A DNA stretch of 64,000 bases, from NCBI RefSeq assembly GCF_000716445.1, contig NZ_JNWK01000029.1, positions 20,356 to 84,355 on the forward strand, given 5' to 3'. Numbering within the stretch: the stretch's first letter is position 1; every line of letters starts with the position of its first letter. Below, in pieces: positions 1-64,000 of the stretch. Source of the DNA: Streptomyces wedmorensis (GTDB taxonomy: Bacteria; Actinomycetota; Actinomycetes; Streptomycetales; Streptomycetaceae). Under the pieces are notes generated by a model. The model worked only from the letters and a program-made list of their open reading frames with translations, had not been told where the DNA came from and did no database searches. The translations under genes and the position numbers were made by a program.

Positions 1-350
1 TGGAGGGCATGCTGGGCGTCTACTTCGGCCAGGACGGCATCGCCGTCGAGGACCCCGATCTGACCGACACCGAGCGGATCGGGGTGTTCGTCGCCGACTG
101 CCACGGACGGGACCTCTGCACCTGGCGGCTGCCTCCCCTCGTGGGCGAGTGCGCGGAAGCCCTCGCGCTCTTCTCCGACGACGCGCTCCTGGGGCGCTTC
201 TTCGGCTTCGAGCTCCTCCTCGGTTCGAGCTCCCAGACGTCCTGGACCGCTTGGCTGAACCTGATCTCCGACACCCTGACCACCCATCTGCGCCGGGAGC
301 ACGGTCCCCTCGCCTGGACCGGCGGTCGAGAGGAGCCGAAGCCGTGCTGA
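1..350 (+). CDS. CDI-type immunity protein, CdiI_2-like (5' end outside window)
   Basis: The reading frame is already open at base 1, and the residues just before the first Met read L-E-G. The Met at base 9 is therefore probably internal and the true start lies upstream. The visible part is about 115 residues. It begins with an LGVYFGQD stretch, resembling the LGGYFHQD signature of CdiI_2 contact-dependent inhibition immunity proteins, and ends with a W-x-x-WL helix typical of that fold. Known members neutralise the toxin encoded just upstream in cytoplasm of the producing cell. The stop codon overlaps the GTG of the RNase-like remnant that follows, so the gene sits inside a toxin/immunity string. 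The family call comes from motif resemblance only. Confidence 0.55.
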   Translation, partial: EGMLGVYFGQDGIAVEDPDLTDTERIGVFVADCHGRDLCTWRLPPLVGECAEALALFSDDALLGRFFGFELLLGSSSQTSWTAWLNLISDTLTTHLRREHGPLAWTGGREEPKPC

Positions 351-641
351 CGCGTTCCGCCAGCTGTCCCGACCGGGAGACCGCCCAGTGGGCCACCCAG
401 GCGATGGTCACCCAGAACGGGCGGGCGGTGCACCGCTGGCTGGCCCAGTCCACCCGCCGGAGACTCACCATCGAGGCGTCGTGGCCGTCCCGCCCCGAGC
501 CGGTCGGGCAGGTGCTCCTCCAGGGGATGATGCTGGCCGGTCCGGGGGCGGTGCCGACCCGCGCCGCGCGTGGTTCTCCAGCGCGCCCCTGACAGTCCCC
601 TCGGCTTCGTCGTGCACGCCACCTTCCCGATCCACCTCTGA
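344..641 (+). pseudogene. RNase A-like (CdiA-CT type) toxin domain remnant, frameshifted
   Basis: From GTG 344 the frame reads about 75 residues that fit the middle of the bacterial RNase A-like toxin domain (Ser-x-x-x-DRETAQ, an Asn-rich helix, a WL motif, then GQVLLQG). At about 566-571 one extra base shifts the frame. The next frame completes the domain with RVVLQRAPDSPLGFVVHATF and stops at 639-641. The N-terminal part of the domain, which carries the first catalytic His region, is absent. The fragment overlaps the stop of the preceding immunity gene and precedes a second, also broken, immunity gene. It fits an orphan toxin module left in a polymorphic-toxin cassette. An assembly error could mimic the frameshift but not the missing N-terminus. 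Confidence 0.55.
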
Positions 642-697
642 AGCCGACGCCCCCGCCCCGCACACCGCATGGGACGTCCGACGCCCGGCGCCCCGTA

Positions 698-753
698 TCC
701 GACGTCCGACGTCCGACATCCGACATCCGACATCCGACATCCGACATCCGGCA
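698..753. repeat. Eight-copy heptamer tandem array
   Basis: Eight consecutive 7-bp units run without interruption: two TCCGACG, five TCCGACA and a final TCCGGCA. The array ends directly at the AGGAG ribosome-binding site of the broken immunity gene at 767. It therefore lies in the spacer between the toxin remnant and its presumed immunity gene. Confidence 0.9.
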
Positions 754-766
754 GGAGAAGCCCCAG

Positions 767-1438
767 ATGGCGCTGACACCGCTCCAGCACGACCGCCAGT
801 ACGGCGAGATGGACCAGGGTGCTACGGGCGTACGCCGGACTGCCCGCCGACGACACCGACGAGAAGCCGGGTGAGGCCCTCACCGCCTACCTGCGGCACA
901 CCTGGCACAGTCGGCCCTGGGCGATCGGGATCGCCGAGAGCCAGCTCCGCGAGTACGCCCGCAATCCCCCGGGCCGCTGCGGCTGCGGCTCGGAGAGGTC
1001 CATGCGCTGCCCGACACCGGGCGGGACGAGGCCTCGGTGCAGGCGTGGCTGCTGACCGTCGCCGACCACCTGAGGCGCAGTCTGTCGGAGGGCGCCGTGC
1101 CGCCCCCGGGTGCGCCGCGCACGCGGGGGGAGTGGCAGGCGCGGTTCCCGGAGCTCGGGCAACTACTCGGCGGCTGGTTCTCGCAGGACTTCGGCGAGGA
1201 GTTCGAGGAGCACGAGGAGGCGCCGCGCGACTACCTGGACACCTCGGACCGTACGCTCGCGGCCCGGCTGCCGGGCGAGCTGCACGAGCTGCTCGCGCTG
1301 GGTCTGGCGGAGGAGGACTGCGCCCTGGGCCTGGCCTGCCTGGGCCTGGCCTGCCTGGGCCTGGAGCTGGACCCGCCGGCGCCGTACGACCACCGCGCGT
1401 GGCTGGAGGCGCTCGCCCAGGACGTGGCGCGGGGCTGA
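767..1438 (+). pseudogene. CDI-type immunity protein (CdiI_2 C-terminus), two frameshifts
   Basis: ATG 767 follows an AGGAG site. The frame starts MALTPLQHDRQYGEMDQ, then an extra G in the run at 817-819 shifts it. The next frame (819 on) continues VLRAYAGLPADDTDEKPGEA to an ARNPPG motif near 974, where one base is missing. The third frame runs to the stop at 1438 and contains the diagnostic FPELGQLLGGWFSQDF motif and a C-terminal HRAWLEAL helix. Joined, the frames give one continuous immunity protein of about 220 residues. A 15-bp in-frame duplication (1325-1354) also repeats a LGLAC unit. Two indels plus the duplication suggest decay. The alternative is local sequencing error in G/C runs. 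Confidence 0.65.
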
Positions 1439-1606
1439 GGACCGTCCCGCGGCCGGGGGCCGGTCGGCCCCGCCGTGCCGGGCGGGGTCCGGCGCGCGGC
1501 TCCGAACGAGTGGACTCGTGGCGATGCGGGCGGGAGGGGAGGCCGGGGCGGCGGGCGGGATGGTGATGTGGCCGTCCGTTTCCCGATCAGGAGAAGGCGC
1601 CCCGAG

Positions 1607-2809
1607 ATGCGACGTATCCCCACCCGACGTCTGTTCGCCGCGACCGTGCTCGTGGCGTCCGTGCTGGCCCCGATGACCGTGGCTCCGGCCCCGGTGGTGC
1701 ATGCGGCGGCCGCCGACCGCCACGGGACGGCGGACTGTCCGCCGGGCGGTCTGGGGCCGGAGGTGGAGGCGCGGCTGGACAAGGCGATCGAGGAGGTGCG
1801 GAAGCAGGCGGGGATTCCCGGCGTGGTCGTCGGTGTGTGGATGCCGGGGAAGGGGAGGTACGTCCGGGCGACGGGGGTCGCGAACACGGCGACCGGGGAG
1901 CCGATGAGGAAGGACTCGGTCGTACGGATCGGCAGCGAGACGAAGACGTTCACGGTCACCGCGCTGCTCCAGCTCGTCGACGACGGCAAGGTCGGTCTGG
2001 ACGACCCGATCGCCAAGTACGTCAAGGGCGTGCGCAACGGCAGGAACATCACCCTGCGACACCTGGCGGAGATGCGCAGCGGGCTGTTCCCGTACACGTC
2101 CGACCCGGACTTCATCCACGACCTGTTGAGCGACCCGCACCGCTCCTACACGCCGCAGGAGGCACTCGCGTACGGCATGAAGCACAAGAACACGTTCAAG
2201 CCGGGCGCGAAGTTCGAGTACTCCAACTCCAACCTCGTCCTGCTCGGCCTCGTGATCGAGAAGGTCACCGGGCGCCGGCTCGCCGACGTCGTCCACCAGC
2301 GGGTGCTGCGCCCGTCGCACCTGCGGCACACGCTCTTCCCGTCGGGGGCCGAGTTCCCCGAGCCGCACCCGCGCGGCTACACGGACCAGACCCTGACCGG
2401 CGCCGTCGCGGACGCCACGGACTGGAACCCCAGTTGGGCGTGGGCGGCCGGCGCGATGATCTCGGACCTCGAGGACCTGCGCCGCTGGGCGAAGATCCTC
2501 GCCACCGGAGAGCTGCTGAGCCCCGCGACCCAGGCGCAGCGCATGAAGACCCTGCCGACGGGCTTCCCCGGCACCAGCTACGGCCTCGGCATCCTCGACA
2601 CGGACGGGTGGATCGGGCACAACGGCTCCATCCCCGGCTACGAGACCGTCACCGTCTACCTGCCCTCGCAGAAGGCCACCCTGGTCCTCATGATGAACAC
2701 GGACATCCGCCGCGTCGACAACCAGGAGCCGTCGACGCTGATGGCCCGCGCGATCACGCAGATCATCACCCCGGACCACGTCTACGACGGCAGCGTCACC
2801 CCCAGCTAG
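1607..2809 (+). CDS. Secreted serine hydrolase, beta-lactamase / D-Ala-D-Ala carboxypeptidase family
   Basis: This 400-residue protein has a Sec-type signal peptide (Arg-rich start, hydrophobic core at about 9-30, cleavage near VHA-AAA). The penicillin-recognising catalytic set is complete: S-E-T-K at 110-113 (nucleophilic Ser and general-base Lys), Y-S-N at 205-207 and H-N-G at 338-340. This matches the Streptomyces R61 DD-peptidase / class C family in order and spacing. It likely acts outside the cell on peptidoglycan stems or related amides or esters; the substrate cannot be read from sequence. The start was chosen because AGGAGA lies about 11 bases before ATG 1607 and the signal peptide begins there. 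It stands alone. Its TAG stop shares a CTAG with the stop of the convergent acetyltransferase gene. Confidence 0.9.
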   Translation: MRRIPTRRLFAATVLVASVLAPMTVAPAPVVHAAAADRHGTADCPPGGLGPEVEARLDKAIEEVRKQAGIPGVVVGVWMPGKGRYVRATGVANTATGEPMRKDSVVRIGSETKTFTVTALLQLVDDGKVGLDDPIAKYVKGVRNGRNITLRHLAEMRSGLFPYTSDPDFIHDLLSDPHRSYTPQEALAYGMKHKNTFKPGAKFEYSNSNLVLLGLVIEKVTGRRLADVVHQRVLRPSHLRHTLFPSGAEFPEPHPRGYTDQTLTGAVADATDWNPSWAWAAGAMISDLEDLRRWAKILATGELLSPATQAQRMKTLPTGFPGTSYGLGILDTDGWIGHNGSIPGYETVTVYLPSQKATLVLMMNTDIRRVDNQEPSTLMARAITQIITPDHVYDGSVTPS

Positions 2810-3528
2810 CCGGGACTCCCCGGGACGATCTCGACGGAGAGCTGGGCGCCCAGCTCCTCGAAGCCCAGCGCCGCGGCCACCCGCCGGGAGGCCGCGGGGC
2901 GGGCGCGCCACTGGGGCAGGAGGCCGGTGCCGAGGGCGTGGGCGACGGCCGCCGACGCCGTGCGGCGGGCGAGTCCGCGCCCGCGTGCGGCCGGTGCGGT
3001 CAGAACGCTGAGGTGGGCCGTCCGGCGCGGCCAGGTCCGGTAGCCGGCGGCGGCCACGACCTCGCCGCGTTCGCGGACCACGAAGGCGGGCGAGGTGATG
3101 TCGTCGAGGGCAGCCTCGTCGGCGTCCTCGCGGCCTGCCGCGCCTTCCAGAGCTCGCAGGGCCTGGTGGTGACCGGGGAGACGCTCCAGCGTGGCGGAGG
3201 CGGCGGCCGGGCGGAAACCCTCCGGGGACAGGTACGCGAGGACGGCGGGGCCGAGTACTCCGGCCGCGGGCAGGGCGTCGCGGATCGCGTCGGCGTCCGT
3301 CCGCCGCCCGATCAGCGCGTCGCGCACCACGGCGGCGGTGCCCTCGCTCGGCGCGGTGACGATCGCCGAGCCGTCGAGGACGACCACACCGGTCCATCCT
3401 GGCGGGCACAGTCCCGATTCCGGGGAGACGACCACTCGGACACCGCCGGACGGCGGGAACGACACCGGTACGCCGGCCAGGCCTTCCCACAGCTCACGGG
3501 CTCGGGTCGACAGGCGGTCCGTCGGCAT
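2806..3528 (-). CDS. GNAT family N-acetyltransferase
   Basis: This 240-residue protein has its GNAT acetyl-CoA-binding core in the C-terminal half. A beta-strand pair (AFVVRERGEVVAAAGY) is followed by the pyrophosphate-binding loop RGRGLARR and the helix after it. The N-terminal 100 residues are less conserved and probably form the acceptor-binding part. The acceptor is unknown. The gene is convergent with the serine hydrolase: the two stop codons use opposite strands of the same CTAG, so the coding regions overlap by four bases. No operon partner is apparent. Confidence 0.8.
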   Translation of the reverse strand: MPTDRLSTRARELWEGLAGVPVSFPPSGGVRVVVSPESGLCPPGWTGVVVLDGSAIVTAPSEGTAAVVRDALIGRRTDADAIRDALPAAGVLGPAVLAYLSPEGFRPAAASATLERLPGHHQALRALEGAAGREDADEAALDDITSPAFVVRERGEVVAAAGYRTWPRRTAHLSVLTAPAARGRGLARRTASAAVAHALGTGLLPQWRARPAASRRVAAALGFEELGAQLSVEIVPGSPG

Positions 3529-3540
3529 CGTCGAGACCCT

Positions 3541-3963
3541 CTAGACCACGGACTCGGGTACCGGTGTGGCCTGGTGGTAGTACATGCGCAGGGGTGCGTC
3601 GGGGGCGGCTCCGGGTTCGCGGCGCCAGAGGGAGCTGCGGCGGGCGTGGCGGCCGTCGTGGAGGGTCTCGTAGGTGAGGTGGACGAGGCCGGGGGCGAGG
3701 AGGACGGCGGTGACGGGGCCGGGTTCGTAGCGCGTGTCGTCGTCGGTGCTGCCCGTCATGTCGGGGAGGGCGGCGAGCATCTCCGCGTGGGTCCAGCGGC
3801 GGCCGGAGGCGCCGACCTCGACGAAGGCGGGGTCGAGGAGCTCGGCGGCGAGGGTGCGGGAGGCGCGTACGGCCGGTTCCAGGAGGCGGAGTTCGCCGGC
3901 GACGGCCTCGGCGACGTCGGGGTGCCGGTGGTCGTGCGCGGGCGTCGGAAGGTCGTGGTCCAT
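3541..3963 (-). CDS. NTF2-like / DUF4440 family protein
   Basis: This is a 140-residue soluble protein. It has a long N-terminal helix with E-L-R-L-L-E-P and a L-L-D-P-A-F-V-E-V-G strand. A G-R-x-W-T-H motif follows, then strands ending in S-S-L-W-R-R, the usual pattern of DUF4440 SnoaL/NTF2-like folds. These proteins form small cone-shaped domains with a central pocket and serve as enzymes or ligand-binding modules; nothing here specifies which. The MDHDL start at 3963 was preferred to an upstream in-frame ATG at 4047, which would add an unrelated Arg/Pro-rich tail. It lies 80 bases downstream of the sulfatase stop on the same strand, so it could be the last cistron of that operon. Confidence 0.75.
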   Translation of the reverse strand: MDHDLPTPAHDHRHPDVAEAVAGELRLLEPAVRASRTLAAELLDPAFVEVGASGRRWTHAEMLAALPDMTGSTDDDTRYEPGPVTAVLLAPGLVHLTYETLHDGRHARRSSLWRREPGAAPDAPLRMYYHQATPVPESVV

Positions 3964-4043
3964 GGGGGCATTGTGCCGGTGGGGTGTGCCGTTCGGCCTG
4001 GGGTTTTCCCCGCGGCCGAACGGCGTGCCCCGCGCTTTCCCGG

Positions 4044-6392
4044 TCATTCGAAGGCGACTGCGGCCTCCTTCAGGGCGGCGGCGATCGTCTCGGGTGCGTC
4101 GGGGCCGGGGGCTCCGGGCCGGTAGGTGACGGAGCGGAGGCGGCCGGTGAAGCGGAAGGAGCGGTGGCGTTCGAAGAGGGGCCAGGAGACGGGGGACTTG
4201 CGGTCGATGCCGACGCTGATGCCCTGGAAAGGGGCCATGCCGATGAGCTGGTGGACGGGGTCGGGTGCGGCGCGGTGTTCGCCGTCGACGGTGACGGTGA
4301 ACCGCCAGCGCAGCCCTTCCTCGGCGGTGGCGGTGAGGAGGATCGCGTGGGGGCCGGCGCCGAGGGGGCCGGCGTCGGTCTCGTGGAGGGTGCCGTACTC
4401 GTTGTAGGCGAAGGTGAGGCGGCCGTCCTCGACGTACAGGCCGTAGCCGCCGCCCTGGTCGCCGTGGGAGACGAGGACGCCGTCACCGGTCTCGTCGACG
4501 GCGACGGCGATCTCGAAGGAGCGCAGGGAGACGAGCCGGGAGGAGCGGTAGCGCTCCAGTTCCGGGGTGCCGGGCAGCAGGGTGAGGGGGCGGCCGAGGC
4601 GCTGCTCGGCGGGGTTGCGGCGGGCGAGGGCTCCGCTGTGGTCGGGCAGGGGGAAGACGCCGTTGCGCCACGCCGCGGTCTCCCAGGCCGTCGACAGCTC
4701 CTTGACGAGTCCGGGGTTCTCGGCGGCGAGGTCGTGGATCTCGGTGGGGTCGGTGCGGATGTCGTACAGGGCCCATTCGGTGTCGTCGTAGGGCGTGCCG
4801 GGGCGGTGGAGGGTAACGAGCTTGTGGCCGTCGCGGTAGTGGCTGCGGTTGCCGGTCATCTCGCAGTACTGCTCGGGGTGGGTGGAGTCGTGGGCGGGGT
4901 CGGCGAGGACGGGTGTGAAGTCGGTGCCGTCGAGCTCCTGGAGGGGGACGCCGCGGCGGGTCTCGGGGCGGGTGAGTCCGGCGAGTTCGAGGAGGGTGGG
5001 GGCAATGTCGGTGACGTACTGGTACTGGGGCCGCAGTCCGGTGGCGAGCCGGCCGTCGCGTACTCCGTCGGGCCAGGAGAGGACGAAGGGCACGCGGACG
5101 CCGCCCGCGTGGGTGTGGCCCTTGTAGAGGCGGAAGGGGGTGTTGGAGGCCATGCCCCAGCCGCGCGGGTAGTGGACGAGGCTGCGGGGGCCGCCGATGA
5201 GGTCGGGGTCGCGGTCGACGTCGGGGTTCCAGTCGCCGGGGAGGCGGGGGTGGTGGACGAAGCGGCTGAAGTAGGAGCGGGTGCCTTCGAGGCCGCCCTC
5301 GCCGGTGCCGCCGTTGTCGGAGGTGAAGACGACGATGGTGTTGTCGAGTTCGCCGAGGGCGGCGAGGGTGTCGGTGAGCCGGCCGAGGTTCTGGTCGATG
5401 TTGTCGACGAGGGCGGCGTACACCTCCATGTAGCGGGCGTAGAGGCGCTGTTGTTCCGGCGTCAGAGTGTCCCAGGCGGGGACGTCGAGGCCGGCCTCGC
5501 TGTTGCGCTCGGGCAGTTCGGTGCCGGGCGGGAAGAGTCCGGCGGCGAGCTGGGCGGCGAAGCGCCGCTCGCGCAGGGCGTCCCAGCCGTCGTCGTAGCG
5601 GCCCCGGTGGCGTGCGATGTCCTCGGCCTTGGCCTGGAGGGGGCCGTGGACGGCGTTGTGGGCGAGGTAGAGGAAGAAGGGCTTGTCCGGGTCGTGGGCG
5701 CGGAGCGACTTCACCATGGCGATCGCCTCGTCGGTGATGTCGTCGGTGTAGTAGTAGTCGTCGGGGAACTCGTCGATGTCGAGGGGGCTGTTGTCCCGGA
5801 CGAGCTGGTGCGGGTGGAAGAGGCTGGTGAGGCCTTCCAGGACGCCGTAGTACCGGTCGAAGCCCTTCTGGAGCGGCCAGTTGCCGCGGTGGTCGGCGGC
5901 GTTGGACGCGGAGTCGCGGACGAGGTGCCATTTGCCGACGGCGTACGTGGCGTATCCGGCGTCGTGCAGGAGTTCGGCGAGGGTGGGGATGTCGTCGGCG
6001 ACCTCCATGCCGTAACCGGGGAAGCCGGGGTCGGAGTTGGCGACCATGGCGTAGCCGACGCGGTGCGGGTTGAGGCCGGTGAGCAGGGCGGCGCGGGCCG
6101 GCGAGCAGAGCGGCATGGTGTGGTAGTTGGTGAGTCGGACGCCCGTGCCGGCCAGGCCGTCGAGGACCGGGGTGGGGATCTCGGAGCCGAAGGGGCCGAT
6201 GTCGCTGAATCCCATGTCGTCGACGAGGACGACGACGATGTTGGGGGCCTTGGCGGGCGGGGCGGTACGGGTGGGCCAGGCCGGTTCGGACTCGGCGAAG
6301 GTGCGGCCGACGCGGCCGGCGAAGCCCTCGTAGGGGTCGCGGCGGGTGGGCGTGGACCGGGTGGCGGGGTCGCGCGGGGTGCCGGTGGTCAT
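4044..6392 (-). CDS. Arylsulfatase (Cys-type, formylglycine-dependent)
   Basis: This 782-residue type I sulfatase hydrolyses sulfate esters to release sulfate. The N-terminal metal site is visible as IVVVLVDDMGFSDIG at about 52-66. The activation motif C-S-P-A-R is at 96-100; Cys96 should be oxidised to formylglycine by the enzyme encoded immediately upstream. Other landmarks are the GKWHL motif, a TSDNGG strand and a basic-residue patch at YKGHTHAGG. A C-terminal extension of about 200 residues, beta-rich and ligand-binding-like, gives the length seen in mycobacterial AtsA-like sulfatases. There is no signal peptide, so it probably works on imported esters. Its ATG overlaps the stop of the preceding gene in an ATGA, pointing to translational coupling. 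It closes a six-gene transport/hydrolysis operon. Confidence 0.93.
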   Translation of the reverse strand: MTTGTPRDPATRSTPTRRDPYEGFAGRVGRTFAESEPAWPTRTAPPAKAPNIVVVLVDDMGFSDIGPFGSEIPTPVLDGLAGTGVRLTNYHTMPLCSPARAALLTGLNPHRVGYAMVANSDPGFPGYGMEVADDIPTLAELLHDAGYATYAVGKWHLVRDSASNAADHRGNWPLQKGFDRYYGVLEGLTSLFHPHQLVRDNSPLDIDEFPDDYYYTDDITDEAIAMVKSLRAHDPDKPFFLYLAHNAVHGPLQAKAEDIARHRGRYDDGWDALRERRFAAQLAAGLFPPGTELPERNSEAGLDVPAWDTLTPEQQRLYARYMEVYAALVDNIDQNLGRLTDTLAALGELDNTIVVFTSDNGGTGEGGLEGTRSYFSRFVHHPRLPGDWNPDVDRDPDLIGGPRSLVHYPRGWGMASNTPFRLYKGHTHAGGVRVPFVLSWPDGVRDGRLATGLRPQYQYVTDIAPTLLELAGLTRPETRRGVPLQELDGTDFTPVLADPAHDSTHPEQYCEMTGNRSHYRDGHKLVTLHRPGTPYDDTEWALYDIRTDPTEIHDLAAENPGLVKELSTAWETAAWRNGVFPLPDHSGALARRNPAEQRLGRPLTLLPGTPELERYRSSRLVSLRSFEIAVAVDETGDGVLVSHGDQGGGYGLYVEDGRLTFAYNEYGTLHETDAGPLGAGPHAILLTATAEEGLRWRFTVTVDGEHRAAPDPVHQLIGMAPFQGISVGIDRKSPVSWPLFERHRSFRFTGRLRSVTYRPGAPGPDAPETIAAALKEAAVAFE

Positions 6393-7318
6393 GCGGGGGC
6401 GGGTCCTTCCGGGAGGAGCGTGCGGGCGGTGCGGAAGCCGCCGTGGCCGGTGGAGGAGTCGGGGGTGTTGTGGGAGCGGGCGGCGACCCGGTAGCGGTTG
6501 CAGTAGGAGGAGTGGCAGAGGTACGAGCCGCCGCGGATGACGCGCTCGCCGGGGCCGAAGGCGTCGGCGCACCACTCCCAGACGTTGCCCGAGGTGTTGT
6601 ACAGGCCGTGGCCGTTGGGGGCGTACGCCGTGACGGGGACGGTGCCGGTGCGGCCGCCGGGCCGCTCGGAGCGGTGGGGGAAGTCGCCGGTCCAGATGTT
6701 GCACATCTCGCGGCCGCCGGGGGTGAGGTCGTCGCCCCACGGGTAGCGGGCGCCGTCGAGCCCGCCGCGGGCCGCGTACTCCCATTCGGCCTCGGTGGGC
6801 AGCCGGACGCCGGCCCAGGCGCAGTAGGCCCGGGCGTCGTCGTGGGAGATGTGCACGACGGGGTGGTCGGCGCGTCCTTCGAGGTCGGAGCCCGGGCCTT
6901 CGGGCGTGTGCCAGGAGGCGCCCGTGACGCCGAGCCACCACGGGGCCTGCGGGACCCGGCCGAGGACGTGGCGTTCGGCGGCGGGGTGCAGGAGGAGGTG
7001 GAACACGAAGGAGGAGCCGAAGCGTTCCGCGTCGGTGCGGTGCCCGGTGGCCGTCACGAACCGCGCGAACCGTGCGTTGGTGACGGCGGTGGCGTCGATC
7101 GCGAAGGGCGCGATGGTCACTTCCCGTACGGGCCCCTCGCGGTCGGCGGGGTAGCCCTCTCCGAAGGCGTCGCCCATCCGGAAGGTGCCGCCCGGCAGCT
7201 CCACCATGGGGTGGGGCGGCGGGGCTGTCCGTACGGTCGGCAGCGGGAGCAGCTCCAGGTTGGCCGAGTGGCCGGCGGAGCCCGTACAGGCGCGGCCGGG
7301 GGTGCAGCAGGCGTTCAC
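6389..7318 (-). CDS. Formylglycine-generating enzyme (sulfatase-activating)
   Basis: This 309-residue copper-dependent FGE oxidises the Cys of the sulfatase C-x-P-x-R motif to C-alpha-formylglycine. The FGE-sulfatase fold is clear: VELPGGTFRMGD near 39-50, the RLPTEAEWEYAARGG block at 172-186, and GNVWEWC at 244-250. The paired active-site cysteines lie in GGSYLCHSSYCNRYR (Cys268 and Cys273). These cysteines separate true FGE from the related non-catalytic FGE-like proteins of other pathways. The GTG start overlaps the stop of the ABC ATPase gene by four bases, and its own stop overlaps the sulfatase start. Enzyme and substrate are therefore made together. The Cys-rich N-terminus before residue 35 is not part of the fold. 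Confidence 0.95.
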   Translation of the reverse strand: MNACCTPGRACTGSAGHSANLELLPLPTVRTAPPPHPMVELPGGTFRMGDAFGEGYPADREGPVREVTIAPFAIDATAVTNARFARFVTATGHRTDAERFGSSFVFHLLLHPAAERHVLGRVPQAPWWLGVTGASWHTPEGPGSDLEGRADHPVVHISHDDARAYCAWAGVRLPTEAEWEYAARGGLDGARYPWGDDLTPGGREMCNIWTGDFPHRSERPGGRTGTVPVTAYAPNGHGLYNTSGNVWEWCADAFGPGERVIRGGSYLCHSSYCNRYRVAARSHNTPDSSTGHGGFRTARTLLPEGPAPA

Positions 7319-9162
7319 GCGGACACCGCCTCGGCCGGGGCGGGGACGCGGACGGCCGCGAGCGGTACGGGTTCGGGCGCGGCGGCGAGCAGGGCGCGGG
7401 TGTAGGGGTCGCGGGGGTGTTCGCACAGGTCGTCGGCGTCGCCGGTCTCCACGACGCGGCCCTCGTGCATGACGGCGATGCGGTGGCTGACCTGGCGGAC
7501 GACGGCCAGGTCGTGGGCGATGAAGACGAGAGCGAGGCCCAGGTCGCGCTGGAGGTCGGTGAGCAGGCCGACGATCTGCGCCTGGACGGAGACGTCGAGC
7601 GCGGAGACGGGTTCGTCGCAGATGAGGACGTCCGGTCCGGGGGCGAGGGCGCGTGCGATGCCGACGCGCTGGCGCTGGCCGCCGGAGAAGGAGCGCGGGT
7701 GGCGGTCGGCCGCGGCCGGGTCGAGGCCGACGAGGCGCAGTAGCTCCGCGACCCGGCCGGCGCGGTCCGCCGGTGTGCCGATGCCGAAGGCGCGCAGTGG
7801 TTCGGCGACGATCTCCCCCACGGTCATGCGGGGGTTGAGGGAGGCGTACGGGTCCTGGAAGACCATCTGGACGCGGCGGCGTACGGCGTGCAGCTCCTTG
7901 CGGCCGGGGCGGGTGACGTCCTCGCCGTCGAGGAGGATCCGGCCGCCGTCGGAAGGGTGGGCGTGGGCGAGGACCCGGGCGAGGGTCGATTTGCCGGAGC
8001 CGGACTCGCCGACGATGCCGAGGGTCTCTCCCGCGGCGAGGGTGAGGGAGACGCCGTCCAGGGCGGTGAAGGAGCGGCGGCCGCGGCTCCGGTACGTCTT
8101 GCGGAGCCCTTCGGCGGTCAGGACGACGGCGCCGGGGGCGGGCCGGTCGATCTTCGCGGGCGGCGGGGGCGGGGGCAGTGGTTCGCCGCGTTCGGCGGCG
8201 GGGAGGCAGGCGGCGCGGACGGTGTCGGTGACGGCGGTGAGCGGCGGTGCGGTGGTGTGGCAGCGCTCCTCGGCGAGGGCGCAGCGGGCGGCGAAGGCGC
8301 ATCCGGTGAGCGGGAGGGCGAGGTCGGGTGGGGTGCCGGGGATGCCGGTGAGGCGGGTGCCGGAGGGGGCGGAGAGCCGGGGCACGGCGGCGAGGAGACC
8401 GGCGGTGTAGGGGTGGCGCGGGCGGGTGAGGACGTCGGCTGTGGGGCCGTCCTCGACGACGGTGCCGCCGTACATGACGAGGACGCGGTCGCAGGCGCGG
8501 GCGACGACGCCCATGTTGTGGGTGATGAGGACGAGCGCGGTGCCGGTGGTGCGGGTGAGTTCTCCGAGGAGGGTGAGGATCTGGTCCTGGACGGTGGCGT
8601 CGAGTGCGGTGGTGGGTTCGTCGGCGAGGAGGACGTCGGGTTCGCCGGCGAGGGCCATGGCGATGAGGACGCGCTGGCGCTGGCCTCCGGAGAACCGGTG
8701 GGGGTGGTCGCCGAGGCGGCGTTCGGGGTCGGGGATGCCGACGAGCCGGAGCAGTTCGACGGCGCGGGCGCGGCGGGTCCGCCCGTCCCGCTCGCCGTGC
8801 GCCCGCAGCACCTCGTCGAGGTGGCGGCCGATGGTGAGGACGGGGTTGAGGGCGGTCATCGGGTCCTGGAAGACCATGCCGATGCGGGCGCCGCGTACGG
8901 CCCTCAGGCGCTCCTCCCCCGCCGTGGTCAGTTCCTCGCCGTTCAGGCGGACCGAACCGCCGGTGATCCGTCCGGTGCCGGGGAGCATCCGCAGCAGGGC
9001 GAGCGCGGTGGTGGACTTCCCGGAGCCGGACTCGCCGACGACGGCGAGGGTCTCGCCGCGGCGCAGGGTGAAGGACACGTCCCGGACGGCGTGCAGGGAG
9101 CCGCCGCCGGGGGTGGTGAACTCCACGTCCAGGCCCTGGACTTCGAGGAGGGGCGTGGTCAT
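7315..9162 (-). CDS. Fused DppD-DppF-type ABC transporter ATPase
   Basis: This 615-residue protein carries two complete ABC ATPase domains of the peptide/nickel importer type. Each has a Walker A GESGSGKST (about residues 40 and 383), a SGGQRQR signature and a Walker B (VLLADEPTT in the first, VLICDEPVS in the second). After domain 1 comes the Cys-containing oligopeptide-transporter C-terminal region (GCAFAARCALAEERC), which in homologues can bind an iron-sulfur cluster. It would power uptake through the two permeases encoded just upstream. The ATG overlaps the permease stop in ATGA. With FGE and sulfatase downstream, the likely cargo is a sulfate ester or another organosulfur compound rather than a peptide; that is inference from context. 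Confidence 0.93.
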   Translation of the reverse strand: MTTPLLEVQGLDVEFTTPGGGSLHAVRDVSFTLRRGETLAVVGESGSGKSTTALALLRMLPGTGRITGGSVRLNGEELTTAGEERLRAVRGARIGMVFQDPMTALNPVLTIGRHLDEVLRAHGERDGRTRRARAVELLRLVGIPDPERRLGDHPHRFSGGQRQRVLIAMALAGEPDVLLADEPTTALDATVQDQILTLLGELTRTTGTALVLITHNMGVVARACDRVLVMYGGTVVEDGPTADVLTRPRHPYTAGLLAAVPRLSAPSGTRLTGIPGTPPDLALPLTGCAFAARCALAEERCHTTAPPLTAVTDTVRAACLPAAERGEPLPPPPPPAKIDRPAPGAVVLTAEGLRKTYRSRGRRSFTALDGVSLTLAAGETLGIVGESGSGKSTLARVLAHAHPSDGGRILLDGEDVTRPGRKELHAVRRRVQMVFQDPYASLNPRMTVGEIVAEPLRAFGIGTPADRAGRVAELLRLVGLDPAAADRHPRSFSGGQRQRVGIARALAPGPDVLICDEPVSALDVSVQAQIVGLLTDLQRDLGLALVFIAHDLAVVRQVSHRIAVMHEGRVVETGDADDLCEHPRDPYTRALLAAAPEPVPLAAVRVPAPAEAVSA

Positions 9163-10016
9163 CGGCGTATCTCCCGGTTCAGCGCCTCGGCGGTCAGGGA
9201 GAGGCCGAGGACGAGCGTGGTCACGGTCACGAGCGGTCCGGCGGCGAAGTGCGGGGCCTGGGCGAGGTAGGGCATCGACTGGCTGAGGACGGCTCCCAGG
9301 GTGGGTTCGGGGGGCCGGACGCCGACGCCGAGGAAGCTCATGGCGCCTTCCAGGAAGACGGCGACGGTCAGGGAGACGGCGATCTGGACGACGAGCGGGT
9401 CGGCGGCGTTGGGAAGGATGTGGCGGGTGAGGATCCGGCCTCCGGAGGTGCCGCCGACACGGGCGGCGGTCACGTACTCCCGGCCGCTCTGCACGAGGAT
9501 GCCGGTGCGCAGGAGCCGCCCGAAGGCGGGGACCTCGGCGAGCGCGATGACGAGGATCACGGGCAGCCGTCCGGGGCCGAGGACGGCGGTGACGGCGAGC
9601 GCCAGGATCAGTCCGGGGAAGGCGAGGATCAGGTCGAAGGCGCGCTGGACGACGGTGTCGGCGACCGGGTGGGCGGCCGCGGCCAGCGCGAGGAGGCAGC
9701 CGACGGCGGCTCCGAGCGGGACGGCGACGGCGATGATGCCGAGGTCGGCGCGGATGCCGTGGAGGAGGCGGGCGAGGAGGTCGCGGCCGAGGTCGTCGGT
9801 GCCGAGCGGATGGCCGGGTGTGCCGGGTCCGGCGAGCGCGAGGGCGCTCTGGTCGGTGGGCCCGTGGCCGGCGAGGAGCGGGGCGAGGAGTCCGGCGAGG
9901 ACGACGAGCCCGACGAGGGCGAGTCCGGTGCGGCCGCGGGCGGTGGCGAGGGCGGCCCGGTAGGGGTGGCGGGGTTTGCGGGCGGGGGCCGGCTTGGCGG
10001 CGGCGAGGGTGGTCAT
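9159..10016 (-). CDS. ABC transporter permease, DppC-like
   Basis: This 285-residue inner-membrane permease has a cytoplasmic Lys/Arg/Pro-rich N-terminus and about six hydrophobic segments. The EAA-type coupling loop is seen around the R-E-Y-V-T-A-A-R-V-G-G sequence, and the HPLGTDDLGRDLLAR element is typical of DppC proteins. It forms the translocation pore with the DppB-like partner. ATG 10016 was chosen because GGTGGGAG sits about 8 bases before it. An in-frame GTG at 10025 overlaps the upstream stop but has no room for a ribosome-binding site. It is the third gene of the organosulfur operon. Confidence 0.9.
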   Translation of the reverse strand: MTTLAAAKPAPARKPRHPYRAALATARGRTGLALVGLVVLAGLLAPLLAGHGPTDQSALALAGPGTPGHPLGTDDLGRDLLARLLHGIRADLGIIAVAVPLGAAVGCLLALAAAAHPVADTVVQRAFDLILAFPGLILALAVTAVLGPGRLPVILVIALAEVPAFGRLLRTGILVQSGREYVTAARVGGTSGGRILTRHILPNAADPLVVQIAVSLTVAVFLEGAMSFLGVGVRPPEPTLGAVLSQSMPYLAQAPHFAAGPLVTVTTLVLGLSLTAEALNREIRR

Positions 10017-10021
10017 GGCGG

Positions 10022-10966
10022 TCACTCCCACCTGATTCGGGGGTCGAGCCGGGCGTGGACGAGGTCGGTGAGGAGCTGGACGAGGACGAAGACGGTGACG
10101 AGGAGGAGCAGGAGGTCCTGGACGACGGGGTAGTCGCGGCGGACCAGGGCCTGTTCGGCGAGCTGGCCGAGGCCGGGCCAGGCGAAGATCGCCTCGACGA
10201 GGACGGCGCCGCCGAGGAGGTGGCCGGTCTGCATGCCCAGGAGGGTCACGACGGGCGGGAGGGCGTTCGGCAGGGCGTGACGCCAGAGGAGGCGGCGGGG
10301 TGCGATGCCGGCGGCGGTCGCCGTGCGGATGTGGTCCTCGGCGAGGGTCCGTTCGATGCCGTCCTTCAGGTAGCGGCCGAGGACGGCGGCACTGGGCAGC
10401 GCGAGGCAGAGGGCGGGCAGCAGGAGGTACTGGACGCCGAGGTCGGGTGCGGTGAGGAGGGGGACGCGTCCGCCCGGGGGCAGGACGCCGAGGAGGACGG
10501 CGAAGACGAGGACGAGGAGGACGCCGGTGACGAACGGCGGCACGGCGAGGGCTCCGGTGGTGAGCACCCGTACGGTGCCGAGGGTCCAGCGGTTGCGGGA
10601 GGTCGCGCCGAGGATGCCGAAGGCGGCGCCGAGGGCGACGACGAACAGCAGGGCCCCGAGGGTGAGTTCGACGGTGGCGCCGAGTCCGTCGGCGATCAGG
10701 TCGGCGGTCTGGCCGCCGATCGCGTAGGACGGTCCGAGGTCTCCGGTGAGGAGGCCGCCGATCCATCGCAGGTACTGGGCGGGCAGCGGGTCGTCGAGGC
10801 CGAGCCGTTCGCGGATGGCGGCCTCGGTGGCGGGGCTCGCGTCGGGGCCGGCGAGGACGGCGGCGGGATCGCCCGGGACGAGCCGCAGGAGGGCGAAGGC
10901 GAGGAAGGAGGCGGCGAGGAGGACGAGGAGGGCGGAGGGGAGTCTCCGCAGCAGGTAGCGGCGCAC
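10022..10966 (-). CDS. ABC transporter permease, DppB-like
   Basis: This 314-residue permease opens with the DppB pattern MRRYLLRRLPSALLVLLAAS, followed by a large extracytoplasmic loop holding the G-D-P motif (LVPGDPAAV). About six membrane segments follow, with the EAA loop around DHIRTATAAGIAPRRLLWRH. It pairs with the DppC-like protein. The GTG start lies one base after the stop of the substrate-binding lipoprotein gene, so the two must share a transcript. Substrate specificity lies in the binding protein and cannot be read here. Confidence 0.9.
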   Translation of the reverse strand: MRRYLLRRLPSALLVLLAASFLAFALLRLVPGDPAAVLAGPDASPATEAAIRERLGLDDPLPAQYLRWIGGLLTGDLGPSYAIGGQTADLIADGLGATVELTLGALLFVVALGAAFGILGATSRNRWTLGTVRVLTTGALAVPPFVTGVLLVLVFAVLLGVLPPGGRVPLLTAPDLGVQYLLLPALCLALPSAAVLGRYLKDGIERTLAEDHIRTATAAGIAPRRLLWRHALPNALPPVVTLLGMQTGHLLGGAVLVEAIFAWPGLGQLAEQALVRRDYPVVQDLLLLLVTVFVLVQLLTDLVHARLDPRIRWE

Positions 10967-10967
10967 G

Positions 10968-12560
10968 TCAGTCCACCAGGTGGGCGTCGTCGAGGTTGAG
11001 GTAGGAGAACTTGTTGAGCGTGACTCCGCGCAGCTTGGCGGCGGAGACCTGGACGGAGCCGCGGATGACGAGGTCGATGATGAACGCCTCGTCGAGCAGG
11101 GTGTCGGTGATCCGCTGCCGCAGGGCGTTGGCGGCGGCCCCCGTGGCGGGCCCGGTCCAGGCGTCCCGGACGACCTTCGTGTAGGCGGCGGAGCGGAACC
11201 TGGAGGTGTTCTTGGCCTCGTTGAAGGGGTAGGCGCTGACGGCGAGGGTGGAGGGCTGGACCTGGGCGAATCCGTGGCCCATGGTCCACAGGCCGGGCAT
11301 GGTCTGGGCGATGAGGTGCTTCTGCGCGGTGGCCGGGTCGGTGGGCTGGAGGGTGACCTGGACGCCGATCTGCTTCAGGTCGTACTGGACGGCTTCGGCG
11401 ACCGCGGTCTCGCCGGGCAGGTTGACGTGGAGCAGCGGCAGGTCGAGCCGGGTGTGCCCGGCGGACCTGAGGAGTTCGCGGGCCTTGCCGGGGTCGTACG
11501 TGTAGTGGGTGCGGCCCGCTTCGGTGAAGGCCGGCGAGGACTTGGGCCACGGGGTGGCGGAGGCGAGTCCGTAGCCGCCGAGGACCTGCTTGAGGATCCG
11601 CTCGCGGTCGATGCCCCAGGCGAGGGCCTGGCGGACGGTCTTGTCGTGCAGCGGGGCGACGGTGGTGTTGACGCCGAGGTAGTAGGCCCCGCCGCCGGTG
11701 GAGTACTCGCTGACGGCGAGCCCGGGGGTGGACTTGACGACCGCGAGGTTCTTTCCGGGGACGCTGAAGGACAGCTGGGACTGGCCGCTGCGGAGGGAGG
11801 AGAGCAGTGCGTCGGCCTGCGGCACGACGCGGATCTCGACGCCGTCGAGGTAGGGACGGCCGGGCTGCCAGTACTTCTCGTTGCGGGTGAGGCTGAGCCC
11901 CGCTCCGGGGCTCCACTTGGTGAGCTCGAAGGGTCCGGTGCCGTTCAGCCTCTTGCCGCTGACGGCGTCCTCGACGCTGTGCCGATCGGCGATGACCATG
12001 AATTCGAAGAGGTCGAAGAGGTTGTTCACCGGGTGGGCGAGCTTGAGGACCAGCTCGTGGTCACCGCGCTTCTCGAAGCCGGTCACGGCCGCCGCCGTGG
12101 CTCTCAACTGAGCTGCCCTGAGCGGGTTCTGAAGGTTCTTCACCGCGAAGATCACGTCGTCGGCGGTGAACGGCCGACCGTCGTGGTAGATGACGCCCGT
12201 ACGCAGCTTCAGCGTGACGGACCGGCCGCCCTCCACGTACTCCCAGGAGGTGGCGAGCTCCGGCTGCGGCCGCAACCGGTCGTCGTAGCGGGTGAGGGTG
12301 TTGTAGATCAGCCGCTGCTGGAGCGACTGACCGCTCTGGGCGAACAGCAGGCTGGGCGTGAAGTCCGTGTTGACGGCGACGGTGAGGGTGCCGCCCCGCC
12401 GGGGCCCCGCTCCCGCCTTCCCGGCGGGCGCCTCGGCCTCGGAGACCGCCGAGCGGCAGCCCGCGAGGCCGAGCCCGAGCAGCAGGGTGCCACCGCCCGC
12501 GGCGCGCAGGGTGGTGCGCCGGGTGGGGGCGGAGGGCGTGGAGGAGTACAGCTCGGTCAT
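10968..12560 (-). CDS. Substrate-binding lipoprotein, solute-binding family 5
   Basis: This 530-residue extracytoplasmic binding protein has an N-terminus with twin arginines (TRRTTLRAAGG), a hydrophobic core and the lipobox LAGC (Cys35). It is likely Tat-exported and lipid-anchored. The mature part has the family-5 layout: GGTLTVAV, a domain with ELATSWEYV and D-G-R-P-F-T-A-D-D-V, then the L-R-x-G-x-L/S hinge region. It captures the ligand for the two permeases and the fused ATPase downstream. It is the first structural gene of the operon. Roughly 500 bases of leader DNA separate it from a small cysteine-containing leader ORF at 13059-13130, which suggests sulfur-status attenuation. Confidence 0.92.
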   Translation of the reverse strand: MTELYSSTPSAPTRRTTLRAAGGGTLLLGLGLAGCRSAVSEAEAPAGKAGAGPRRGGTLTVAVNTDFTPSLLFAQSGQSLQQRLIYNTLTRYDDRLRPQPELATSWEYVEGGRSVTLKLRTGVIYHDGRPFTADDVIFAVKNLQNPLRAAQLRATAAAVTGFEKRGDHELVLKLAHPVNNLFDLFEFMVIADRHSVEDAVSGKRLNGTGPFELTKWSPGAGLSLTRNEKYWQPGRPYLDGVEIRVVPQADALLSSLRSGQSQLSFSVPGKNLAVVKSTPGLAVSEYSTGGGAYYLGVNTTVAPLHDKTVRQALAWGIDRERILKQVLGGYGLASATPWPKSSPAFTEAGRTHYTYDPGKARELLRSAGHTRLDLPLLHVNLPGETAVAEAVQYDLKQIGVQVTLQPTDPATAQKHLIAQTMPGLWTMGHGFAQVQPSTLAVSAYPFNEAKNTSRFRSAAYTKVVRDAWTGPATGAAANALRQRITDTLLDEAFIIDLVIRGSVQVSAAKLRGVTLNKFSYLNLDDAHLVD

Positions 12561-13058
12561 CGATGCCTGCCTGTGAAGAGGGGGAGGCCGCAGGGTGCAC
12601 GGGTTCGTTCCGCTGCGGAAGGAAGGAGGAGGAAGGTGTGGCCACGGGCTGCGCGGAGCGAGGCCCGGACATGGGAAGGACGGAAGGGCGAGCCGCGTCG
12701 CCGGCGATACGGAGGTGCCCGGGTGCGGGGTTGCGGACGCCGGTCGGGTCGACTTGGCCGCCGCTCGACCGTGACGTCGTACCGGCTATGACGTCGCTTC
12801 GGCCGTCACGTCGTATCGGCCGTGCCTACGTATCGGCCATGCCTTCACATCGGCGATGACGCCACTCGGCCATGACGCCGTCTCGGCCGTGGCGTCACTC
12901 GACTACGGAGCCGCGAGTCCACGGCGGCCGGAAGAGCCACCGGAGCCGGCGACGCGACGAGGAACGGCGGACCGCCGCGTTCGGCGCGGCCGGGGTGGTG
13001 TCGGCGGGTCCGATGCGGCGACCCGCGCCGGAGTCGGACGCCGGGATGGACGCCAGGG
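12561..13058. other. Leader region between leader peptide and binding-protein gene
   Basis: This stretch of 498 bases has no convincing gene on either strand. Read on the minus strand it would be the untranslated leader of the ABC-sulfatase operon. Its only ordered structure is the eight-unit 17-bp repeat array at 12770-12903. A G/A-rich stretch (12575-12640, plus strand) precedes the binding-protein start. No clear intrinsic terminator with a T-run was seen. Confidence 0.6.
12770..12903. repeat. Eight-unit 17-bp degenerate tandem array
   Basis: Six units of 17 bp and two of 16 bp (units 6 and 8) follow each other with no spacer, starting at 12770, 12787, 12804, 12821, 12838, 12855, 12871 and 12888. 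The consensus is YRTGACGTCGTATCGGC. All units end in CGGC except the last, which ends in CGAC. On the minus strand the recurring core is GCCGATACG. The array lies wholly in the presumed transcribed leader of the binding-protein gene. Confidence 0.85.
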
Positions 13059-13130
13059 TCAGACGCGGACGGCACAGACCGCGCTGGCCTGTCGACAGAG
13101 GTCGACGTGCCTGCGGGAGATGAGGCGCAT
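13059..13130 (-). CDS. HVDL-type cysteine leader peptide
   Basis: ATG 13130 opens a 23-codon ORF encoding MRLISRRHVDLCRQASAVC plus four residues; a GTG four codons upstream is an alternative start. The R-R-H-V-D-L-C-R-x-x-S-A-x-C pattern is the one I recognise from the short leader peptides found ahead of sulfur-assimilation and sulfonate/sulfate-ester genes in actinobacteria. There, cysteine codons are thought to sense Cys-tRNA supply. Two Cys codons lie at positions 12 and 19. It precedes, on the same strand, the ABC transporter/FGE/sulfatase operon, so control of organosulfur uptake by cysteine availability is a natural reading. It is too short to identify by anything but this motif and context. 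Confidence 0.8.
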   Translation of the reverse strand: MRLISRRHVDLCRQASAVCAVRV

Positions 13131-13171
13131 GTCCGGATTCACGGGAGCAATATGACAGCGGCTTCGCGGGA

Positions 13172-13191
13172 CGGTCAACCGGGGTTGACCG
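13172..13191. promoter_or_regulatory. 9-bp-arm palindrome upstream of leader peptide
   Basis: CGGTCAACC and GGTTGACCG form a perfect inverted repeat around a 2-bp GG spacer, 16 bases past the ROK gene stop and about 40 bases upstream of the leader-peptide ATG on the minus strand. No T-tract follows on either strand, so an operator (possibly for the ROK protein) is likelier than a terminator. Confidence 0.5.
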
Positions 13192-13206
13192 CATTCTGAG
13201 ACGACA

Positions 13207-14436
13207 TCAGTCACGACCCCCTGTACCGGCCCACTCGTCGACCGTCTCAAAAGGCCTCCTGAACAGGGGATTCAGCAGAACCGTGCCCGCCGCGACGGGA
13301 AGTGTGGCCGGTCCGGCATGTGGACTGACGATGCGTTCGGGATCGTCGCAGACGTGGGAGAGGTCGATCGCGGCGCCGCGGATCTCCTCCAGGTACTCCG
13401 GTTCGAGCACGCTGGACTGCTCGGTCACCACGACCAGATCGGGGTTGAGGACGTCCAGGAGCAGGGCGACGGCGCGGCCGACCGCGCGGGCCCGTTCGCG
13501 CAGCAGCCGGTCGGCGCGCCGGTCCCCGGCTGCCGCCGCGTCCACGACCAGGGAGGTGTCGGGCTCGGGCACGATGCCGCGGCGCACGGCGGTGAGCCCG
13601 ACGGCGGTGTTCGAGGCGGTCGCCTCCAGACAGCCCGAACGCCCGCACGGGCAGGGGGCCGTGGAGTCCGGGACGGGCAGGTGGGCCACGTCCCCGGCCG
13701 CCGCCCCCGGCCCCTGGTGGACGACTCCGGCGAGCCCGACGGCCGCGTCGACGACGTTCCCGACGAAGAGGTGCACGAGGCTGCGGCGAGCGGCGGGCCG
13801 CCCGAAGAGGATCTCCGACTGGGCGATGGAGCGGGCGTGGTTGTCGACGCGGACCGTGCGTCCGCCCAGGCCACGGGCGAGTTCGGCGGCGAGCGGCCGG
13901 CGGCGCCAGCCGAACGCGTCATGGCGCACCACCAGGCCTTCGGCGGGGTCGACCCATCCGCCGACCGCGGCACCGACCCCGAACAAGGGCCGCCCCCGGG
14001 TGTGTTCGTCGAGGAATCCGCGCAGCTCACGGGCGACGGCCGCGGGCAGGACCTCCGGCGCGACGCCGTCGTGCGGGTAGGTGCGGCGGGCCACGACCCG
14101 GCCCCGCAGGTCGACGAGGGCGAACGTCGAGGCGGGGACACCGAGGTGGACGCCGCCCGCCACGGGACCGCCGGAGGCGCCGACGTGCAGGTCGACGGGG
14201 ATCCGGGGCCGGCCCACTCCCCCGCCGCCGGTGTGTTCGGGCAGTTCGCGCAGGAGACCCAGCCTGGCGAGGTCGGTGGCCTGCCGGGAGACGGCGGCGG
14301 GGCTGAGGCCGGAGAGCCGTGCGACGGTGCTGCGGGCGACCGGTCCGTGGTCGAGGACGGTCCGCAGCACGCTGGCGGCGTTGGCCTCGCGCCGTCCGTC
14401 ACCGGCCATCCGGGGGCCGTGCGGGGTGGTCGTCAT
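13207..14436 (-). CDS. ROK family transcriptional regulator
   Basis: This 409-residue protein combines an N-terminal winged helix-turn-helix (about residues 15-70, with VARSTVARLSGLSPAAVSRQ) and a ROK sugar-kinase-like domain. The ROK zinc motif C-P-C-G-R-S-G-C-L-E is present. The first ATPase-like phosphate loop is poorly preserved, as usual in repressor-type ROK proteins. It should bind DNA and release it on binding a ligand. It lies upstream of and in the same direction as the ABC-sulfatase operon, and divergent from the dioxygenase gene, so it is the obvious local regulator. A sugar-sulfate ligand is possible but not shown. Start 14436 places the MTTTPHGPRM end just before the HTH; a longer frame to 14574 encodes no plausible extension. 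Confidence 0.85.
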   Translation of the reverse strand: MTTTPHGPRMAGDGRREANAASVLRTVLDHGPVARSTVARLSGLSPAAVSRQATDLARLGLLRELPEHTGGGGVGRPRIPVDLHVGASGGPVAGGVHLGVPASTFALVDLRGRVVARRTYPHDGVAPEVLPAAVARELRGFLDEHTRGRPLFGVGAAVGGWVDPAEGLVVRHDAFGWRRRPLAAELARGLGGRTVRVDNHARSIAQSEILFGRPAARRSLVHLFVGNVVDAAVGLAGVVHQGPGAAAGDVAHLPVPDSTAPCPCGRSGCLEATASNTAVGLTAVRRGIVPEPDTSLVVDAAAAGDRRADRLLRERARAVGRAVALLLDVLNPDLVVVTEQSSVLEPEYLEEIRGAAIDLSHVCDDPERIVSPHAGPATLPVAAGTVLLNPLFRRPFETVDEWAGTGGRD

Positions 14437-15029
14437 GGGGGCCTCTCTGGTCGCTTTCCTGCAGGACGCTGTGATCACTGTTGCGGCGGTGTGAAATCCC
14501 GGGGCCGTGTGCGGCGCGGCCGCCGTCCGTGCTTCCGAGACCGCGGCGCCCGCTCTGGGGAATGGGATCACCACAGGTCAGACGGGGTTCGGTGCGGTAC
14601 GGGGAACGGGTGCGGGGTCCCGGGGCAGGCGCCGATTCAACCACCGGGGAGGACGGTTCGGGGAGCGGACGGTCGCTTGACGTCCGGCGGCGGCCACTGC
14701 GAGGCTCCGGGACATGTTCGCGACCTCCTCCTGTACCGCCCTCCACGGCGCCTGACCCTCGCGACCTCCTCGCGTGGCCGGTTCGCCGCCGCGCTCCCGC
14801 GCTCCCCACCCGACGGGCACACCCCTCCGCCACGCGGTACGCACCCGTCGCACTTCTCGGACCGCACCTGTCGCCCGTACACCCCCCCGTAGCGGTCGCC
14901 CTGCCCGTGGACCGCTCGCGCTTCTCGTGGTGCTCCGGCAGCCGTGCGACGGCCGCGACTTCCCGTCAGCTCATTACTTCCGCTCCGGAATCAATTCCGG
15001 ACGTGCCCACCTCTCCGAAAGGACCCGCC
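14437..15029. other. Divergent intergenic region, ROK regulator / dioxygenase
   Basis: These 593 bases separate two divergent starts. No supportable gene was found: the frames open here have atypical Arg/Pro/Ser-rich products. The stretch 14960-15000 is noticeably less GC-rich and contains the perfect palindrome listed separately, directly in front of the dioxygenase ribosome-binding site. A TTGACG at about 14667 could be a -35 element for the plus strand, but no good -10 partner was found. Confidence 0.5.
14984..15001. promoter_or_regulatory. Perfect palindrome before dioxygenase gene
   Basis: TCCGGAAT-CA-ATTCCGGA is a perfect 8-bp-arm inverted repeat ending 28 bases before the dioxygenase ATG and about 18 bases before its AAAGGA site. 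Its position suits a repressor operator at or just after the transcription start. Confidence 0.6.
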
Positions 15030-16001
15030 ATGTCCACCGCCACCACCACGATCACCGTCCAGAAGGTCGGCGGCCGCCTCGGCGCCGTCATCTCCGGCGT
15101 CCGCCTCGGCGGCGACCTTCCCGCCGAGACCGTCGCCGAGATCCGCGCCGCCCTCCTGGCGCACAAGGTGGTCTTCTTCCGCGGTCAGGACCACCTGGAC
15201 GAGGAAGCGCACGAGGCCTTCGGCCGGCTCCTCGGCACGCCCGTCGCGCACCCCACCGTCCCCTCGGCCGACGGCCGTTACTCCTTCCCGATCGACTCGG
15301 ACCACGGCGGCCGCGCCAACCAGTGGCACACCGACGTGACCTTCGTCCCCGCGTACCCCGCGTTCTCGATCCTGCGCGCGGTGGTCATCCCGCCCTACGG
15401 CGGCAACACCCTGTGGGCCAACACCGCGACGGCGTACGAGAGGCTCCCCGAGCCGCTGCGCGCCCTCGCCGACGGCCTGCGCGCCGTGCACTCCAACGAC
15501 TACGACTACGCGGCCCTGCGCCCCGGCGTCCTGCCGGAGCAGCTGGAGCAGTTCCGCAAGGTCTTCGCGTCGACGAAGTACCTCACCGAGCACCCGGTGG
15601 TGCGGGTCCACCCCGAGACCGGCGAACGCACGCTGCTGCTCGGCAACTTCGTGCAGCGCATCAGCGGTCTGACGGGCGCCGACTCACGCGCGCTGCTGTC
15701 CCTGTTCCAGGCGCACGTCGAGCGTCCGGAGAACACCGTGCGCTGGCAGTGGCAGGTCGGCGACGTGGCGATCTGGGACAACCGGGCCACCCAGCACTAC
15801 GGCGTGGACGACTCCGACGACCACGACCGCAAGCTGCGCCGGGTCACCATCGACGGCGACGTGCCCGTCGGCATCGACGGCCGCTCCTCGGTGCTGCTCG
15901 CGCCCGAGACCGTCCCGGAGCCGGGCTTCGGCATCGCCTCCGGCGCCTCGACGGCCGCGACCGTCACGCCGGCCGCGGCGAAGGAGTCGGCCGCCGTATG
16001 A
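15030..16001 (+). CDS. TauD/AtsK-type Fe(II)/2-oxoglutarate dioxygenase
   Basis: This 323-residue enzyme of the TauD/TfdA family oxidises the carbon next to sulfur or oxygen in taurine, other sulfonates or alkyl sulfate esters, releasing sulfite or sulfate. The 2-His-1-carboxylate iron site is visible as H100-T-D102 (in NQWHTDVTF) and His256 (in NRATQHYGV). Arg270 or Arg271 would hold 2-oxoglutarate. The length and the NQWHTDVTF block fit the AtsK alkylsulfatase branch as well as TauD. ATG 15030 follows AAAGGA. The gene is divergent from the ROK regulator and close to the sulfatase operon, so it likely belongs to the same sulfur-starvation response. It ends just before a strong bidirectional hairpin. 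Confidence 0.9.
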
Positions 16002-16007
16002 CGAGCG

Positions 16008-16076
16008 CCCCGCCGAGGGTGCCCGTGGCACCCACCCGCCAGGAACGGTGGGACGCCACGGGCACCCTCGGCGGGG
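16008..16076. terminator. Bidirectional hairpin between dioxygenase and cupin genes
   Basis: Perfect 22-nt arms at 16008-16029 and 16055-16076 flank a 25-nt loop between two convergent genes. The stem is very GC-rich and lacks a U-tract, as usual for streptomycete terminators. Confidence 0.85.
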
Positions 16077-16088
16077 AGGGGGGCGGGG

Positions 16089-16460
16089 TCAGGAGGAGGG
16101 CGGCAGGGCGTAGTCGGTGAAGCCGACCCAGTCCAGGGCGACGCAGGGTTCGTCGCCGAGGACCCAGGCATCGTGCCCGGGGGTGACCCGCATGAAGTCG
16201 CCGGCGCCGAACTCGGCCGTTTCGCCGTCGTCCATGACGACCTTCATGCGGCCGCTGACGACGTAACCGACGTGCGACGCCTGACAGCTGTCGGTGCCTG
16301 CGATCGGCTTGACGTGCTTGGACCACTGCCAGCCCGGCTCGAAGACGGCGCGACCGACCGCTCCGCCGTCACTGGTGAGCAGGTCGAGCCTGCCCTTGCC
16401 TTCCGTGAAGGGACGGGTCTCGTCCGCTTCGTCGAAGCTCTTCCGTACGATGCCGGCCAT
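16089..16460 (-). CDS. Cupin-domain protein
   Basis: This 123-residue single-domain cupin contains the conserved strands WSKHVKPI...ASHVGYVVSGRMKVVMDDGE and the second motif around AGDFMRVTPGHDAWVLGDEP. His residues at KHVKP and TPGHDAW are candidate metal ligands, but the full two-His-Glu cupin motif is not obvious, so enzymatic activity is uncertain. Small cupins of this kind often bind metal or small ligands. It is convergent with the dioxygenase gene and separated from it by the terminator, so it is transcribed independently. Confidence 0.8.
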   Translation of the reverse strand: MAGIVRKSFDEADETRPFTEGKGRLDLLTSDGGAVGRAVFEPGWQWSKHVKPIAGTDSCQASHVGYVVSGRMKVVMDDGETAEFGAGDFMRVTPGHDAWVLGDEPCVALDWVGFTDYALPPSS

Positions 16461-16753
16461 CTTGCACTCCCGGCGGGAAAATAGGGCGGGCCCCCGAGTC
16501 CTCTTCCAGGCTACGCCGAGACCGCCGCGGCCACCCTCCGCAGCCGGCTCGCGGATGGTTGGCTTTCACATCGAACTCCCGGGTACGGCGCGCCGTTCTT
16601 GGCGGATCCCGGCATATCCCCTGCCCGAATTCTGTGCACATCACCTATCAGCCATATCTACACATAAAGGACAGATAAGCGCACAATGAAAAAGCGGCGA
16701 AGGAACGCCGCCACTGCGGTCAGACGTGCATCACGCCGAAGGAGGCGAGTCGT
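16461..16753. other. Intergenic promoter region, less GC-rich
   Basis: These 293 bases separate the divergent cupin and SPW genes. The stretch 16615-16690 is clearly richer in A/T than its surroundings (for example ATCTACACATAAAGGACAGA), as expected of a promoter. A short ORF opens at ATG 16686 but its Arg-rich product looks like a frame artefact overlapping the SPW gene. Confidence 0.5.
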
Positions 16754-17191
16754 ATGGCCGACGTCTCTCACCGTCATGGTGATATCGCCGGACACCCCGA
16801 CGCGTCGGAAATGCGGGACAGGTACGCCCGTATGCTCCAGACGCGAGGCGTCACGGCGGTCGAGGAACTCGTGATCCTCGCCGGTGTCTACGCCGCGATC
16901 TCCGCGTGGACGGTTCACTTCGCCGCCGCCCAACCGGAACTCGCCATCAGCAACCTGGTCGTCGGCATCGCCCTCGCGGCCCTCGGCCTGTGTATGTCGA
17001 TGGCCCCCGAACGGTCGCAGGACCTGAACTTCGTCGTACTGCTCATGGGCGCGTGGCTCATCGTCTCCCCGTGGGTGGTCTCGCGGAACCCCGACACGGG
17101 CATGATCCTCAGCAATGTGATCACCGGTGCGTGCGTCTGCCTGTTCTCGCTCACGGCCGGCGGACTGCTCATGTCCAAGCGGAGGACGTGA
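16754..17191 (+). CDS. SPW-repeat integral membrane protein
   Basis: This 145-residue protein has a hydrophilic N-terminus of about 35 residues and four hydrophobic segments (about 38-57, 64-83, 92-110 and 115-137). The GAWLIVSPWVV sequence is the SPW repeat that names the family; a degenerate first copy appears as AAISAWTVHF. SPW proteins are small membrane proteins of unknown function found in many actinobacteria. AGGAGG lies about 12 bases before ATG 16754. No operon partner is present; about 300 bases follow before the next gene. Confidence 0.85.
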   Translation: MADVSHRHGDIAGHPDASEMRDRYARMLQTRGVTAVEELVILAGVYAAISAWTVHFAAAQPELAISNLVVGIALAALGLCMSMAPERSQDLNFVVLLMGAWLIVSPWVVSRNPDTGMILSNVITGACVCLFSLTAGGLLMSKRRT

Positions 17192-17300
17192 CGGCCTGAT
17201 CCCCGCTCACGCGACCCCCGCTCCCCCCATCCGTTGATCCTCTCCCTGGACGGCGGCACCCCCATCCCCCGGAGGTGCCGTCGTTCGCCGTCCCCGTCGG

Positions 17301-17390
17301 GCGGAGCCGACACGGACCGAGCCGATACGGGCAGAGCCGATACGGGCGGAACCGACACGGACGCAGCCGATACGGATAGAGCCGGTACGG
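17301..17390. repeat. Six-unit 15-bp tandem array
   Basis: Six 15-bp units run in exact register (17301, 17316, 17331, 17346, 17361, 17376) with consensus NNNGAGCCGATACGG. They lie in the 308-base gap (17192-17499) between the SPW and GNAT-AAA genes, about 110 bases before the GTG start. Nothing else was recognised in the gap. Confidence 0.9.
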
Positions 17391-17499
17391 AGCGATTGGC
17401 CGTGCCTCCTTGTGCACGGTGGCGCAGGACCCGCTCCCGCCGCCCCGCCTAGCCTCGCCGCACGGGACGCGACGGCACCAAAGAGGGGCGGAACCACCG

Positions 17500-18789
17500 G
17501 TGAACTGGCACATCCACGACTACCGCGAGAGCGATCTCGCCGCGGTCGTCCATCTGATCGACACCACCGCCGAGCTCGGGCAGGAGTCCGTGTTCTCGCT
17601 CGCCGAGTGCATCGGTGCCCTCACCAGCAGGGAGCCGGCCGTGGTCGCCGTCCACCAGGGCGTGCCCATCGGGGCCGCGCTCGCCTGCGTCTCCGGGGAG
17701 CGGGCATGGGTGATGCGCGTGGCGATCTCCTCGGCGTGGCGCGGCCGGGGCCTCGCCAGCGCCCTGCTCGTGGAGCTGGAGCGGCGGCTCGTGGCGGCTC
17801 GGGTCGGGCGGATCGCGTACGTGCTGCCGGAGGAGGAACTCCTCGGCGAGGGACTGCTGAACGCCGGGTACACGCGCCAGCCGGCCGTCGCCTACTTCGA
17901 GAAGGTGGAGCCGCTGCACGGCCCCGCCGCAGGCCTCCTCGACGACCTGGGCGGCCGACTGCTGCCCGGCGACCTGTGGGCGAAGGTGGCCGGGATGGAA
18001 CGCGAGAAGGACCTGATCGAGCGCCGGGTGGTGCTCCCCCTCGCCGAACCGGAGCGGGCCACCCGGCACGGCGTGCGGCCGCCCCGGGCGGTGTGCCTGT
18101 TCGGCCCGCCCGGCACCGGGAAGACGACGTTCGCGCGCGGAATCGCCTCCCGGCTCGGATGGCCGTTCGTCGAGATCCTGCCGTCCCGGCTCGCCGACGA
18201 GGGGAACCTCGCCGCGGCCCTGCGGTCCGCGTTCGCGCGGATCGCCGAGCTGGAGCGGGTCCTCGTCTTCATCGACGAGGTGGAGGAGATCGCCCCGGTC
18301 CGCTCGGAGCCGGCACAGCCCGGCGGCATGCACGGGGTGACGAACGAACTCCTCAAGCTCATACCGGGGTTCCGGGAGCGAGACGAGCGTCTCCTCGTCT
18401 GCGCCACCAACTCGATCCGCTCCCTCGACCCGGCGTTCCTGCGCCCCGGCCGGTTCGACTACCTGATCCCGATCGGTACGCCGGACAAGGCTGCGCGGGC
18501 GGCGATCTGGGCCCGCTACACCGACGGGCGCACGGACGTCGACATCGACGAACTCGTCCTGGCGAGCGACCTGTTCACCCCTGCCGACATCGAGCACGCG
18601 GCCCGGATCGCCGCTCAGGCCTCCTTCGAGCGGGACCTGATCGCCGTCGGCGGACGTGGCGGCGACGACCCGGTGCCCGGGGCGAGCACGGCGGACTACC
18701 TGGCGGCGATCGGGCAGTGCCGGCCGACGGTCACGCCCGACATGATCGAGCAGTTCACCTCGGACATCACGACGCACGCACGGATCTGA
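17500..18789 (+). CDS. GNAT acetyltransferase-AAA ATPase fusion protein
   Basis: This 429-residue protein has two joined domains. Residues 1 to about 140 form a GNAT domain with the acetyl-CoA loop RGRGLASALLVELERRL (81-97). Residues about 165-429 form a single AAA module: Walker A GPPGTGKT at 202-209, Walker B LVFIDE at 255-260, sensor-1 Asn near 304, a candidate arginine finger in LRPGRFD at 314-320, and a C-terminal helical lid. The AAA part is of the FtsH/Cdc48 class but has no protease domain. A plausible role is an ATP-driven remodeller of proteins that are sensed or acetylated by the GNAT part; the substrate is unknown. The GTG start has AGAGGGG upstream. The 3' end overlaps the convergent kinase gene by 23 bases. 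Confidence 0.88.
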   Translation: MNWHIHDYRESDLAAVVHLIDTTAELGQESVFSLAECIGALTSREPAVVAVHQGVPIGAALACVSGERAWVMRVAISSAWRGRGLASALLVELERRLVAARVGRIAYVLPEEELLGEGLLNAGYTRQPAVAYFEKVEPLHGPAAGLLDDLGGRLLPGDLWAKVAGMEREKDLIERRVVLPLAEPERATRHGVRPPRAVCLFGPPGTGKTTFARGIASRLGWPFVEILPSRLADEGNLAAALRSAFARIAELERVLVFIDEVEEIAPVRSEPAQPGGMHGVTNELLKLIPGFRERDERLLVCATNSIRSLDPAFLRPGRFDYLIPIGTPDKAARAAIWARYTDGRTDVDIDELVLASDLFTPADIEHAARIAAQASFERDLIAVGGRGGDDPVPGASTADYLAAIGQCRPTVTPDMIEQFTSDITTHARI

Positions 18790-19705
18790 CGACGAGGTCG
18801 AACTCCTCCCCCGCCGCGTCCAGTTCGCCCCGGTCCGGCGGCTGCGCGCCGGCCCGGGACACGGTGACGGCCGCCGCCGCGGCCGCCCTCCGCAGCAGCC
18901 GGGCGAGGTACTCGGCCCCGAGCCCGCCGAGGTCCTCCCCGGCACGGAAGGCGAGGGTGTCGAGGACGGCGGACATGAAGGAGTCGCCCGCGCCGACGGT
19001 GTCCACGACGGGGACCTTCGGCGCGTTGGCGGCGACCGTGGCCCGACGGGTGACGGCGAGCGAGCCGTCGGCGCCGCTGGTGACCAGGACGACGGCGGGA
19101 CCGAGGTCGAGCCACCGTGCGGCGACCTCGCGCGGGCTCGCGCCCGGGTAGAGCCAGGCGAGGTCCTCGTCGCTGGCCTTCACCAGGTCGCTGAGGGCGA
19201 CACAGCGTTCGACGCGTGCGACCGCGCCGGCGTGGTCCCCCATCAGCGCGGGACGCACGTTCGGGTCGTAGCTGACCGTGGCCCGGCCTCGGAGTCCTTC
19301 GACCAGGGCGAGCACCGCCGTCGCGCCTGGCTCGGTCACGGCCGCGATGGACCCCATGTGGACGTGGGCGGGGGCCGGGGCGGGCCGCACGGGCTCCGCC
19401 TCCAGCGTCCAGGCGATGTCGAAGGCGTACGTGGCCCGGCCCTGCGCGTCGAGGGCGACGACCGCCGACGGGGTGCGGGCGGGCACGCCGCCGACCTCCA
19501 GCCGTACGCCCGCGCCCTTGAGGTGGTCGCCGATCAGCCGCCCGGCGTCGTCGTCGGCGAGCTGCGTGAGCAGGGCGACCTCCCGGCCCAGCCGTCCCAG
19601 GCCGTACGCGACGTTGGCGGGGCTGCCGCCCGGGTGGACCCGGTCGGGGGTGCCGGGGGCGCGGACGATGTCGGCGACGCACTCGCCGATCACCAGGAAG
19701 GACAT
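18767..19705 (-). CDS. PfkB-family carbohydrate kinase (fructokinase-like)
   Basis: This 312-residue ribokinase-fold enzyme has the two PfkB signatures: PGGSPANVAYGLGRLG near residues 25-40, and DTVGAGDSF near 245-253 with the catalytic Asp and anion hole. An ATP-side VTSGADGSL motif lies between. It should phosphorylate a sugar using ATP; fructose or a related sugar is the usual substrate of this branch, but specificity is not readable. The gene stands alone. Its 3' end overlaps the convergent GNAT-AAA gene, so the two transcripts are antisense to each other over 23 bases. Confidence 0.9.
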   Translation of the reverse strand: MSFLVIGECVADIVRAPGTPDRVHPGGSPANVAYGLGRLGREVALLTQLADDDAGRLIGDHLKGAGVRLEVGGVPARTPSAVVALDAQGRATYAFDIAWTLEAEPVRPAPAPAHVHMGSIAAVTEPGATAVLALVEGLRGRATVSYDPNVRPALMGDHAGAVARVERCVALSDLVKASDEDLAWLYPGASPREVAARWLDLGPAVVLVTSGADGSLAVTRRATVAANAPKVPVVDTVGAGDSFMSAVLDTLAFRAGEDLGGLGAEYLARLLRRAAAAAAVTVSRAGAQPPDRGELDAAGEEFDLVVRSVRAS

Positions 19706-19901
19706 GCGGTCAGAGCTCCTCGGCTAGCCGCCGACCGGATGCGGATGCCCTGCCGGACGGACCCGCAGATGGTACGCCGTCCCGCCGCGCGCGTCGGTGC
19801 GAAGCCGCTCGAAGACCCGCCCGACGTGCCTATGGTGGGGATCATGGGAAGCCGCCCGGGTCACCGGCGGCTTCGGGACGGAACGGGGAGGGGGTCTTCC
19901 G

Positions 19902-20489
19902 GTGGAACCGGTGGACACGGTCGAGGGGCTCGCGGTCATGGCCTTCAGCGACGGCAAGGAGATGGAGGCCTGGCTGGAGACGCACCACGGGGACACGCCC
20001 GGCATCTGGCTCCTGCTCGCGAAGAAGGGCACGGAGCTCCCGTCGCCCACCGCGGACGAGATCCTCGACGGCACGCTCGTGTACGGCTGGATCACGGGCA
20101 AGCGCATCACGCGCGACGAACGGACCTACCTCCAGAAGATCACGCCTCGCCGGCCCCGCAGCCTGTGGTCCCAGGTCAACGTGCGCCAGGTCGAGGCACT
20201 CACCGCCGCCGGCCGCATGCGCGAACCTGGCCTCGCCGAGGTGCGGGCCGCGCAGCGGGACGGGCGCTGGGAGGCCGCGTACCCCTCCCAGAAGGACGCC
20301 ACCGTGCCCGACGACCTCGCGGCCGCCCTGGCGGCCGACCCCCGGGCCTCGGCCGCCTTCGAGGCCCTCGGCAAGACCGACCGCTACCTCGTGATCCTCA
20401 GCCTCTGGCAGGCCCGCACCGCCAAGACGCGGGCGGCCCGCCTGGAACGCGCCGTGACGGCACTGGCGGCGGGCGAGGGACGACGCTGA
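19902..20489 (+). CDS. YdeI/OmdA-family protein
   Basis: This 195-residue soluble protein has the YdeI-like layout. An N-terminal domain contains EMEAWLETHHGDTPGIWLLL, then DEILDGTLVYGWITG, then a R-T-Y-L-Q-K-I-T-P-R-R motif. A C-terminal helical segment ends with EALGKTDRYLVILSLWQA-like helices. Members are annotated as bacteriocin-protection or OmpD-associated proteins; the biochemical role is not established. The GTG at 19902 was chosen because GGGGAGGGGG lies about 9 bases before it; the longer frame from 19797 encodes a Trp/Arg-rich extension unlike the family. It is monocistronic. Confidence 0.8.
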   Translation: MEPVDTVEGLAVMAFSDGKEMEAWLETHHGDTPGIWLLLAKKGTELPSPTADEILDGTLVYGWITGKRITRDERTYLQKITPRRPRSLWSQVNVRQVEALTAAGRMREPGLAEVRAAQRDGRWEAAYPSQKDATVPDDLAAALAADPRASAAFEALGKTDRYLVILSLWQARTAKTRAARLERAVTALAAGEGRR

Positions 20490-20603
20490 GGCAGGGGCTC
20501 CGGGGGCCGGGGGTCCGGGCCTCGGGGCGGCGGCCGTGCGGCCTGGGAGCCGCCCCTCAGACCCGAGGCGTCAGATGCGGGTGCCGGGGCCGGGACCCAG
20601 GGG

Positions 20604-21173
20604 TCACGACCTCGGCTCGGCGGCAGTGCGGCCCCGTGGCAGCTCCTCGGGACGGGAGGCGGCGCCCCGGCGCCGCCGGTACAGGACCTGGTGGGCGTCC
20701 CATTCGACGAACGACTCGGCGTGCTCCAGGCCGACGGCCTCAAGGAGCCGACGGGACCTGTGGTTCGCCTCCTGGGTGACCGCGACCACGCTGGGCGCGG
20801 TCTCCAGGGCCCGCGCGACGGCCGCGCGGACCGCCTCGCGCGCGTAACCCCGTCCCCAGTGCTCGGGAAGGAACTGATAGGAGACCTCGGTCTCGCCGCC
20901 CCACCCGCCGTCCTCCACCGTGACGAGGCCGAGGAGCACGCCGTCCTCGGCCCGGACCACCGCGTGGAAGCCGGGCGCCCCGACGATCCGGCGCTGCCGT
21001 ATCCGGACGACCGACTCGATGACGGGACCGCCGAGGTGCTGCCGCACGTCGGGATCGGTCCACAGCCGCGTCACGGCCGGCACGTCACGGCTCCGGACGG
21101 GCCGGAGGACCAGCCGCTCGGTGACGAGCGGCTGCGCTGCGGGGTGCGGGGGTACGGTCACGCCTCCGATCAT
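20604..21173 (-). CDS. GNAT acetyltransferase, RimJ/RimL type
   Basis: This 189-residue protein starts with the RimJ/RimL pattern TERLVLRPVRSRDVPAVTRLWTDP. The acetyl-CoA loop is WGRGYAREAVRAAVARAL, followed by the N-x-x-S-x-R-L-L-E-A-V-G-L motif (NHRSRRLLEAVGL). This subfamily acetylates N-termini of ribosomal proteins or small-molecule amines; the acceptor is unknown here. ATG 21173 was selected because the frame further upstream encodes an unrelated Arg-rich stretch. The C-terminal tail (R-R-R-G-A-A-S-R-P) is basic and probably disordered. Confidence 0.85.
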   Translation of the reverse strand: MIGGVTVPPHPAAQPLVTERLVLRPVRSRDVPAVTRLWTDPDVRQHLGGPVIESVVRIRQRRIVGAPGFHAVVRAEDGVLLGLVTVEDGGWGGETEVSYQFLPEHWGRGYAREAVRAAVARALETAPSVVAVTQEANHRSRRLLEAVGLEHAESFVEWDAHQVLYRRRRGAASRPEELPRGRTAAEPRS

Positions 21174-21202
21174 CTCAGGACGGCGGCGCGACCGGGAGCT
21201 CG

Positions 21203-21388
21203 TCAGCGGCGCTCCGGGCCGCCGCCGATGACGGGCACGAGGCTGCGCAAGGCGAGTCCCGCGGCGATCAGCGTGGTCGCGGCGACGACGAGGCAGAGCA
21301 CGGCGACGGGTGACATCCCGCCGCCGGTCGCGGCGAGGCCGGCGCCTCCGCCGCCTACCGCGCCCGAGCCGATGGGCTTGCCGTACAT
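21203..21388 (-). CDS. Small single-span membrane protein
   Basis: This 61-residue protein has a Gly-rich N-terminus (MYGKPIGSGAVGGGGAGLAATG), one hydrophobic segment (about 25-48) and a short C-terminal tail with R-S-L-V-P and G-G-G-P-E-R-R. An AAAGGA ribosome-binding site lies 7 bases before ATG 21388. I recognise similar short Gly-rich one-span proteins from streptomycetes, with no assigned function. The LAATG sequence before the membrane span resembles a sortase motif but sits on the wrong side of the segment for anchoring. Confidence 0.65.
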   Translation of the reverse strand: MYGKPIGSGAVGGGGAGLAATGGGMSPVAVLCLVVAATTLIAAGLALRSLVPVIGGGPERR

Positions 21389-21719
21389 GAGGTGGTCCTT
21401 TCGGTTCGACGGCCTTGGTGATCTCGTCGTCCTCGGTGAGCGAGGCCAGGCTGTAGGAGCCGTCGCCGCCTGTCCGGCCGGCCCGGCGGGTGTCCGTCAG
21501 GGCGAAAAGGATGAGGGGCCGGGCGGTCCCGGCCGACCCCGGCACGACGTTGATCGACGTGTCCGGACAATAGGGTCGGCTGTCCGTCCCGGCACTCCCG
21601 GGCGGTCCCGGCCCTGCCCTCCGGGCACACGGCGCTGCTTTCCGGACGGGACCTAGACCCATCGACGGAGGGCTCATCGGCTCCTCGGCCGAGGTGCCGA
21701 GCACCGCCGTCCGGCCACC
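21389..21719. other. Divergent intergenic region without recognised gene
   Basis: These 331 bases lie between divergent starts. Minus-strand frames contain an acidic stretch (SLASLTEDDEITKAV) near 21395-21445 that could be a remnant or a frame artefact; it has no start or ribosome-binding site. No repeat or clear operator was found. Confidence 0.4.
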
Positions 21720-22385
21720 ATGAGCGTCATGCGTATAGGGATCCTCGGTACAGGAAACGTAGGACAGGCCCTCGCGTCGGCGTGGGCACGAGCCGGCCAC
21801 GACGTGGTCGTCGGGTCGCGGCGCCCCGACGATCCGGCGCTCCTCGCGGAGCTGAAGGAACTGGTCGCCGCCGGATTACGGATCGAGGGCTCGGCCGCGG
21901 CCGTCGCCCACGCCGAGGTCGTCGTGAACGCCACGCCCGGCACGGCGTCCGTGGCCCTGCTCCAGAGCATCGGAGCCCCCGCGCTCGTCGGCCGGGTGCT
22001 CCTCGACGTCGCCGTCGGCTTCCTGCCGGACGGCACGCCCTCCCACCCCGTCGTCAGCCTCGGCGAGGAGATCCAGCAGGCGTTCCCCGACACTCCTGTG
22101 GTGAAGACCTTCTCCACCATCGACCGCGGCCTGATGGTCGCCCCGCGCTCCCTGGAGGGCCCCAGCACCGTCTTCCTCTCCGGCGACGACCCGAACGCCA
22201 AGCGGGTCGTCCGCGGCCTGCTCGCCGACCTGGGCTGGTCCCACGACTCCGTGCTCGACCTCGGTCCCATCGCCACGGCCCGCGGCCAGGAGCACTTCGC
22301 CGACCTCTTCGTCGCCATCGCGCAGGCCACCGGCACGTACGAGTTCGGCATCCGGGTCGTGCCGCCCGCGACCGCCGCACCCTGA
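21720..22385 (+). CDS. NADPH-dependent F420 reductase-like oxidoreductase
   Basis: This 221-residue protein has an N-terminal Rossmann fold (MRIGILGTGNVGQALASAW) and then VVVGSRRP, where Arg residues after the second strand suit the NADP(H) 2'-phosphate. The middle and C-terminal parts (VVKTFSTIDRGLMVAP, GDDPNAKRVVRGLLADLGW) match the F420:NADP oxidoreductase / NADP-binding-domain family. It may transfer hydride between NADPH and a deazaflavin; streptomycetes use F420, and a PPOX protein of a type that can use it is encoded 2 kb away. ATG 21720 or ATG 21729 could serve as start; neither has a strong ribosome-binding site. Catalytic assignment to F420 is inference. Confidence 0.8.
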   Translation: MSVMRIGILGTGNVGQALASAWARAGHDVVVGSRRPDDPALLAELKELVAAGLRIEGSAAAVAHAEVVVNATPGTASVALLQSIGAPALVGRVLLDVAVGFLPDGTPSHPVVSLGEEIQQAFPDTPVVKTFSTIDRGLMVAPRSLEGPSTVFLSGDDPNAKRVVRGLLADLGWSHDSVLDLGPIATARGQEHFADLFVAIAQATGTYEFGIRVVPPATAAP

Positions 22386-22459
22386 CCGACGCCCGCCACG
22401 ACGGTGGCGGGCACCACCCGCCGGACCTCCGGGTGCGCGGCGTGCCAGGGGCGAACACG

Positions 22460-23473
22460 TCACGGCGCGTCGCGGAGCCGGAGGAGGTACGTCGCCGTCA
22501 CCGCGACGGCACGGTCCTCGTCCCGCGCCAGCGCGACGAGGGCCCGTGCCGACGCCGGCCCCGGGACGGAGGCGAGCGCCTGGGTGAGCCGGCCGCGGGC
22601 GGCCGACCCGGTGGCGGGGTCGGCGAGGCGGTCGACGAGCCGGGTCGCGATCTCGTCCGCCGTCGCGGTGTCGCTCGCGAGGACGCTGAGCGCGTCGGCC
22701 GCGTCGGTGTCGTTGCGTCCTTCCACGATCATGTCGACGAGCGTGGGGACCGCGTCGACCACGCCGTGGGTCCCGAGCGCCAGGGCCGCCTGGCCCCGGA
22801 CCACGGCGTCGGGGTGCGTGAGGGCCTGCCGGAGCCACCCGGCGGCCTCGTCGCCGGGACGGTCGGCGAGCTCGGCGAGGGAGCGCACGGCCCGCTCCCG
22901 CACGGCGGACACGGCTGAGTCGAGGCCGCGGGCCAGCAGTGCCGGGCCGCCGTCGCCCGATCGCGCCAGCGCCCACCGGAGGGCTCCGGCGACGTTCGGC
23001 TCCGTCTCGTTCAGCACCGCGTCGACGAGCGCCTCCACCGGCACCGGGACGTCGTCGGCGGAGGCGAGGGCCGCGCGCTGGCGCACGTCGGCGTTCTGCG
23101 AGCCCAGGGCCTGAAGGAGTGCGACGACCTGGAGGACGTCCTCCCAGGCCCCGGGCTCCGCGGCGTCGATCCGGCGCAGCCGGGTGAGCAACTCGGTCTC
23201 CGCCGCGATGCGTTCGCGGGTCCGGCGGACCAGGTCGCCGACGAGCTCCGAGGGCGCGAACCCGGGATCGTCGAGGGCGCGGCCGATCTCCCGCAGCGAA
23301 AGCCCCAGGGACCGCAGGCTCTCGATGTGGAAGATCCGCCGGATGTCGTCCCCGGAGTACTCCCGATAGCCGGAGCCCGTACGGCCGGAGGGCCGTACCA
23401 GGCCGAGCGACTCGTAATGCCGGAGCATGCGGGCACTGACCCCGGACCGTCGCGCCACCTCACCGATCAGCAC
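22460..23473 (-). CDS. MerR-type regulator fused to HEAT-like repeats
   Basis: This 337-residue protein begins with a clear MerR DNA-binding domain (LIGEVARRSGVSARMLRHYE, then GYREYSGDDIRRIFHIESLRSLG-type wing and helix). About 220 residues of short alpha-helical repeats follow, with HEAT-like spacing and recurrent D-A-V-x-x-x-A-A-x-A-L-G patterns. MerR proteins bend spaced promoters; the HEAT array probably makes a protein contact instead of the usual ligand domain. GTG 23473 lies inside the first copy of a 27-bp repeat that also forms the 3' end of the upstream HEAT gene. The two genes overlap by 7 bases and are co-transcribed. The ligand or partner is unknown; the neighbouring HEAT protein is the best candidate. 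Confidence 0.8.
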   Translation of the reverse strand: MLIGEVARRSGVSARMLRHYESLGLVRPSGRTGSGYREYSGDDIRRIFHIESLRSLGLSLREIGRALDDPGFAPSELVGDLVRRTRERIAAETELLTRLRRIDAAEPGAWEDVLQVVALLQALGSQNADVRQRAALASADDVPVPVEALVDAVLNETEPNVAGALRWALARSGDGGPALLARGLDSAVSAVRERAVRSLAELADRPGDEAAGWLRQALTHPDAVVRGQAALALGTHGVVDAVPTLVDMIVEGRNDTDAADALSVLASDTATADEIATRLVDRLADPATGSAARGRLTQALASVPGPASARALVALARDEDRAVAVTATYLLRLRDAP

Positions 23474-24228
23474 GCCCTGTCGTCCCTCCCCGTCGACACG
23501 CCCTGTCGTCCGTCCCCGGTCAACACGTCCTGTAGCCCCTCCCCTGTCGACACGCCCTGTCGTCCCTCCCGCTCCGAGCCGCCCAGGGCGACGACACGCT
23601 TCGCCTCCTCGATCGCGTAGCCGAATCCGGTGTCCGGGTCGCGCAGCAGCCGCAGCGTCGCGAGCGCGTGTGCCCGGACGCCGGGGTCGGGTGCCGTCGT
23701 CGCGGTACGGAGGGCCGGCTCGATCGCCTCGCCGAGCGCGACGAGCGCCCGGCTGAGGCTCAGCTGCGTCTCGCGCTCGCCGCGCCCGAGCTGTGTCGCC
23801 AGCACCGCGGCCAGCGCGGGCTCCTCGCCTTCCGGCGCGAGCACGACCGCGGCCCGCCAGGCGCTCCGCGCCACCTCGTCGTCCGCGTCGGTCAGGAGCG
23901 TCCCGGTGATCGCGGGCCACGCCTGCCGGTCCCCGATCTTGGACAGCGTGTGCAGCGCCTGGCTGCGTGCCTGCGCACGCTCCGAGCGGAGTTCGCGGAC
24001 CAGTTCGGGGAGCGTCAGCGCCACCGGGTGACGCGTGAGCGCCCAGGTCAGCATGTCGCGGACGAAGAACTCGGGCTCGGTCGCGCACCGCTCCACGAGC
24101 TTGCCGACGAAGCCCGGGTCGGGTGTCGTGCCCACCGCGAGCGCGGCCCTCAGCCGCACCGACGACGACGCGTCCTCAAGCCCCCGGAGCGCTCCCGCGC
24201 CTTCTGTGTCCTGCCTCGTGATCGTCAT
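23467..24228 (-). CDS. HEAT-repeat protein
   Basis: This 253-residue all-helical protein has five or so HEAT-like repeats (SSSVRLRAALAVG, DMLTWALTRHPVAL, QARSQALHTLSKIGD, EVARSAWRAAVVL, GVRAHALATLRLLRD). The last 35 residues are a low-complexity tail encoded by the 27-bp repeat (G-R-Q-G-V-S-T-G-E units). ATG 24228 has GAGGAGG about 8 bases upstream, better than an earlier Met at 24285. It overlaps the MerR-HEAT gene. Such proteins act as scaffolds or adaptor surfaces; here the tight coupling suggests a partner or antagonist of the regulator. Confidence 0.8.
   Translation of the reverse strand: MTITRQDTEGAGALRGLEDASSSVRLRAALAVGTTPDPGFVGKLVERCATEPEFFVRDMLTWALTRHPVALTLPELVRELRSERAQARSQALHTLSKIGDRQAWPAITGTLLTDADDEVARSAWRAAVVLAPEGEEPALAAVLATQLGRGERETQLSLSRALVALGEAIEPALRTATTAPDPGVRAHALATLRLLRDPDTGFGYAIEEAKRVVALGGSEREGRQGVSTGEGLQDVLTGDGRQGVSTGRDDRAC
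23471..23570. repeat. Four-unit 26/27-bp tandem repeat at a gene junction
   Basis: Units start at 23471 (26 bp), 23497 (27), 23524 (27) and 23551 (20 bp, partial), each beginning CACGYCCTGT. On the minus strand each unit reads GGGGAGGGACGACAGGGCGTG-like, i.e. a purine-rich run followed by GTG. The last transcribed unit supplies the GTG start of the MerR-HEAT gene, while all units code the tail of the HEAT protein. Confidence 0.85.
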
Positions 24229-24336
24229 CGAGACCACCTCCTCGGCGAGCAGTGAAGACCTTGTCACCGTGTCAAGGTCAAACACCGCCGGCCGAGCGGC
24301 CGCGGTCCGCGCGGCGACTCCCGTGCGCGGGCGTCC

Positions 24337-24795
24337 TCAGCCGTTGATGTCGAGCGCCGTCCCGTACAGGCGGGACACCTTCAGGCGGATGACGACGCGG
24401 CGCTCGTCGACCAGCTGCTGCAGGAAAGGGCCCTCGTCCTGCGGCCTCGCGGCTTCCGGAATCATCGCCAGCAGCTCCCGGCCCACCGCGTCCCCCGGCG
24501 TGGTCGTGATCTCGGAGACCTCGGCCTCGCCCTCGGCCACGGCGAACGACCACACGTCGCCGCCCGGAACGTGGACGGCGGCGCGCGGGTCGCGCCGGAG
24601 CTGCTTGACCTTGACGCGGTCGGCGGTGGTGGAGAACCGGATGACGCGCTCCTCGGCGTCCCAGCTGTAGAGCATGGTCGTCAGATGGGGGTGGCCGCTG
24701 CGCTTGTTGGTGGCGAGAGTGCCGAACTGCTGGGTTCCCAGCAGTTCGGACAGGGCGTCGTCTGACAGGGTGCGGGGCTCTGCGGGCTTGGTCAT
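24337..24795 (-). CDS. PPOX-class split-barrel flavin/F420-binding protein
   Basis: This 152-residue protein has the pyridoxamine-phosphate-oxidase-like split barrel: an N-terminal helix, then GTLATNKRSGHPHLTTMLYSW, a VIRFSTTADRVKVKQLRRDPRAAVH block and a C-terminal LYGTAL strand. The K-V-K-Q-L-R-R-D-P motif is typical of PPOX-class proteins annotated as F420- or FMN-dependent oxidoreductases in actinobacteria. It may reduce or bind an unsaturated small molecule; the substrate is unknown. It lies 61 bases after the binding-protein-like gene on the same strand and could be co-transcribed with it. Confidence 0.85.
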   Translation of the reverse strand: MTKPAEPRTLSDDALSELLGTQQFGTLATNKRSGHPHLTTMLYSWDAEERVIRFSTTADRVKVKQLRRDPRAAVHVPGGDVWSFAVAEGEAEVSEITTTPGDAVGRELLAMIPEAARPQDEGPFLQQLVDERRVVIRLKVSRLYGTALDING

Positions 24796-24856
24796 GCTGC
24801 GATCAACTCACCCGCGTGTTCGGGTATTCCGTGCACCCGGAACCTGCCTCGGCCGC

Positions 24857-26092
24857 TCAGCCGGAGTGGAGGATCCGCAGGTCACCATGCTGAGTCGGGT
24901 CCCGGTCGACGACCTGGACCGGGGGCCAGGCCCACTGCCACACGTCGATGCCGGGCTGCCGGGAGAACCGGATCGGACCGCGGGTGCCGTCGACCGCCAC
25001 CTCCGGCCAGGACGCGGCGACGGCCGCCCGGCCCGTACCGTGGGAACGCAGCGCCTCCGCCAGGACGGTCACGGTGTCCCAGCCCTCGTAGGCGACGAAG
25101 GACGGTGCTTCGCCCAGCCGTTCGCGCAGCTCCTTCCCGACGCGTTCGCCGAGCGGACCGAGCCTCTCGGGCAGGTAGCGCAGGAACGGGATCCCGGCGC
25201 CGTCCTCTCCCAGCGCCGCGGCCCATCCGGCGAACTCCGGTTGTCCCGCGGGAGCTCCGATCAGCAGCTCCGCGAGGCGCCGGTCGCCGCGGACGGCCCG
25301 GACGATCGGCACCGCCGGCTCCGGAGTGCCGACCAGCAGGAGGAGCGCGTGAGCGCCGTGCTCGACGAGGGCGTCGCACAGGGCCTCGGGGCCGAGCGTG
25401 CGGGCGTCGAGTTCGACGACGGTCCCGCCGTGGGGAGCGAGGTGGTCCCGCAGGACGCGGGTGCCGGTCGCCCAGTAGACGCTCGGCTGGGTCGCGACGG
25501 CGATCCGGCGCCGACCCGCGCCGAGCAGGAAGTCCCCGTAGATCCGCCAGCCATGGGACTGCGCCGGGGCCACGCGCGCGACCCACGGCGTCGGTCCCTC
25601 GATGAGCGCGTCGAGCACCGCGGACGAGCAGAGGAACGGCACGCCGAGGGCGTCCGCCCGCGCGGCCGCGGCGCGGGCGACGACACTGTGGTACTCCCCC
25701 GCCACGGCGACCACGCCCAGTCCCGCCAGTTCCTCCACGGCCGCCTCGGCCCGTTCCGGATCCGCCGCGGTGTCCCGAACGACCAGCTCCAGCTGTCTGC
25801 CGTCGATCCCACCGCCGTCGTTGACCCCGGCGACAGCCAGTTCGAGCCCGGCGAGCAGATGCCGGCCCGCCTCGACCCAGCCGGGCCGCGTGAGCGGAAC
25901 GAGGGCGCCCACGCGGACGGACGACCGGTCCACGCCCCCCGCTCCGGAAGGCGAAGGCGAAGGAGCGGGCGCGGACACGGGCGCGGGCACGGACACGGAC
26001 ACGGGCGCGGGCACGGACACGGGCGCGGGCACGGACACGGGCGCGGGCACGGACACGGGCGCGGGCGACGACGGTCGTTGCGGCGTGTTCAT
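24857..26092 (-). CDS. Type 1 periplasmic-binding-fold protein without signal peptide
   Basis: This 411-residue protein has a ligand-binding module of the branched-chain amino-acid receptor type at residues about 60-411 (SVRVGALVPLTRPG, AVAGVNDGGGIDGRQLELVV, LGVVAVAGEYHSVVARAAA, WRIYGDFLLGAGRRRIAVA). Residues 4-45 are a low-complexity VPAPVS repeat encoded by the 18-bp array. No hydrophobic signal segment, lipobox or Tat motif is present, and no permease genes are near. It may therefore be a cytoplasmic ligand sensor, in the manner of AmiC, rather than a transport component; that is inference. It lies 119 bases downstream of a PLP enzyme gene on the same strand. The ligand could be an amino acid made or consumed by that enzyme. 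Confidence 0.75.
   Translation of the reverse strand: MNTPQRPSSPAPVSVPAPVSVPAPVSVPAPVSVSVPAPVSAPAPSPSPSGAGGVDRSSVRVGALVPLTRPGWVEAGRHLLAGLELAVAGVNDGGGIDGRQLELVVRDTAADPERAEAAVEELAGLGVVAVAGEYHSVVARAAAARADALGVPFLCSSAVLDALIEGPTPWVARVAPAQSHGWRIYGDFLLGAGRRRIAVATQPSVYWATGTRVLRDHLAPHGGTVVELDARTLGPEALCDALVEHGAHALLLLVGTPEPAVPIVRAVRGDRRLAELLIGAPAGQPEFAGWAAALGEDGAGIPFLRYLPERLGPLGERVGKELRERLGEAPSFVAYEGWDTVTVLAEALRSHGTGRAAVAASWPEVAVDGTRGPIRFSRQPGIDVWQWAWPPVQVVDRDPTQHGDLRILHSG
25973..26068. repeat. 18-bp in-frame coding repeat
   Basis: Units of GGACACGGGCGCGGGCAC start at 25973, 25997, 26015, 26033 and 26051, with a 6-bp GGACAC insertion after the first; the last unit ends in GA instead of AC. In the minus-strand gene they encode repeated VPAPVS hexapeptides near the N-terminus. 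All lengths are multiples of three, so copy number can vary without a frameshift. Confidence 0.9.
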
Positions 26093-26211
26093 CGGTGTAC
26101 TCCCCTGTGACGATGCGACGTTGGTCGTCCTGGACCCGGTGGCACGGTTCCGGAGAACGATGGTGCGGGTGCGCGATCGCGTGCCCGGCAGGCCCCTGGA
26201 GCCTCCTGCCC

Positions 26212-27417
26212 CTACTTCGGGGGTTCGGACTCCGTCAGCGCGGTCTTGATCGACTGCCAGTCCGGGTCCATCGGCGCGTAGGTGTGCCGGGCGGTGCCGA
26301 TGTCCTTGTAGCCGCTGGACGTGGCCACGCACACGACGGGTCCGTCGGCCTCGTGAGGCCCGTGGGCACGGAAACCGGCGAGGCCGGCGGCGGAGGAGGC
26401 CTCGAACCACAGGCCCTGTGCGGCCGACTCGGCCTGTGCGGCGGCCATCTGCTCGTCCGTCACCGTACGCGCGGCGCCGCCGGTCTCCCGGACGGCGAGG
26501 ACGCCCCGGTAGCCGCTGATCTCGCAGTCGATGGCATAGGCGATGCTGGGGCCGACGGGGACGCGGGCGACGGGCCGGCCGGTGCGGAGGGCCTCGGTGA
26601 GGGCGCCGGCCGCGGCGGGCTCGGTGGCGTACACGCGGGGCACCGAGTCGGTGACGCCGAGCCGGGCGAGCTCCCGGAACCCCTTCGCGACGCCGAACAG
26701 CAACTCGCCGTACCCCGTGGGCAGATGGACGGCCGCCGGGGCCCGTCCCAGGTCGAGCGCGATCTCGTAGGCGAGGGTCTTGTACCCCTCGGGGCCGAAG
26801 GGGTGCCCGGTGTGGGCGGTGTCCGTGACGCTGCTGACGCTCTGGAAACCGAGCTCGTCGACGATCCGGAGCATCAGCGGGCGGACGGACGCGCGCGGCA
26901 CCGTCAGCACGGTCGCCCCGTACGCGCGCAGGTGCGAGGCGACGGCGGGCGGTGCGTCCGGCGACGTGAACACGGCGCACGGCAGTCCGGCGCGGGCCGC
27001 GTAGGCCGCGGCGGCCGCGCCGTGGTTGCCGGAGGAGGAGACCACGATGCCCCGCGCGCCCGACGCGACGGCCGCGCTGACCGCCACCCGGTTCAGGCGG
27101 TCCTTGTGGCTCCACGTGGGGTTGCGGGACTCGTCCTTGATCCAGAGCCCGTCGGCGAGTTCGACCAGCGGGGTGTTCCCCTCTCCCAGGCCGGGCGCGG
27201 CGAGCGGCGGCAGCAGCGGCGCCCACCGCTCCAGGCCGTGGGCGGCCGGGCGGTCGAACAGATCGGCCGGCACGTCGTCGTAGGCGTAGTCGATGTCGAG
27301 CGGGTACGCCACCTCCTCCGTCGAGGTGACGGGACAACCGCGCGTCAGCGGCGGCCAGAGCGGATGGCGCACGGACGGGTCGGCGAGCGAACGCTGAGCG
27401 GTGGCGAGCGAGGTCAC
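26212..27417 (-). CDS. PLP-dependent fold-type II enzyme, threonine-synthase-like
   Basis: This 401-residue enzyme has the landmarks GEGNTPLVEL, LWIKDESRNPTWSHKDRLN (the Lys forms the PLP aldimine), the phosphate/ring-binding VVSSSGNHGAAAAAYAARAGL and a C-terminal VATSSGYKD. The order matches threonine synthase and related lyases/dehydratases. The usual S-F-K-D-R is S-H-K-D-R here, which departs from classical threonine synthase and makes an amino-acid lyase or ammonia-lyase role equally possible. The GTG start has GAAAGG about 8 bases upstream. The receptor-like gene downstream suggests a shared amino-acid ligand or substrate. Confidence 0.82.
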   Translation of the reverse strand: MTSLATAQRSLADPSVRHPLWPPLTRGCPVTSTEEVAYPLDIDYAYDDVPADLFDRPAAHGLERWAPLLPPLAAPGLGEGNTPLVELADGLWIKDESRNPTWSHKDRLNRVAVSAAVASGARGIVVSSSGNHGAAAAAYAARAGLPCAVFTSPDAPPAVASHLRAYGATVLTVPRASVRPLMLRIVDELGFQSVSSVTDTAHTGHPFGPEGYKTLAYEIALDLGRAPAAVHLPTGYGELLFGVAKGFRELARLGVTDSVPRVYATEPAAAGALTEALRTGRPVARVPVGPSIAYAIDCEISGYRGVLAVRETGGAARTVTDEQMAAAQAESAAQGLWFEASSAAGLAGFRAHGPHEADGPVVCVATSSGYKDIGTARHTYAPMDPDWQSIKTALTESEPPK

Positions 27418-27531
27418 GCGATGCCTTTCGGAGTGAGGGGCGGTGACGGGACGCCCCGGCGGCGGGTCCGTGTCGGGCCGTCCGGGCCGTCCGGCGGGAG
27501 GCGGGAAGCGCCGCAGAACGGCCGGTGATGG

Positions 27532-28791
27532 TCAGCCCACGCGTCGGGTGAGGGCCGCGAGGGCTCCGGGCTGGCGGCCGGGGACGTGTCGGCGCAGGGC
27601 GACGAGTGTGGGGCCGAGGGCGCGGGCGCGGGCGGGGTCGACGATCTGTTCCCACTGGTGGTGGGCCCGGTCGACGGCGCCTTCGACGTCCGGGTCGTCG
27701 GGGCGCTGCAGCAGGGCCAGGCGGGCTTCGGCGGCGGCGATCCACAGTTCGCAGCTGCGGGCGGGTTCGCCGGCGAGCCGGGCGAGGTCGGCCCGCACCT
27801 CGGTCCAGTGCACGGCCTCCGCCGAGTGCGGTCCGTGGCGGCGCAGGGCCTCGTGTTCCCAGGCCGCCGCGACGGCCGCCGCCTCCCCGTGCCGTCCCGC
27901 CATGGCCGCGGCGAGGATGGCGGGGTGCGGGTCCTGCGGCGCGGCGGCGGTCGGAGGCGCCGGGGCGAGGAACCGGGACTCCGCGGTGGCCGGGGCGGTG
28001 CCCGCGGCGGCCTCGGCGTGGAGGGTGGCGTGCGGGAGCCGCGCGCCGGAGCGCCAGAGTTCCGCCCAGGCGCGGAGGTAGTCGGGGGTGGCGGGTTCGC
28101 CCCGGCGCGGGGCCGGTGTCACCCGGCCGTAGAGGACGGGTCCCGGTCCGAGCTGGAGCAGTTCGGGTACGGCCGCGAGCCGCTGCCAGACGTCGGGGTC
28201 GGCGACGAGGTCGGCGACGACGGTGGTGGTGCCGTGCGGCCGTGCGCCGAGTTCGCCGGCGAGCCAGTGCCAGGGCAGCGCCGTGTAGCGGAGGGTGGCC
28301 TGGGTGGTGCGGGCGAGTGCGAGGTGCGGCAGTTCCTGGCGGCGGTCGAGGTGGAGCTGTCCGGCGAGGCAGACGACCAGGGGACCGGGGCTCGCCGCCG
28401 CCGCGCGCAGGCGGGTGAGGACGGTCTGCGGGTCGAGCGGGTCCGCGAGTTCGACGACCGTGGCGGTGGTCGTGCCGGTGAGGACCGCGGGCGGTACGGC
28501 GGCGAGCGCCGGCAGCACCGAGGCGGCGTCCATGGCCCTGCCGCGCCCGGCGGGCGCGGCCGCGAGCAGCAGCGCCGTACCCACCGCGGCCTGGCCACCG
28601 CCCGTGGCGGCCGTGCCGTCGAAGCGCGCGGTGCCCGGTTCGGCGGCGCCGGCGGCCGTGGTTCCGGTCGTACGCGCGACCGCCGTGCGGGCGTCCGTTC
28701 CCCTGCCCGTCGCCCACGTGCCGGCGGTCGTAGCCGCTCTTCCCGCGACCGCCATGTGCGTGCCCACCGTGCCGTTCCCGTCGTCGTTCAC
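27532..28791 (-). CDS. Conserved protein with C-terminal TPR-like helices
   Basis: This 419-residue protein is not assigned to a known family. Residues 1-60 are low-complexity Ala/Thr/Gly-rich. Residues about 60-240 form an alpha/beta domain (AAVGTALLLAAAPAG, LPALAAVPPAVLTG, GPLVVCLAGQLHLDR, TTTVVADLVADPDVW) that resembles the peptidase-like or CHAT-like half of TPR-linked proteins, but no Cys/His pair is evident. Residues about 280-419 are helical, with TPR-type pairs around AAAMAGRHGEAAAVAAAWEH and GEPARSCELWIAAAEARLAL. The start is GTG 28791 or the adjacent GTG at 28794. It is divergent from the PAS-PP2C phosphatase gene, with which it shares a 180-base control region. Confidence 0.6.
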   Translation of the reverse strand: MNDDGNGTVGTHMAVAGRAATTAGTWATGRGTDARTAVARTTGTTAAGAAEPGTARFDGTAATGGGQAAVGTALLLAAAPAGRGRAMDAASVLPALAAVPPAVLTGTTTATVVELADPLDPQTVLTRLRAAAASPGPLVVCLAGQLHLDRRQELPHLALARTTQATLRYTALPWHWLAGELGARPHGTTTVVADLVADPDVWQRLAAVPELLQLGPGPVLYGRVTPAPRRGEPATPDYLRAWAELWRSGARLPHATLHAEAAAGTAPATAESRFLAPAPPTAAAPQDPHPAILAAAMAGRHGEAAAVAAAWEHEALRRHGPHSAEAVHWTEVRADLARLAGEPARSCELWIAAAEARLALLQRPDDPDVEGAVDRAHHQWEQIVDPARARALGPTLVALRRHVPGRQPGALAALTRRVG

Positions 28792-28841
28792 CACCCCAGC
28801 ACCGTAACGCGTCGAGCCCTGGCCGATAATCGGTGGGCCTT

Positions 28842-28853
28842 TGACATATGTCA
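28842..28853. promoter_or_regulatory. TGACATATGTCA palindrome in divergent promoter
   Basis: A perfect 12-bp palindrome overlaps a consensus -35 hexamer (TTGACA at 28841) for the plus strand, between the TPR-like gene and the phosphatase gene. No convincing -10 sequence follows at 17 bp. A repressor covering the -35 is a simple reading. Confidence 0.4.
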
Positions 28854-28971
28854 GAAGCACCACCGGATCGAGTGTTGCCAAATCCCTTACGGGCTGTGCC
28901 GGGCTGTGCAACAGTCGTACGCAGGCCTCCCCTTCACACTTGGCCGCGCCGCGCCTGTATCGGAGTTCGAC

Positions 28972-30477
28972 ATGCCGTCCCATCTGTTCGCGGACCGCCC
29001 CGCTCAACCGCCGGAGCCGGGTGCGGTGGACGCGCTGATCTCGCAGACCCGCCGCCTGCGCGGTGAGGTCGACGCCGTCCGCCGGGACGCCGTGGCGAAC
29101 GAGGACGACCCCCAGCAGCGGTGGCAGCGCGCCCTGTGCGACCTCGCGGTGCACCAACTCGATGATCTGGGCGCCCATTTGGGGCAGCTGCGGGCGGGCG
29201 TCCCGGCGGAGCTCGCACCGGACGCGGAGCCCGACGGCGAGGCCGAGGGCGGATACGACGGCGCGCTCGACGCCTCGCTCGCCACGGACCCCGGCACCGC
29301 GTACGGCCAGGCCGCCCCGCCGCGCACCGGCTCGCTGCTCTCCCGCGTCGGCAGCGCCGAGTGGAACCTGCTCACCGACGAGGTCAGCTGGTCGGAGGAG
29401 CTGTACCAGATCTTCGGCCGCGCCCACGAGAGCGGGCCGATGTCGCTCGACGAGATGCCCTCGATGGTCTTCGCCGAGGACCAGCCGGTCCTCCAGGCGA
29501 TGGTCACCGACTGCCTGATCGACGGTAAGCCGATCGACGGCGAGTTCCGCATCGTGCGGACCGACGGCCGGGTGCGCACGGTGCACATGACCGGTGAGCC
29601 GGTGCTCGACGACGACGGCTGCACCGCCTCCATGTGGGCCGTCTTACGGGACGTCAGCGAGCTGCGGCGCAGCCAGCGGGCGGTCCGCGAGAGCCGGGAC
29701 AGCCTGGAGCGCAGCCGCCAGATCGAGCAGACCGAGCGCCGGGTCGCCGTCGAACTCCAGGAAGCGGTCCTCCCGCCGTGGCGCGGCTCGCTCCGCTTCG
29801 CCCACGACGGCCCCGCCCCCCTGGACGTGGCCGGCCATTACCTGCCCGCCGCCACCACCGGTCTGATCGGCGGCGACTGGTACGACGCACTCGCGCTGCC
29901 GGACGGGGACGCACTCCTCACCGTCGGCGACCTGACGGGCCACGGGGTCGCCGCGACCTCCTCCATGGCCATGCTCCTCGGTGCGCTGCGCGGCATGGCC
30001 GTCGCCGGGATCCGGCCCGCCGCCCTGATGAGCCACCTCAACCAGCTGCTCGAGACCTCCGTCCAGCCCGCGCTCGGCAGCGCGATGTGCTGCCGGTACG
30101 ACCCCGTCGCCCAGACCCTGAGCTGGGCGCAGGCCGGCCACCCCGCCCCGCTGCTGTTCCGCGGCGGGACGGGGCACGTGCTGCGTCGCCCCGAGGGAGT
30201 GCTGCTCGGGGCGACGACCGGAGCCGTGTACGGCGAGGCCGAGACCCGGCTGTTCCCGGGCGACGTGCTCGTCCTGCACACCGACGGACTGACCCGCGCC
30301 GGCGGGGCGGTCGGCGGCTTCGGGGACGACACCGGCGCGCGACGGCTCCTCGCCCTCGGCCCCCGGCTCGCCTCGGCGCGGGACGCCCAGGACGCCGTGC
30401 GTGCGGTGGTCGAGGAGTTCGGCGACGAGCAGCGCGAGGACGACGCCTGCGTGATGGTGGTCCGGGCCGGCCGCTGA
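28972..30477 (+). CDS. PAS-SpoIIE-type PP2C serine/threonine phosphatase
   Basis: This 501-residue protein has three parts: an N-terminal helical/acidic region (1-110); a PAS domain (about 118-225, with AEWNLLTDEVSWSEELYQIFG and GEFRIVRTDGRVRTVHMTGEP); a coiled-coil linker; and a SpoIIE-type phosphatase (about 260-500). Metal-binding acids appear in GGDWYDALAL and VGDLTGHG, plus the AGHPAPLLF and VLHTDGLTR motifs and a final D-D-A-C. Such proteins dephosphorylate anti-anti-sigma factors in partner-switching cascades in response to the PAS signal. ATG 28972 follows GGAG. No anti-sigma gene is adjacent, so its partners are elsewhere. Confidence 0.9.
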   Translation: MPSHLFADRPAQPPEPGAVDALISQTRRLRGEVDAVRRDAVANEDDPQQRWQRALCDLAVHQLDDLGAHLGQLRAGVPAELAPDAEPDGEAEGGYDGALDASLATDPGTAYGQAAPPRTGSLLSRVGSAEWNLLTDEVSWSEELYQIFGRAHESGPMSLDEMPSMVFAEDQPVLQAMVTDCLIDGKPIDGEFRIVRTDGRVRTVHMTGEPVLDDDGCTASMWAVLRDVSELRRSQRAVRESRDSLERSRQIEQTERRVAVELQEAVLPPWRGSLRFAHDGPAPLDVAGHYLPAATTGLIGGDWYDALALPDGDALLTVGDLTGHGVAATSSMAMLLGALRGMAVAGIRPAALMSHLNQLLETSVQPALGSAMCCRYDPVAQTLSWAQAGHPAPLLFRGGTGHVLRRPEGVLLGATTGAVYGEAETRLFPGDVLVLHTDGLTRAGGAVGGFGDDTGARRLLALGPRLASARDAQDAVRAVVEEFGDEQREDDACVMVVRAGR

Positions 30478-30542
30478 GCCGCCCGGGCCCTGCCCGCCTC
30501 GTGAGCCGGGCTCCGGCCCCCGGTTCCCCCGAGCCCCGCGGA

Positions 30543-32033
30543 TCAGGCCTGCCCGGTGCGCGGTCGGTTGACCGGTGACCGGGGAAGGGCCAGCTCGATC
30601 TCCTCGCGCAGGTTCTCGATCCGCGAGTAGCCGGCGTACTGGCCGGTGAGCCGGTACATCTCCCGGAGCCGGTCCCAGGTCCGGTGGGACGAGGTGTCCC
30701 CCATGGACATGAGGGCGAGCCGGGCGTACCGGTCGGCCTGTTCCGGGTCGTCGGCGATGAAGCAGGCCGAGGCGAGCGAGATGTGGTCGAAGAGCTTCGA
30801 CCGGTCGTGTCCGCCGTGCCGGAGTTCGATGGCCAGCTTGGCGTGCCGCTGCGCGGGGACGGCGGCGGAGGGATCGTGCTCGGCGAGGGTGCGGTAGGCG
30901 AGGGCCTGCATGCCGTGCATGTCGGCCTCGTCGAAGTTCTGCATCCAGCTCGGCTTCTCGTCGAGCCGGTCGGACACGAACAGTTCCTCGGCCTCGCCGA
31001 GGGTGCGGCGCATGGCCTGTCCACGCCCCATCGACGCCTGCGCCCAGGCCTCGATCGTGTGGAACATGGCCTGGGTCCTGGGCAGCACCCGCTCCCCCGC
31101 ACCGGCCTTGGCCAGCTTCATGAGGTCGAGGGCGTCGTCGGGGCGGCCCAGGTGCACCATCTGGCGGGCGGCCCGGGACAGCGCCTCGCCGGCCCGGGGC
31201 CGGTCACCGCCCTCACGGGCCGCGTGGGCGGCGATGACGAAGTACTTCTGCGCCGTGGGTTCGAGGCCGACGTCGTGCGACATCCAGCCCGCGAGGACGG
31301 CGAGGTTGGCGGCGACGCCCCACAGGCGCCGCTGGAGGTGGTCGGCGTGACGGTAGGCGAGCATGCCGCCCACCTCGTTGAGCTGGCCCACCACCGCCTT
31401 GCGCTGGAGACCGCCGCCCCGGGAGGCGTCCCAGGCTCGGAACACCTCCACCGAGTGCTCGAGGGCCTCGATCTCCTCCGACCCGATGGGGGCGGCCTCG
31501 TAGCGGTCGAACCCAGCGGGGTCGGCGTGGAGGGGATCGATGGCCCGCGGAGCCGCGCCCTTGCGGGAGGGGTCGGTCTGCAGCCAGTCGTGCATGGCGT
31601 TGGTGAGTACGGAACCGGCGGCGAGCGCGGCACCCGCGCCCACCAGGCCGCGTCGGTTGAGCATGAGGTCCATTCCCGTGAATTCGGTGAGGACCGCCGC
31701 CGTACGATCGGGTGCCCAGGGCAGCCCGTCAGGGTTCTCCGTCTTCCTGACGTCCTGCCGCCTGCCGGCGCGCCCGTGTCGTACGAACCCGAGGTCCTCG
31801 ATGGTCACGACACGGCCGAGTCGCTCGGTGAACAGTGCTGCCAGCACCCGGGGAACGGGATCGCGGGGCGTCTCGCCCCGGTCGATCCAGCGCCGCACCC
31901 GCGAGGTGTCGGTCGCCAGCTGGGGGTGGCCCATGGCCGCCGCCTGCCGGTTGACGAGTCTCGCGAGTTCGCCCTTGGACCAGCCGGCCAGGCCGAAGAG
32001 GTCCGCCAGGCGGGTGTTGGTTTGTCCGGTCAC
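30543..32033 (-). CDS. NsdA/NsdB-like helical regulator
   Basis: This 496-residue protein begins with the motif block NTRLADLFGLAGWSKGELARLV, then RVRRWIDRGETPRDPVPRVLA, an HTH-like N-terminal domain. A Tat-like or membrane-proximal hydrophobic stretch (RRGLVGAGAALAAGSVL) and a long TPR-type helical region (about 190-490) follow. This layout is the one I know from NsdA/NsdB, streptomycete proteins that repress differentiation and antibiotic production. Which paralogue it matches cannot be settled by eye, so no symbol is given. The GTG start at 32033 was taken because the NTRLADLF block begins five codons later. It is divergent from a phosphotransferase gene and shares a promoter region with two inverted repeats. 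Confidence 0.75.
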   Translation of the reverse strand: MTGQTNTRLADLFGLAGWSKGELARLVNRQAAAMGHPQLATDTSRVRRWIDRGETPRDPVPRVLAALFTERLGRVVTIEDLGFVRHGRAGRRQDVRKTENPDGLPWAPDRTAAVLTEFTGMDLMLNRRGLVGAGAALAAGSVLTNAMHDWLQTDPSRKGAAPRAIDPLHADPAGFDRYEAAPIGSEEIEALEHSVEVFRAWDASRGGGLQRKAVVGQLNEVGGMLAYRHADHLQRRLWGVAANLAVLAGWMSHDVGLEPTAQKYFVIAAHAAREGGDRPRAGEALSRAARQMVHLGRPDDALDLMKLAKAGAGERVLPRTQAMFHTIEAWAQASMGRGQAMRRTLGEAEELFVSDRLDEKPSWMQNFDEADMHGMQALAYRTLAEHDPSAAVPAQRHAKLAIELRHGGHDRSKLFDHISLASACFIADDPEQADRYARLALMSMGDTSSHRTWDRLREMYRLTGQYAGYSRIENLREEIELALPRSPVNRPRTGQA

Positions 32034-32061
32034 GTCTAAGCCCCCAGGTTCTCGGCTGAGT

Positions 32062-32103
32062 TGACAGTAGCCCGCTGTCATAGGGCTGGCGACTATTCGC
32101 CAG
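32062..32103. promoter_or_regulatory. Two adjacent inverted repeats, divergent promoter
   Basis: TGACAG-n7-CTGTCA (32062-32080) is followed after five bases by CTGGCG-n6-CGCCAG (32086-32103). The first overlaps a TTGACA hexamer at 32061. Both lie within 75 bases of the GTG of the NsdA/B-like gene and about 165 bases from the phosphotransferase ATG. Confidence 0.5.
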
Positions 32104-32267
32104 GGTTCGCCAGGGTGCGCCCGATGTTCCGCCACCCGCGCCCGGGTGTCAGGTATGAACGCGCCACCCCGCACCGCCGACCGACCCTCATTCCCCAGGG
32201 TGCGGACCGGGGAGCGGGCGGGGCGACGCGCGCAACTCGTCGGCACACGAAGGGATCTGTCACCTCC

Positions 32268-33395
32268 ATGTACACAGCATCGTCCTCCGTGTCCGCCCCG
32301 CCCCGGCCGCAGCACCGCATCGTCCCGGCCGGCGCCGGTCCGTACCTCGCCCCCGTGACCCAGGCCGTCCGGCCCAGGCGTTGGGCGGGCGGCACCGGTA
32401 CGCAGCCGGTGAGCGGAAGAATCGATCTGTCCGGCCCTCAGGGGACCCAGCTGAAGATGGCGATCGCCTCGGTCCACCGGATCTGCCCGGAGTTCAACCC
32501 GGTGCAGGTGCTGCGGCGCAGCGGCCGTTCCGTGCTCATCGTCGGGACGACCGGGCGGACGACGGCGGTCGCGAAGTGTTTACTGGACCACTCCCCCGCG
32601 TGGGTCGAGCGGTTCCGGCACGAGATAGCTTCCTACCGGTCCTTCGTCCGCCACCGTCCTCCGGTGCGGGCGCCGCGGCTGATCGCGGCGGACCCGGAGA
32701 ACTGCACGCTGGTGATCGAGCGGATGCCGGGACGGGCGGCGGCGCTCTCGCGGCACCCCGTGGAGGCTCCGCCGCGGGCCGACGTGCGGGCCGCGCTCGG
32801 CGCGGTGGCCCGGCTGAACGCCTGGCGCCCGCCGGCCGGGACGTTCGACGCCCCGCTGGACTACGGCACCCGGATCGCGCGCTACCACGAGCTCGGTCTC
32901 TTCACGGACCGGGACCGGGACGACCTGCAGAAGCTGCTGCACGGCCTGGCGCACGCGGGCGGGCGGCAGGGCATGGGGCAGTTCTGTCACGGCGACGCGC
33001 TGCTCTCCAACATCCTGCTCTCCCCCGCCGGTCCGGTCCTCGTCGACTGGGAGCACGCGGGCTGGTACCTGCCCGGCTACGACCTGGCGACGCTGTGGGC
33101 CGTGCTCGGTGACGCGCCGCTGGCCAGGCGCCAGATCAGTCAGCTCGCCCAGCAGGCGGGGCCGGCCTCCCGGGACGCCTTCCTGGTCAACCTGATGATC
33201 GTGCTGACGCGGGAGATCCGTACCTACGAGACGGCGGTGCAGCGCACCATGAAGGAGGCTCCGCCGGCCGGATCCGTGCCGGTGCCCTCGGGGACGCTCG
33301 CCCCGGGCGAGGAACAGCGGCTGCTCCTGAGGCGGCTGCACGACGACTGCGCCATGGCACGGCGTGCCGTGCGCGCGGCGGTCGGGACACGCTGA
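32268..33395 (+). CDS. Aminoglycoside phosphotransferase-family kinase
   Basis: This 375-residue protein kinase-like-fold enzyme has a Brenner motif [11 protein letters not shown] (about residues 243-253) carrying the catalytic Asp and metal-binding Asn. The metal Asp follows in [10 protein letters not shown]. The nucleotide-binding lobe includes [19 protein letters not shown] and [12 protein letters not shown]. This family phosphorylates small molecules such as sugars, choline-like alcohols or antibiotics; no substrate can be assigned and resistance should not be assumed. The first 60 residues are variable and Pro/Arg-rich. ATG 32268 was chosen; a GAAGGGA lies rather far upstream (about 13 bases). 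It is divergent from the NsdA/B-like gene. Confidence 0.85.
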
Positions 33396-33702
33396 AGGGG
33401 GCGGGCCCGACCGACGACACGGGGGGGTGCGCCGTGCGCCCGGTGCCGACACACCGGGACGCGGCGCACCGGCGCGTCCGGCTCCGGAACGCCGCGGCCG
33501 CGCGGCCATTGGTCCACTCCACTGACGCGTCCCAGGCCCGGGACCCGTCTCCGCGAAACTCCGCCACTTGGCCTCCATTCCCGCCCTGACGTGGGAACTT
33601 CCCTGGACGCAGGCGTGATTGACGGATCGTCCGGGAGCCGATACCCCTGTACGGGTTCGGTCCCGCACGCCCCGGTGTCACCCCCTTCCCCTGGAGGCTG
33701 CC
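33396..33702. other. Intergenic region upstream of secreted amidase
   Basis: These 307 bases hold no supportable gene. TTGACG at 33619 followed 17 bases later by TACCCT (33642) is a weak promoter candidate about 60 bases before the amidase start. GGAGG at 33693 is the amidase ribosome-binding site. Confidence 0.45.
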
Positions 33703-35676
33703 TTGCTCCGTTCCGCGTCCCGCAGACGTACGTCACCGAACCGTGTACCGAGGGCGGTGGGCGCGGTGGCGTCCGCCGCCCTACTGCTTCCGCTGCTCTC
33801 GGCGGCGCCGCCGGCGGGGGCCGACGTGCCCGATGCGGGCACCCTCCAGGGCCAGTTCGCGCGGGCCGCGGCGCGCCACGGCGTGCCCGAGAGCGTGCTC
33901 CTGGCCGTCTCGTACCTGCAGTCGCGGTGGGACGGGCACGGCGGGGCGCCGAGCGTGACCGGCGGCTACGGGCCGATGCACCTGACGGACGCCGTGACGG
34001 CGCTGGCCGCGGCCGCCCCGCACCATTCCGACGGGGAGGAGGACGCGCGCGGCGACTCCTCCCGCGCGGTGCGCGCCGGCGCCGGGGCGCCGGTCCCGGC
34101 GGCGGAGACGCTGCCCCCACGGCTGCGGACCCTGGAGCGGGCTTCCGCGCTGTCCGGGATCCCGGCGGAGGAGCTGCGCACCGGCACGGCCGCGAACATC
34201 GAGGGCGGGGCGGCTCTGCTCGCGGCGGCGCAGCGGGAGGCCGGGCTGCCCGCGAGCACGGACCCGGCGGACTGGTACGGGGCGGTGGCTGCGTACTCCG
34301 GTGCCGACGACTCGGCGACGGCCTCGACGTACGCGAACGACGTGTTCGACGTGATCCGGACCGGGGAGTCGCGGACGACGGACAGCGGGCAGGTGGTGAC
34401 GCTCGCCGCCGCCCCGGCGGTGGAGCCCTCGACGGCGCAGGTGGACCGCCTCGGCCTGCGGCGGCCGGCCGGCGGTCCGGTGGAGTGCCCGCGGTCGGTG
34501 GCCTGTGAGTGGATCCCCGCGCCGTACGAGGAGTTCGGGGACGGCGACTACGGGAACCACGACAAGGCGAACCGGCCGGAGTCCCAGTCGATCGACTACA
34601 TCGTGATCCACGACACCGAGGCCACGTGGGACGTCACCCTGAAGCTGGTGCAGGACCCGACGTACGTCTCCTGGCAGTACTCGCTCCGCTCCTCCGACGG
34701 GCACATCGCCCAGCACCTGCCGCTGAAGGACGTCGGCTGGCACGCGGGCAACTGGTTCGTGAACGCCAAGTCGGTGGGTCTCGAGCACGAGGGTTTCCTC
34801 ACCTCGCCCGACTCCTGGTACACGGAGGCGATGTACCGGACGTCGGCGCGCCTGGTGCGGTACCTCGCCGACCGGTACGGCGTCCCGCTGGACCGGCAGC
34901 ACGTCCTGGGCCACGACAACGTGCCCGGGACCGTGACGTCCACGATCAAGGGCATGCACACGGACCCGGGGCCGTACTGGGACTGGGCGCACTACTTCCG
35001 GCTGCTCGGCCGTCCGATCACGCCGAGCGCCGGTCCGCACGCGGGTGTGGTGACGGTCCGGCCCGACTACGGCGCCCACCGGCCGGTCTACACGGGCTGC
35101 GCGACGGCGGGGGTGGCGTGCGCGCCGCACGGCAGCGGGGCGGTGCGGCTGCACACCGCACCGAGCGCCGACGCGCCCCTGGTGAAGGACATCGGTCTGC
35201 GGCCGGGCGGGCAGGGCTCGACCGACGGGGTCAACGACACGGGGGCGCGCGCCTCCACGGGGCAGAGCTACGCGGTGGTGGAGCGCCTGGGCGACTGGAC
35301 CGCGATCTGGTACCTCGGCCAGAAGGCCTGGTTCCACAACCCGCGGCAGGAGCCGACGGCGGTCGACGCGCGGGGAACGGTGCTGACGCCGAGGGAGGGG
35401 CTCGCGGAGGTTCCGGTGTACGGCCGGGCGTATCCGGAGGCGTCGGCGTACCCGGTGGGCGTTCCGGTGCAGTCGGTGTCGCCGCTGCCGTACAAGCTGC
35501 TCGCCGGTCAGCGGTACGTGGTGGGTGGCCGTACTCCGGGCGAGTACTACTTCGCGCCGGTGTTCGATCCGACGGGTCACAAGGTCGTCCGGGGGCAGGA
35601 GGAGTACTACCAGATTCAGTTCGGCCATCGAGTGGCGTTCGTGAAGGCCGCTGACGTGCGGGTATTCCAGATCTGA
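33703..35676 (+). CDS. Secreted N-acetylmuramoyl-L-alanine amidase
   Basis: This is a 657-residue exported peptidoglycan hydrolase. TTG 33703 was taken as start because GGAGG lies 5 bases before it and an Arg-rich Sec signal peptide (to about PPAGA) begins there. Residues about 40-230 form a lytic-transglycosylase-like or helical region (HGVPESVLLAVSYLQSRWDG, GGYGPMHLT). Residues about 305-445 form an amidase_2 zinc domain: IVIHDTEATWD, GWHAGNWF, GLEHEGF, and LGHDNVPGT followed by H-T-D-P-G-P-Y-W-D-W. The conserved His and Glu residues suit zinc binding and catalysis. The C-terminal 200 residues contain SH3-like repeats (VERLGDWTAIWYLGQKAWFH). It likely cleaves the stem peptide from glycan strands outside the cell. 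Confidence 0.9.
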   Translation: MLRSASRRRTSPNRVPRAVGAVASAALLLPLLSAAPPAGADVPDAGTLQGQFARAAARHGVPESVLLAVSYLQSRWDGHGGAPSVTGGYGPMHLTDAVTALAAAAPHHSDGEEDARGDSSRAVRAGAGAPVPAAETLPPRLRTLERASALSGIPAEELRTGTAANIEGGAALLAAAQREAGLPASTDPADWYGAVAAYSGADDSATASTYANDVFDVIRTGESRTTDSGQVVTLAAAPAVEPSTAQVDRLGLRRPAGGPVECPRSVACEWIPAPYEEFGDGDYGNHDKANRPESQSIDYIVIHDTEATWDVTLKLVQDPTYVSWQYSLRSSDGHIAQHLPLKDVGWHAGNWFVNAKSVGLEHEGFLTSPDSWYTEAMYRTSARLVRYLADRYGVPLDRQHVLGHDNVPGTVTSTIKGMHTDPGPYWDWAHYFRLLGRPITPSAGPHAGVVTVRPDYGAHRPVYTGCATAGVACAPHGSGAVRLHTAPSADAPLVKDIGLRPGGQGSTDGVNDTGARASTGQSYAVVERLGDWTAIWYLGQKAWFHNPRQEPTAVDARGTVLTPREGLAEVPVYGRAYPEASAYPVGVPVQSVSPLPYKLLAGQRYVVGGRTPGEYYFAPVFDPTGHKVVRGQEEYYQIQFGHRVAFVKAADVRVFQI

Positions 35677-35715
35677 CGAGGGGTGGCCGAAAGGTGAGGG
35701 GTGGCGCCGGGGTGA

Positions 35716-38034
<2,319 letters not shown>

Positions 38035-38040
38035 CGTACG

Positions 38041-38076
38041 CCGAAGGCCTCCGGGAGGGCTCCCGGAGGCCTTCGG
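38041..38076. terminator. Bidirectional hairpin after geosmin synthase
   Basis: Perfect 17-bp arms (38041-38057 and 38060-38076) around GG lie six bases after the geoA stop and ten bases before the stop of the convergent S4 gene. There is no U-tract. Confidence 0.9.
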
Positions 38077-38086
38077 AAGGTCGGAA

Positions 38087-38452
38087 TCAGGGTCGCCGGC
38101 CGCGCAGTTCGTCGAGCTCGCGGCGGTCGCGCTTGGTGGGGCGGCCGGCGCCCCGGTCGCGGACGGCGGCGACGGCGACGTGTTCGCGCGGCGGCGGGGG
38201 CGGGCTGTTGTCCACGTACGCCTCGGCGGCGACCGGCGGGCCGACCCGCTTGGTGTGGAGCTCCTTGACCTCGACGATCCGTTCCCGGCCGCCGTGGAAG
38301 AGGCGGACCTCGTCACCCGGCTTCACCGGCTGCGCGGGCTTGGCCCGCTCGCCGTTGACCTTCACGTGCCCGGCGCGGCAGGCCGCGGCGGACTGGGAGC
38401 GGGTCTTGGTGAGACGGACCGCCCAGATCCAGCTGTCGACGCGCGCGCTCAT
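38087..38452 (-). CDS. S4-domain RNA-binding protein (Hsp15/HslR-like)
   Basis: This 121-residue protein has an N-terminal S4 domain: VDSWIWAVRLTKTRSQSAAACRAGHVKVNGERAKPAQPVKPGD, the standard motif order for Hsp15-type ribosome-associated proteins. A basic C-terminal tail (GRPTKRDRRELDELR) follows. Homologues bind the large ribosomal subunit and help rescue or recycle stalled 50S particles. ATG 38452 begins directly at the domain. It lies 17 bases downstream of the next gene on the same strand and is likely co-transcribed with it. Confidence 0.9.
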   Translation of the reverse strand: MSARVDSWIWAVRLTKTRSQSAAACRAGHVKVNGERAKPAQPVKPGDEVRLFHGGRERIVEVKELHTKRVGPPVAAEAYVDNSPPPPPREHVAVAAVRDRGAGRPTKRDRRELDELRGRRP

Positions 38453-38469
38453 CGGCCCCCGCTCCCCCG

Positions 38470-38970
38470 TCAGCCCTGCTGGAACAGCTCGGCGGGCAGC
38501 GGCTTGAGCAGCGCGTAGAGGTCGTCGGTGATCGGCCGGTCCCAACTGGCGATCGTCACGAGGACGTTGTCGCTGCGGTCGAACTGGACGCAGGAGATGC
38601 GGCTCTCGGAGAGCTTCAGCCGCCGCACGATCAGGAGGTTGTCGCCCTGCATGACGGGGACGTCCTCGGCGTCGAGCACCTCGACGGGCTCGTCGTTCTC
38701 CAGGGCGGCGAGGAGCTGGGCCACCTCGAAGGGGATCTGCCCGTCGGCGAGCTCGCGCGCGGGCGAGCCCTCGGGCAGGTTGCCGATGATCATCGCGGGG
38801 CCGCGGCCGCCGAAGAGGTCGTACCGGAGGAACACGCCCTGGCAGGAGCCGTCGGGAGCGGGCAGCAGGCCGGCGCCGAGATTGCCGGGCCAGTCTCCCG
38901 GATCCATGGCCAGGACGTCGAAGTCCGGGCCCGCGGGTGTGGCGGCGCTGCGGCGGCGGAGGAAGGACAT
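38470..38970 (-). CDS. Conserved actinobacterial protein of unknown function
   Basis: This 166-residue soluble protein is mostly beta-strand: FDVLAMDPGDWPGNLGAGLLP, CQGVFLRYDLFGGRGPAMIIGNLP, VQLLAALENDEPVEVL, SRISCVQFDRSDNVLVTIASWDRPITDDLYALLKPLP. I recognise no catalytic motif or named domain. Its compact size, lack of signal or membrane segments and position directly ahead of the S4 gene suggest a cytoplasmic role, possibly linked to translation, but that is only context. Confidence 0.7.
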   Translation of the reverse strand: MSFLRRRSAATPAGPDFDVLAMDPGDWPGNLGAGLLPAPDGSCQGVFLRYDLFGGRGPAMIIGNLPEGSPARELADGQIPFEVAQLLAALENDEPVEVLDAEDVPVMQGDNLLIVRRLKLSESRISCVQFDRSDNVLVTIASWDRPITDDLYALLKPLPAELFQQG

Positions 38971-39026
38971 ACGGCCATGGTACGTGTCCCGGCGCGCGAT
39001 GCGACGCGCCGGGCGGCCACGGACGC

Positions 39027-42000
39027 TCAGCCCTCCGCCCCGGGCTCCCGGGCCCCGCGATCGACGTTCCGCAGGGCCTGCGCGAGGCCGGTGCGGTCGG
39101 TGCCGAGCTTGCGGTAGACGGCCGAGAGGAGCCGGCCGAGTGCCGTGGCGTCGACGCCGAGGACGGTGGCCGCGTCCCGGTCGCGGACGGTGAGCTCGGC
39201 GGCTGCGCGCTCACGGGCGGTGAGCGCGTCCGTGCCGGCGGAGTGCAGCGGCCGCGGGCGGAGCCCGGCCGCCGCGAGCTCGGCGCGGGCCTCCTCGACG
39301 AGGCCGTCGGCGCCGCAGTCCTGGGCGGCCTCCAGGCCCCGGTACAGGTGCTCGGCGGCCTCCCCCGCGCGTTCGGTGCGGCGCAGGGCGGCGCCGAGCG
39401 CGACGAGGGAGCGGGCCAGCTCGTACGCGGCGGGTGACTGGTCGAGCCAGTCGACGGACTCCTCCAGGAGTTTCACGCGCGCGGAGGGCTCGGAGACCTC
39501 GGCGGTCACCCGGAGCGCCGAGCCGATCGCGGAGGGCGCGCCGTACTGGCGGGCGCGGGCGACCGCGTCCTCGGCGGTCCGCCGGGCCGTCACGGGCGTC
39601 GTGGCGGCCTCGGCGACGGCCAGGTGGAGCTGCCAGGGGCACCAGGCGGGGTTGCGCATGCCGCGCGGGTCGAGCCGGCGGCCGACGGCGGCCAGCTCGG
39701 CGGCCGCCTCCTCGGTGCGTCCGCGGGCGAGGAGCAGTTCGGCGTGGACGGTCTGGGAGTCGGGGAAGGTGACGGCAGCGGGGAAGGGCTCGCCGAAGTC
39801 GTGGGCGTCGGCGATGCGGGCGGCCTCGTCGACGCGGCCGCGGGCGAGCAGCACCTCGATCATGACGCCGACGGCGTACCACTGGGCGGGGGTGCGCGGT
39901 CCGACGCGCTCGGACAGGCGCAGTCCGGCCCGGACGAAGTCCTCGGCCTCGACGAGCCGGCCGCGCCGGTAGCGGATGTACCCGAGCAGGGTGTACGCGA
40001 AGGAGAGGTGGGCGCCGCGCCAGCCCTGGCCCTCGAACTCGGCGATGCCGGCGGCGAAGAGCTCCTCGGCGCGGCCGGGACGGTCGGCGTACAGGAAGGT
40101 GAGGGCGGTGAGGACCGGGACCTCGAAGCCGCGGCTCTCGTCCGCCCAGCTGAGACCGCCTTCGAGGGCGCGCTCGGCGTGCCCGAGGGCGACGGCGGAG
40201 GGTTCGGCGCGCAGGGTGGCGTCCCAGGCGCGCAGGCCGATGATGTACCGCTCGGTGAGGTCGCGGCCGGTGAGCCGGTCGGCGAGGGCCGTGAGGCGGC
40301 GGGAGCGGGCCGGCGACTCGGGTTCGTCGGCGCGGAAGGCGTCCCACATGAACTTCTCGGCCTGCATCCGCAGCCTGCTGCGGGCGTCGGTGGTCTGCCG
40401 GGCCTCGCGGCCGAGGAGCTCGGACGCCTCGACGAGGCGGTCGCTGTGGGCGAGCACCTGGGAGAGGCGGTAGACGATGCCGTGCCGGAGCGCCGGGTCG
40501 GCGATGGGCTCCTCCAGCGCGGCCCGCAGGTGGTTGACGGTGGTGGCGGGCTCGGTGAGCAGGGAGGAGCAGCCGAGCTCGAAGAGGACGGCGGCCCGCT
40601 CGTCGGCGGCGGGCGGCTCGCGCAGCGCGCGGGCGAGGAAGCGGCGGGCCGCGTCGGGCGCGCCCGCGCGGAGGTTCTCGCCGGCCGCGGCGCGGAGCCG
40701 CCCCACGACCCACGGGTCGCCTTCGGGGTGGGTCTCCAGGAGGTGCCGGGCGGCGGCGGTGGGGCCGAGTCCGGCGTCGACGACGCACCAGGCGGCCTGG
40801 CCGTGGAGGGCGACGCGGGTGGCGGCGGGGATGGACCGGTAGACGGTGGTGGCGATGAGGGGGTGGACGAATTCGAGCGGGTCGTCCGGGCCGTCGGCCT
40901 CGGCGAGGACGCGGGCCTCGCGCAGCCGGTCGGCGCAGTCGGCGACGGCCTCGCCGCCGAGGCCCGCGACGGCGCCGGCGAGCTGCGGGGAGATCTCGGT
41001 GCCGAGGACGGCGCAGGCCCAGGCGAGGCGCACGGTCTGGGTGCCGAGTCGTTCCAGTCGGGTGACGAGGCCGCTGCCCTTGAGCGCGGCGGCGAGGTCG
41101 CGGAGTTCGTGGGCGCCGCCCGCGGTGGGTTCCAGGCCGCGGTCGCGGACCTTGGCGGCGAGTTCGACCGCCTCGAAGGGGTTGCCGGAGGTGACGGTCC
41201 AGCATTCGCGGCAGAACGTGTCGTCGGCGTGGGCGCCGACGCGGTCGCGGACGAGGCTGGCGATGGCGTCGGAGGTGAGCGGGGCCAGTCCGAGCGGTCG
41301 GCGGCCGGACCGGTGTCCGGTGAACTCGGCTCCTTCGTCGGGGAGTTCGTCGGGCCGGTAGGCGACGACGAGGAGCATGGGGAGTTCCTCGGCGCGGGGT
41401 GCGAAGGCGGCGAGCCAGCCGAGGGATTCGGGGTCGGCCCAGTGGACGTCGTCGAGGACCACGACGAGCGGGGCGCGCCGTACGGCGAGGTGGGTCAGGA
41501 CCCAGTCGAGCCCGTCCCGCAGGCCCTGCGGGTCCGGCGGCGAGCCCTCGGCGGCGGCGCGGAGTCCGAGCGCGGGGCCGACGATGTCGTACCAGGAGCC
41601 GAGCCGTTCGCGCAGTTCGGCGTCGGTCGCGTGGGCGAGCTGCGGCTGGAGGAGCTGCCGGGCGACGTGGAAGGCGACCCGCTGTTCCTGGTCGCCGCCG
41701 CGCGCGGAGAGCACGGTGCATCCGCGGGTGGCCGCGCGGCGCCGGATCTCGGCGAGCAGGGTGGTCTTGCCGAGCCCGGCGGGCGCGGCGTACGCGAGGA
41801 TGCCGCCGCGCCGGGCCGTGCGGGGGCGGTCGGGTGCCGGGTCGGCGGGGTGGCCGGCGGTCCGGGCGGGGCCTTCGCCGCCCGGGGAGGGGTGGGCTCC
41901 GTGTGGCGGCCCGCCGGCGTCCCCCCGGCCGGCGTCGGCGCGGTCGCCGTGGGCGGCGGGGGTGTCGGGGACCGCGACGAGGTGGGGACCGCGGGCGCCG

Positions 42001-42158
42001 CGGGGTGCGGGGAGGGGTGCGGGGACGGGGTCGGGCCAGGGCGGGTCGTCGGCCAGGCCTGTCAGAAGGTCCAGCGCGTCCTCGGCCGCCGCCAGCGCCG
42101 CCTCGCGTTCGAAGAGGCCGAATCCCTGACGGGCCGGTCGGCCACCCTTTCGTGCCAC
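39027..42158 (-). CDS. Large ATP-binding LuxR-type regulator (LAL family)
   Basis: This protein of about 1043 residues has an N-terminal ATPase module with Walker A APAGLGKTTLLAEI (about 125-138) and a Walker B-like LVVVLDDVHWADPES. A winged region follows, then a long stretch of TPR-like helices (about 480-960) and a C-terminal HTH of LuxR layout (LTARERAAAELTVRDRDAATVLGVDATALGRLLSAVYRKLG). The HTH is degenerate compared with textbook LuxR. Such LAL proteins activate transcription after binding a ligand or protein via the TPR region; many sit in metabolite clusters, but this one has no obvious cluster. The start was set at GTG 42158 (ARKGGRPARQGFGLF); GTG 42173 is a possible alternative. Confidence 0.85.
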   Translation of the reverse strand: MARKGGRPARQGFGLFEREAALAAAEDALDLLTGLADDPPWPDPVPAPLPAPRGARGPHLVAVPDTPAAHGDRADAGRGDAGGPPHGAHPSPGGEGPARTAGHPADPAPDRPRTARRGGILAYAAPAGLGKTTLLAEIRRRAATRGCTVLSARGGDQEQRVAFHVARQLLQPQLAHATDAELRERLGSWYDIVGPALGLRAAAEGSPPDPQGLRDGLDWVLTHLAVRRAPLVVVLDDVHWADPESLGWLAAFAPRAEELPMLLVVAYRPDELPDEGAEFTGHRSGRRPLGLAPLTSDAIASLVRDRVGAHADDTFCRECWTVTSGNPFEAVELAAKVRDRGLEPTAGGAHELRDLAAALKGSGLVTRLERLGTQTVRLAWACAVLGTEISPQLAGAVAGLGGEAVADCADRLREARVLAEADGPDDPLEFVHPLIATTVYRSIPAATRVALHGQAAWCVVDAGLGPTAAARHLLETHPEGDPWVVGRLRAAAGENLRAGAPDAARRFLARALREPPAADERAAVLFELGCSSLLTEPATTVNHLRAALEEPIADPALRHGIVYRLSQVLAHSDRLVEASELLGREARQTTDARSRLRMQAEKFMWDAFRADEPESPARSRRLTALADRLTGRDLTERYIIGLRAWDATLRAEPSAVALGHAERALEGGLSWADESRGFEVPVLTALTFLYADRPGRAEELFAAGIAEFEGQGWRGAHLSFAYTLLGYIRYRRGRLVEAEDFVRAGLRLSERVGPRTPAQWYAVGVMIEVLLARGRVDEAARIADAHDFGEPFPAAVTFPDSQTVHAELLLARGRTEEAAAELAAVGRRLDPRGMRNPAWCPWQLHLAVAEAATTPVTARRTAEDAVARARQYGAPSAIGSALRVTAEVSEPSARVKLLEESVDWLDQSPAAYELARSLVALGAALRRTERAGEAAEHLYRGLEAAQDCGADGLVEEARAELAAAGLRPRPLHSAGTDALTARERAAAELTVRDRDAATVLGVDATALGRLLSAVYRKLGTDRTGLAQALRNVDRGAREPGAEG

Positions 42159-42264
42159 GTTCCACCCCCACACCGGGGGCGCGCGCCCGGCGCACGAGGG
42201 GCGGCGCCCGGCGGGTGGCCCCGCGAAAGCCCCAGCGTACGCCGGTTGGCACCGTATGTAACGG

Positions 42265-42675
42265 TCAATCGTGGAAGCTTCCCGACCGCTCCGCGAGTCG
42301 GCGCAGAGCGGTCAACGCCTCCTCTGCCCGCGCGTGTTCGACGAACAGGTGGTCGTGGTGAAATCCGGCCACCACGTTGCAGCTCAGGCCCGCTTCCGCC
42401 AGTTCGGTCGCGACGGCGGCCGTGAGGCCGACGGCGTCGAGGGCGGAGTGGATCCGGAGGGTGATCCAGCCCGCCACGTAGTCGTACGCGAGGCCCGCGG
42501 CGTCCGCCTCCTCCTGCCGTACGACCAGGGTGAGGCCTTCGCGCTCGGTGACGGTGACCACCGGGGCGACCCCGGCCGGGGCGGGGCCGTCCACCGTGGT
42601 GAAGACGTACCGGCCGGGGTCGAGTTCCGGCCGCATCCCGGCGAGGAGCCGGGTCAGATCACGTTCCGCGTTCAT
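42265..42675 (-). CDS. ACT-domain protein
   Basis: This 136-residue protein appears to contain two ACT-like units: residues about 15-70 (DPGRYVFTTVDGP, VVTVTEREGLTLVVRQEEAD) and about 70-130 (WITLRIHSALDAVGLTAAVATELAEAGLSCNVVAGFHHDHLFV). The second has the classic beta-alpha-beta pattern in which the pre-helix loop binds amino acids. Free-standing double-ACT proteins probably sense or bind an amino acid. The gene is next to the acyl-CoA cluster on the same strand, but the 33-base gap and unrelated role do not show that they form one unit. Confidence 0.82.
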   Translation of the reverse strand: MNAERDLTRLLAGMRPELDPGRYVFTTVDGPAPAGVAPVVTVTEREGLTLVVRQEEADAAGLAYDYVAGWITLRIHSALDAVGLTAAVATELAEAGLSCNVVAGFHHDHLFVEHARAEEALTALRRLAERSGSFHD

Positions 42676-42708
42676 GGTCGCCAGGGTAGGCGCCCCCGGC
42701 CGGCGGGC

Positions 42709-43875
42709 TCAGGTGGCCGGCGGGGTGTCCCCCACGAGCCACATCGAGAAGAACTGCGCGCCGCCTCCGTAGGCGTGACCGAGGGCCCGCCGCGCGCCGT
42801 CGACCTGGTGCTCGCCCGCTCCGCCGCGTACCTGGAGGGCGGCCTCGGCGAAGCGGATCATGCCGGAGGCACCGATGGGGTTGGTGGAGAGCACGCCGCC
42901 GGACGGGTTCACGGGGAGGTCGCCGTCGAGTTCGGTCACCCCGGCCTCGGTGAGCTTCCAGCCCTCGCCCTCCTCGGCGAAGCCCAGGTTCTCCAGCCAC
43001 ATCGGCTCGTACCAGGAGAACGGCACGTACATCTCGACGGCGTCGATCTCGCGCCGGGGATCGGTGATGCCGGACTGGCGGTAGACGTCGGCGGCGCAGT
43101 CCCGGCCTGCCCTCGGCGAGACGAAGTCCTTGCCCGCGAAGAGGGTGGGTTCGCTGCGCATGGCGCCGCCGTGCACCCAGGCGGGCGGGCGGGGCGAACG
43201 GGCCGCGCCCGTACGGTCGGTGAGGATCATGGCGCAGGCGCCGTCGGACGACGGGCAGGTCTCGGAGTAGCGGATCGGGTCCCAGAGCATCGGGGAGGCC
43301 TGCACCTTCTCCAGGGTGAGGTCGTGCTCGTGGAGGTGGGCGTACGGGTTCTTCAGCGCGTTGCGCCGGTCCTTGTACGCGACGAGCGAGCCGATGCCGT
43401 CGGGAGCGCCGGTGCGGCGCATGTACGCGCGTACGTGCGGGGCGAAGAAGCCGCCGGCGCCGGCGAGCAGCGGCTGCTGGAAGGGGACGGGCAGGGAGAG
43501 GCCCCACATGGCGTTGGACTCGGACTGCTTCTCGAACGCGAGGGTGAGGACGGTCCGGTGCACGCGCGCGGAGACGAGGTTGGCGGCGACGAGGGCGGTG
43601 GAGCCGCCGACCGAACCGGCCGTGTGGACACGGAGCATGGGTTTGCCGACCGCGCCGAGCGCGTCGGCGAGGTACAGCTCCGGCATCATGACGCCCTCGA
43701 AGAAGTCGGGGGCCTTGCCGATGACGACGGCGTCGATGTCCGCCCAGCCGAGCTCCGCGTCCGCCAGGGCGCGCACGGCGGCCTCGCGGACGAGCCCGGC
43801 GATGGAGACGTCGCCGCGGGCGGCGACGTGCTTGGTCTGGCCGATGCCGACGACGGCGACTGGCTCTTTAGGCAC
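42709..43875 (-). CDS. Ltp-like thiolase-fold protein A (no nucleophilic Cys)
   Basis: This 388-residue thiolase-fold protein belongs to the SCP-x/lipid-transfer (Ltp) branch. At the usual nucleophile position the sequence reads VHTAGSVGGSTALVAANLV, so Cys is missing. Other landmarks remain: SETCPSSDGACAMIL, VEMYVPFSWYEPMWLENLG, NPSGGVLSTNPIGASGM and a final HAYGGGAQFF. Ltp proteins of this kind act as retro-aldolases or with DUF35 partners in steroid/acyl-CoA side-chain breakdown. The GTG start overlaps the stop of the next thiolase-fold gene by 8 bases. With that gene and the DUF35 protein it probably forms one complex. Substrate unknown. Confidence 0.85.
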   Translation of the reverse strand: MPKEPVAVVGIGQTKHVAARGDVSIAGLVREAAVRALADAELGWADIDAVVIGKAPDFFEGVMMPELYLADALGAVGKPMLRVHTAGSVGGSTALVAANLVSARVHRTVLTLAFEKQSESNAMWGLSLPVPFQQPLLAGAGGFFAPHVRAYMRRTGAPDGIGSLVAYKDRRNALKNPYAHLHEHDLTLEKVQASPMLWDPIRYSETCPSSDGACAMILTDRTGAARSPRPPAWVHGGAMRSEPTLFAGKDFVSPRAGRDCAADVYRQSGITDPRREIDAVEMYVPFSWYEPMWLENLGFAEEGEGWKLTEAGVTELDGDLPVNPSGGVLSTNPIGASGMIRFAEAALQVRGGAGEHQVDGARRALGHAYGGGAQFFSMWLVGDTPPAT

Positions 43876-44926
43876 GGGGGTCCCCTTCCAGGACGGCGAC
43901 CAGGTTCTGCTGGAGGCAGGGGCCGGAGGTGGCGTGGGCGAGGGCCCGGTCGGACTCGCCCCGGTGGATGCGGGCGGCGGCCTCGCCGAGCCGGACGAGT
44001 CCCGTGGCCATCACGGGGTTGGCGGCGAGGGCGCCGCCGGAGGGGTTGACGCGGACGTCGTCGTCGAGGCCCAGGGCCCGGGTGAGGACGACTTCCTGGG
44101 AGCTGAAGGGCGCGTGGAGTTCGGCGGTGTCGACGGGCCGTTCGAAGGCGCCGGCGCGTTCCGCGGCGAGTCGGGTGGAGGGCGAGTCGGTGAGGTCGCG
44201 GACCCCGAGGGAGTGCGCTTCGATGCGGTGGTCCATGCCTCGGATCCAGGCGGGACGGTCGCACAGCTCGCGGGCCCGGTCCCCCGCGGCGAGGATCACG
44301 GCGGCGGCCCCGTCGCCGATCGGCGGGCAGTCGCCGGTGCGGAGGGGCTGGACGACGTACTCGCCCTGGGGGCGGGCGCCGGGCAGCTGGGCGTGCGGGT
44401 TGGCCCGCGCGTCCTCGCGGCTGCGGGCGGCGATCGCGGCGAGGGCGGACTCGTCGGCGGCGCCGGCGTCGACGAGGGCCTGGGCCTGGAGGGCGGCGAG
44501 GGCGACGGAGTCGGGCCAGAGGGGGGCCAGGTAGTACGGGTCGAGCTGGCGGGTGAGGACGTCGCGGACGGAGCCGGGCGAGGACTTGCCGTAGGAGTAG
44601 ACGAGGGCGGTGTCGGCCTCGCCGGTCAGCAGCTTCACCCAGGCCTCGTAGAGCGCCCAGGCGCCGTCCGTCTCCACGTGGGACTCGGAGATCGGCGGCC
44701 ACGCGCCGACGCCGTCGAGTGCCATCGTGAAGGAGAAGGCGCGGCCGGCGAGGTAGTCCGAGGAGCCGGAGCAGGTGAAGCCGATGTCTGCGGCCTTCAG
44801 ACCGGTCTGCCGGAGCACCTCGTGGAGGACGGGCATGACCATCTCGACCTCGGAGAGGTCGTCCGTGCGGCGCAGGTGGTCGCTCTGCGCGAAGGCGACG
44901 ATGGCCACCTCTCGGTCCGGCGTCAC
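43868..44926 (-). CDS. Ltp-like thiolase-fold protein B (no nucleophilic Cys)
   Basis: This 352-residue protein has the thiolase N-terminal and C-terminal halves (EVAIVAFAQSDHLR at the start, NPSGGALAANPVMATGLVR, HATSGPCLQQNLV at the end). Where a thiolase would have its acylated Cys, the sequence is SHVETDGAWALYEAWVKLL, so classical thiolysis is unlikely. Its frame starts at GTG 44926, overlapping the DUF35 gene by four bases, and ends overlapping protein A. A heteromeric Ltp pair with a DUF35 partner is the pattern of lyases that cut C-C bonds in cholesterol side-chain degradation; that function is inferred, not shown. Confidence 0.85.
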   Translation of the reverse strand: MTPDREVAIVAFAQSDHLRRTDDLSEVEMVMPVLHEVLRQTGLKAADIGFTCSGSSDYLAGRAFSFTMALDGVGAWPPISESHVETDGAWALYEAWVKLLTGEADTALVYSYGKSSPGSVRDVLTRQLDPYYLAPLWPDSVALAALQAQALVDAGAADESALAAIAARSREDARANPHAQLPGARPQGEYVVQPLRTGDCPPIGDGAAAVILAAGDRARELCDRPAWIRGMDHRIEAHSLGVRDLTDSPSTRLAAERAGAFERPVDTAELHAPFSSQEVVLTRALGLDDDVRVNPSGGALAANPVMATGLVRLGEAAARIHRGESDRALAHATSGPCLQQNLVAVLEGDPRA

Positions 44927-45894
44927 AGCAGCTCCTTGTACGTGTCGTAGTCGGCGTCGGGCTCGCCGCAGGGCCGGTAGTGGTCGGGGTAGCGGCCGTC
45001 CTCGCTCCACACCGGCTCGACGCGCAGGCCCATCCGGACCTGGTCGTAGGGGATGCCGGCGATGCGGCCGTGGAGGGCGAGGCCGGCGCCGTCGAGGGCG
45101 ATGTGGGCGTAGACGTAGGGGACCTCGATGTCGAGGTTCTTCGCCTTGATGTTGACGATGCAGAAGGTGGTGACCGTGCCGCGCGGTCCGACCTCGACCC
45201 GGTCGGTGGTGGCGACCCCGCAGGTGGGGCAGGCGCCCCGGGGCGGGACGTACACCTTCGCGCAGGACGGGCAGCGTTCGCCGACGGTACGGCGCTCGGC
45301 GAGCGCGTGCAGGTAGCGGGTCTGGGCGCGCCCCGGGCTGTAGGTGTAGTCGAGGCGGGCGGGGGCGACGATGCCGGTGACGGGGTCCTCGAAGGCCCCG
45401 TCGTGGTCCCGCGCGTCCGTGGCCGGTTCCGTGTCCGCGGCGCTGTCGTACGGCTCGAAGCAGGCGATGTCCGTGATCGCGCCGGATCGTTCCCCGGCCC
45501 AGCGGACCCGTACCCGCAGCCCGGTGCGGACGGCCTCGGGGCCGGGGGCGTCCAGGGCGTGCAGCAGGGCGGTGTCCGCGCCGTCGAGGCGGACCAGGAC
45601 CCAGGCGAAGGGGGTCGCGAGCGGCTGGCCCCGACGGGGCTCCGGGTTCCAGGCCCAGGTGGTGACGGTGCCGGTGGTCCCGACCTCGACGAGGTCGCGG
45701 AGTTCGGCGGCGGTCCCGGGGTCGTACTCGACGGGCGGGACCAGCACCCGGCCCCCTTCGGCACGGACGCCGAGGACGGTCCGCTCGCGGAGTCCGGTGA
45801 GGAAGGCGGACTGGACGGGGCCGAGGGAGCGGGTGAAGGGGAACTCGACGACGAGGGGTGCGCGGAGGACCTCCGGCGGTGGGGTGACGCTCAT
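44923..45894 (-). CDS. Tandem DUF35 OB-fold protein with zinc ribbon
   Basis: This 323-residue protein seems to contain two OB-fold units. The first covers about 20-150 (GTVTTWAWNPEP...PFAWVLVRLDGADTALLHAL). The second, about 195-300, is preceded by a rubredoxin-like zinc ribbon (C-P-S-C-x8-C-P-T-C, in RCPSCAKVYVPPRGACPTCG). A single ribbon with one OB-fold is the usual DUF35 protein, which binds an Ltp enzyme and helps hold the acyl-CoA. Here two units fit the two Ltp-like proteins encoded immediately downstream. It overlaps protein B by four bases. ATG 45894 begins the conserved region. Confidence 0.85.
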   Translation of the reverse strand: MSVTPPPEVLRAPLVVEFPFTRSLGPVQSAFLTGLRERTVLGVRAEGGRVLVPPVEYDPGTAAELRDLVEVGTTGTVTTWAWNPEPRRGQPLATPFAWVLVRLDGADTALLHALDAPGPEAVRTGLRVRVRWAGERSGAITDIACFEPYDSAADTEPATDARDHDGAFEDPVTGIVAPARLDYTYSPGRAQTRYLHALAERRTVGERCPSCAKVYVPPRGACPTCGVATTDRVEVGPRGTVTTFCIVNIKAKNLDIEVPYVYAHIALDGAGLALHGRIAGIPYDQVRMGLRVEPVWSEDGRYPDHYRPCGEPDADYDTYKELL

Positions 45895-45947
45895 GTACGG
45901 GCTCCTTGGTGACGGTCGGCATGGGGGTGGGCGAAAACCGCGGCGGC

Positions 45948-46748
45948 TCACTCCCGCCGGTAGACCGCCGGCCGCTTCTCCGCGAAGGCCTTCGCCCCTT
46001 CCTTCGCGTCCGCGGTGTCGAAGATCGGCCATCCCCGCTTCAGTTCGGCGGCGAGCCCCTCCGTCTCGGTCATCTCGGCGGTCTCGTACACGGACGCCTT
46101 GACGGCCTCCACGGCGAGCGGGCCGCAGGCGTTGATCCGCTCGGCGATGTCGAGGGCGGTGTCGAGGGCGGTGCCGTCGGGCACGACGCGGCCGACGAGG
46201 CCGATGCGGGCGGCTTCGTCGGCGGTGTACGGGCGGCCGGTGAGGAGCATCTCGAGGGCGTGGGTGCGGGCGATCTGGCGGGGCAGGCGGACGGTGGAGC
46301 CGCCGATGGGGAAGAGGCCGCGGCGGACCTCGAAGAGGCCGAAGGTGGCGGAGGCGCCGGCGACCCTGATGTCGGTGCCCTGGAGGATCTCGGTGCCGCC
46401 GGCGACGCAGTACCCCTCGACGGCCGCGATGACCGGCTTGCGGGGTCGGTGGTGGCGGAGCATCGCCTTCCAGTGCAGGTCGGGGTCGGCCTTGAGCCGG
46501 TCCCGGTACTGCTCTCCCGCCATGCCCTTGCCGGCGAGGGCCTTGAGGTCCATCCCGGCGCAGAACGCGCCGCCGGCGCCGGTGAGGACGACCGAGCGGA
46601 CGGTGTCGTCGGCGTCGGCCTCCAGCCAGCCGTCGTAGAGGCCGACGAGCATCGGCAGCGAGAGGGCGTTCTTGGCCTCGGGCCGGTTCAAGGTGAGGAC
46701 GAGCGTGGCGCCTTCGCGCCGGACGCTGAGGTGTTCGGTGCCGCCCAT
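45948..46748 (-). CDS. Crotonase-fold enoyl-CoA hydratase/isomerase
   Basis: This 266-residue protein has the crotonase oxyanion-hole strands NRPEAKNALSLPMLVGL (N-terminal) and GAGGAFCAGMDLKALAGKG, plus KPVIAAVEGYCVAGGTEILQGTDIRVAG. The usual catalytic Glu positions are partly altered (GTEILQ), so hydratase versus isomerase or hydrolase activity cannot be fixed. It should act on acyl-CoA intermediates. It is the first gene of the minus-strand cluster (53 bases before the DUF35 gene) and shares the divergent promoter with the acyl-CoA ligase. ATG 46748 follows GGGAGA. Confidence 0.9.
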   Translation of the reverse strand: MGGTEHLSVRREGATLVLTLNRPEAKNALSLPMLVGLYDGWLEADADDTVRSVVLTGAGGAFCAGMDLKALAGKGMAGEQYRDRLKADPDLHWKAMLRHHRPRKPVIAAVEGYCVAGGTEILQGTDIRVAGASATFGLFEVRRGLFPIGGSTVRLPRQIARTHALEMLLTGRPYTADEAARIGLVGRVVPDGTALDTALDIAERINACGPLAVEAVKASVYETAEMTETEGLAAELKRGWPIFDTADAKEGAKAFAEKRPAVYRRE

Positions 46749-46811
46749 GGGGGTCTCCCGTCTCCAGTTCTGGAACAGGTTGCAGGAGCCGGGGGTCCAG
46801 TTCAATAGTTT

Positions 46812-46828
46812 TCTGACACTCAGTCAGA
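46812..46828. promoter_or_regulatory. TCTGAC-n5-GTCAGA operator candidate
   Basis: A perfect 6-bp-arm inverted repeat lies in the only A/T-rich part of the 174-base divergent region between the crotonase and acyl-CoA ligase genes. Such sites with TGAC/GTCA halves suit a TetR- or GntR-family acyl-CoA-responsive repressor. Confidence 0.55.
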
Positions 46829-46922
46829 TTCTTCTGCGCACCCCCTTCCCCCGGTGACCGGTCGGCGCTCTAATGACCGCCACGTCCATGCGAGTCAGCG
46901 CGAGCCGGCGTCAGGAGGAACG

Positions 46923-48557
46923 GTGGAGTACAACCTTGCCGACCTGTTCGAATCGGTGGTCGACGTGGTCCCCGACCGCGAGGCGCTGGTCTACGTCGAC
47001 CACCCGGGGACGGGCGAGGAACGCCGGCTCACCTACGCCGGGCTCGACGCGGCCGCGAACCGGATCGCCCACCACCTGCTCGACGCGGGCATCCGGCCCG
47101 GCGAACACCTCGGCCTCCACCTGTACAACGGCGTCGAGTACCTGCAGACCGTGCTCGCCTGCCTCAAGGCCCGCATCGTGCCGGTCAACGTCAACTACCG
47201 GTACGTGGAGGAGGAGCTCGTCTACCTCTACCGCGACGCCGACCTCGCCGCACTCGTCTTCGACGCCGAGTTCACCGAGCGCGTCGCGGCGGCGCTGCCG
47301 CAGACGGAGAAGCTGCGGCACCTCGTGCGGGTGGGGACCCCGCCCGAGGGAGCGCCGGCGCTCGACTGCGTGGCGTACCCGGACGCGGAGGCCTCGGGCT
47401 CACCCGAGCGCGGCTTCGGCCCCCGCTCGGCGGACGACCTCTTCATCATCTACACCGGCGGCACCACCGGCATGCCCAAGGGCGTCCTGTGGCGCCAGGA
47501 GGACCTGTTCTTCGCCGGCCTCTTCGGCGGCGACCCCTCGGGCGAACCCGTGAAGCGCCCCGAGGAGCTGGCCGAGCGCGTCGCCGCCGGCGGCGACGGC
47601 ATCACGTTCTTCCCCGCGCCGCCCCTGATGCACGGCACGTCCACCCTCACCGCGTTCATCGCCTTCGACTACGGCCAGCGGGTCGTCCTGCACCGCAAGT
47701 ACGTGCCCGAGGAAGTCCTCCGTACGCTGGAGAAGGAGAAGGTCTCCAGCATCTCCCTGGTCGGCGACGCCATGCTCCGGCCCCTCGTGGACGCGCTGCG
47801 CGGCCCGCTCAAGGGCACCGACCTGTCCGCGCTCTTCAGCCTGTCCTCCTCCGGGGCGATCATGTCCGACACCGTGCGGGCCCAGCTCCAGGAACTCATG
47901 CCGAACGTCCTGCTGCTCAACAACTTCGGCTCCACCGAGTCCGGTTCCAACGGCCGCGCCACCGACGACTCCGGACCGGCCCGGGGATTCCGGCTCCACG
48001 TCAACGAACGCACCCAGGTCGTCGACCCGGTGACCCTCGCCCCCGTCACCGCGGGCGAGACCGGCCGCCTCGCCCAGCGCGGCCACGTCCCCCTCGGCTA
48101 CTACAACGACCCCGCCAAGACCGCCGAGACCTTCTTCGAGCGCGACGGGGTGCGCTGGGTCCTCCTCGGCGACATGGCGACGGTCGACGAGGCGGGCGTG
48201 GTCACCGTCCTCGGCCGCGGCTCCCAGTGCATCAACACCGGCGGCGAGAAGGTCTACCCGGAGGAGGTCGAGCAGGCCCTCAAGTCCCACCCCGACGTCT
48301 ACGACGCCCTCGTCGCCGGCGTCCCCGACGCCCGCTGGGGCAACCACGTCGCCGCCGTCGTCCAACTCCGCCCCGACGCACCGCCCCTGGACCTCGCCGC
48401 CGTCCAGACCCACTGCCGCTCCCACCTCGCCGGCTACAAGGTCCCCCGCCAACTCGTCCTCACCGACCGCATCGAGCGCTCCCCCAGCGGCAAGGCCGAC
48501 TACCGCTGGGCCCGCGCGGTCGCCGTGGAGGCCGACGCGTCATCCGACACGGCCTGA
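46923..48557 (+). CDS. Acyl-CoA synthetase (AMP-forming)
   Basis: This 544-residue ANL-superfamily ligase has the P-loop-like YTGGTTGMPKG, the LLNNFGSTESGS (A5) motif, GDMATVDEAGVVTVLGR (A7-A8) with the hinge Asp/Arg, and the catalytic Lys near RSPSGKADY. It activates a carboxylic acid to acyl-AMP and transfers it to CoA. GTG 46923 follows AGGAGG. It is divergent from the crotonase/DUF35/Ltp operon and shares its operator candidate, so it probably primes the substrate that those enzymes process (a sterol-derived or branched acid; inferred). Confidence 0.92.
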   Translation: MEYNLADLFESVVDVVPDREALVYVDHPGTGEERRLTYAGLDAAANRIAHHLLDAGIRPGEHLGLHLYNGVEYLQTVLACLKARIVPVNVNYRYVEEELVYLYRDADLAALVFDAEFTERVAAALPQTEKLRHLVRVGTPPEGAPALDCVAYPDAEASGSPERGFGPRSADDLFIIYTGGTTGMPKGVLWRQEDLFFAGLFGGDPSGEPVKRPEELAERVAAGGDGITFFPAPPLMHGTSTLTAFIAFDYGQRVVLHRKYVPEEVLRTLEKEKVSSISLVGDAMLRPLVDALRGPLKGTDLSALFSLSSSGAIMSDTVRAQLQELMPNVLLLNNFGSTESGSNGRATDDSGPARGFRLHVNERTQVVDPVTLAPVTAGETGRLAQRGHVPLGYYNDPAKTAETFFERDGVRWVLLGDMATVDEAGVVTVLGRGSQCINTGGEKVYPEEVEQALKSHPDVYDALVAGVPDARWGNHVAAVVQLRPDAPPLDLAAVQTHCRSHLAGYKVPRQLVLTDRIERSPSGKADYRWARAVAVEADASSDTA

Positions 48558-48582
48558 CCCGGCCCGGCGGATCCGGGCCGGG
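48558..48582. terminator. Hairpin after acyl-CoA synthetase
   Basis: CCCGGCCCG and CGGGCCGGG (9-bp arms, 7-base loop) start directly at the stop codon. A second GC-rich stretch follows. Confidence 0.65.
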
Positions 48583-48637
48583 ACGCGCCCGATCCGCCGG
48601 CGCCCCCGGGTGTGGCCGGCGGGTGACCGCCCCCCCC

Positions 48638-50161
48638 TCAGTGGAGGCCGAACTCCCTTATCGTCGAGAGGAATTCCGCCGGTCGTCCGGTGTGGACGAG
48701 GTGTCCGGCGCCGATGGTGACGAGTCGGGCTCCGGGGATGCGCTCGGCCAGGAGGGTCAGCTGATCCTGGGCGATGTGGCTGGCCGGGCCGCCGGCGATG
48801 ACGAGGGTGGGGGCCGTGATCGCGGAGAGCTCCCTGCGCCAGGCGGGGTCGGGCGCGTTCAGCTGGGCGTCGGTGTCCGGGACGACGGCCCAGTCGAAGG
48901 GCAGGGGGCCGTCGGGGCGCTCGGCGGGCGGGCGGGGCGGGTCGAGCGGGACGAAGGCGGGGGGTTCCTCCAGGACGAGCCGGCCGATCAGACCGGGCTC
49001 CCGCTGGGCGAGGAGCAGGGCGGCACCGGCGCCCATCGAGTGGGCGACGACGGTGGCCCCGGTGAGGCCGAGGGCGCGCAGGAAGCCGCCGAGTTCGTCG
49101 CGGAAGGCGTCGAAGCCGTAGCGGCCGGGCCGGTCGCTGAGGCCGTGGCCGCGCAGGTCGAGCGCGTACACCCGGTGGTCGGCGGCGAGGTCGGCGGCGA
49201 TCTCCGTCCAGGTGGTGCGGTTCTCGCCGCGGCCGTGGACCAGGACGACCGGCGGGGCATCCTCGGGACCGAGGACCCGGTGGGCGAGGCGTACGCCGTC
49301 GACGGTGACCGTGCGCACCTCCGGGTCGAGGAAGGCGGCGACCGGGCGGGCGAAGGCCTCGGCGTCGTCGACCCAGGGGAAGTGGCCGGCGCCCGGCAGG
49401 ACGACGAGTTCGGCGTGCGGGAAGCACGCGGCCGCCTCGGCGGCCTTCGCCGGGGTCGGGCCCGCGTCGTACTCCCCCGCCAGGACGAGGACCGGCGCGG
49501 TGAGCGCCGCGAGGTCGCGGCGGGTCCGCTCCGGCTCGTAGGCGCCTTCGCCGTGGTAGGCGGACGCCGCCTCCCAGCGCACCTGCCACGTCTGGGCGGC
49601 GGCGTGTTCCCGCGCGGCCGCGTCCCAGCGGCCGTAGGCGAAGGGGGCCGTGATGGCGTGGACGCGCGACAGCGGGGTCTCGGGGCCGGTCGCGTCGAGC
49701 GCTGCCCGGGCCTCCTGGTACCAGGGCCGGTCGGCGAAGACCGTGACGGCCTCGTCCCACTCCTCGTCGGTGGTGCCGACGCCGAGCGCACGGCCGGCGG
49801 AGGTGACGAGGACGAGCGAGCGGATCCGCTCGGGGTGGGCGGCCGCGTACAGGGTGGCCAGGTTCCCGCCGGCCGAATGGCCGAGGATGTCGATCCGCTC
49901 CAGGCCGAGGTGGGCGCGGAGGGCCTCGACGTCGCCGACCTGCCGGTCGCAGCGGTACGTGCCGGGGTCGGCGGGTTCGGCGCTCGCCCCGGTGCCGCGG
50001 GCGTCGAGCAGGACCAGGGTGCGGTGGGCGGCGAGTCCGCCGAGGTCGCCGAGGTACGCGGCGTCGCGCATCGGCCCGCCGGCCAGGCACACGAGCGGCT
50101 CTCCCGTGCCGTGCGCGCGGTAGGCGAGTCGGGTCCCGTCATACGTCGTGAAGGTGGGCAT
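48638..50161 (-). CDS. Tandem alpha/beta-hydrolase fusion protein
   Basis: This 507-residue protein consists of two complete alpha/beta-hydrolase domains joined head to tail. Domain 1 (about 1-278): GHSAGG nucleophile elbow with Ser96, acid candidate near EYDAGP (Asp232), His260 in LPGAGHFPW. Domain 2 (about 282-507): AHSMGAG elbow with Ser375, His in GAGHLVHTG near the C-terminus. Both keep nucleophile and His, so both may be active. Each looks like a small esterase/epoxide-hydrolase-type domain; substrates are unknown. A fusion of two similar domains in one chain is uncommon for soluble cytosolic hydrolases. No signal peptide. It is divergent from the YkgJ/pentapeptide gene. Confidence 0.85.
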   Translation of the reverse strand: MPTFTTYDGTRLAYRAHGTGEPLVCLAGGPMRDAAYLGDLGGLAAHRTLVLLDARGTGASAEPADPGTYRCDRQVGDVEALRAHLGLERIDILGHSAGGNLATLYAAAHPERIRSLVLVTSAGRALGVGTTDEEWDEAVTVFADRPWYQEARAALDATGPETPLSRVHAITAPFAYGRWDAAAREHAAAQTWQVRWEAASAYHGEGAYEPERTRRDLAALTAPVLVLAGEYDAGPTPAKAAEAAACFPHAELVVLPGAGHFPWVDDAEAFARPVAAFLDPEVRTVTVDGVRLAHRVLGPEDAPPVVLVHGRGENRTTWTEIAADLAADHRVYALDLRGHGLSDRPGRYGFDAFRDELGGFLRALGLTGATVVAHSMGAGAALLLAQREPGLIGRLVLEEPPAFVPLDPPRPPAERPDGPLPFDWAVVPDTDAQLNAPDPAWRRELSAITAPTLVIAGGPASHIAQDQLTLLAERIPGARLVTIGAGHLVHTGRPAEFLSTIREFGLH

Positions 50162-50264
50162 GGCCCCGATCCTCACCGGGCCCGGACGATCTTCGCAACG
50201 GGTTTCGCGGAGGGCGCGATACGGTGGACGGACCGTCCCCGAGCTGCGAAGGAACCGTTTCCCC

Positions 50265-51080
50265 GTGCCCGAGACCCGGGAAGCCGCACTGCGCGGCGAC
50301 TGCGCGAACTGCTTCGGCCTGTGCTGTGTGGCCCTGCCCTTCGCCAAGTCGGCCGACTTCGCCGTGAACAAGTCGTCCGGCGACCCCTGCCGGAACCTCC
50401 AGGAGGACTTCCGCTGCGGCATCCACACCCGGCTGCGGCCGAGCGGCTTCCAGGGCTGCACGGTGTACGACTGCTTCGGCGCCGGCCAGCACGTCTCCCA
50501 GGTGACCTTCGGAGGCGTGTCCTGGCGCGAGGCACCCGGGACCGCGCGGCGGATGTACGAGGTCTTCCCGGTGGTGCGCCAGCTCCACGAGCTCCTGCGG
50601 TACCTCACCGAGGCCCTGGCCCTGCCGACGGCGCGCCCCGTCCACGCCGACCTGCGCGCGGCGCTGGCCCGCGTCGAGGCGCTCACCCGGGGCACGGCCG
50701 ACGAGCTGGAGAAGCTCGACGTGGGTCCCGTACGGGCCGGGGTCAACCCGCTGCTGCTGCGGACGAGCGAGCTGGTGCGCGCCACGGCCGGCGGGAAGCC
50801 GAAGAGCCGGCGCGGCGCGGACCTGATCGGCAAGCGGCTGCGGGGCGCCCGGCTGCGCGGCGCGGACCTGCGCGGCGCGCTGCTCATCGCCGCCGACCTG
50901 ACGGACGCCGACCTGTCGCTCGCCGATCTGATCGGCGCCGACCTGCGCGACGCCGACCTCTCGGGCGCGGACCTGACCGGCGCCCTGTTCCTCACCCAGC
51001 CCCAGCTGAACTCGGCCCGCGGCAACGCCGCGACCCGCCTGCCCGACGGCTTCGACCGCCCGGCCCACTGGCAGGCCTGA
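50265..51080 (+). CDS. YkgJ-like Cys-cluster plus pentapeptide-repeat protein
   Basis: This 271-residue protein has an N-terminal Cys-rich domain (DCANCFGLCCVALPF, CRNLQEDFRCGIHTRLRP, GCTVYDCFGAG), a pattern like the zinc/iron-chelating YkgJ proteins. A helical linker of about 100 residues follows. The C-terminal pentapeptide-repeat segment (about 190-250: LRGARLRGADLRGALLIAAD, then LIGADLRDADLSGADLTGAL) would form a short right-handed quadrilateral beta-helix of two or three coils. Such repeats mediate binding or mimic DNA; here the function is open. GTG 50265 was chosen as the first start near the Cys block; AAGGA lies about 12 bases upstream, a little far. Neighbours are unrelated. Confidence 0.8.
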   Translation: MPETREAALRGDCANCFGLCCVALPFAKSADFAVNKSSGDPCRNLQEDFRCGIHTRLRPSGFQGCTVYDCFGAGQHVSQVTFGGVSWREAPGTARRMYEVFPVVRQLHELLRYLTEALALPTARPVHADLRAALARVEALTRGTADELEKLDVGPVRAGVNPLLLRTSELVRATAGGKPKSRRGADLIGKRLRGARLRGADLRGALLIAADLTDADLSLADLIGADLRDADLSGADLTGALFLTQPQLNSARGNAATRLPDGFDRPAHWQA

Positions 51081-51183
51081 CGGCCGGGAAAACAGGCCTG
51101 ACGGACGGGAAACCCGGCCTCCTCGCGGGAGAGGGTGCACCCCCGAGGCGGGACGTCGGTGCGGCACGGCCCGGGAGTGCGGG

Positions 51184-52629
51184 TCAGGCCCGGGGGCGTA
51201 CCTCGACGTTCTCCAGGACGCCGACCGCGTCGGGCACGAGGACCGCGGCGGAGTAGTAGGCGGAGACGAGGTAGGAGATGATCGCCTTCTCGTCGATGCC
51301 CATGAAGCGGCAGTTGGGGCCGGGCTCGACCTCGTCGGGCAGGCCGGTCCGGTGGAGGCCGATGACGCCCTCGTTGTCCTCGCCGGTGCGGATGGCGATG
51401 ATCGAGGAGCTCTGCTTGTCGCTGACCGGGATCTTCCCGCAGGGCAGGAGGGGCACGCCGCGCCAGGCGGGGATGTGGTGACCGTCGACGTCCACGGAGG
51501 ACAGGGCGAGTCCGCGCTTGCCGCACTCCTTGCCGAAGGCTGCGATGGCGCGCGGGTGGGCGAAGAGGTACTGGGTGTCGCGCCGCATGCTCAGCAGGTC
51601 GTCGAGGTCGTCCGGCGTGGACGGGCCCGAGTGGGTCTGGATGCGCTGGTCGTAGTCGGCGTTGTGCAGCAGCCCGAACTCCGGGTTGTTGACGAGTTCG
51701 TGCTCCTGGCGCTCCCGCAGTTCCTGGATCGTCAGGCGCAGCTGCTGCTCCGTCTGGTTCATCGGCTGGTTGTGGAGGTCGGCGACCCGGGTGTGGACCT
51801 TGAGGACGGTCTGGGCGACGCTGAGCTCGTACTCGCGGGGCGTGAGTTCGTAGTCGGCGTAGGCGCCGGGCAGCGCGTGCTCGCCGACGTGGCCGGCGCT
51901 GAGCTCGATGGCCGCCTCGCCCGCCCGGTTGGTGGCCCGGTGGTGGCCGTCGACGTGCAGGTCCATGACGTGCTCGTGGAGGTTCTCGTACTGCTCCGCC
52001 ACGGCCTGGTAGGCGGTGCGGGGCAGGGCGAGCAGGGTGACGCCGGTGACGGCCTTGGCGGTGAACTCCCACTTCGTCTCGCCCGCGAGCACCTGGCCGC
52101 CGAACGCGTCGCCGTCGCCGAACGCGTCGCCGTCGCCGAGCCGTCCGAGGAGGGTCTCGTCGCCGTACTGTCCGGTGCCGATCTTCTCGATCTTGCCGTG
52201 CGCGATCAGGTAGACGTGGTCGGCGTCGGCACCGGAGTGCACCACGACCTGCCCCGGCTCGTACTCCCTCTGGACGAAGCGGTCGGCGAGCGCGCCGAGC
52301 GCGGTGAGGTCGTCGAAACCGCGCAGGAGCGGGAGCTCGGCCAGTTCGGCGGGGATGACCTCGACCTTTGAGCCGCTCCTGACGAAGGTGACGCGGCCGT
52401 CGCCGACCACGTACGAGAGGCGGCGGTTGACCCGGTAGACGCCGCCGGGCGTCTGGACCCAGGGCAGGGTGCGGAGCAGCCAGCGGGAGCTGATGCCCTG
52501 CATCTGGGGTTCGGACTCGGTGGTGGCGAGGTTGCGGGCGGCGGCGGTGCTGAGGCTCGACCGGACCTCGCGCACTGCGACGGCGGGCCTGGGTGCGGGG
52601 GTGGCCGCCGGCGCTGTGTCGACCGACAT
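51184..52629 (-). CDS. Family 2B encapsulin shell protein, EshA-like
   Basis: This 481-residue protein combines a cyclic-nucleotide-binding domain (about 95-215: [47 protein letters not shown]) with a phage-capsid-like (HK97-type) shell domain at the C-terminus ([39 protein letters not shown]). This is the layout of the streptomycete EshA protein, a family 2B encapsulin that assembles nanocompartments and is linked to aerial growth in the literature. An 18-bp tandem duplication (52101-52136) repeats GDGDAF in the ligand loop. Start ATG 52629 has GGGAG four bases upstream. No cargo gene such as a 2-methylisoborneol synthase is adjacent. Confidence 0.88.
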
Positions 52630-52877
52630 GGTGACTCCCATGTCTGGGGCTCTGGTGGATCTCGCGGACTTCTCCGTCACTCTCCGCGTCCAGGTGTAAC
52701 GCACCGTCGTGTACGGCCTCCGGGTGCGGCGCGGCCGGGCTGGCGCACCGTCCCGCGGAAACCGCCCCGCGAGCGCCCCGGGCGCTCCGCCGTCCGTGCG
52801 CCCGTGCGAGCGGGAAAACTTCTTCCGACCCCTTGCCAAGGCGGGGGTACCGGCGGTTTAACTGGCCCGGGACGTAT

Positions 52878-52895
52878 CTACCGAATGATCGGTAG
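52878..52895. promoter_or_regulatory. CTACCGA-n4-TCGGTAG operator before paaK
   Basis: A perfect 7-bp-arm inverted repeat (ATGA spacer) lies 31 bases before the paaK ATG and just upstream of its GGAGGAG site. ACCGA/TCGGT halves are characteristic of TetR-type PaaR operators. Confidence 0.65.
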
Positions 52896-52926
52896 TCCGT
52901 TTTACGGCAACGGAGGAGCGGCGCAC

Positions 52927-54213
52927 ATGACGGAACTGCTGGACAGCGGCGAGCGGCTCGGGCGGGACGAGCTGTCGGCACTCCAGCTGGAGAGACTGCG
53001 CGCCACCCTGCGGCACGCCTACGCGAACGTGGACTTCTACCGCCGTTCCTTCGACGCGGCCGGGGTGACCCCGGACGACTGCCGTACGCTCGCGGACCTC
53101 GCGCGCTTCCCGTTCACCGCCAAGTCGGACCTGCGCGACCACTACCCCTTCGGCATGTTCGCGGTCGACCAGTCCCGGATCCGGCGCGTCCACGCCTCCA
53201 GCGGCACCACCGGCCGGCCGACCGTCGTCGGCTACACCGACCGGGACCTGGACACCTGGGCGGACGTGGTGGCCCGCTCGCTGCGGGCGGCCGGCGCCCG
53301 CCCGGGCCACAAGGTCCATGTGGCGTACGGATACGGCCTGTTCACCGGTGGTCTCGGCGCCCACTACGGCGCGGAGCGGCTGGGGTGCACGGTCATCCCG
53401 GCCTCGGGCGGCATGACGGCCCGCCAGGTGCAGCTGATCCAGGACTTCCGGCCCGAGGTCATCATGGTGACCCCGTCGTACATGCTCACGCTGCTCGACG
53501 AGTTCGAGCGTCAGGGCGTGGACCCGCGGTCGACCTCCCTGAAGGTGGGCGTCTTCGGCGCCGAGCCGTGGACGGAGGCGATGCGGAAGGAGATCGAGGA
53601 CCGGTTCGCCATCGACGCGGTCGACATATACGGCCTGTCGGAGGTGATCGGCCCCGGCGTGGCCCAGGAGTGCGTGGAGACCAAGGACGGGCTGCACATC
53701 TGGGAGGACCACTTCTACCCGGAGGTCGTGGACCCGTTCACGGGCGAGGTGCTGCCGGACGGCGAGGAGGGGGAGCTCGTCTTCACCTCGCTCACCAAGG
53801 AGGCCATGCCGGTGATCCGTTACCGGACGCGCGACCTGACCCGGCTGCTGCCGGGCACCGCCCGGGTGTTCCGGCGGATGGAGAAGGTCACCGGGCGCAG
53901 CGACGACATGATCATCCTGCGCGGGGTGAACCTCTTCCCCACCCAGATCGAGGAGATCGTGCTCCGCACCCCGGCGGTCGCCCCGCACTTCCAGCTGCGG
54001 CTGACCCGGGAGGGGCGCCTCGACGCGCTGACCGTCCGGGCGGAGGCCCGTCCGGACGCCACCGCCGCCGAACGCGCGGAGGCGGCGCGCGCCATCGCCA
54101 CCGCCGTCAAGGACGGCATCGGTGTCTCCGCCGGCGTGGAGGTCGTGGACCCCGAGACCCTGGAGCGCTCGGTCGGCAAGATCAAGCGGATCGTGGACCT
54201 CAGGGATCACTGA
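52927..54213 (+). CDS. paaK: Phenylacetate-CoA ligase
   Basis: This 428-residue ANL ligase of the PaaK branch starts LRATLRHAYANVDFYRRSFDAAG. It has the phosphate loop SSGTTGRPTVVGYT, the IYGLSEVIGPGVAQEC block and the hinge region MPVIRYRTRDLTRLLPGTARVFRRMEKVTGRSDDMII, all close to phenylacetate-CoA ligases. It converts phenylacetate (or a hydroxyphenylacetate) to its CoA thioester, the entry step to the paa epoxide pathway. Other paa genes are not in this window. GGAGGAG precedes ATG 52927. The palindromic site just upstream suggests repression lifted by phenylacetyl-CoA. Confidence 0.9.
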   Translation: MTELLDSGERLGRDELSALQLERLRATLRHAYANVDFYRRSFDAAGVTPDDCRTLADLARFPFTAKSDLRDHYPFGMFAVDQSRIRRVHASSGTTGRPTVVGYTDRDLDTWADVVARSLRAAGARPGHKVHVAYGYGLFTGGLGAHYGAERLGCTVIPASGGMTARQVQLIQDFRPEVIMVTPSYMLTLLDEFERQGVDPRSTSLKVGVFGAEPWTEAMRKEIEDRFAIDAVDIYGLSEVIGPGVAQECVETKDGLHIWEDHFYPEVVDPFTGEVLPDGEEGELVFTSLTKEAMPVIRYRTRDLTRLLPGTARVFRRMEKVTGRSDDMIILRGVNLFPTQIEEIVLRTPAVAPHFQLRLTREGRLDALTVRAEARPDATAAERAEAARAIATAVKDGIGVSAGVEVVDPETLERSVGKIKRIVDLRDH

Positions 54214-54248
54214 GGGGAGCCCTGAGGGATCCCCTGGTCCACGACCGG

Positions 54249-54280
54249 GGAGGGGGCCGGCGTCACCGCCGGCCCCCTCC
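54249..54280. terminator. Bidirectional hairpin after paaK
   Basis: Perfect 14-bp arms (54249-54262 and 54267-54280) around TCAC lie between paaK and the convergent Tat-exported protein gene, whose stop is 3 bases further. Confidence 0.88.
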
Positions 54281-54282
54281 GG

Positions 54283-55278
54283 TCAGGAAAGCCTGATGCT
54301 CGAGATCCGGGACCGGTAGAAGCGGCCCTCGTAGCCGTAGTAGTCCAGGCCGCGGCGGTAGCTCGGCTTGCCAGTGGGGTCGAAGAACTGCACGTACTCG
54401 TTCCACCAGCCTTCCTTGCCGGGGTCGGTGACGTCGATCGCCTGGACCCAGAAGGACTCTCCGTCGACGGCGCGGGAGAAGGACTTCACGCCGTAGCTCT
54501 GCGGCCGGATGTTGGTGAGCGCGAGGTTCGACTTCTCGACGGTCCAGAGGGCCCCGCCGCCGTTCAGGATGAGCCGGCTCGGGTCGGTGAAGTCCATGTC
54601 GAGGCTGTGCCCGCCGAACTCGGTGGCCCACACGTGCTTCTGGACCAGTTCGAGCCTGGCGCTCTTGAGCGAACCGGTGATGCGGTACTTGGCGAGCGTC
54701 CACGTGCCGAGGGCGTACAGGTGGGAGCCGTCCCACCAGAGGCCGTGCGCGCCCTGGAACGCGATGCGGTCGACAGGCGTCGATCCCAGGCTGGCGGGGT
54801 CGTCGGCGTCGGTCGGGGCATAGATGGACAGATAGCCGGGGTAGTCGAGGGTGGACGATATCGCCCCCGCCGACGCCACGACCACGACGCCGTGGCTGCG
54901 GAGGTACTCGACCGCGTGCGGGTTTCCGCCCGCGTTCGCCGACCACAGCAGCGCGTCGTCGTCACCGAAGTTGACCATGCCGACCCTGCCGCCGCCGGCG
55001 GCGACCATGCAGGTCCAGCCGAAGCGGTCGGTCTCGCGGAAACGCGCGTCGTTGAGGCGGTCCCACTCTGTCAGGTTCGGCGCCTGCCACTCCCACCCGA
55101 GGTTCTCGGGCGTCCACGGGTTGATCGCGCGGAACAGCATGAGCTTGTTCTTGACCTGCTCGGTCACGAGCACGTCGTAGTTGCCCGCGGCGTGCGCGGG
55201 CGTCGCCGCGGCGAGCGAGGCGAGCGGCGCGCCCAGGCCGAGCGCGACGGCACTTTTCAGCAGGTTTCGACGGTTCAC
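54283..55278 (-). CDS. Tat-exported protein, DUF6528-like
   Basis: This 331-residue exported protein has a Tat signal with the N-R-R-N-L-L-K motif followed by a hydrophobic core (AVALGLGAPLASLAA) and A-H-A cleavage. The mature part is beta-rich: YDVLVTEQVKNKLMLFRAINPWTPENLGWEWQAP, GWTCMVAAGGGRVGMVNFGDDDALLWSANAGGNPHAVEYL, then repeated W/Y-containing strands ending YYGYEGRFYRSRISSIRLS. A beta-propeller-like pattern is likely. Function unknown. GTG 55278 was chosen because it starts the Tat signal with a GGGGGGGA site upstream; an earlier in-frame GTG at 55299 would add seven residues. Confidence 0.78.
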   Translation of the reverse strand: MNRRNLLKSAVALGLGAPLASLAAATPAHAAGNYDVLVTEQVKNKLMLFRAINPWTPENLGWEWQAPNLTEWDRLNDARFRETDRFGWTCMVAAGGGRVGMVNFGDDDALLWSANAGGNPHAVEYLRSHGVVVVASAGAISSTLDYPGYLSIYAPTDADDPASLGSTPVDRIAFQGAHGLWWDGSHLYALGTWTLAKYRITGSLKSARLELVQKHVWATEFGGHSLDMDFTDPSRLILNGGGALWTVEKSNLALTNIRPQSYGVKSFSRAVDGESFWVQAIDVTDPGKEGWWNEYVQFFDPTGKPSYRRGLDYYGYEGRFYRSRISSIRLS

Positions 55279-55394
55279 GAAAATCCCCCCCGGGATCACT
55301 TAAAAGTTCAGCGGTCAAGCTAGCACCTCTCCGAAGAAGATCAAACGGTTCGTCGGGGCTCTCGCGCGTAGCCTGGAAAGAGGAGGTGGTTGCG

Positions 55395-55775
55395 ATGCTG
55401 TCAGACTCCCCTATCGCCGCGATCATTCCGGTGGAGGACATGGAGCGGGCGAAGCGCTTCTACTCGGACACGCTGGGGCTTCCTCTGACGAGGGAGTCGG
55501 CCGAGGACACGAGGTACGAGTGTGGTGGCACGACGATCGGACTCTACGAGACGCCGTACGGCGGCAAGGCCGAGCACACTCTGGCGAGCTGGAAGGTCGC
55601 CGACCTCGACGCGGAGATGACCTCCCTGCGGTCGAAGGGCGTCACGTTCGAGGACTACGACCTGCCCGGCATCAAGACGGTCGACGGCGTGGTCGAGTCG
55701 GACACCATGCGGGGCGCCTGGTTCAAGGACAGCGAGGGCAACATTCTCTGCGTGGTGGAGGAACGAGCGGCCTGA
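55395..55775 (+). CDS. VOC-superfamily (glyoxalase-fold) protein
   Basis: This 126-residue protein has two beta-alpha-beta-beta-beta units of the VOC fold: IAAIIPVEDMERAKRFYSDTLGLPL, TIGLYETPYGGKAEHTLASWKVADLDAEM, and GAWFKDSEGNILCVVEE. The position of metal ligands is not fully conserved (no His in the first strand), so a binding or resistance role is as likely as isomerase activity. GAGGAGG is upstream. It is a single gene. Confidence 0.85.
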   Translation: MLSDSPIAAIIPVEDMERAKRFYSDTLGLPLTRESAEDTRYECGGTTIGLYETPYGGKAEHTLASWKVADLDAEMTSLRSKGVTFEDYDLPGIKTVDGVVESDTMRGAWFKDSEGNILCVVEERAA

Positions 55776-55839
55776 CACACGCGCGTCCGCGCGGGGCGCC
55801 GGCCGTGAACGGGTCGGCCGACGCCCGCGCGTGACGGTG

Positions 55840-57348
55840 TCATGAGGCGCTGAAGCGGTCCCTCAGCTCGCGTTTGAGGATCTTTCCGCTGGCGTTGCGG
55901 GGAAGCGCGTCCACGAGGAAGACCCGCTTCGGAGCCTTGAAGTGGGCGAGCTTCTCGCGGGCGTGGTCGAGGAGTTCGGCCTCGGTGACCTCGCCGCGCG
56001 GGACGACCACGGCCGTGACCGCCTCGATCCAGCGCTCGTCCGGGAGGCCGATGACAGCCGCCTCGGCGACCTCCGGGTGGGTGTAGAGCGCGTCCTCGAC
56101 CTGACGCGAGGCGACGAGCACGCCACCGGAGTTGATGACGTCCTTCACCCGGTCGACGATCGTCAGGTACCCCTCGGCGTCGCGGACGGCGAGGTCGCCG
56201 GAGCGGAACCAGCCGCCCCGGAAGGCCGCCTCGGTCTCGTCGGGCTTGCGCCAGTAGCCGTCGCAGAGCTGCGGGGAGCGGTAGACGATCTCGCCGGGGG
56301 TGCCGTCCGGCACGTCCTTGCCGTACTCGTCGACGACCCGCGCCTCGACGTGGCGTACGGGCCGGCCGCAGGAGTCCATCCGGCCCTCGTGCTCGTCGGG
56401 TCCGAGGACGGTGGCGAGCGGGCCGATCTCCGACTGGCCGAAGCAGTTGTAGAAGGCGAGGCCGGGGAGCCGGGCGCGCAGCCGCTCCAGGACGGGTACG
56501 GGCATGATCGAGGCCCCGTAGTAGGCCTTGCGCAGCGCCGACAGGTCGCGGCCGTCGAACTCCGGATGGTTGGCGAGGGCGATCCAGACGGTCGGCGGGG
56601 CGAAGACGCTGTCCGCGCGACCGGCCTCGATCAGGTCGAACAGGACGGCCGGGTCGGGTCCGTCGACGATCGTGTTCTCGGCGCCGACGGCGAGGTAGGG
56701 CAGCAGGAACACGTGCATCTGGGCCGAGTGGTAGAGCGGCAGCGCGTGCACCGGCCGGTCGTCCTCGCTCAGGTCGAGGGCCTCGATGGCGCTCGCGTAC
56801 TCGTGGACGAGGGCGTGGTGGGTCATCATCGCGCCCTTGGGCAGGGCGGTGGTGCCCGAGGTGTAGAGCAGCTGGACGTACTCGCGGGCGTCGCGGTCGG
56901 TGTCGTACGTGTCGGGTTCGGCGAGCGAGTCCAGGAGTGAACCGGGCGCGTCCCGCAGCGCCTTGACCGCGAAACCGTCCGGTACGCGGTCCGCGAGGGC
57001 GGGGTCGGCGAGGACGAGCGAGGAGTCCGACTGCTCCAGGACGTACGTGAGGTCGTCGCCGGTCAGGTGGTGGTTGACCGGCACGTGGATCAGGCCCGCC
57101 CGGGCGCAGGCGAGGAACGCGACGAGGTACACGTCCGAGTTGTGGCCGTAGGTGGCGACCCTGGCGCCGTCGGGCAGGGCGAGGCCGTGGTGCGGCTCCC
57201 GCAGCACGGCGGCGGCGGTGGAGACGGCGGCGTCCAGCTCCGCGTACGTCCAGGCCCGGTCGGCGTACCGCACGGCGATCCGGTCGGGGACGCGCTGGGC
57301 GCTCATGCGCAGGACACCGTCGACGGCGCGGCTGAGGAGTCGATCCAT
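55840..57348 (-). CDS. AMP-forming acyl-CoA ligase (FadD-like)
   Basis: This 502-residue ANL enzyme carries LLYTSGTTALPKGAMMTH, FAPPTVWIALANHPE, NCFGQSEIGPLATVLGP, GWFRSGDLAVRDAEGYLTIVDRVKDVINSGG and a C-terminal PRNASGKILKRELR with the catalytic Lys. It is a typical medium- or long-chain acid-CoA ligase; the substrate is not readable. Start ATG 57348 (MDRLLSRAVDGVLRM). It is divergent from the secreted acylase gene. A link (acylase releases an acid that the ligase activates) is possible but not shown by sequence. Confidence 0.92.
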   Translation of the reverse strand: MDRLLSRAVDGVLRMSAQRVPDRIAVRYADRAWTYAELDAAVSTAAAVLREPHHGLALPDGARVATYGHNSDVYLVAFLACARAGLIHVPVNHHLTGDDLTYVLEQSDSSLVLADPALADRVPDGFAVKALRDAPGSLLDSLAEPDTYDTDRDAREYVQLLYTSGTTALPKGAMMTHHALVHEYASAIEALDLSEDDRPVHALPLYHSAQMHVFLLPYLAVGAENTIVDGPDPAVLFDLIEAGRADSVFAPPTVWIALANHPEFDGRDLSALRKAYYGASIMPVPVLERLRARLPGLAFYNCFGQSEIGPLATVLGPDEHEGRMDSCGRPVRHVEARVVDEYGKDVPDGTPGEIVYRSPQLCDGYWRKPDETEAAFRGGWFRSGDLAVRDAEGYLTIVDRVKDVINSGGVLVASRQVEDALYTHPEVAEAAVIGLPDERWIEAVTAVVVPRGEVTEAELLDHAREKLAHFKAPKRVFLVDALPRNASGKILKRELRDRFSAS

Positions 57349-57504
57349 GCCGTGATCCTCGGCGCGGAACGGGCGGAAGGTCAAGTACCGCGCGGCGCAA
57401 CGGACATGCCCGGACCTCGGATACCGAACGGGATGTTGACATCCGGGCAACCGGCTGCGTGCATGGTCCGACCCGCAGTGCACTTCGACCCGTTGGGAGG
57501 CACG

Positions 57505-59910
57505 TTGCACCTCCGCACCCGTCTGAAACACCTGGCACTCACCGGCGCGGCCCTCGCCGTCGTCACCGCCTCGCTGCCCGGCGCCGCGGTCGCCGACTCC
57601 GGCGACCGCGGCGGGCACCCCTCCGACCGGGGCCTTTCGGCCGTCATCCGGTACACCGAGTACGGCATCCCCCACATCGTCGCGAAGGACTACGCGAACC
57701 TCGGCTTCGGAACGGGCTGGGCGCAGGCGGCCGACCAGGTCTGCGTCCTCGCGGACGGATTCCTCACCGTCAACGGCGAACGCTCCCGGTACTTCGGCCC
57801 GGACGCCGCGCCCGACGGCTCGCTGTCCTCCGCCGCCACGAACCTCTCCAGCGACCTGTACTTCCGCGGTGTGAAGGACGCGGGGACGGTCGAGGAGCTG
57901 CTCAGGACGCCGGCGCCCGCCGGGCCGAGCGGCGACCTCAAGGAGCTGATGCGCGGCTGGGCGGCCGGCTACAACGCCTGGCTGCGGAAGAACCGGATCA
58001 CGGACCCCGCCTGCGCGGGAGCCGACTGGGTCCGCCCGGTGAGCGCGCTCGACGTGGCCCGGCGCGGCTTCGCCGTGTCGGTGCTCGGCGGCCAGGGCCG
58101 TGCCGTCGACGGCATCACCGCCGCCCGGCCGCCGGCCGCTCCCCCGGCCGCCGCCGCGTCCGCCTCCCCTTCCGGCGCCGTCCCCGATCCGGACGACGCC
58201 GCGGCCGCGGCCAAGGAGCTGTTCGCCGCCGAGAACGCCACCATGGGCTCGAACGCCGTCGCGTTCTCCGGTACGACCACGGCGAACGGGCGCGGGCTGC
58301 TCCTGGGCAACCCGCACTACCCCTGGCAGGGCGGCCGGCGCTTCTGGCAGTCGCAGCAGACCATTCCCGGCGAGCTGAACGTGTCGGGCGCCTCGCTCCT
58401 CGGCACCACCGTCGTCAACATCGGCTTCAACGACAAGGTGGCCTGGAGCCACACCGTCGCCACCGGAGTGCCGCTCAACCTGCACCAGTTGACGCTCTCC
58501 CCCGGCGACCCGACGTCCTATCTGGTGGACGGCCGGCCGGAGCGGATGACGGCGCGCACGGTGACCGTGCCGGTGAAGGACGGCGCCCCCGTCACCCGTA
58601 CCCAGTGGTGGACGCGGTACGGCCCGGTCGTCGGCGGCCTCGGCGCACAGCTCCCGCTGCCCTGGACCGCCACCACCGCGTACGCGCTCAACGACCCCAA
58701 CGCGGCCAACCTGCGCGGCTCGGACACCGCCCTCGGCTTCGGCAAGGCCCGCTCGACGCGGGACGTCGCGGACGCGCTGCGCCGCACCCAGGGACTCCCG
58801 TGGGTCAACACGATCGCGGCCGACTCCGCGGGGCACTCGTACTTCAGCCAGTCGCAGGTGCTCCCCCGGATCACCGACGAGCTGGCCCAGCGCTGCTCCA
58901 CACCGCTCGGCCGGGCGACGTACCCGGCGTCGGGCGTCGCGGTGCTCGACGGCTCGCGCTCCGACTGCGCGCTCGGCTCGGACCCGGACGCGGTCCAGCC
59001 GGGGGTCTTCGGTCCGGCGCGGATGCCGGTGCTCCAGGACACCCCGTACGTGGAGAACTCCAACGACAGCGCCTGGCTGACCAACGCCGACCGGCCGCTG
59101 ACCGGTTACGAGCGGATCTTCGGCACCATCGCCACCCCGCGCTCGCTGCGCACCCGGGGCGGCGTCGAGGACGTGTCGGCGATGGCCGCGCGCGGTGACC
59201 TGACGGTCGCCGACCTCCAGCGCCAGCAGTTCGCCAACCGGGCGCCCGCCGGTGACCTGGCGGCGGCCGACGTGGCCGCGGCCTGCCCGACGGCGCTGCC
59301 GGACGACCCCGAGGCCTGCCGGGTGATCGGGGCCTGGGACCGGACGGTGAACACGGACAGCCGGGGCGCCCTGCTCTTCGACCGGTTCTGGCGGCGGCTC
59401 ACCGGCACGGTGAAGCCGGCAGACCTGTGGAGGGTGCCGTTCTCGGCCGCCGACCCGGTCCGCACCCCGCACACCGTCGACACCGGCACGCCGGGCTTCG
59501 CCAAGGCCCTCACGGACGCCGTGGCGGAGCTGCGGGCGGCGGGCATCCCGCTGGACGCGCCCCTGGGGCAGCACCAGTTCGTCGTACGGAACGGGCAGCG
59601 GATCCCGGTGAGCGGCGGGACCGAGTCGCTGGGCATATGGAACAAGACCGAGTCCGTGTGGAACGCGGCGGGCGGCGGCTACGTCGAGGTCGCCCACGGC
59701 ACCAGCCATGTGCAGGCGGTGGGCTGGGACGGCGGCCGGTGCCCGGTGGCCCGCACCCTGCTCTCGTACTCCCAGTCGTCGAACCCCGCGTCACCGCACC
59801 ACAGCGACCAGACCCGGCTGTACGCGGGCGAGCGCTGGGTGACCTCCCGGTTCTGCGAGCGGGACATCCTGCGTTCGCCGGCGCTGCGGGTGGTGGTCGT
59901 CAGGGGCTGA
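57505..59910 (+). CDS. Secreted Ntn-hydrolase acylase (penicillin/AHL acylase family)
   Basis: This 801-residue exported acylase has a Sec signal peptide (LKHLALTGAALAVVTASLPGAAVA). The alpha-chain includes VIRYTEYGIPHIVAKDYANLGFGTGWAQAADQVC. The autocatalytic processing site and new N-terminal nucleophile are in NATMGSNAVAFSG: cleavage before Ser250 frees the beta-chain. Length (near 800) and motifs match streptomycete acylases acting on acyl-homoserine lactones, cyclic lipopeptides or penicillins; which substrate is used is unknown. TTG 57505 was selected because GGGAGG is 4 bases before it and the signal peptide starts there; ATG 57463 would add residues unlike a signal peptide. Confidence 0.9.
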   Translation: MHLRTRLKHLALTGAALAVVTASLPGAAVADSGDRGGHPSDRGLSAVIRYTEYGIPHIVAKDYANLGFGTGWAQAADQVCVLADGFLTVNGERSRYFGPDAAPDGSLSSAATNLSSDLYFRGVKDAGTVEELLRTPAPAGPSGDLKELMRGWAAGYNAWLRKNRITDPACAGADWVRPVSALDVARRGFAVSVLGGQGRAVDGITAARPPAAPPAAAASASPSGAVPDPDDAAAAAKELFAAENATMGSNAVAFSGTTTANGRGLLLGNPHYPWQGGRRFWQSQQTIPGELNVSGASLLGTTVVNIGFNDKVAWSHTVATGVPLNLHQLTLSPGDPTSYLVDGRPERMTARTVTVPVKDGAPVTRTQWWTRYGPVVGGLGAQLPLPWTATTAYALNDPNAANLRGSDTALGFGKARSTRDVADALRRTQGLPWVNTIAADSAGHSYFSQSQVLPRITDELAQRCSTPLGRATYPASGVAVLDGSRSDCALGSDPDAVQPGVFGPARMPVLQDTPYVENSNDSAWLTNADRPLTGYERIFGTIATPRSLRTRGGVEDVSAMAARGDLTVADLQRQQFANRAPAGDLAAADVAAACPTALPDDPEACRVIGAWDRTVNTDSRGALLFDRFWRRLTGTVKPADLWRVPFSAADPVRTPHTVDTGTPGFAKALTDAVAELRAAGIPLDAPLGQHQFVVRNGQRIPVSGGTESLGIWNKTESVWNAAGGGYVEVAHGTSHVQAVGWDGGRCPVARTLLSYSQSSNPASPHHSDQTRLYAGERWVTSRFCERDILRSPALRVVVVRG

Positions 59911-59919
59911 CCGGGCCCG

Positions 59920-61017
59920 TCACGGACTGAACGAGAGGAAGACGAAGGCGGCGAAGATCGCGAGATGGACGCCGCCCTGGAGGAGGGTGGCCCGTCCGGG
60001 CACCACGGTCAGGGCGCTCACCACTCCGGTGAGGACGAGCAGGACCATGTGGAGCGGTCCCAGGCCCAGGATCAGGGGCCCGGACAGCCAGACCGAGGCG
60101 AGCGCGATCGCCGGAATCGTCAGGCCGATGCTGGCGATCGCGGAGCCGTACGCGAGGTTGAGGCTGGTCTGCATCCGGTCGCGGCGGGCCGCCCGGACGG
60201 CGGCGAGGGTCTCGGGGAGCAGCACCATCAGTGCGATGACGACACCGACGACCGCCTTCGGCAGGACCGCCGACTGGACGCCGTCCTCGATCGTCGGGGA
60301 GATCAGCTTGGCGTTGCCGACGACGGCGACGAGGGCGACCAGGAGGAGGCCGAGGCTGGTCCAGGCGTCACGCCGGGTCGGCGGGTCCGCGTGGTCGTCC
60401 TCCGAGTCCTGGCCGGGACGCGGCACGGGAAGGAAGTAGTCCCGGTGCCGGACGGTCTGGACGCCGACGAACACCCCGTACAGGCAGAGGGAGGCGATGG
60501 CGGCGAAGGCGAGCTGCACGCCGGAGAACTCGGGGCCCGGGTGGCTGGTCGTGAAGGTCGGCAGGACCAGCGTCATCGTGGCCAGGGTGCAGACGGTGGC
60601 GAGCGCGCCGCCGGAGCCCTCGGCGTTGAAGACGGCGATCCGGTTGCGGAGCGCGCCGACGAGGAGGGAGAGACCGACGATGCCGTTGCAGGTGATCATG
60701 ACGGCGGCGAAGACGGTGTCACGTGCGTAGGTCGCGGTCTTCTCGCCGCCTCCCACCATCAGTGAGACGATCAGTCCGACCTCGATCACGGTGACGGCCA
60801 CGGCGAGGACGAGCGAGCCGTACGGTTCACCCACCCGGTGGGCGATGACCTCGGCGTGATGGACCGCGGCGAGGACGGCCGCGATCAGGCAGAGCGCGAT
60901 GAACCCGACGGCGAAGCCCGGCAGATCGCGCCCCCAGGCGGCGACAAGCGCAAGCGCCGCCACCACCGGCCCCCAGGTCGTCCACTGCCGTGTCATCGTC
61001 GCCGTGCTCGAACTCAT
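59920..61017 (-). CDS. chaA: Calcium/sodium:proton antiporter
   Basis: This 365-residue membrane protein has about eleven hydrophobic segments and the two alpha-repeat motifs of the CaCA superfamily: repeat 1 near AVTVIEVGLIVSLMVGGGEK with conserved Glu, repeat 2 near LPETLAAVRAARRDRMQTSLNLAYGSAIASIGLT. An acidic cytoplasmic loop (GQDSEDDHADPPTRRD) sits between. Homologues exchange Ca2+, Na+ or K+ for protons. ATG 61017 (MSSSTATMTRQWTTWG) was used; an ATG three codons earlier is also possible. The gene ends 9 bases from the convergent acylase stop. Confidence 0.88.
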   Translation of the reverse strand: MSSSTATMTRQWTTWGPVVAALALVAAWGRDLPGFAVGFIALCLIAAVLAAVHHAEVIAHRVGEPYGSLVLAVAVTVIEVGLIVSLMVGGGEKTATYARDTVFAAVMITCNGIVGLSLLVGALRNRIAVFNAEGSGGALATVCTLATMTLVLPTFTTSHPGPEFSGVQLAFAAIASLCLYGVFVGVQTVRHRDYFLPVPRPGQDSEDDHADPPTRRDAWTSLGLLLVALVAVVGNAKLISPTIEDGVQSAVLPKAVVGVVIALMVLLPETLAAVRAARRDRMQTSLNLAYGSAIASIGLTIPAIALASVWLSGPLILGLGPLHMVLLVLTGVVSALTVVPGRATLLQGGVHLAIFAAFVFLSFSP

Positions 61018-61117
61018 GATCCGCATCCTGCCACATCGGACCTTTCGCCCCTTTCGTTCACCCCTTCGCAGCCGGCGCGACCCTCCCCGCCCTCCCCCGC
61101 CCGCGCGGCGCCGCCGG

Positions 61118-61798
61118 TCAAGTCCCGGGCGGGCCGTCGGGTTTCGCCCAGAGGGAGCGGACGTGTCCCAGGTGTCGGGTCATGCAGGATTCGGCGGCCT
61201 CGGCGTCGCCCGTGAGCATGAGGTCGAGGAGTTCGAGGTGTTCTTCGGCGGAGGGGAGGAGGTCGCCGCGTTCGTCGAGGGCGGTGAGGCCGTAGAGGCG
61301 GGAGCGCTTGCGGAGGTCGCCGACGGTCTCGACGAGGCGTTCGTTGCCGGAGAGGGAGAGCAGGGTGAGGTGGAAGCGGCGGTCGGCCTCCAGATAGCCG
61401 ATGAGGTCGTGCTCGCGGGCCGCGCGCACGATGTCCTCGGCGACCGGCCGGAGGGCTTCCAGGTCCTCGCGGGTGGCGACTTCGGTGACGCTGCCGACCG
61501 TGGGGATCTCGATGAGCGCCCGGATCTCGGTGTACTGGTCGAGGTCGCGTTCGTCGACCTCGGTGATGCGGAACCCCTTGTTGCGCACGGGCTCGACGAG
61601 GCCCTCGCGGGCCAGGTCGAGCATCGCCTCGCGGACCGGGGTGGCGGAGACTCCGAAGTCCTCGGCGAGCGTCGGCGCCGAGTACACCACCCCGGGCCGC
61701 AGCTCGCCGGAGATCAGGGCGGCGCGCAGGGCGTGGGCGACCTGGTCGCGCAGCCGCTCCCGGGAGGCGTTGAGGTCGCGCTGGGTCAGGTGCCCCAT
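61118..61798 (-). CDS. GntR/FCD-family regulator
   Basis: This 226-residue protein has an N-terminal winged helix (RERLRDQVAHALRAALISGELRPG, APTLAEDFGVSATPVREAMLDLAREGLVEPVRNKGFRI) and a C-terminal FCD ligand domain. Metal-binding residues are suggested by DLIGYLEADRRFHLTLL, SAEEHLELL and CMTRHLGHVRSLW. FCD-type GntR regulators typically sense an organic acid intermediate. It is the last gene of a minus-strand set with aldehyde dehydrogenase, racemase fragment and DapA-like gene, hence the likely controller of hydroxyproline use. ATG 61798; a 47-base gap separates it from the dehydrogenase gene. Confidence 0.88.
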   Translation of the reverse strand: MGHLTQRDLNASRERLRDQVAHALRAALISGELRPGVVYSAPTLAEDFGVSATPVREAMLDLAREGLVEPVRNKGFRITEVDERDLDQYTEIRALIEIPTVGSVTEVATREDLEALRPVAEDIVRAAREHDLIGYLEADRRFHLTLLSLSGNERLVETVGDLRKRSRLYGLTALDERGDLLPSAEEHLELLDLMLTGDAEAAESCMTRHLGHVRSLWAKPDGPPGT

Positions 61799-61845
61799 GA
61801 CGGTGGTGATCCCTTCGTTCCGTTCGACATCACCACCGTACGTCG

Positions 61846-63231
61846 TCACGCCGCGGGGCCCGCGGGTGCCAGGGTGTACGTCCGTCCCGAGGTGTAGAAC
61901 TCCAGGGCCGCCGTGCCCTGCTCGCGCGATCCGTGGCCGGACTCCTTGGCGCCGCCGAACGGCAGGTGGAAGTCGACGCCGGTGGAGGGGGCGTTGATCC
62001 GGATCATGCCGGTGTCGAGCAGGTCGAGACCGTGCAGGGCGGTGTTCAGGTCGGCCGTGTGCACCGAGGTGACCAGACCGTACGGGACGGAGTTGGTGAT
62101 CCGGATCGCGTGGGCGAGGTCGTCGGCGGCCAGCAGGGAGGCGACGGGCCCGAAGACCTCCTCGCGCAGCAACCGGTGCCCCGGGGAGACCTTCTCGACC
62201 AGGGTGGGGGCCGCGAACCAGCCGGCCCTGTCGGGCACGGTGCCGCCTGCGAGGACGGACAGGCCCCGTGCGGCCTCGACGACCCGGTCGCGGGCGTGCT
62301 CGTGGACGAGGGGGCCGCAGACGGTGGCCGGGTCGGCCGGATCGCCGACCGGAAGGGTCCGCAGGGCTTCGGAGAGCGCCTCGCGCAGCGGGTCCAGGGC
62401 CGCGCCGACGGCGACGACACGGCTGGTGGCGGTGCACTTCTGGCCCGCGTATCCGGCGATGGAGGCGGCGATGTGGGCGGCCGCCTGCCCGATGTCCGCG
62501 TCCGGCAGGACGAGCGCCGCGTTCAGGCCGCCCATCTCGGCCTGCGCGGGGATGCCCCTGGCGGTGGCGGCGCGGGCGACGGCCCGGCCGACGGGGGTGG
62601 AGCCGGTGAAGGAGACGACGTCGGCGGCGGAGACGAGGGCGTTGCCCTCGGTCGCTCCTCCGGGGAGGACGGTGAACACCCCTTCCGGGACGGCCGCCTT
62701 GACGATCTCGGCGAGCCGCAGGGCGCAGGCGGTGGCCTCGGGGGCCGGCTTCAGGACGACCGTGTTCCCGGTCGCGAGCGCCGGGGCCGCCTTCCACGTC
62801 GGGATGGCGAAGGGGAAGTTCCAGGGGGTGATGAGCCCAGCCACCCCGTGCGGGCGGCGCCGGGTCAGCAGCAGCCCGGCTCCCGCCGCGGTCTCGTGGA
62901 CGGCGCCGGTGGGCTCGAAGGGGGCCTGCGCGTAGTAGCGCCAGATCGCGGCCGTACGGGCGACCTCGGCCCTGGCCTCGGCGATCGGCTTGCCGACCTC
63001 GCGGACGGCGAGGCCGGCCAGCTCGTCGGCCGCCGCCTCGATGCCGGCGGCGACCGCGCCGAGGGCGGCCGAGCGGGCGGCGGCTCCGGCCCGCAGCCAG
63101 CCGGGCTGGGCGGCGCGGGCGCGTTCGACGGCGTCGACGGCCGCGAAGGCGCCGGGTGCGGGGATCCGCAGGAGCACGTCGGTCGGGTCGGCGGGGTTCC
63201 GGGACGTGAGGAGGGGAAGGGCGTCGGTCAC
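61846..63231 (-). CDS. Aldehyde dehydrogenase, ketoglutarate-semialdehyde-like
   Basis: This 461-residue NAD(P)-dependent dehydrogenase has the cofactor motif FTGSTPVGRAVARAA (about 208-222), the general base Glu232 in AEMGGLNAALVLP and the nucleophile Cys266 in GYAGQKCTATSRV. The preceding residues LITPWNFPFAIPTWKAAPAL are standard. In the hydroxyproline pathway an enzyme of this type oxidises alpha-ketoglutaric semialdehyde to 2-oxoglutarate; the neighbours (racemase/epimerase fragment and DapA-like deaminase) point there. The GTG start overlaps the racemase-fragment stop by four bases. It looks intact. Confidence 0.88.
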   Translation of the reverse strand: MTDALPLLTSRNPADPTDVLLRIPAPGAFAAVDAVERARAAQPGWLRAGAAARSAALGAVAAGIEAAADELAGLAVREVGKPIAEARAEVARTAAIWRYYAQAPFEPTGAVHETAAGAGLLLTRRRPHGVAGLITPWNFPFAIPTWKAAPALATGNTVVLKPAPEATACALRLAEIVKAAVPEGVFTVLPGGATEGNALVSAADVVSFTGSTPVGRAVARAATARGIPAQAEMGGLNAALVLPDADIGQAAAHIAASIAGYAGQKCTATSRVVAVGAALDPLREALSEALRTLPVGDPADPATVCGPLVHEHARDRVVEAARGLSVLAGGTVPDRAGWFAAPTLVEKVSPGHRLLREEVFGPVASLLAADDLAHAIRITNSVPYGLVTSVHTADLNTALHGLDLLDTGMIRINAPSTGVDFHLPFGGAKESGHGSREQGTAALEFYTSGRTYTLAPAGPAA

Positions 63232-63413
63232 AGGAGGAAGCCTCCGGGGAAGGGGTCGTGCGGGTCGAGGAAGTACTGGGCGGTGCCGGTGATCCAGGCG
63301 CGGCCGGTGACGGTGTGGATGACGGCGGGCGGGCCGCCGACCTCGGTGTGGGCGGTGATGCGGCCGGTGAAGCGGGTGCCGATGAAGGACTCGTCGACAT
63401 GACGCGTACGCAC
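63228..63413 (-). pseudogene. Proline racemase / hydroxyproline epimerase, C-terminal fragment only
   Basis: The 61-residue ORF matches only the last sixth of proline-racemase-fold enzymes: DESFIGTRFTGRI, GGPPAVIHTVTGRAWITGTA, then FLDPHDPFPGGFLL. Full enzymes are about 330 residues and have two catalytic Cys in the missing part. The fragment keeps a GTG start with AAGGAA 5 bases upstream, so it may still be translated, but it cannot racemise. It lies between the DapA-like and dehydrogenase genes and overlaps the latter by four bases; a deletion joining the upstream end to this 3' part is the simplest explanation. Confidence 0.8.
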
Positions 63414-63441
63414 GGAGTTCCTTCGGTGGGCGGGGCGGGCG

Positions 63442-64000
63442 TCAGCGGTGGCCGTCGGCGACGGCCTTCTCGGTGGCGGTGCGCACGCCGGCCTCGATCG
63501 CCCCGGTGAGCGGGTGGCGCGGCGGGCGGGTCGGGCCGCCCTGGCGGCCGGCGATGTCCATGGAGAGCTTGATGGACTGCACGAACTCCGTCTTGGAGTC
63601 CCAGCGCAGCAGGGAGTGCAGGGACTTGTACAGCGGCACGGCGGTGTCCAGGTCGCCGGTGACGGCGGCGTGGTACAGCTCGGCGCAGCTTGCGGGGAAC
63701 GCGTTGGGGTAGCCGGCGATCCAGCCGACCGCGCCGGCCACGGCCAGTTCCAGGAGGACGTCGTCCGCTCCGATCAGCAGGTCGAGCTCTGGGGCGAGTT
63801 CGGCGATCTCGTAGGCGCGGCGGACGTCGCCGCTGAACTCCTTGACGGCGACGATGCTGCCGTCGGCGTACAGGCTCGCCAGGAGCGCGGGCGTGAGGGC
63901 GACCTCCGCGTAGTGGGCGCGTACGGCGGGCTCGTCGGCGCGGTAGGCGTTGGGCGGCAGGAGGAGGACCGACCCGGCGCCGGCCTCGGCGGCCTGCTCG
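63442..64000 (-). CDS. DapA-family lyase/deaminase, partial (5' end beyond window), catalytic-Tyr segment missing
   Basis: The frame is open to the window end; only the C-terminal 185 residues are visible. They show the DHDPS-family Schiff-base Lys in IVAVKEFSGDVRRAYEIAEL, GADDVLLELAVAGAVGWIAGYPNAF and a C-terminal helix pair. Between AHYAEVA and LTPALLASLY, about 18 residues are lacking. In relatives this stretch holds the YN motif with the catalytic Tyr. The deletion is in frame (63890-63900 region). In the hydroxyproline pathway such an enzyme deaminates 1-pyrroline-4-hydroxy-2-carboxylate. Loss of the Tyr should impair it. The start and N-terminus are not visible. Confidence 0.78.
   Translation of the reverse strand, partial: EQAAEAGAGSVLLLPPNAYRADEPAVRAHYAEVALTPALLASLYADGSIVAVKEFSGDVRRAYEIAELAPELDLLIGADDVLLELAVAGAVGWIAGYPNAFPASCAELYHAAVTGDLDTAVPLYKSLHSLLRWDSKTEFVQSIKLSMDIAGRQGGPTRPPRHPLTGAIEAGVRTATEKAVADGHR

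Follow-up and report, generated by a model that had tools for sequence, protein, structure and literature searches.

The window analysed here is a stretch of 64,000 nucleotides from Streptomyces wedmorensis (contig NZ_JNWK01000029.1, positions 20,356 to 84,355). On its minus strand it carries a short leader open reading frame, which is confirmed by sequence comparison as a real member of an already modelled family of leader peptides, and which precedes an ABC transporter/FGE/sulfatase operon. Control of the operon by cysteine-responsive attenuation is highly probable, judging from the family of the leader, from the sulfur genes that its relatives precede in the same genome and from a second cysteine-containing leader found in one clade. 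The first-pass annotation of the window had already suggested this type of control.

Translation of the window from positions 13130 to 13059 of the minus strand (ATG to TGA) gives a 23 amino acid open reading frame, MRLISRRHVDLCRQASAVCAVRV. The 19 residues of this peptide quoted in the first-pass annotation are correct, but the true end is four residues further on. The frame scores 35.2 bits (E-value = 6.3e-9) against the NCBIfam model NF042934.1 ("putative leader peptide", cis_reg_atten), which has a cut-off of 27. A longer frame with a GTG start, at positions 13059–13142 of the same strand (27 codons plus a stop codon, (M)NPDMRLISRRHVDLCRQASAVCAVRV), is likewise above the cut-off, with 34.5 bits. 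The Cys residue of model position 19 is present in the C-terminal part of the leader. Two models of mycobacterial cysteine leaders, NF042933 and NF042936, give 17.8 and 17.6 bits with the window ORF; because both cut-offs are 45, it is not a member of these groups. An Rfam search of positions 12400–13400 yielded a sole match, to SNORD39 (E-value = 3.8; 15.3 bits, where the gathering score is 35), which is nothing real, and showed no riboswitch. That the open reading frame is real is borne out by the profile score, by family members in the same genome and by the presence of a leader at 44 of 57 orthologous loci. It had been presented as an unknown element, but its family is one that NCBI already models.

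The S. wedmorensis genome shows eight NF042934 matches above the cut-off, including the window ORF, and weaker ones in addition. One leader (L001) is followed by a ThiS-fold protein and then by cysteine synthase. Leaders above the cut-off are also found before cysteine dioxygenase (L002), a nitrite/sulfite reductase-type protein (L004), a sulfurtransferase (L007) and a flavin reductase (L008), and L005 and L006 precede an alkanesulfonate monooxygenase-like enzyme and another luciferase-fold enzyme. The weaker matches lie before a GST-like protein (L009), a dicarboxylate-type symporter (L010) and a 2OG oxygenase (L011); a further match below the cut-off, L012 on contig C1, has 17.5 bits and TGT at the Cys position. 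Together with the NF042934 match, the family members that precede cysteine and sulfur genes uphold the earlier reading of the peptide as an actinobacterial leader pattern found before sulfur genes. The targets of L008, L010 and L011 are not plainly sulfur genes, and this counts against the cysteine reading. At an E-value of 1e-4 or less the family is present in all 41 Streptomycetaceae genomes, in 97 of the 148 genomes of the class sample and in 3 of the 60 genomes of the phylum sample, and is absent from the 14 control genomes. A lax threshold gives matches in 10 of these 14 controls, none of them above the 27-bit cut-off.

Pfam and NCBIfam searches confirm that the leader lies on the same strand as, and ahead of, the ABC/FGE/sulfatase operon, as had been proposed. 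The first structural gene encodes a solute-binding protein (SBP_bac_5, PF00496; positions 10968–12560, minus strand, as for all genes that follow). It is followed by two ABC permeases (PF00528), at positions 10022–10966 and, with an approximate start and an additional NCBIfam match, at 9159–9923. Next are a duplicated ABC ATPase of the oligopeptide/nickel type (7315–9162; Pfam/NCBIfam), an FGE-type sulfatase-modifying enzyme (6389–7318; PF03781) and a sulfatase with a CSPAR string in its translation (4044–6389; PF00884), the last two with approximate starts. The presence of the sulfatase suggests that the transporter carries sulfate esters. Just upstream of the leader is a gene for a ROK-family regulator (13207–14574, minus strand, approximate start; PF00480), and beyond it there is a divergent gene for a TauD-type dioxygenase.

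A scan of named genomes with the binding protein gave 63 loci, of which 58 (L028–L085) were treated as orthologues by identity and context. One of these, L082, has no upstream DNA, so that 57 loci are usable for a leader count. Of these, 44 have the leader ahead of the orthologous binding-protein gene, and the window brings the number of copies to 45. Forty leader loci have at least 9.5 kb of downstream DNA and could be searched for the make-up of the operon by tblastn (1e-15; sulfatase and FGE counted when downstream, on the same strand and with at least 40% identity). The ATPase is present in all 40, the ROK and TauD genes in 37 each, the sulfatase in 35 and the FGE in 22, i.e. the FGE is absent in 18. 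It follows that the leader is tied to the transporter first. The earlier proposal of a leader for a sulfate-ester/sulfatase operon holds more strictly for the transporter (40 of 40) than for the sulfatase (35 of 40), and the five leader loci without a sulfatase match downstream (L040, L053, L063, L069 and L072) weigh against the explanation preferred below. At two loci a second NF042934-type leader was seen before the divergent TauD gene, at −1894 (L055, 28.3 bits) and −1977 (L072) relative to the binding-protein match.

The leader probably starts at the GTG at position 13142, judging from its conservation. This GTG is kept in 45 of 45 copies, in 43 of them in the same register and in two (L076 and L077) one codon earlier. 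The ATG at position 13130, which had been taken as the start, is found in 28 copies and is absent from the other 17, which show AAG, CTG, CCG, CAA, GTC or GCA in its place. Six nucleotides before the GTG there is a −10 box, CATATT (13149–13154, minus strand). This sequence has the same 6-nt distance in 34 of the 45 copies, CATTCT occurs 6–7 nt before the GTG in nine, and L076 and L077 have neither. A −35 box, TTGACC (13173–13178, minus strand), is conserved, and the sequence is located 25–45 nt ahead of the start in all 45 copies. A start with such a −10 spacing is found in 41 of 82 leaders of the NF042934 family as against 2.5% of control draws. In S. lividans the distance from the −10 box to the transcription start averages 6.3 nt, and 17% of transcripts are reported as leaderless, of which 32.2% begin with GTG (PMC8079986). 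Since the position of the GTG 6 nt after the −10 box matches the spacing in S. lividans, the mRNA is likely to be leaderless, starting at the GTG at 13142. Promoter, GTG and leader are nearly invariant in close copies, and the adjoining spacer is unalignable. A palindrome that overlaps the −35 box, GGTCAACC-GG-GGTTGACC (13173–13190), was considered as an operator and rejected in favour of a chance extension of the −35 box, since orthologues do not preserve its left half. It is the sole exact match in the S. wedmorensis genome, with one further site at two mismatches.

The leader has two Cys codons, both TGT. The first (13095–13097, minus strand; codon 16, model position 12) is not invariant: it is TGT in 42 copies, TGC in one (L049) and has been replaced by Arg in two (L058 and L077). 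The second (13074–13076, minus strand; codon 23, model position 19) is Cys, encoded by TGT, in 45 of 45 copies, and it is this codon that is the putative sensor. The equal weight given to both codons in the first-pass annotation is thus not appropriate.

The use of TGT at this position extends to the whole family. Among the matches listed, 148 leaders were counted, a subset of a family that has more matches; model position 19 is TGT in 145, TGC in none and a stop codon in three. The 145 leaders represent 131 distinct cores and 23 families of organisms. In a second set of 66 leaders, 61 come from 22 families other than that of the window. The remaining Cys codons of the same leaders show the opposite preference, 57 TGC vs. 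8 TGT in the first set and 81 TGC vs. 20 TGT in the second, and at model position 12 the first set has 32 TGC vs. 3 TGT. TGT is also rare in the genes of the window, where 118 Cys codons are TGC and 10 are TGT. The third base is T in 100% at codon 19 and in 0–21% at every other codon position of 1–23. Fisher's exact p is 8e-32, a value to be read with the relatedness of the leaders and the presence of several per genome, by which the counts are not independent. The profile search itself is blind to synonymous codons. From these patterns the UGU at model position 19 is taken to be under selection as a codon; tRNA-Cys reads UGU by wobble. Among the titles and abstract openings listed from the open-licence literature, no paper deals with a UGU rule or places a cysteine leader ahead of a sulfatase operon.

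The three stop codons at the sensor position are TAG in L128 and L153 and TGA in L155, and all three leaders precede CysO-type genes. The four best matches below the cut-off in the S. wedmorensis genome, which are outside the count of 148, have TGT in L010–L012 and TAG in L009. The stop codons in the three counted leaders and in L009 weigh against the preferred explanation, and two Cys codons are few for a classical attenuator.

The sequence RHVDLxRxxSA, which precedes the sensor, raises the question of whether the nascent peptide itself causes the arrest, in response to cysteine or some other signal, instead of mere starvation at one codon. This motif is conserved far more strongly than a mere series of Cys codons would require, the three leaders with stop codons terminate exactly at the sensor position, and in the tna operon a peptide of this kind is described as coupled to Rho (PMC8429421). 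Within model positions 16–23, however, column 19 alone is fixed, and the fixation includes the third base, which points to decoding; the leaders of another clade, described below, are also without such a motif. Peptide arrest is accordingly judged improbable, but it is the strongest of the alternatives considered. That the open reading frame has no function and is a chance or vestigial frame within a conserved promoter is scarcely credible. Its very short length and its description as unannotated would agree with this, but its NF042934 score is above the cut-off, the frame and the second Cys are kept in 45 copies despite an unalignable spacer, and the clade that lacks the old leader has another that also contains cysteine.

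The explanation preferred here, which on the whole has a good chance of being correct, combines a leaderless leader, a stall at the second Cys codon and Rho termination in the spacer. Transcription would begin directly at the GTG of position 13142 or beside it, giving a leaderless mRNA, and the ribosome would translate the leader of 27 codons. With ample Cys-tRNA, the ribosome would finish and leave, and transcription would stop in the untranslated spacer, most likely by means of Rho. With Cys-tRNA in short supply, the ribosome would wait at the second Cys codon (UGU, 13076–13074), 12 nt before the stop codon, and would shield the start of the spacer or alter its folding. RNA polymerase could then reach the binding-protein, ABC, FGE and sulfatase genes, and low cysteine would thus turn up uptake and cleavage of sulfate esters. 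The sequences show the frame with its family and conservation, the conserved promoter, the invariant UGU, the C-rich spacers of the family and the different leader of one clade; the steps of translation, stalling and Rho action, as well as the substrate and the way in which the response runs, are inferred.

The untranslated spacer between the leader and the binding-protein gene (12561–13058, minus strand; 498 nt) is a candidate Rho loading region. Spacer lengths are 192–498 nt in 35 copies of the operon, that of the window being the longest, and 19–396 nt (median 139) in 68 leaders of the family outside the class of this operon. Gene starts for the family and for the composition analysis were taken from a simple gene caller, and those of L053 and L078 are approximate. 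The C-skew, (C−G)/(C+G), has a mean of 0.266 in the 35 of 45 operon copies used. It has a mean of 0.265 in a second set of 68 family intervals, four of them from this operon (the window plus three more copies). A further four intervals, with spacers of <60 nt, were left out of this set, and all 68 values are positive. The mean in 235 control upstream regions is 0.043 (sd 0.162). Because the spacers are C-rich, Rho is the best of the read-outs considered, although it is put forward tentatively and at somewhat less than an even chance. Against it, the spacer of the window has the lowest C-skew among the 35 copies (0.153, a value reached by 24% of controls), and a single ribosome at codon 23 would have to shield several hundred nucleotides from Rho. 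The C-skew could also serve another purpose, e.g. to keep the spacer unstructured.

Short repeats and a palindrome were observed in the spacer. The window has about seven 17-nt repeats (72% matches) at positions 12772–12896, and the spacers of L031 and L036 seem, by eye, to have other short repeats. The palindrome, TTCCGCAGCGGAA, is at positions 12608–12620, about 60 nt before the binding-protein start. It was rejected as a general operator, being in the same place in only 8 of 58 loci (L029, L030, L032–L035, L078 and L080), and the genome has one site as compared with two for a reversed control pattern.

Classical transcription attenuation, by an intrinsic terminator and competing hairpins, has been described or predicted for actinobacterial ilvB and trp leaders (PMC13236596, PMC1262725). 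For the present locus it is very unlikely. In the window no terminator-like site is present at positions 12500–13400, the spacers of 13 close copies can be aligned at their 3′ ends only, and the leader is without covariation: compensatory changes were seen in none of 18 predicted pairs (18 of 45 copies). The lack of compensatory base changes in the leader RNA is also a point against the preferred explanation.

The cysteine genes of M. smegmatis are cited as being regulated by translation attenuation (PMC13236596). By this mechanism the leader RNA would mask the Shine-Dalgarno sequence of the binding-protein gene, here CAGGCAGG (12566–12573, minus strand), and a stalled ribosome would free it. 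Across the family, leader tails do pair slightly better with the start region of their own gene, with 0.014 of 2000 resamplings giving a result as good (one leader per class; 72 of 82 leaders used, nine having an uncertain gene start and one no gene found). In the class of this operon (four leaders), however, own pairing is no better than pairing with the partners of others (fr_SD 0.81, fr_lead 0.55). The predicted accessibility of the Shine-Dalgarno sequence was 0.323 in the free RNA and 0.328 when the RNA was folded with a stalled ribosome, as a footprint at codon 23, for 33 of 34 copies tried (L053 is without a Shine-Dalgarno-like motif). With a spacer as long as 498 nt in addition, translational attenuation is doubtful here, a little more so than peptide arrest.

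The NF042934-type leader is absent before the binding-protein gene in 13 of the 57 loci. Twelve of these belong to one clade, with genomes named Kitasatospora or Streptomyces; the other, L081 (Yinghuangia), shows no leader of either type. In 10 of these 12 clade loci (L062, L065–L067, L070, L071, L073, L074, L083 and L085) the TauD gene has the same direction and comes first, and it is preceded by an open reading frame with a Shine-Dalgarno sequence, e.g. MITRTVHRVAPARRRCCCRGTLAR or MRTAVVCCPSCPAPVFPCCGGCCPCRCAS. In L061 a similar Shine-Dalgarno-led frame lies directly before the binding protein, and in L064 a contig end cuts the region. All 11 clade loci that hold the region thus have an unrelated, cysteine-containing leader, with two to nine Cys codons each, 30 being TGT and 21 TGC. 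An NCBIfam scan of eight of these 11 peptides gave no match. A degenerate pattern of this second leader, searched in 42 family genomes with two mismatches allowed, gave nine matches in seven genomes, none leader-like by the matched letters.

In a tree of the binding proteins (midpoint root; L078 and L082 left out) a single branch (100/99) separates the 11 loci from all others. Closest to them is an Embleya and Yinghuangia group, in which two of the three members have the old leader (fork 95/73), and then comes Peterkaempfera, with the old leader. The L080 protein has a branch of 1.4, as against 0.014 and 0.048 in two neighbours, and is possibly a frameshifted or divergent copy. The tree fits a replacement of the older leader by the unrelated one in this clade, a direction that would depend on the midpoint root and on the long L080 branch.

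A wider proposal can be made, for which the chances appear evenly balanced: the sensor of actinomycete cysteine leaders would be a single UGU, fixed in preference to UGC since its decoding would be the first to fail at low Cys-tRNA, and the Kitasatospora-type clade would have gained its unrelated cysteine-rich leader after loss of the old one, such control being important enough to the sulfatase operon. The UGU and second-leader patterns are seen directly in the genomes; the explanation by decoding, the sequence in which leaders were lost and gained, and the probable Rho read-out are conjecture.

Comparison with known systems shows both similarities and differences. The window leader shares with the NF042934 family its sequence and its position before sulfur genes. 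It differs in its target, the transporter/FGE/sulfatase operon, and in its spacer length. The mycobacterial cysteine leaders (Shell 2015) are similarly described as short open reading frames with Cys codons near the end, before cysteine or sulfur genes, and as leaderless, which the window leader probably is; they have a run of adjacent Cys codons where the window leader has two separate ones. Masking of the Shine-Dalgarno sequence, reported for the mycobacterial leaders, is unsupported in the window operon. Mycobacterial cysteine leaders were reportedly also the subject of work by Canestrari in 2020.

With the Rho-dependent E. coli tna leader (TnaC) there is the likeness that a stalled ribosome would keep Rho off the downstream RNA; tna is induced by Trp with a stall at the stop codon, whereas cysteine starvation at a sense codon would apply here (PMC8429421). 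For cys leaders of Mycobacterium, Propionibacterium and Bifidobacterium, Seliverstov (2005) likewise gives no terminator and suggests Rho, a prediction rated there as rather weak, with motifs that are not conserved (PMC1262725); unlike those motifs, the C-skew is positive throughout the NF042934-family intervals. The leader uORFC-8-2, before cysS in Rhodobacterales, also has Cys codons in its frame, but UGC is described as dominant and a terminator stem is present, unlike in the window leader (PMC8632094). A table of eight S. lividans leader peptides names none as a cysteine leader; a leader upstream of metNIQ, reported there as methionine-dependent, has the C-terminal sequence ARCMCRRMCAF with its three Cys (PMC8079986) and may be a cysteine leader.

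The type of switch is a known one, and the parts of specialist interest beyond it are the UGU rule and the second type of leader. In Streptomyces, scavenging of sulfate esters would be linked to the cysteine supply by way of a very short leader open reading frame. The invariant UGU bears on the choice between sensing by decoding and models of RNA structure or peptide arrest, in a family that is present in about two thirds of the genomes of the class sample. The occurrence of two unrelated leaders on one operon would represent a natural experiment in the evolution of cysteine control.
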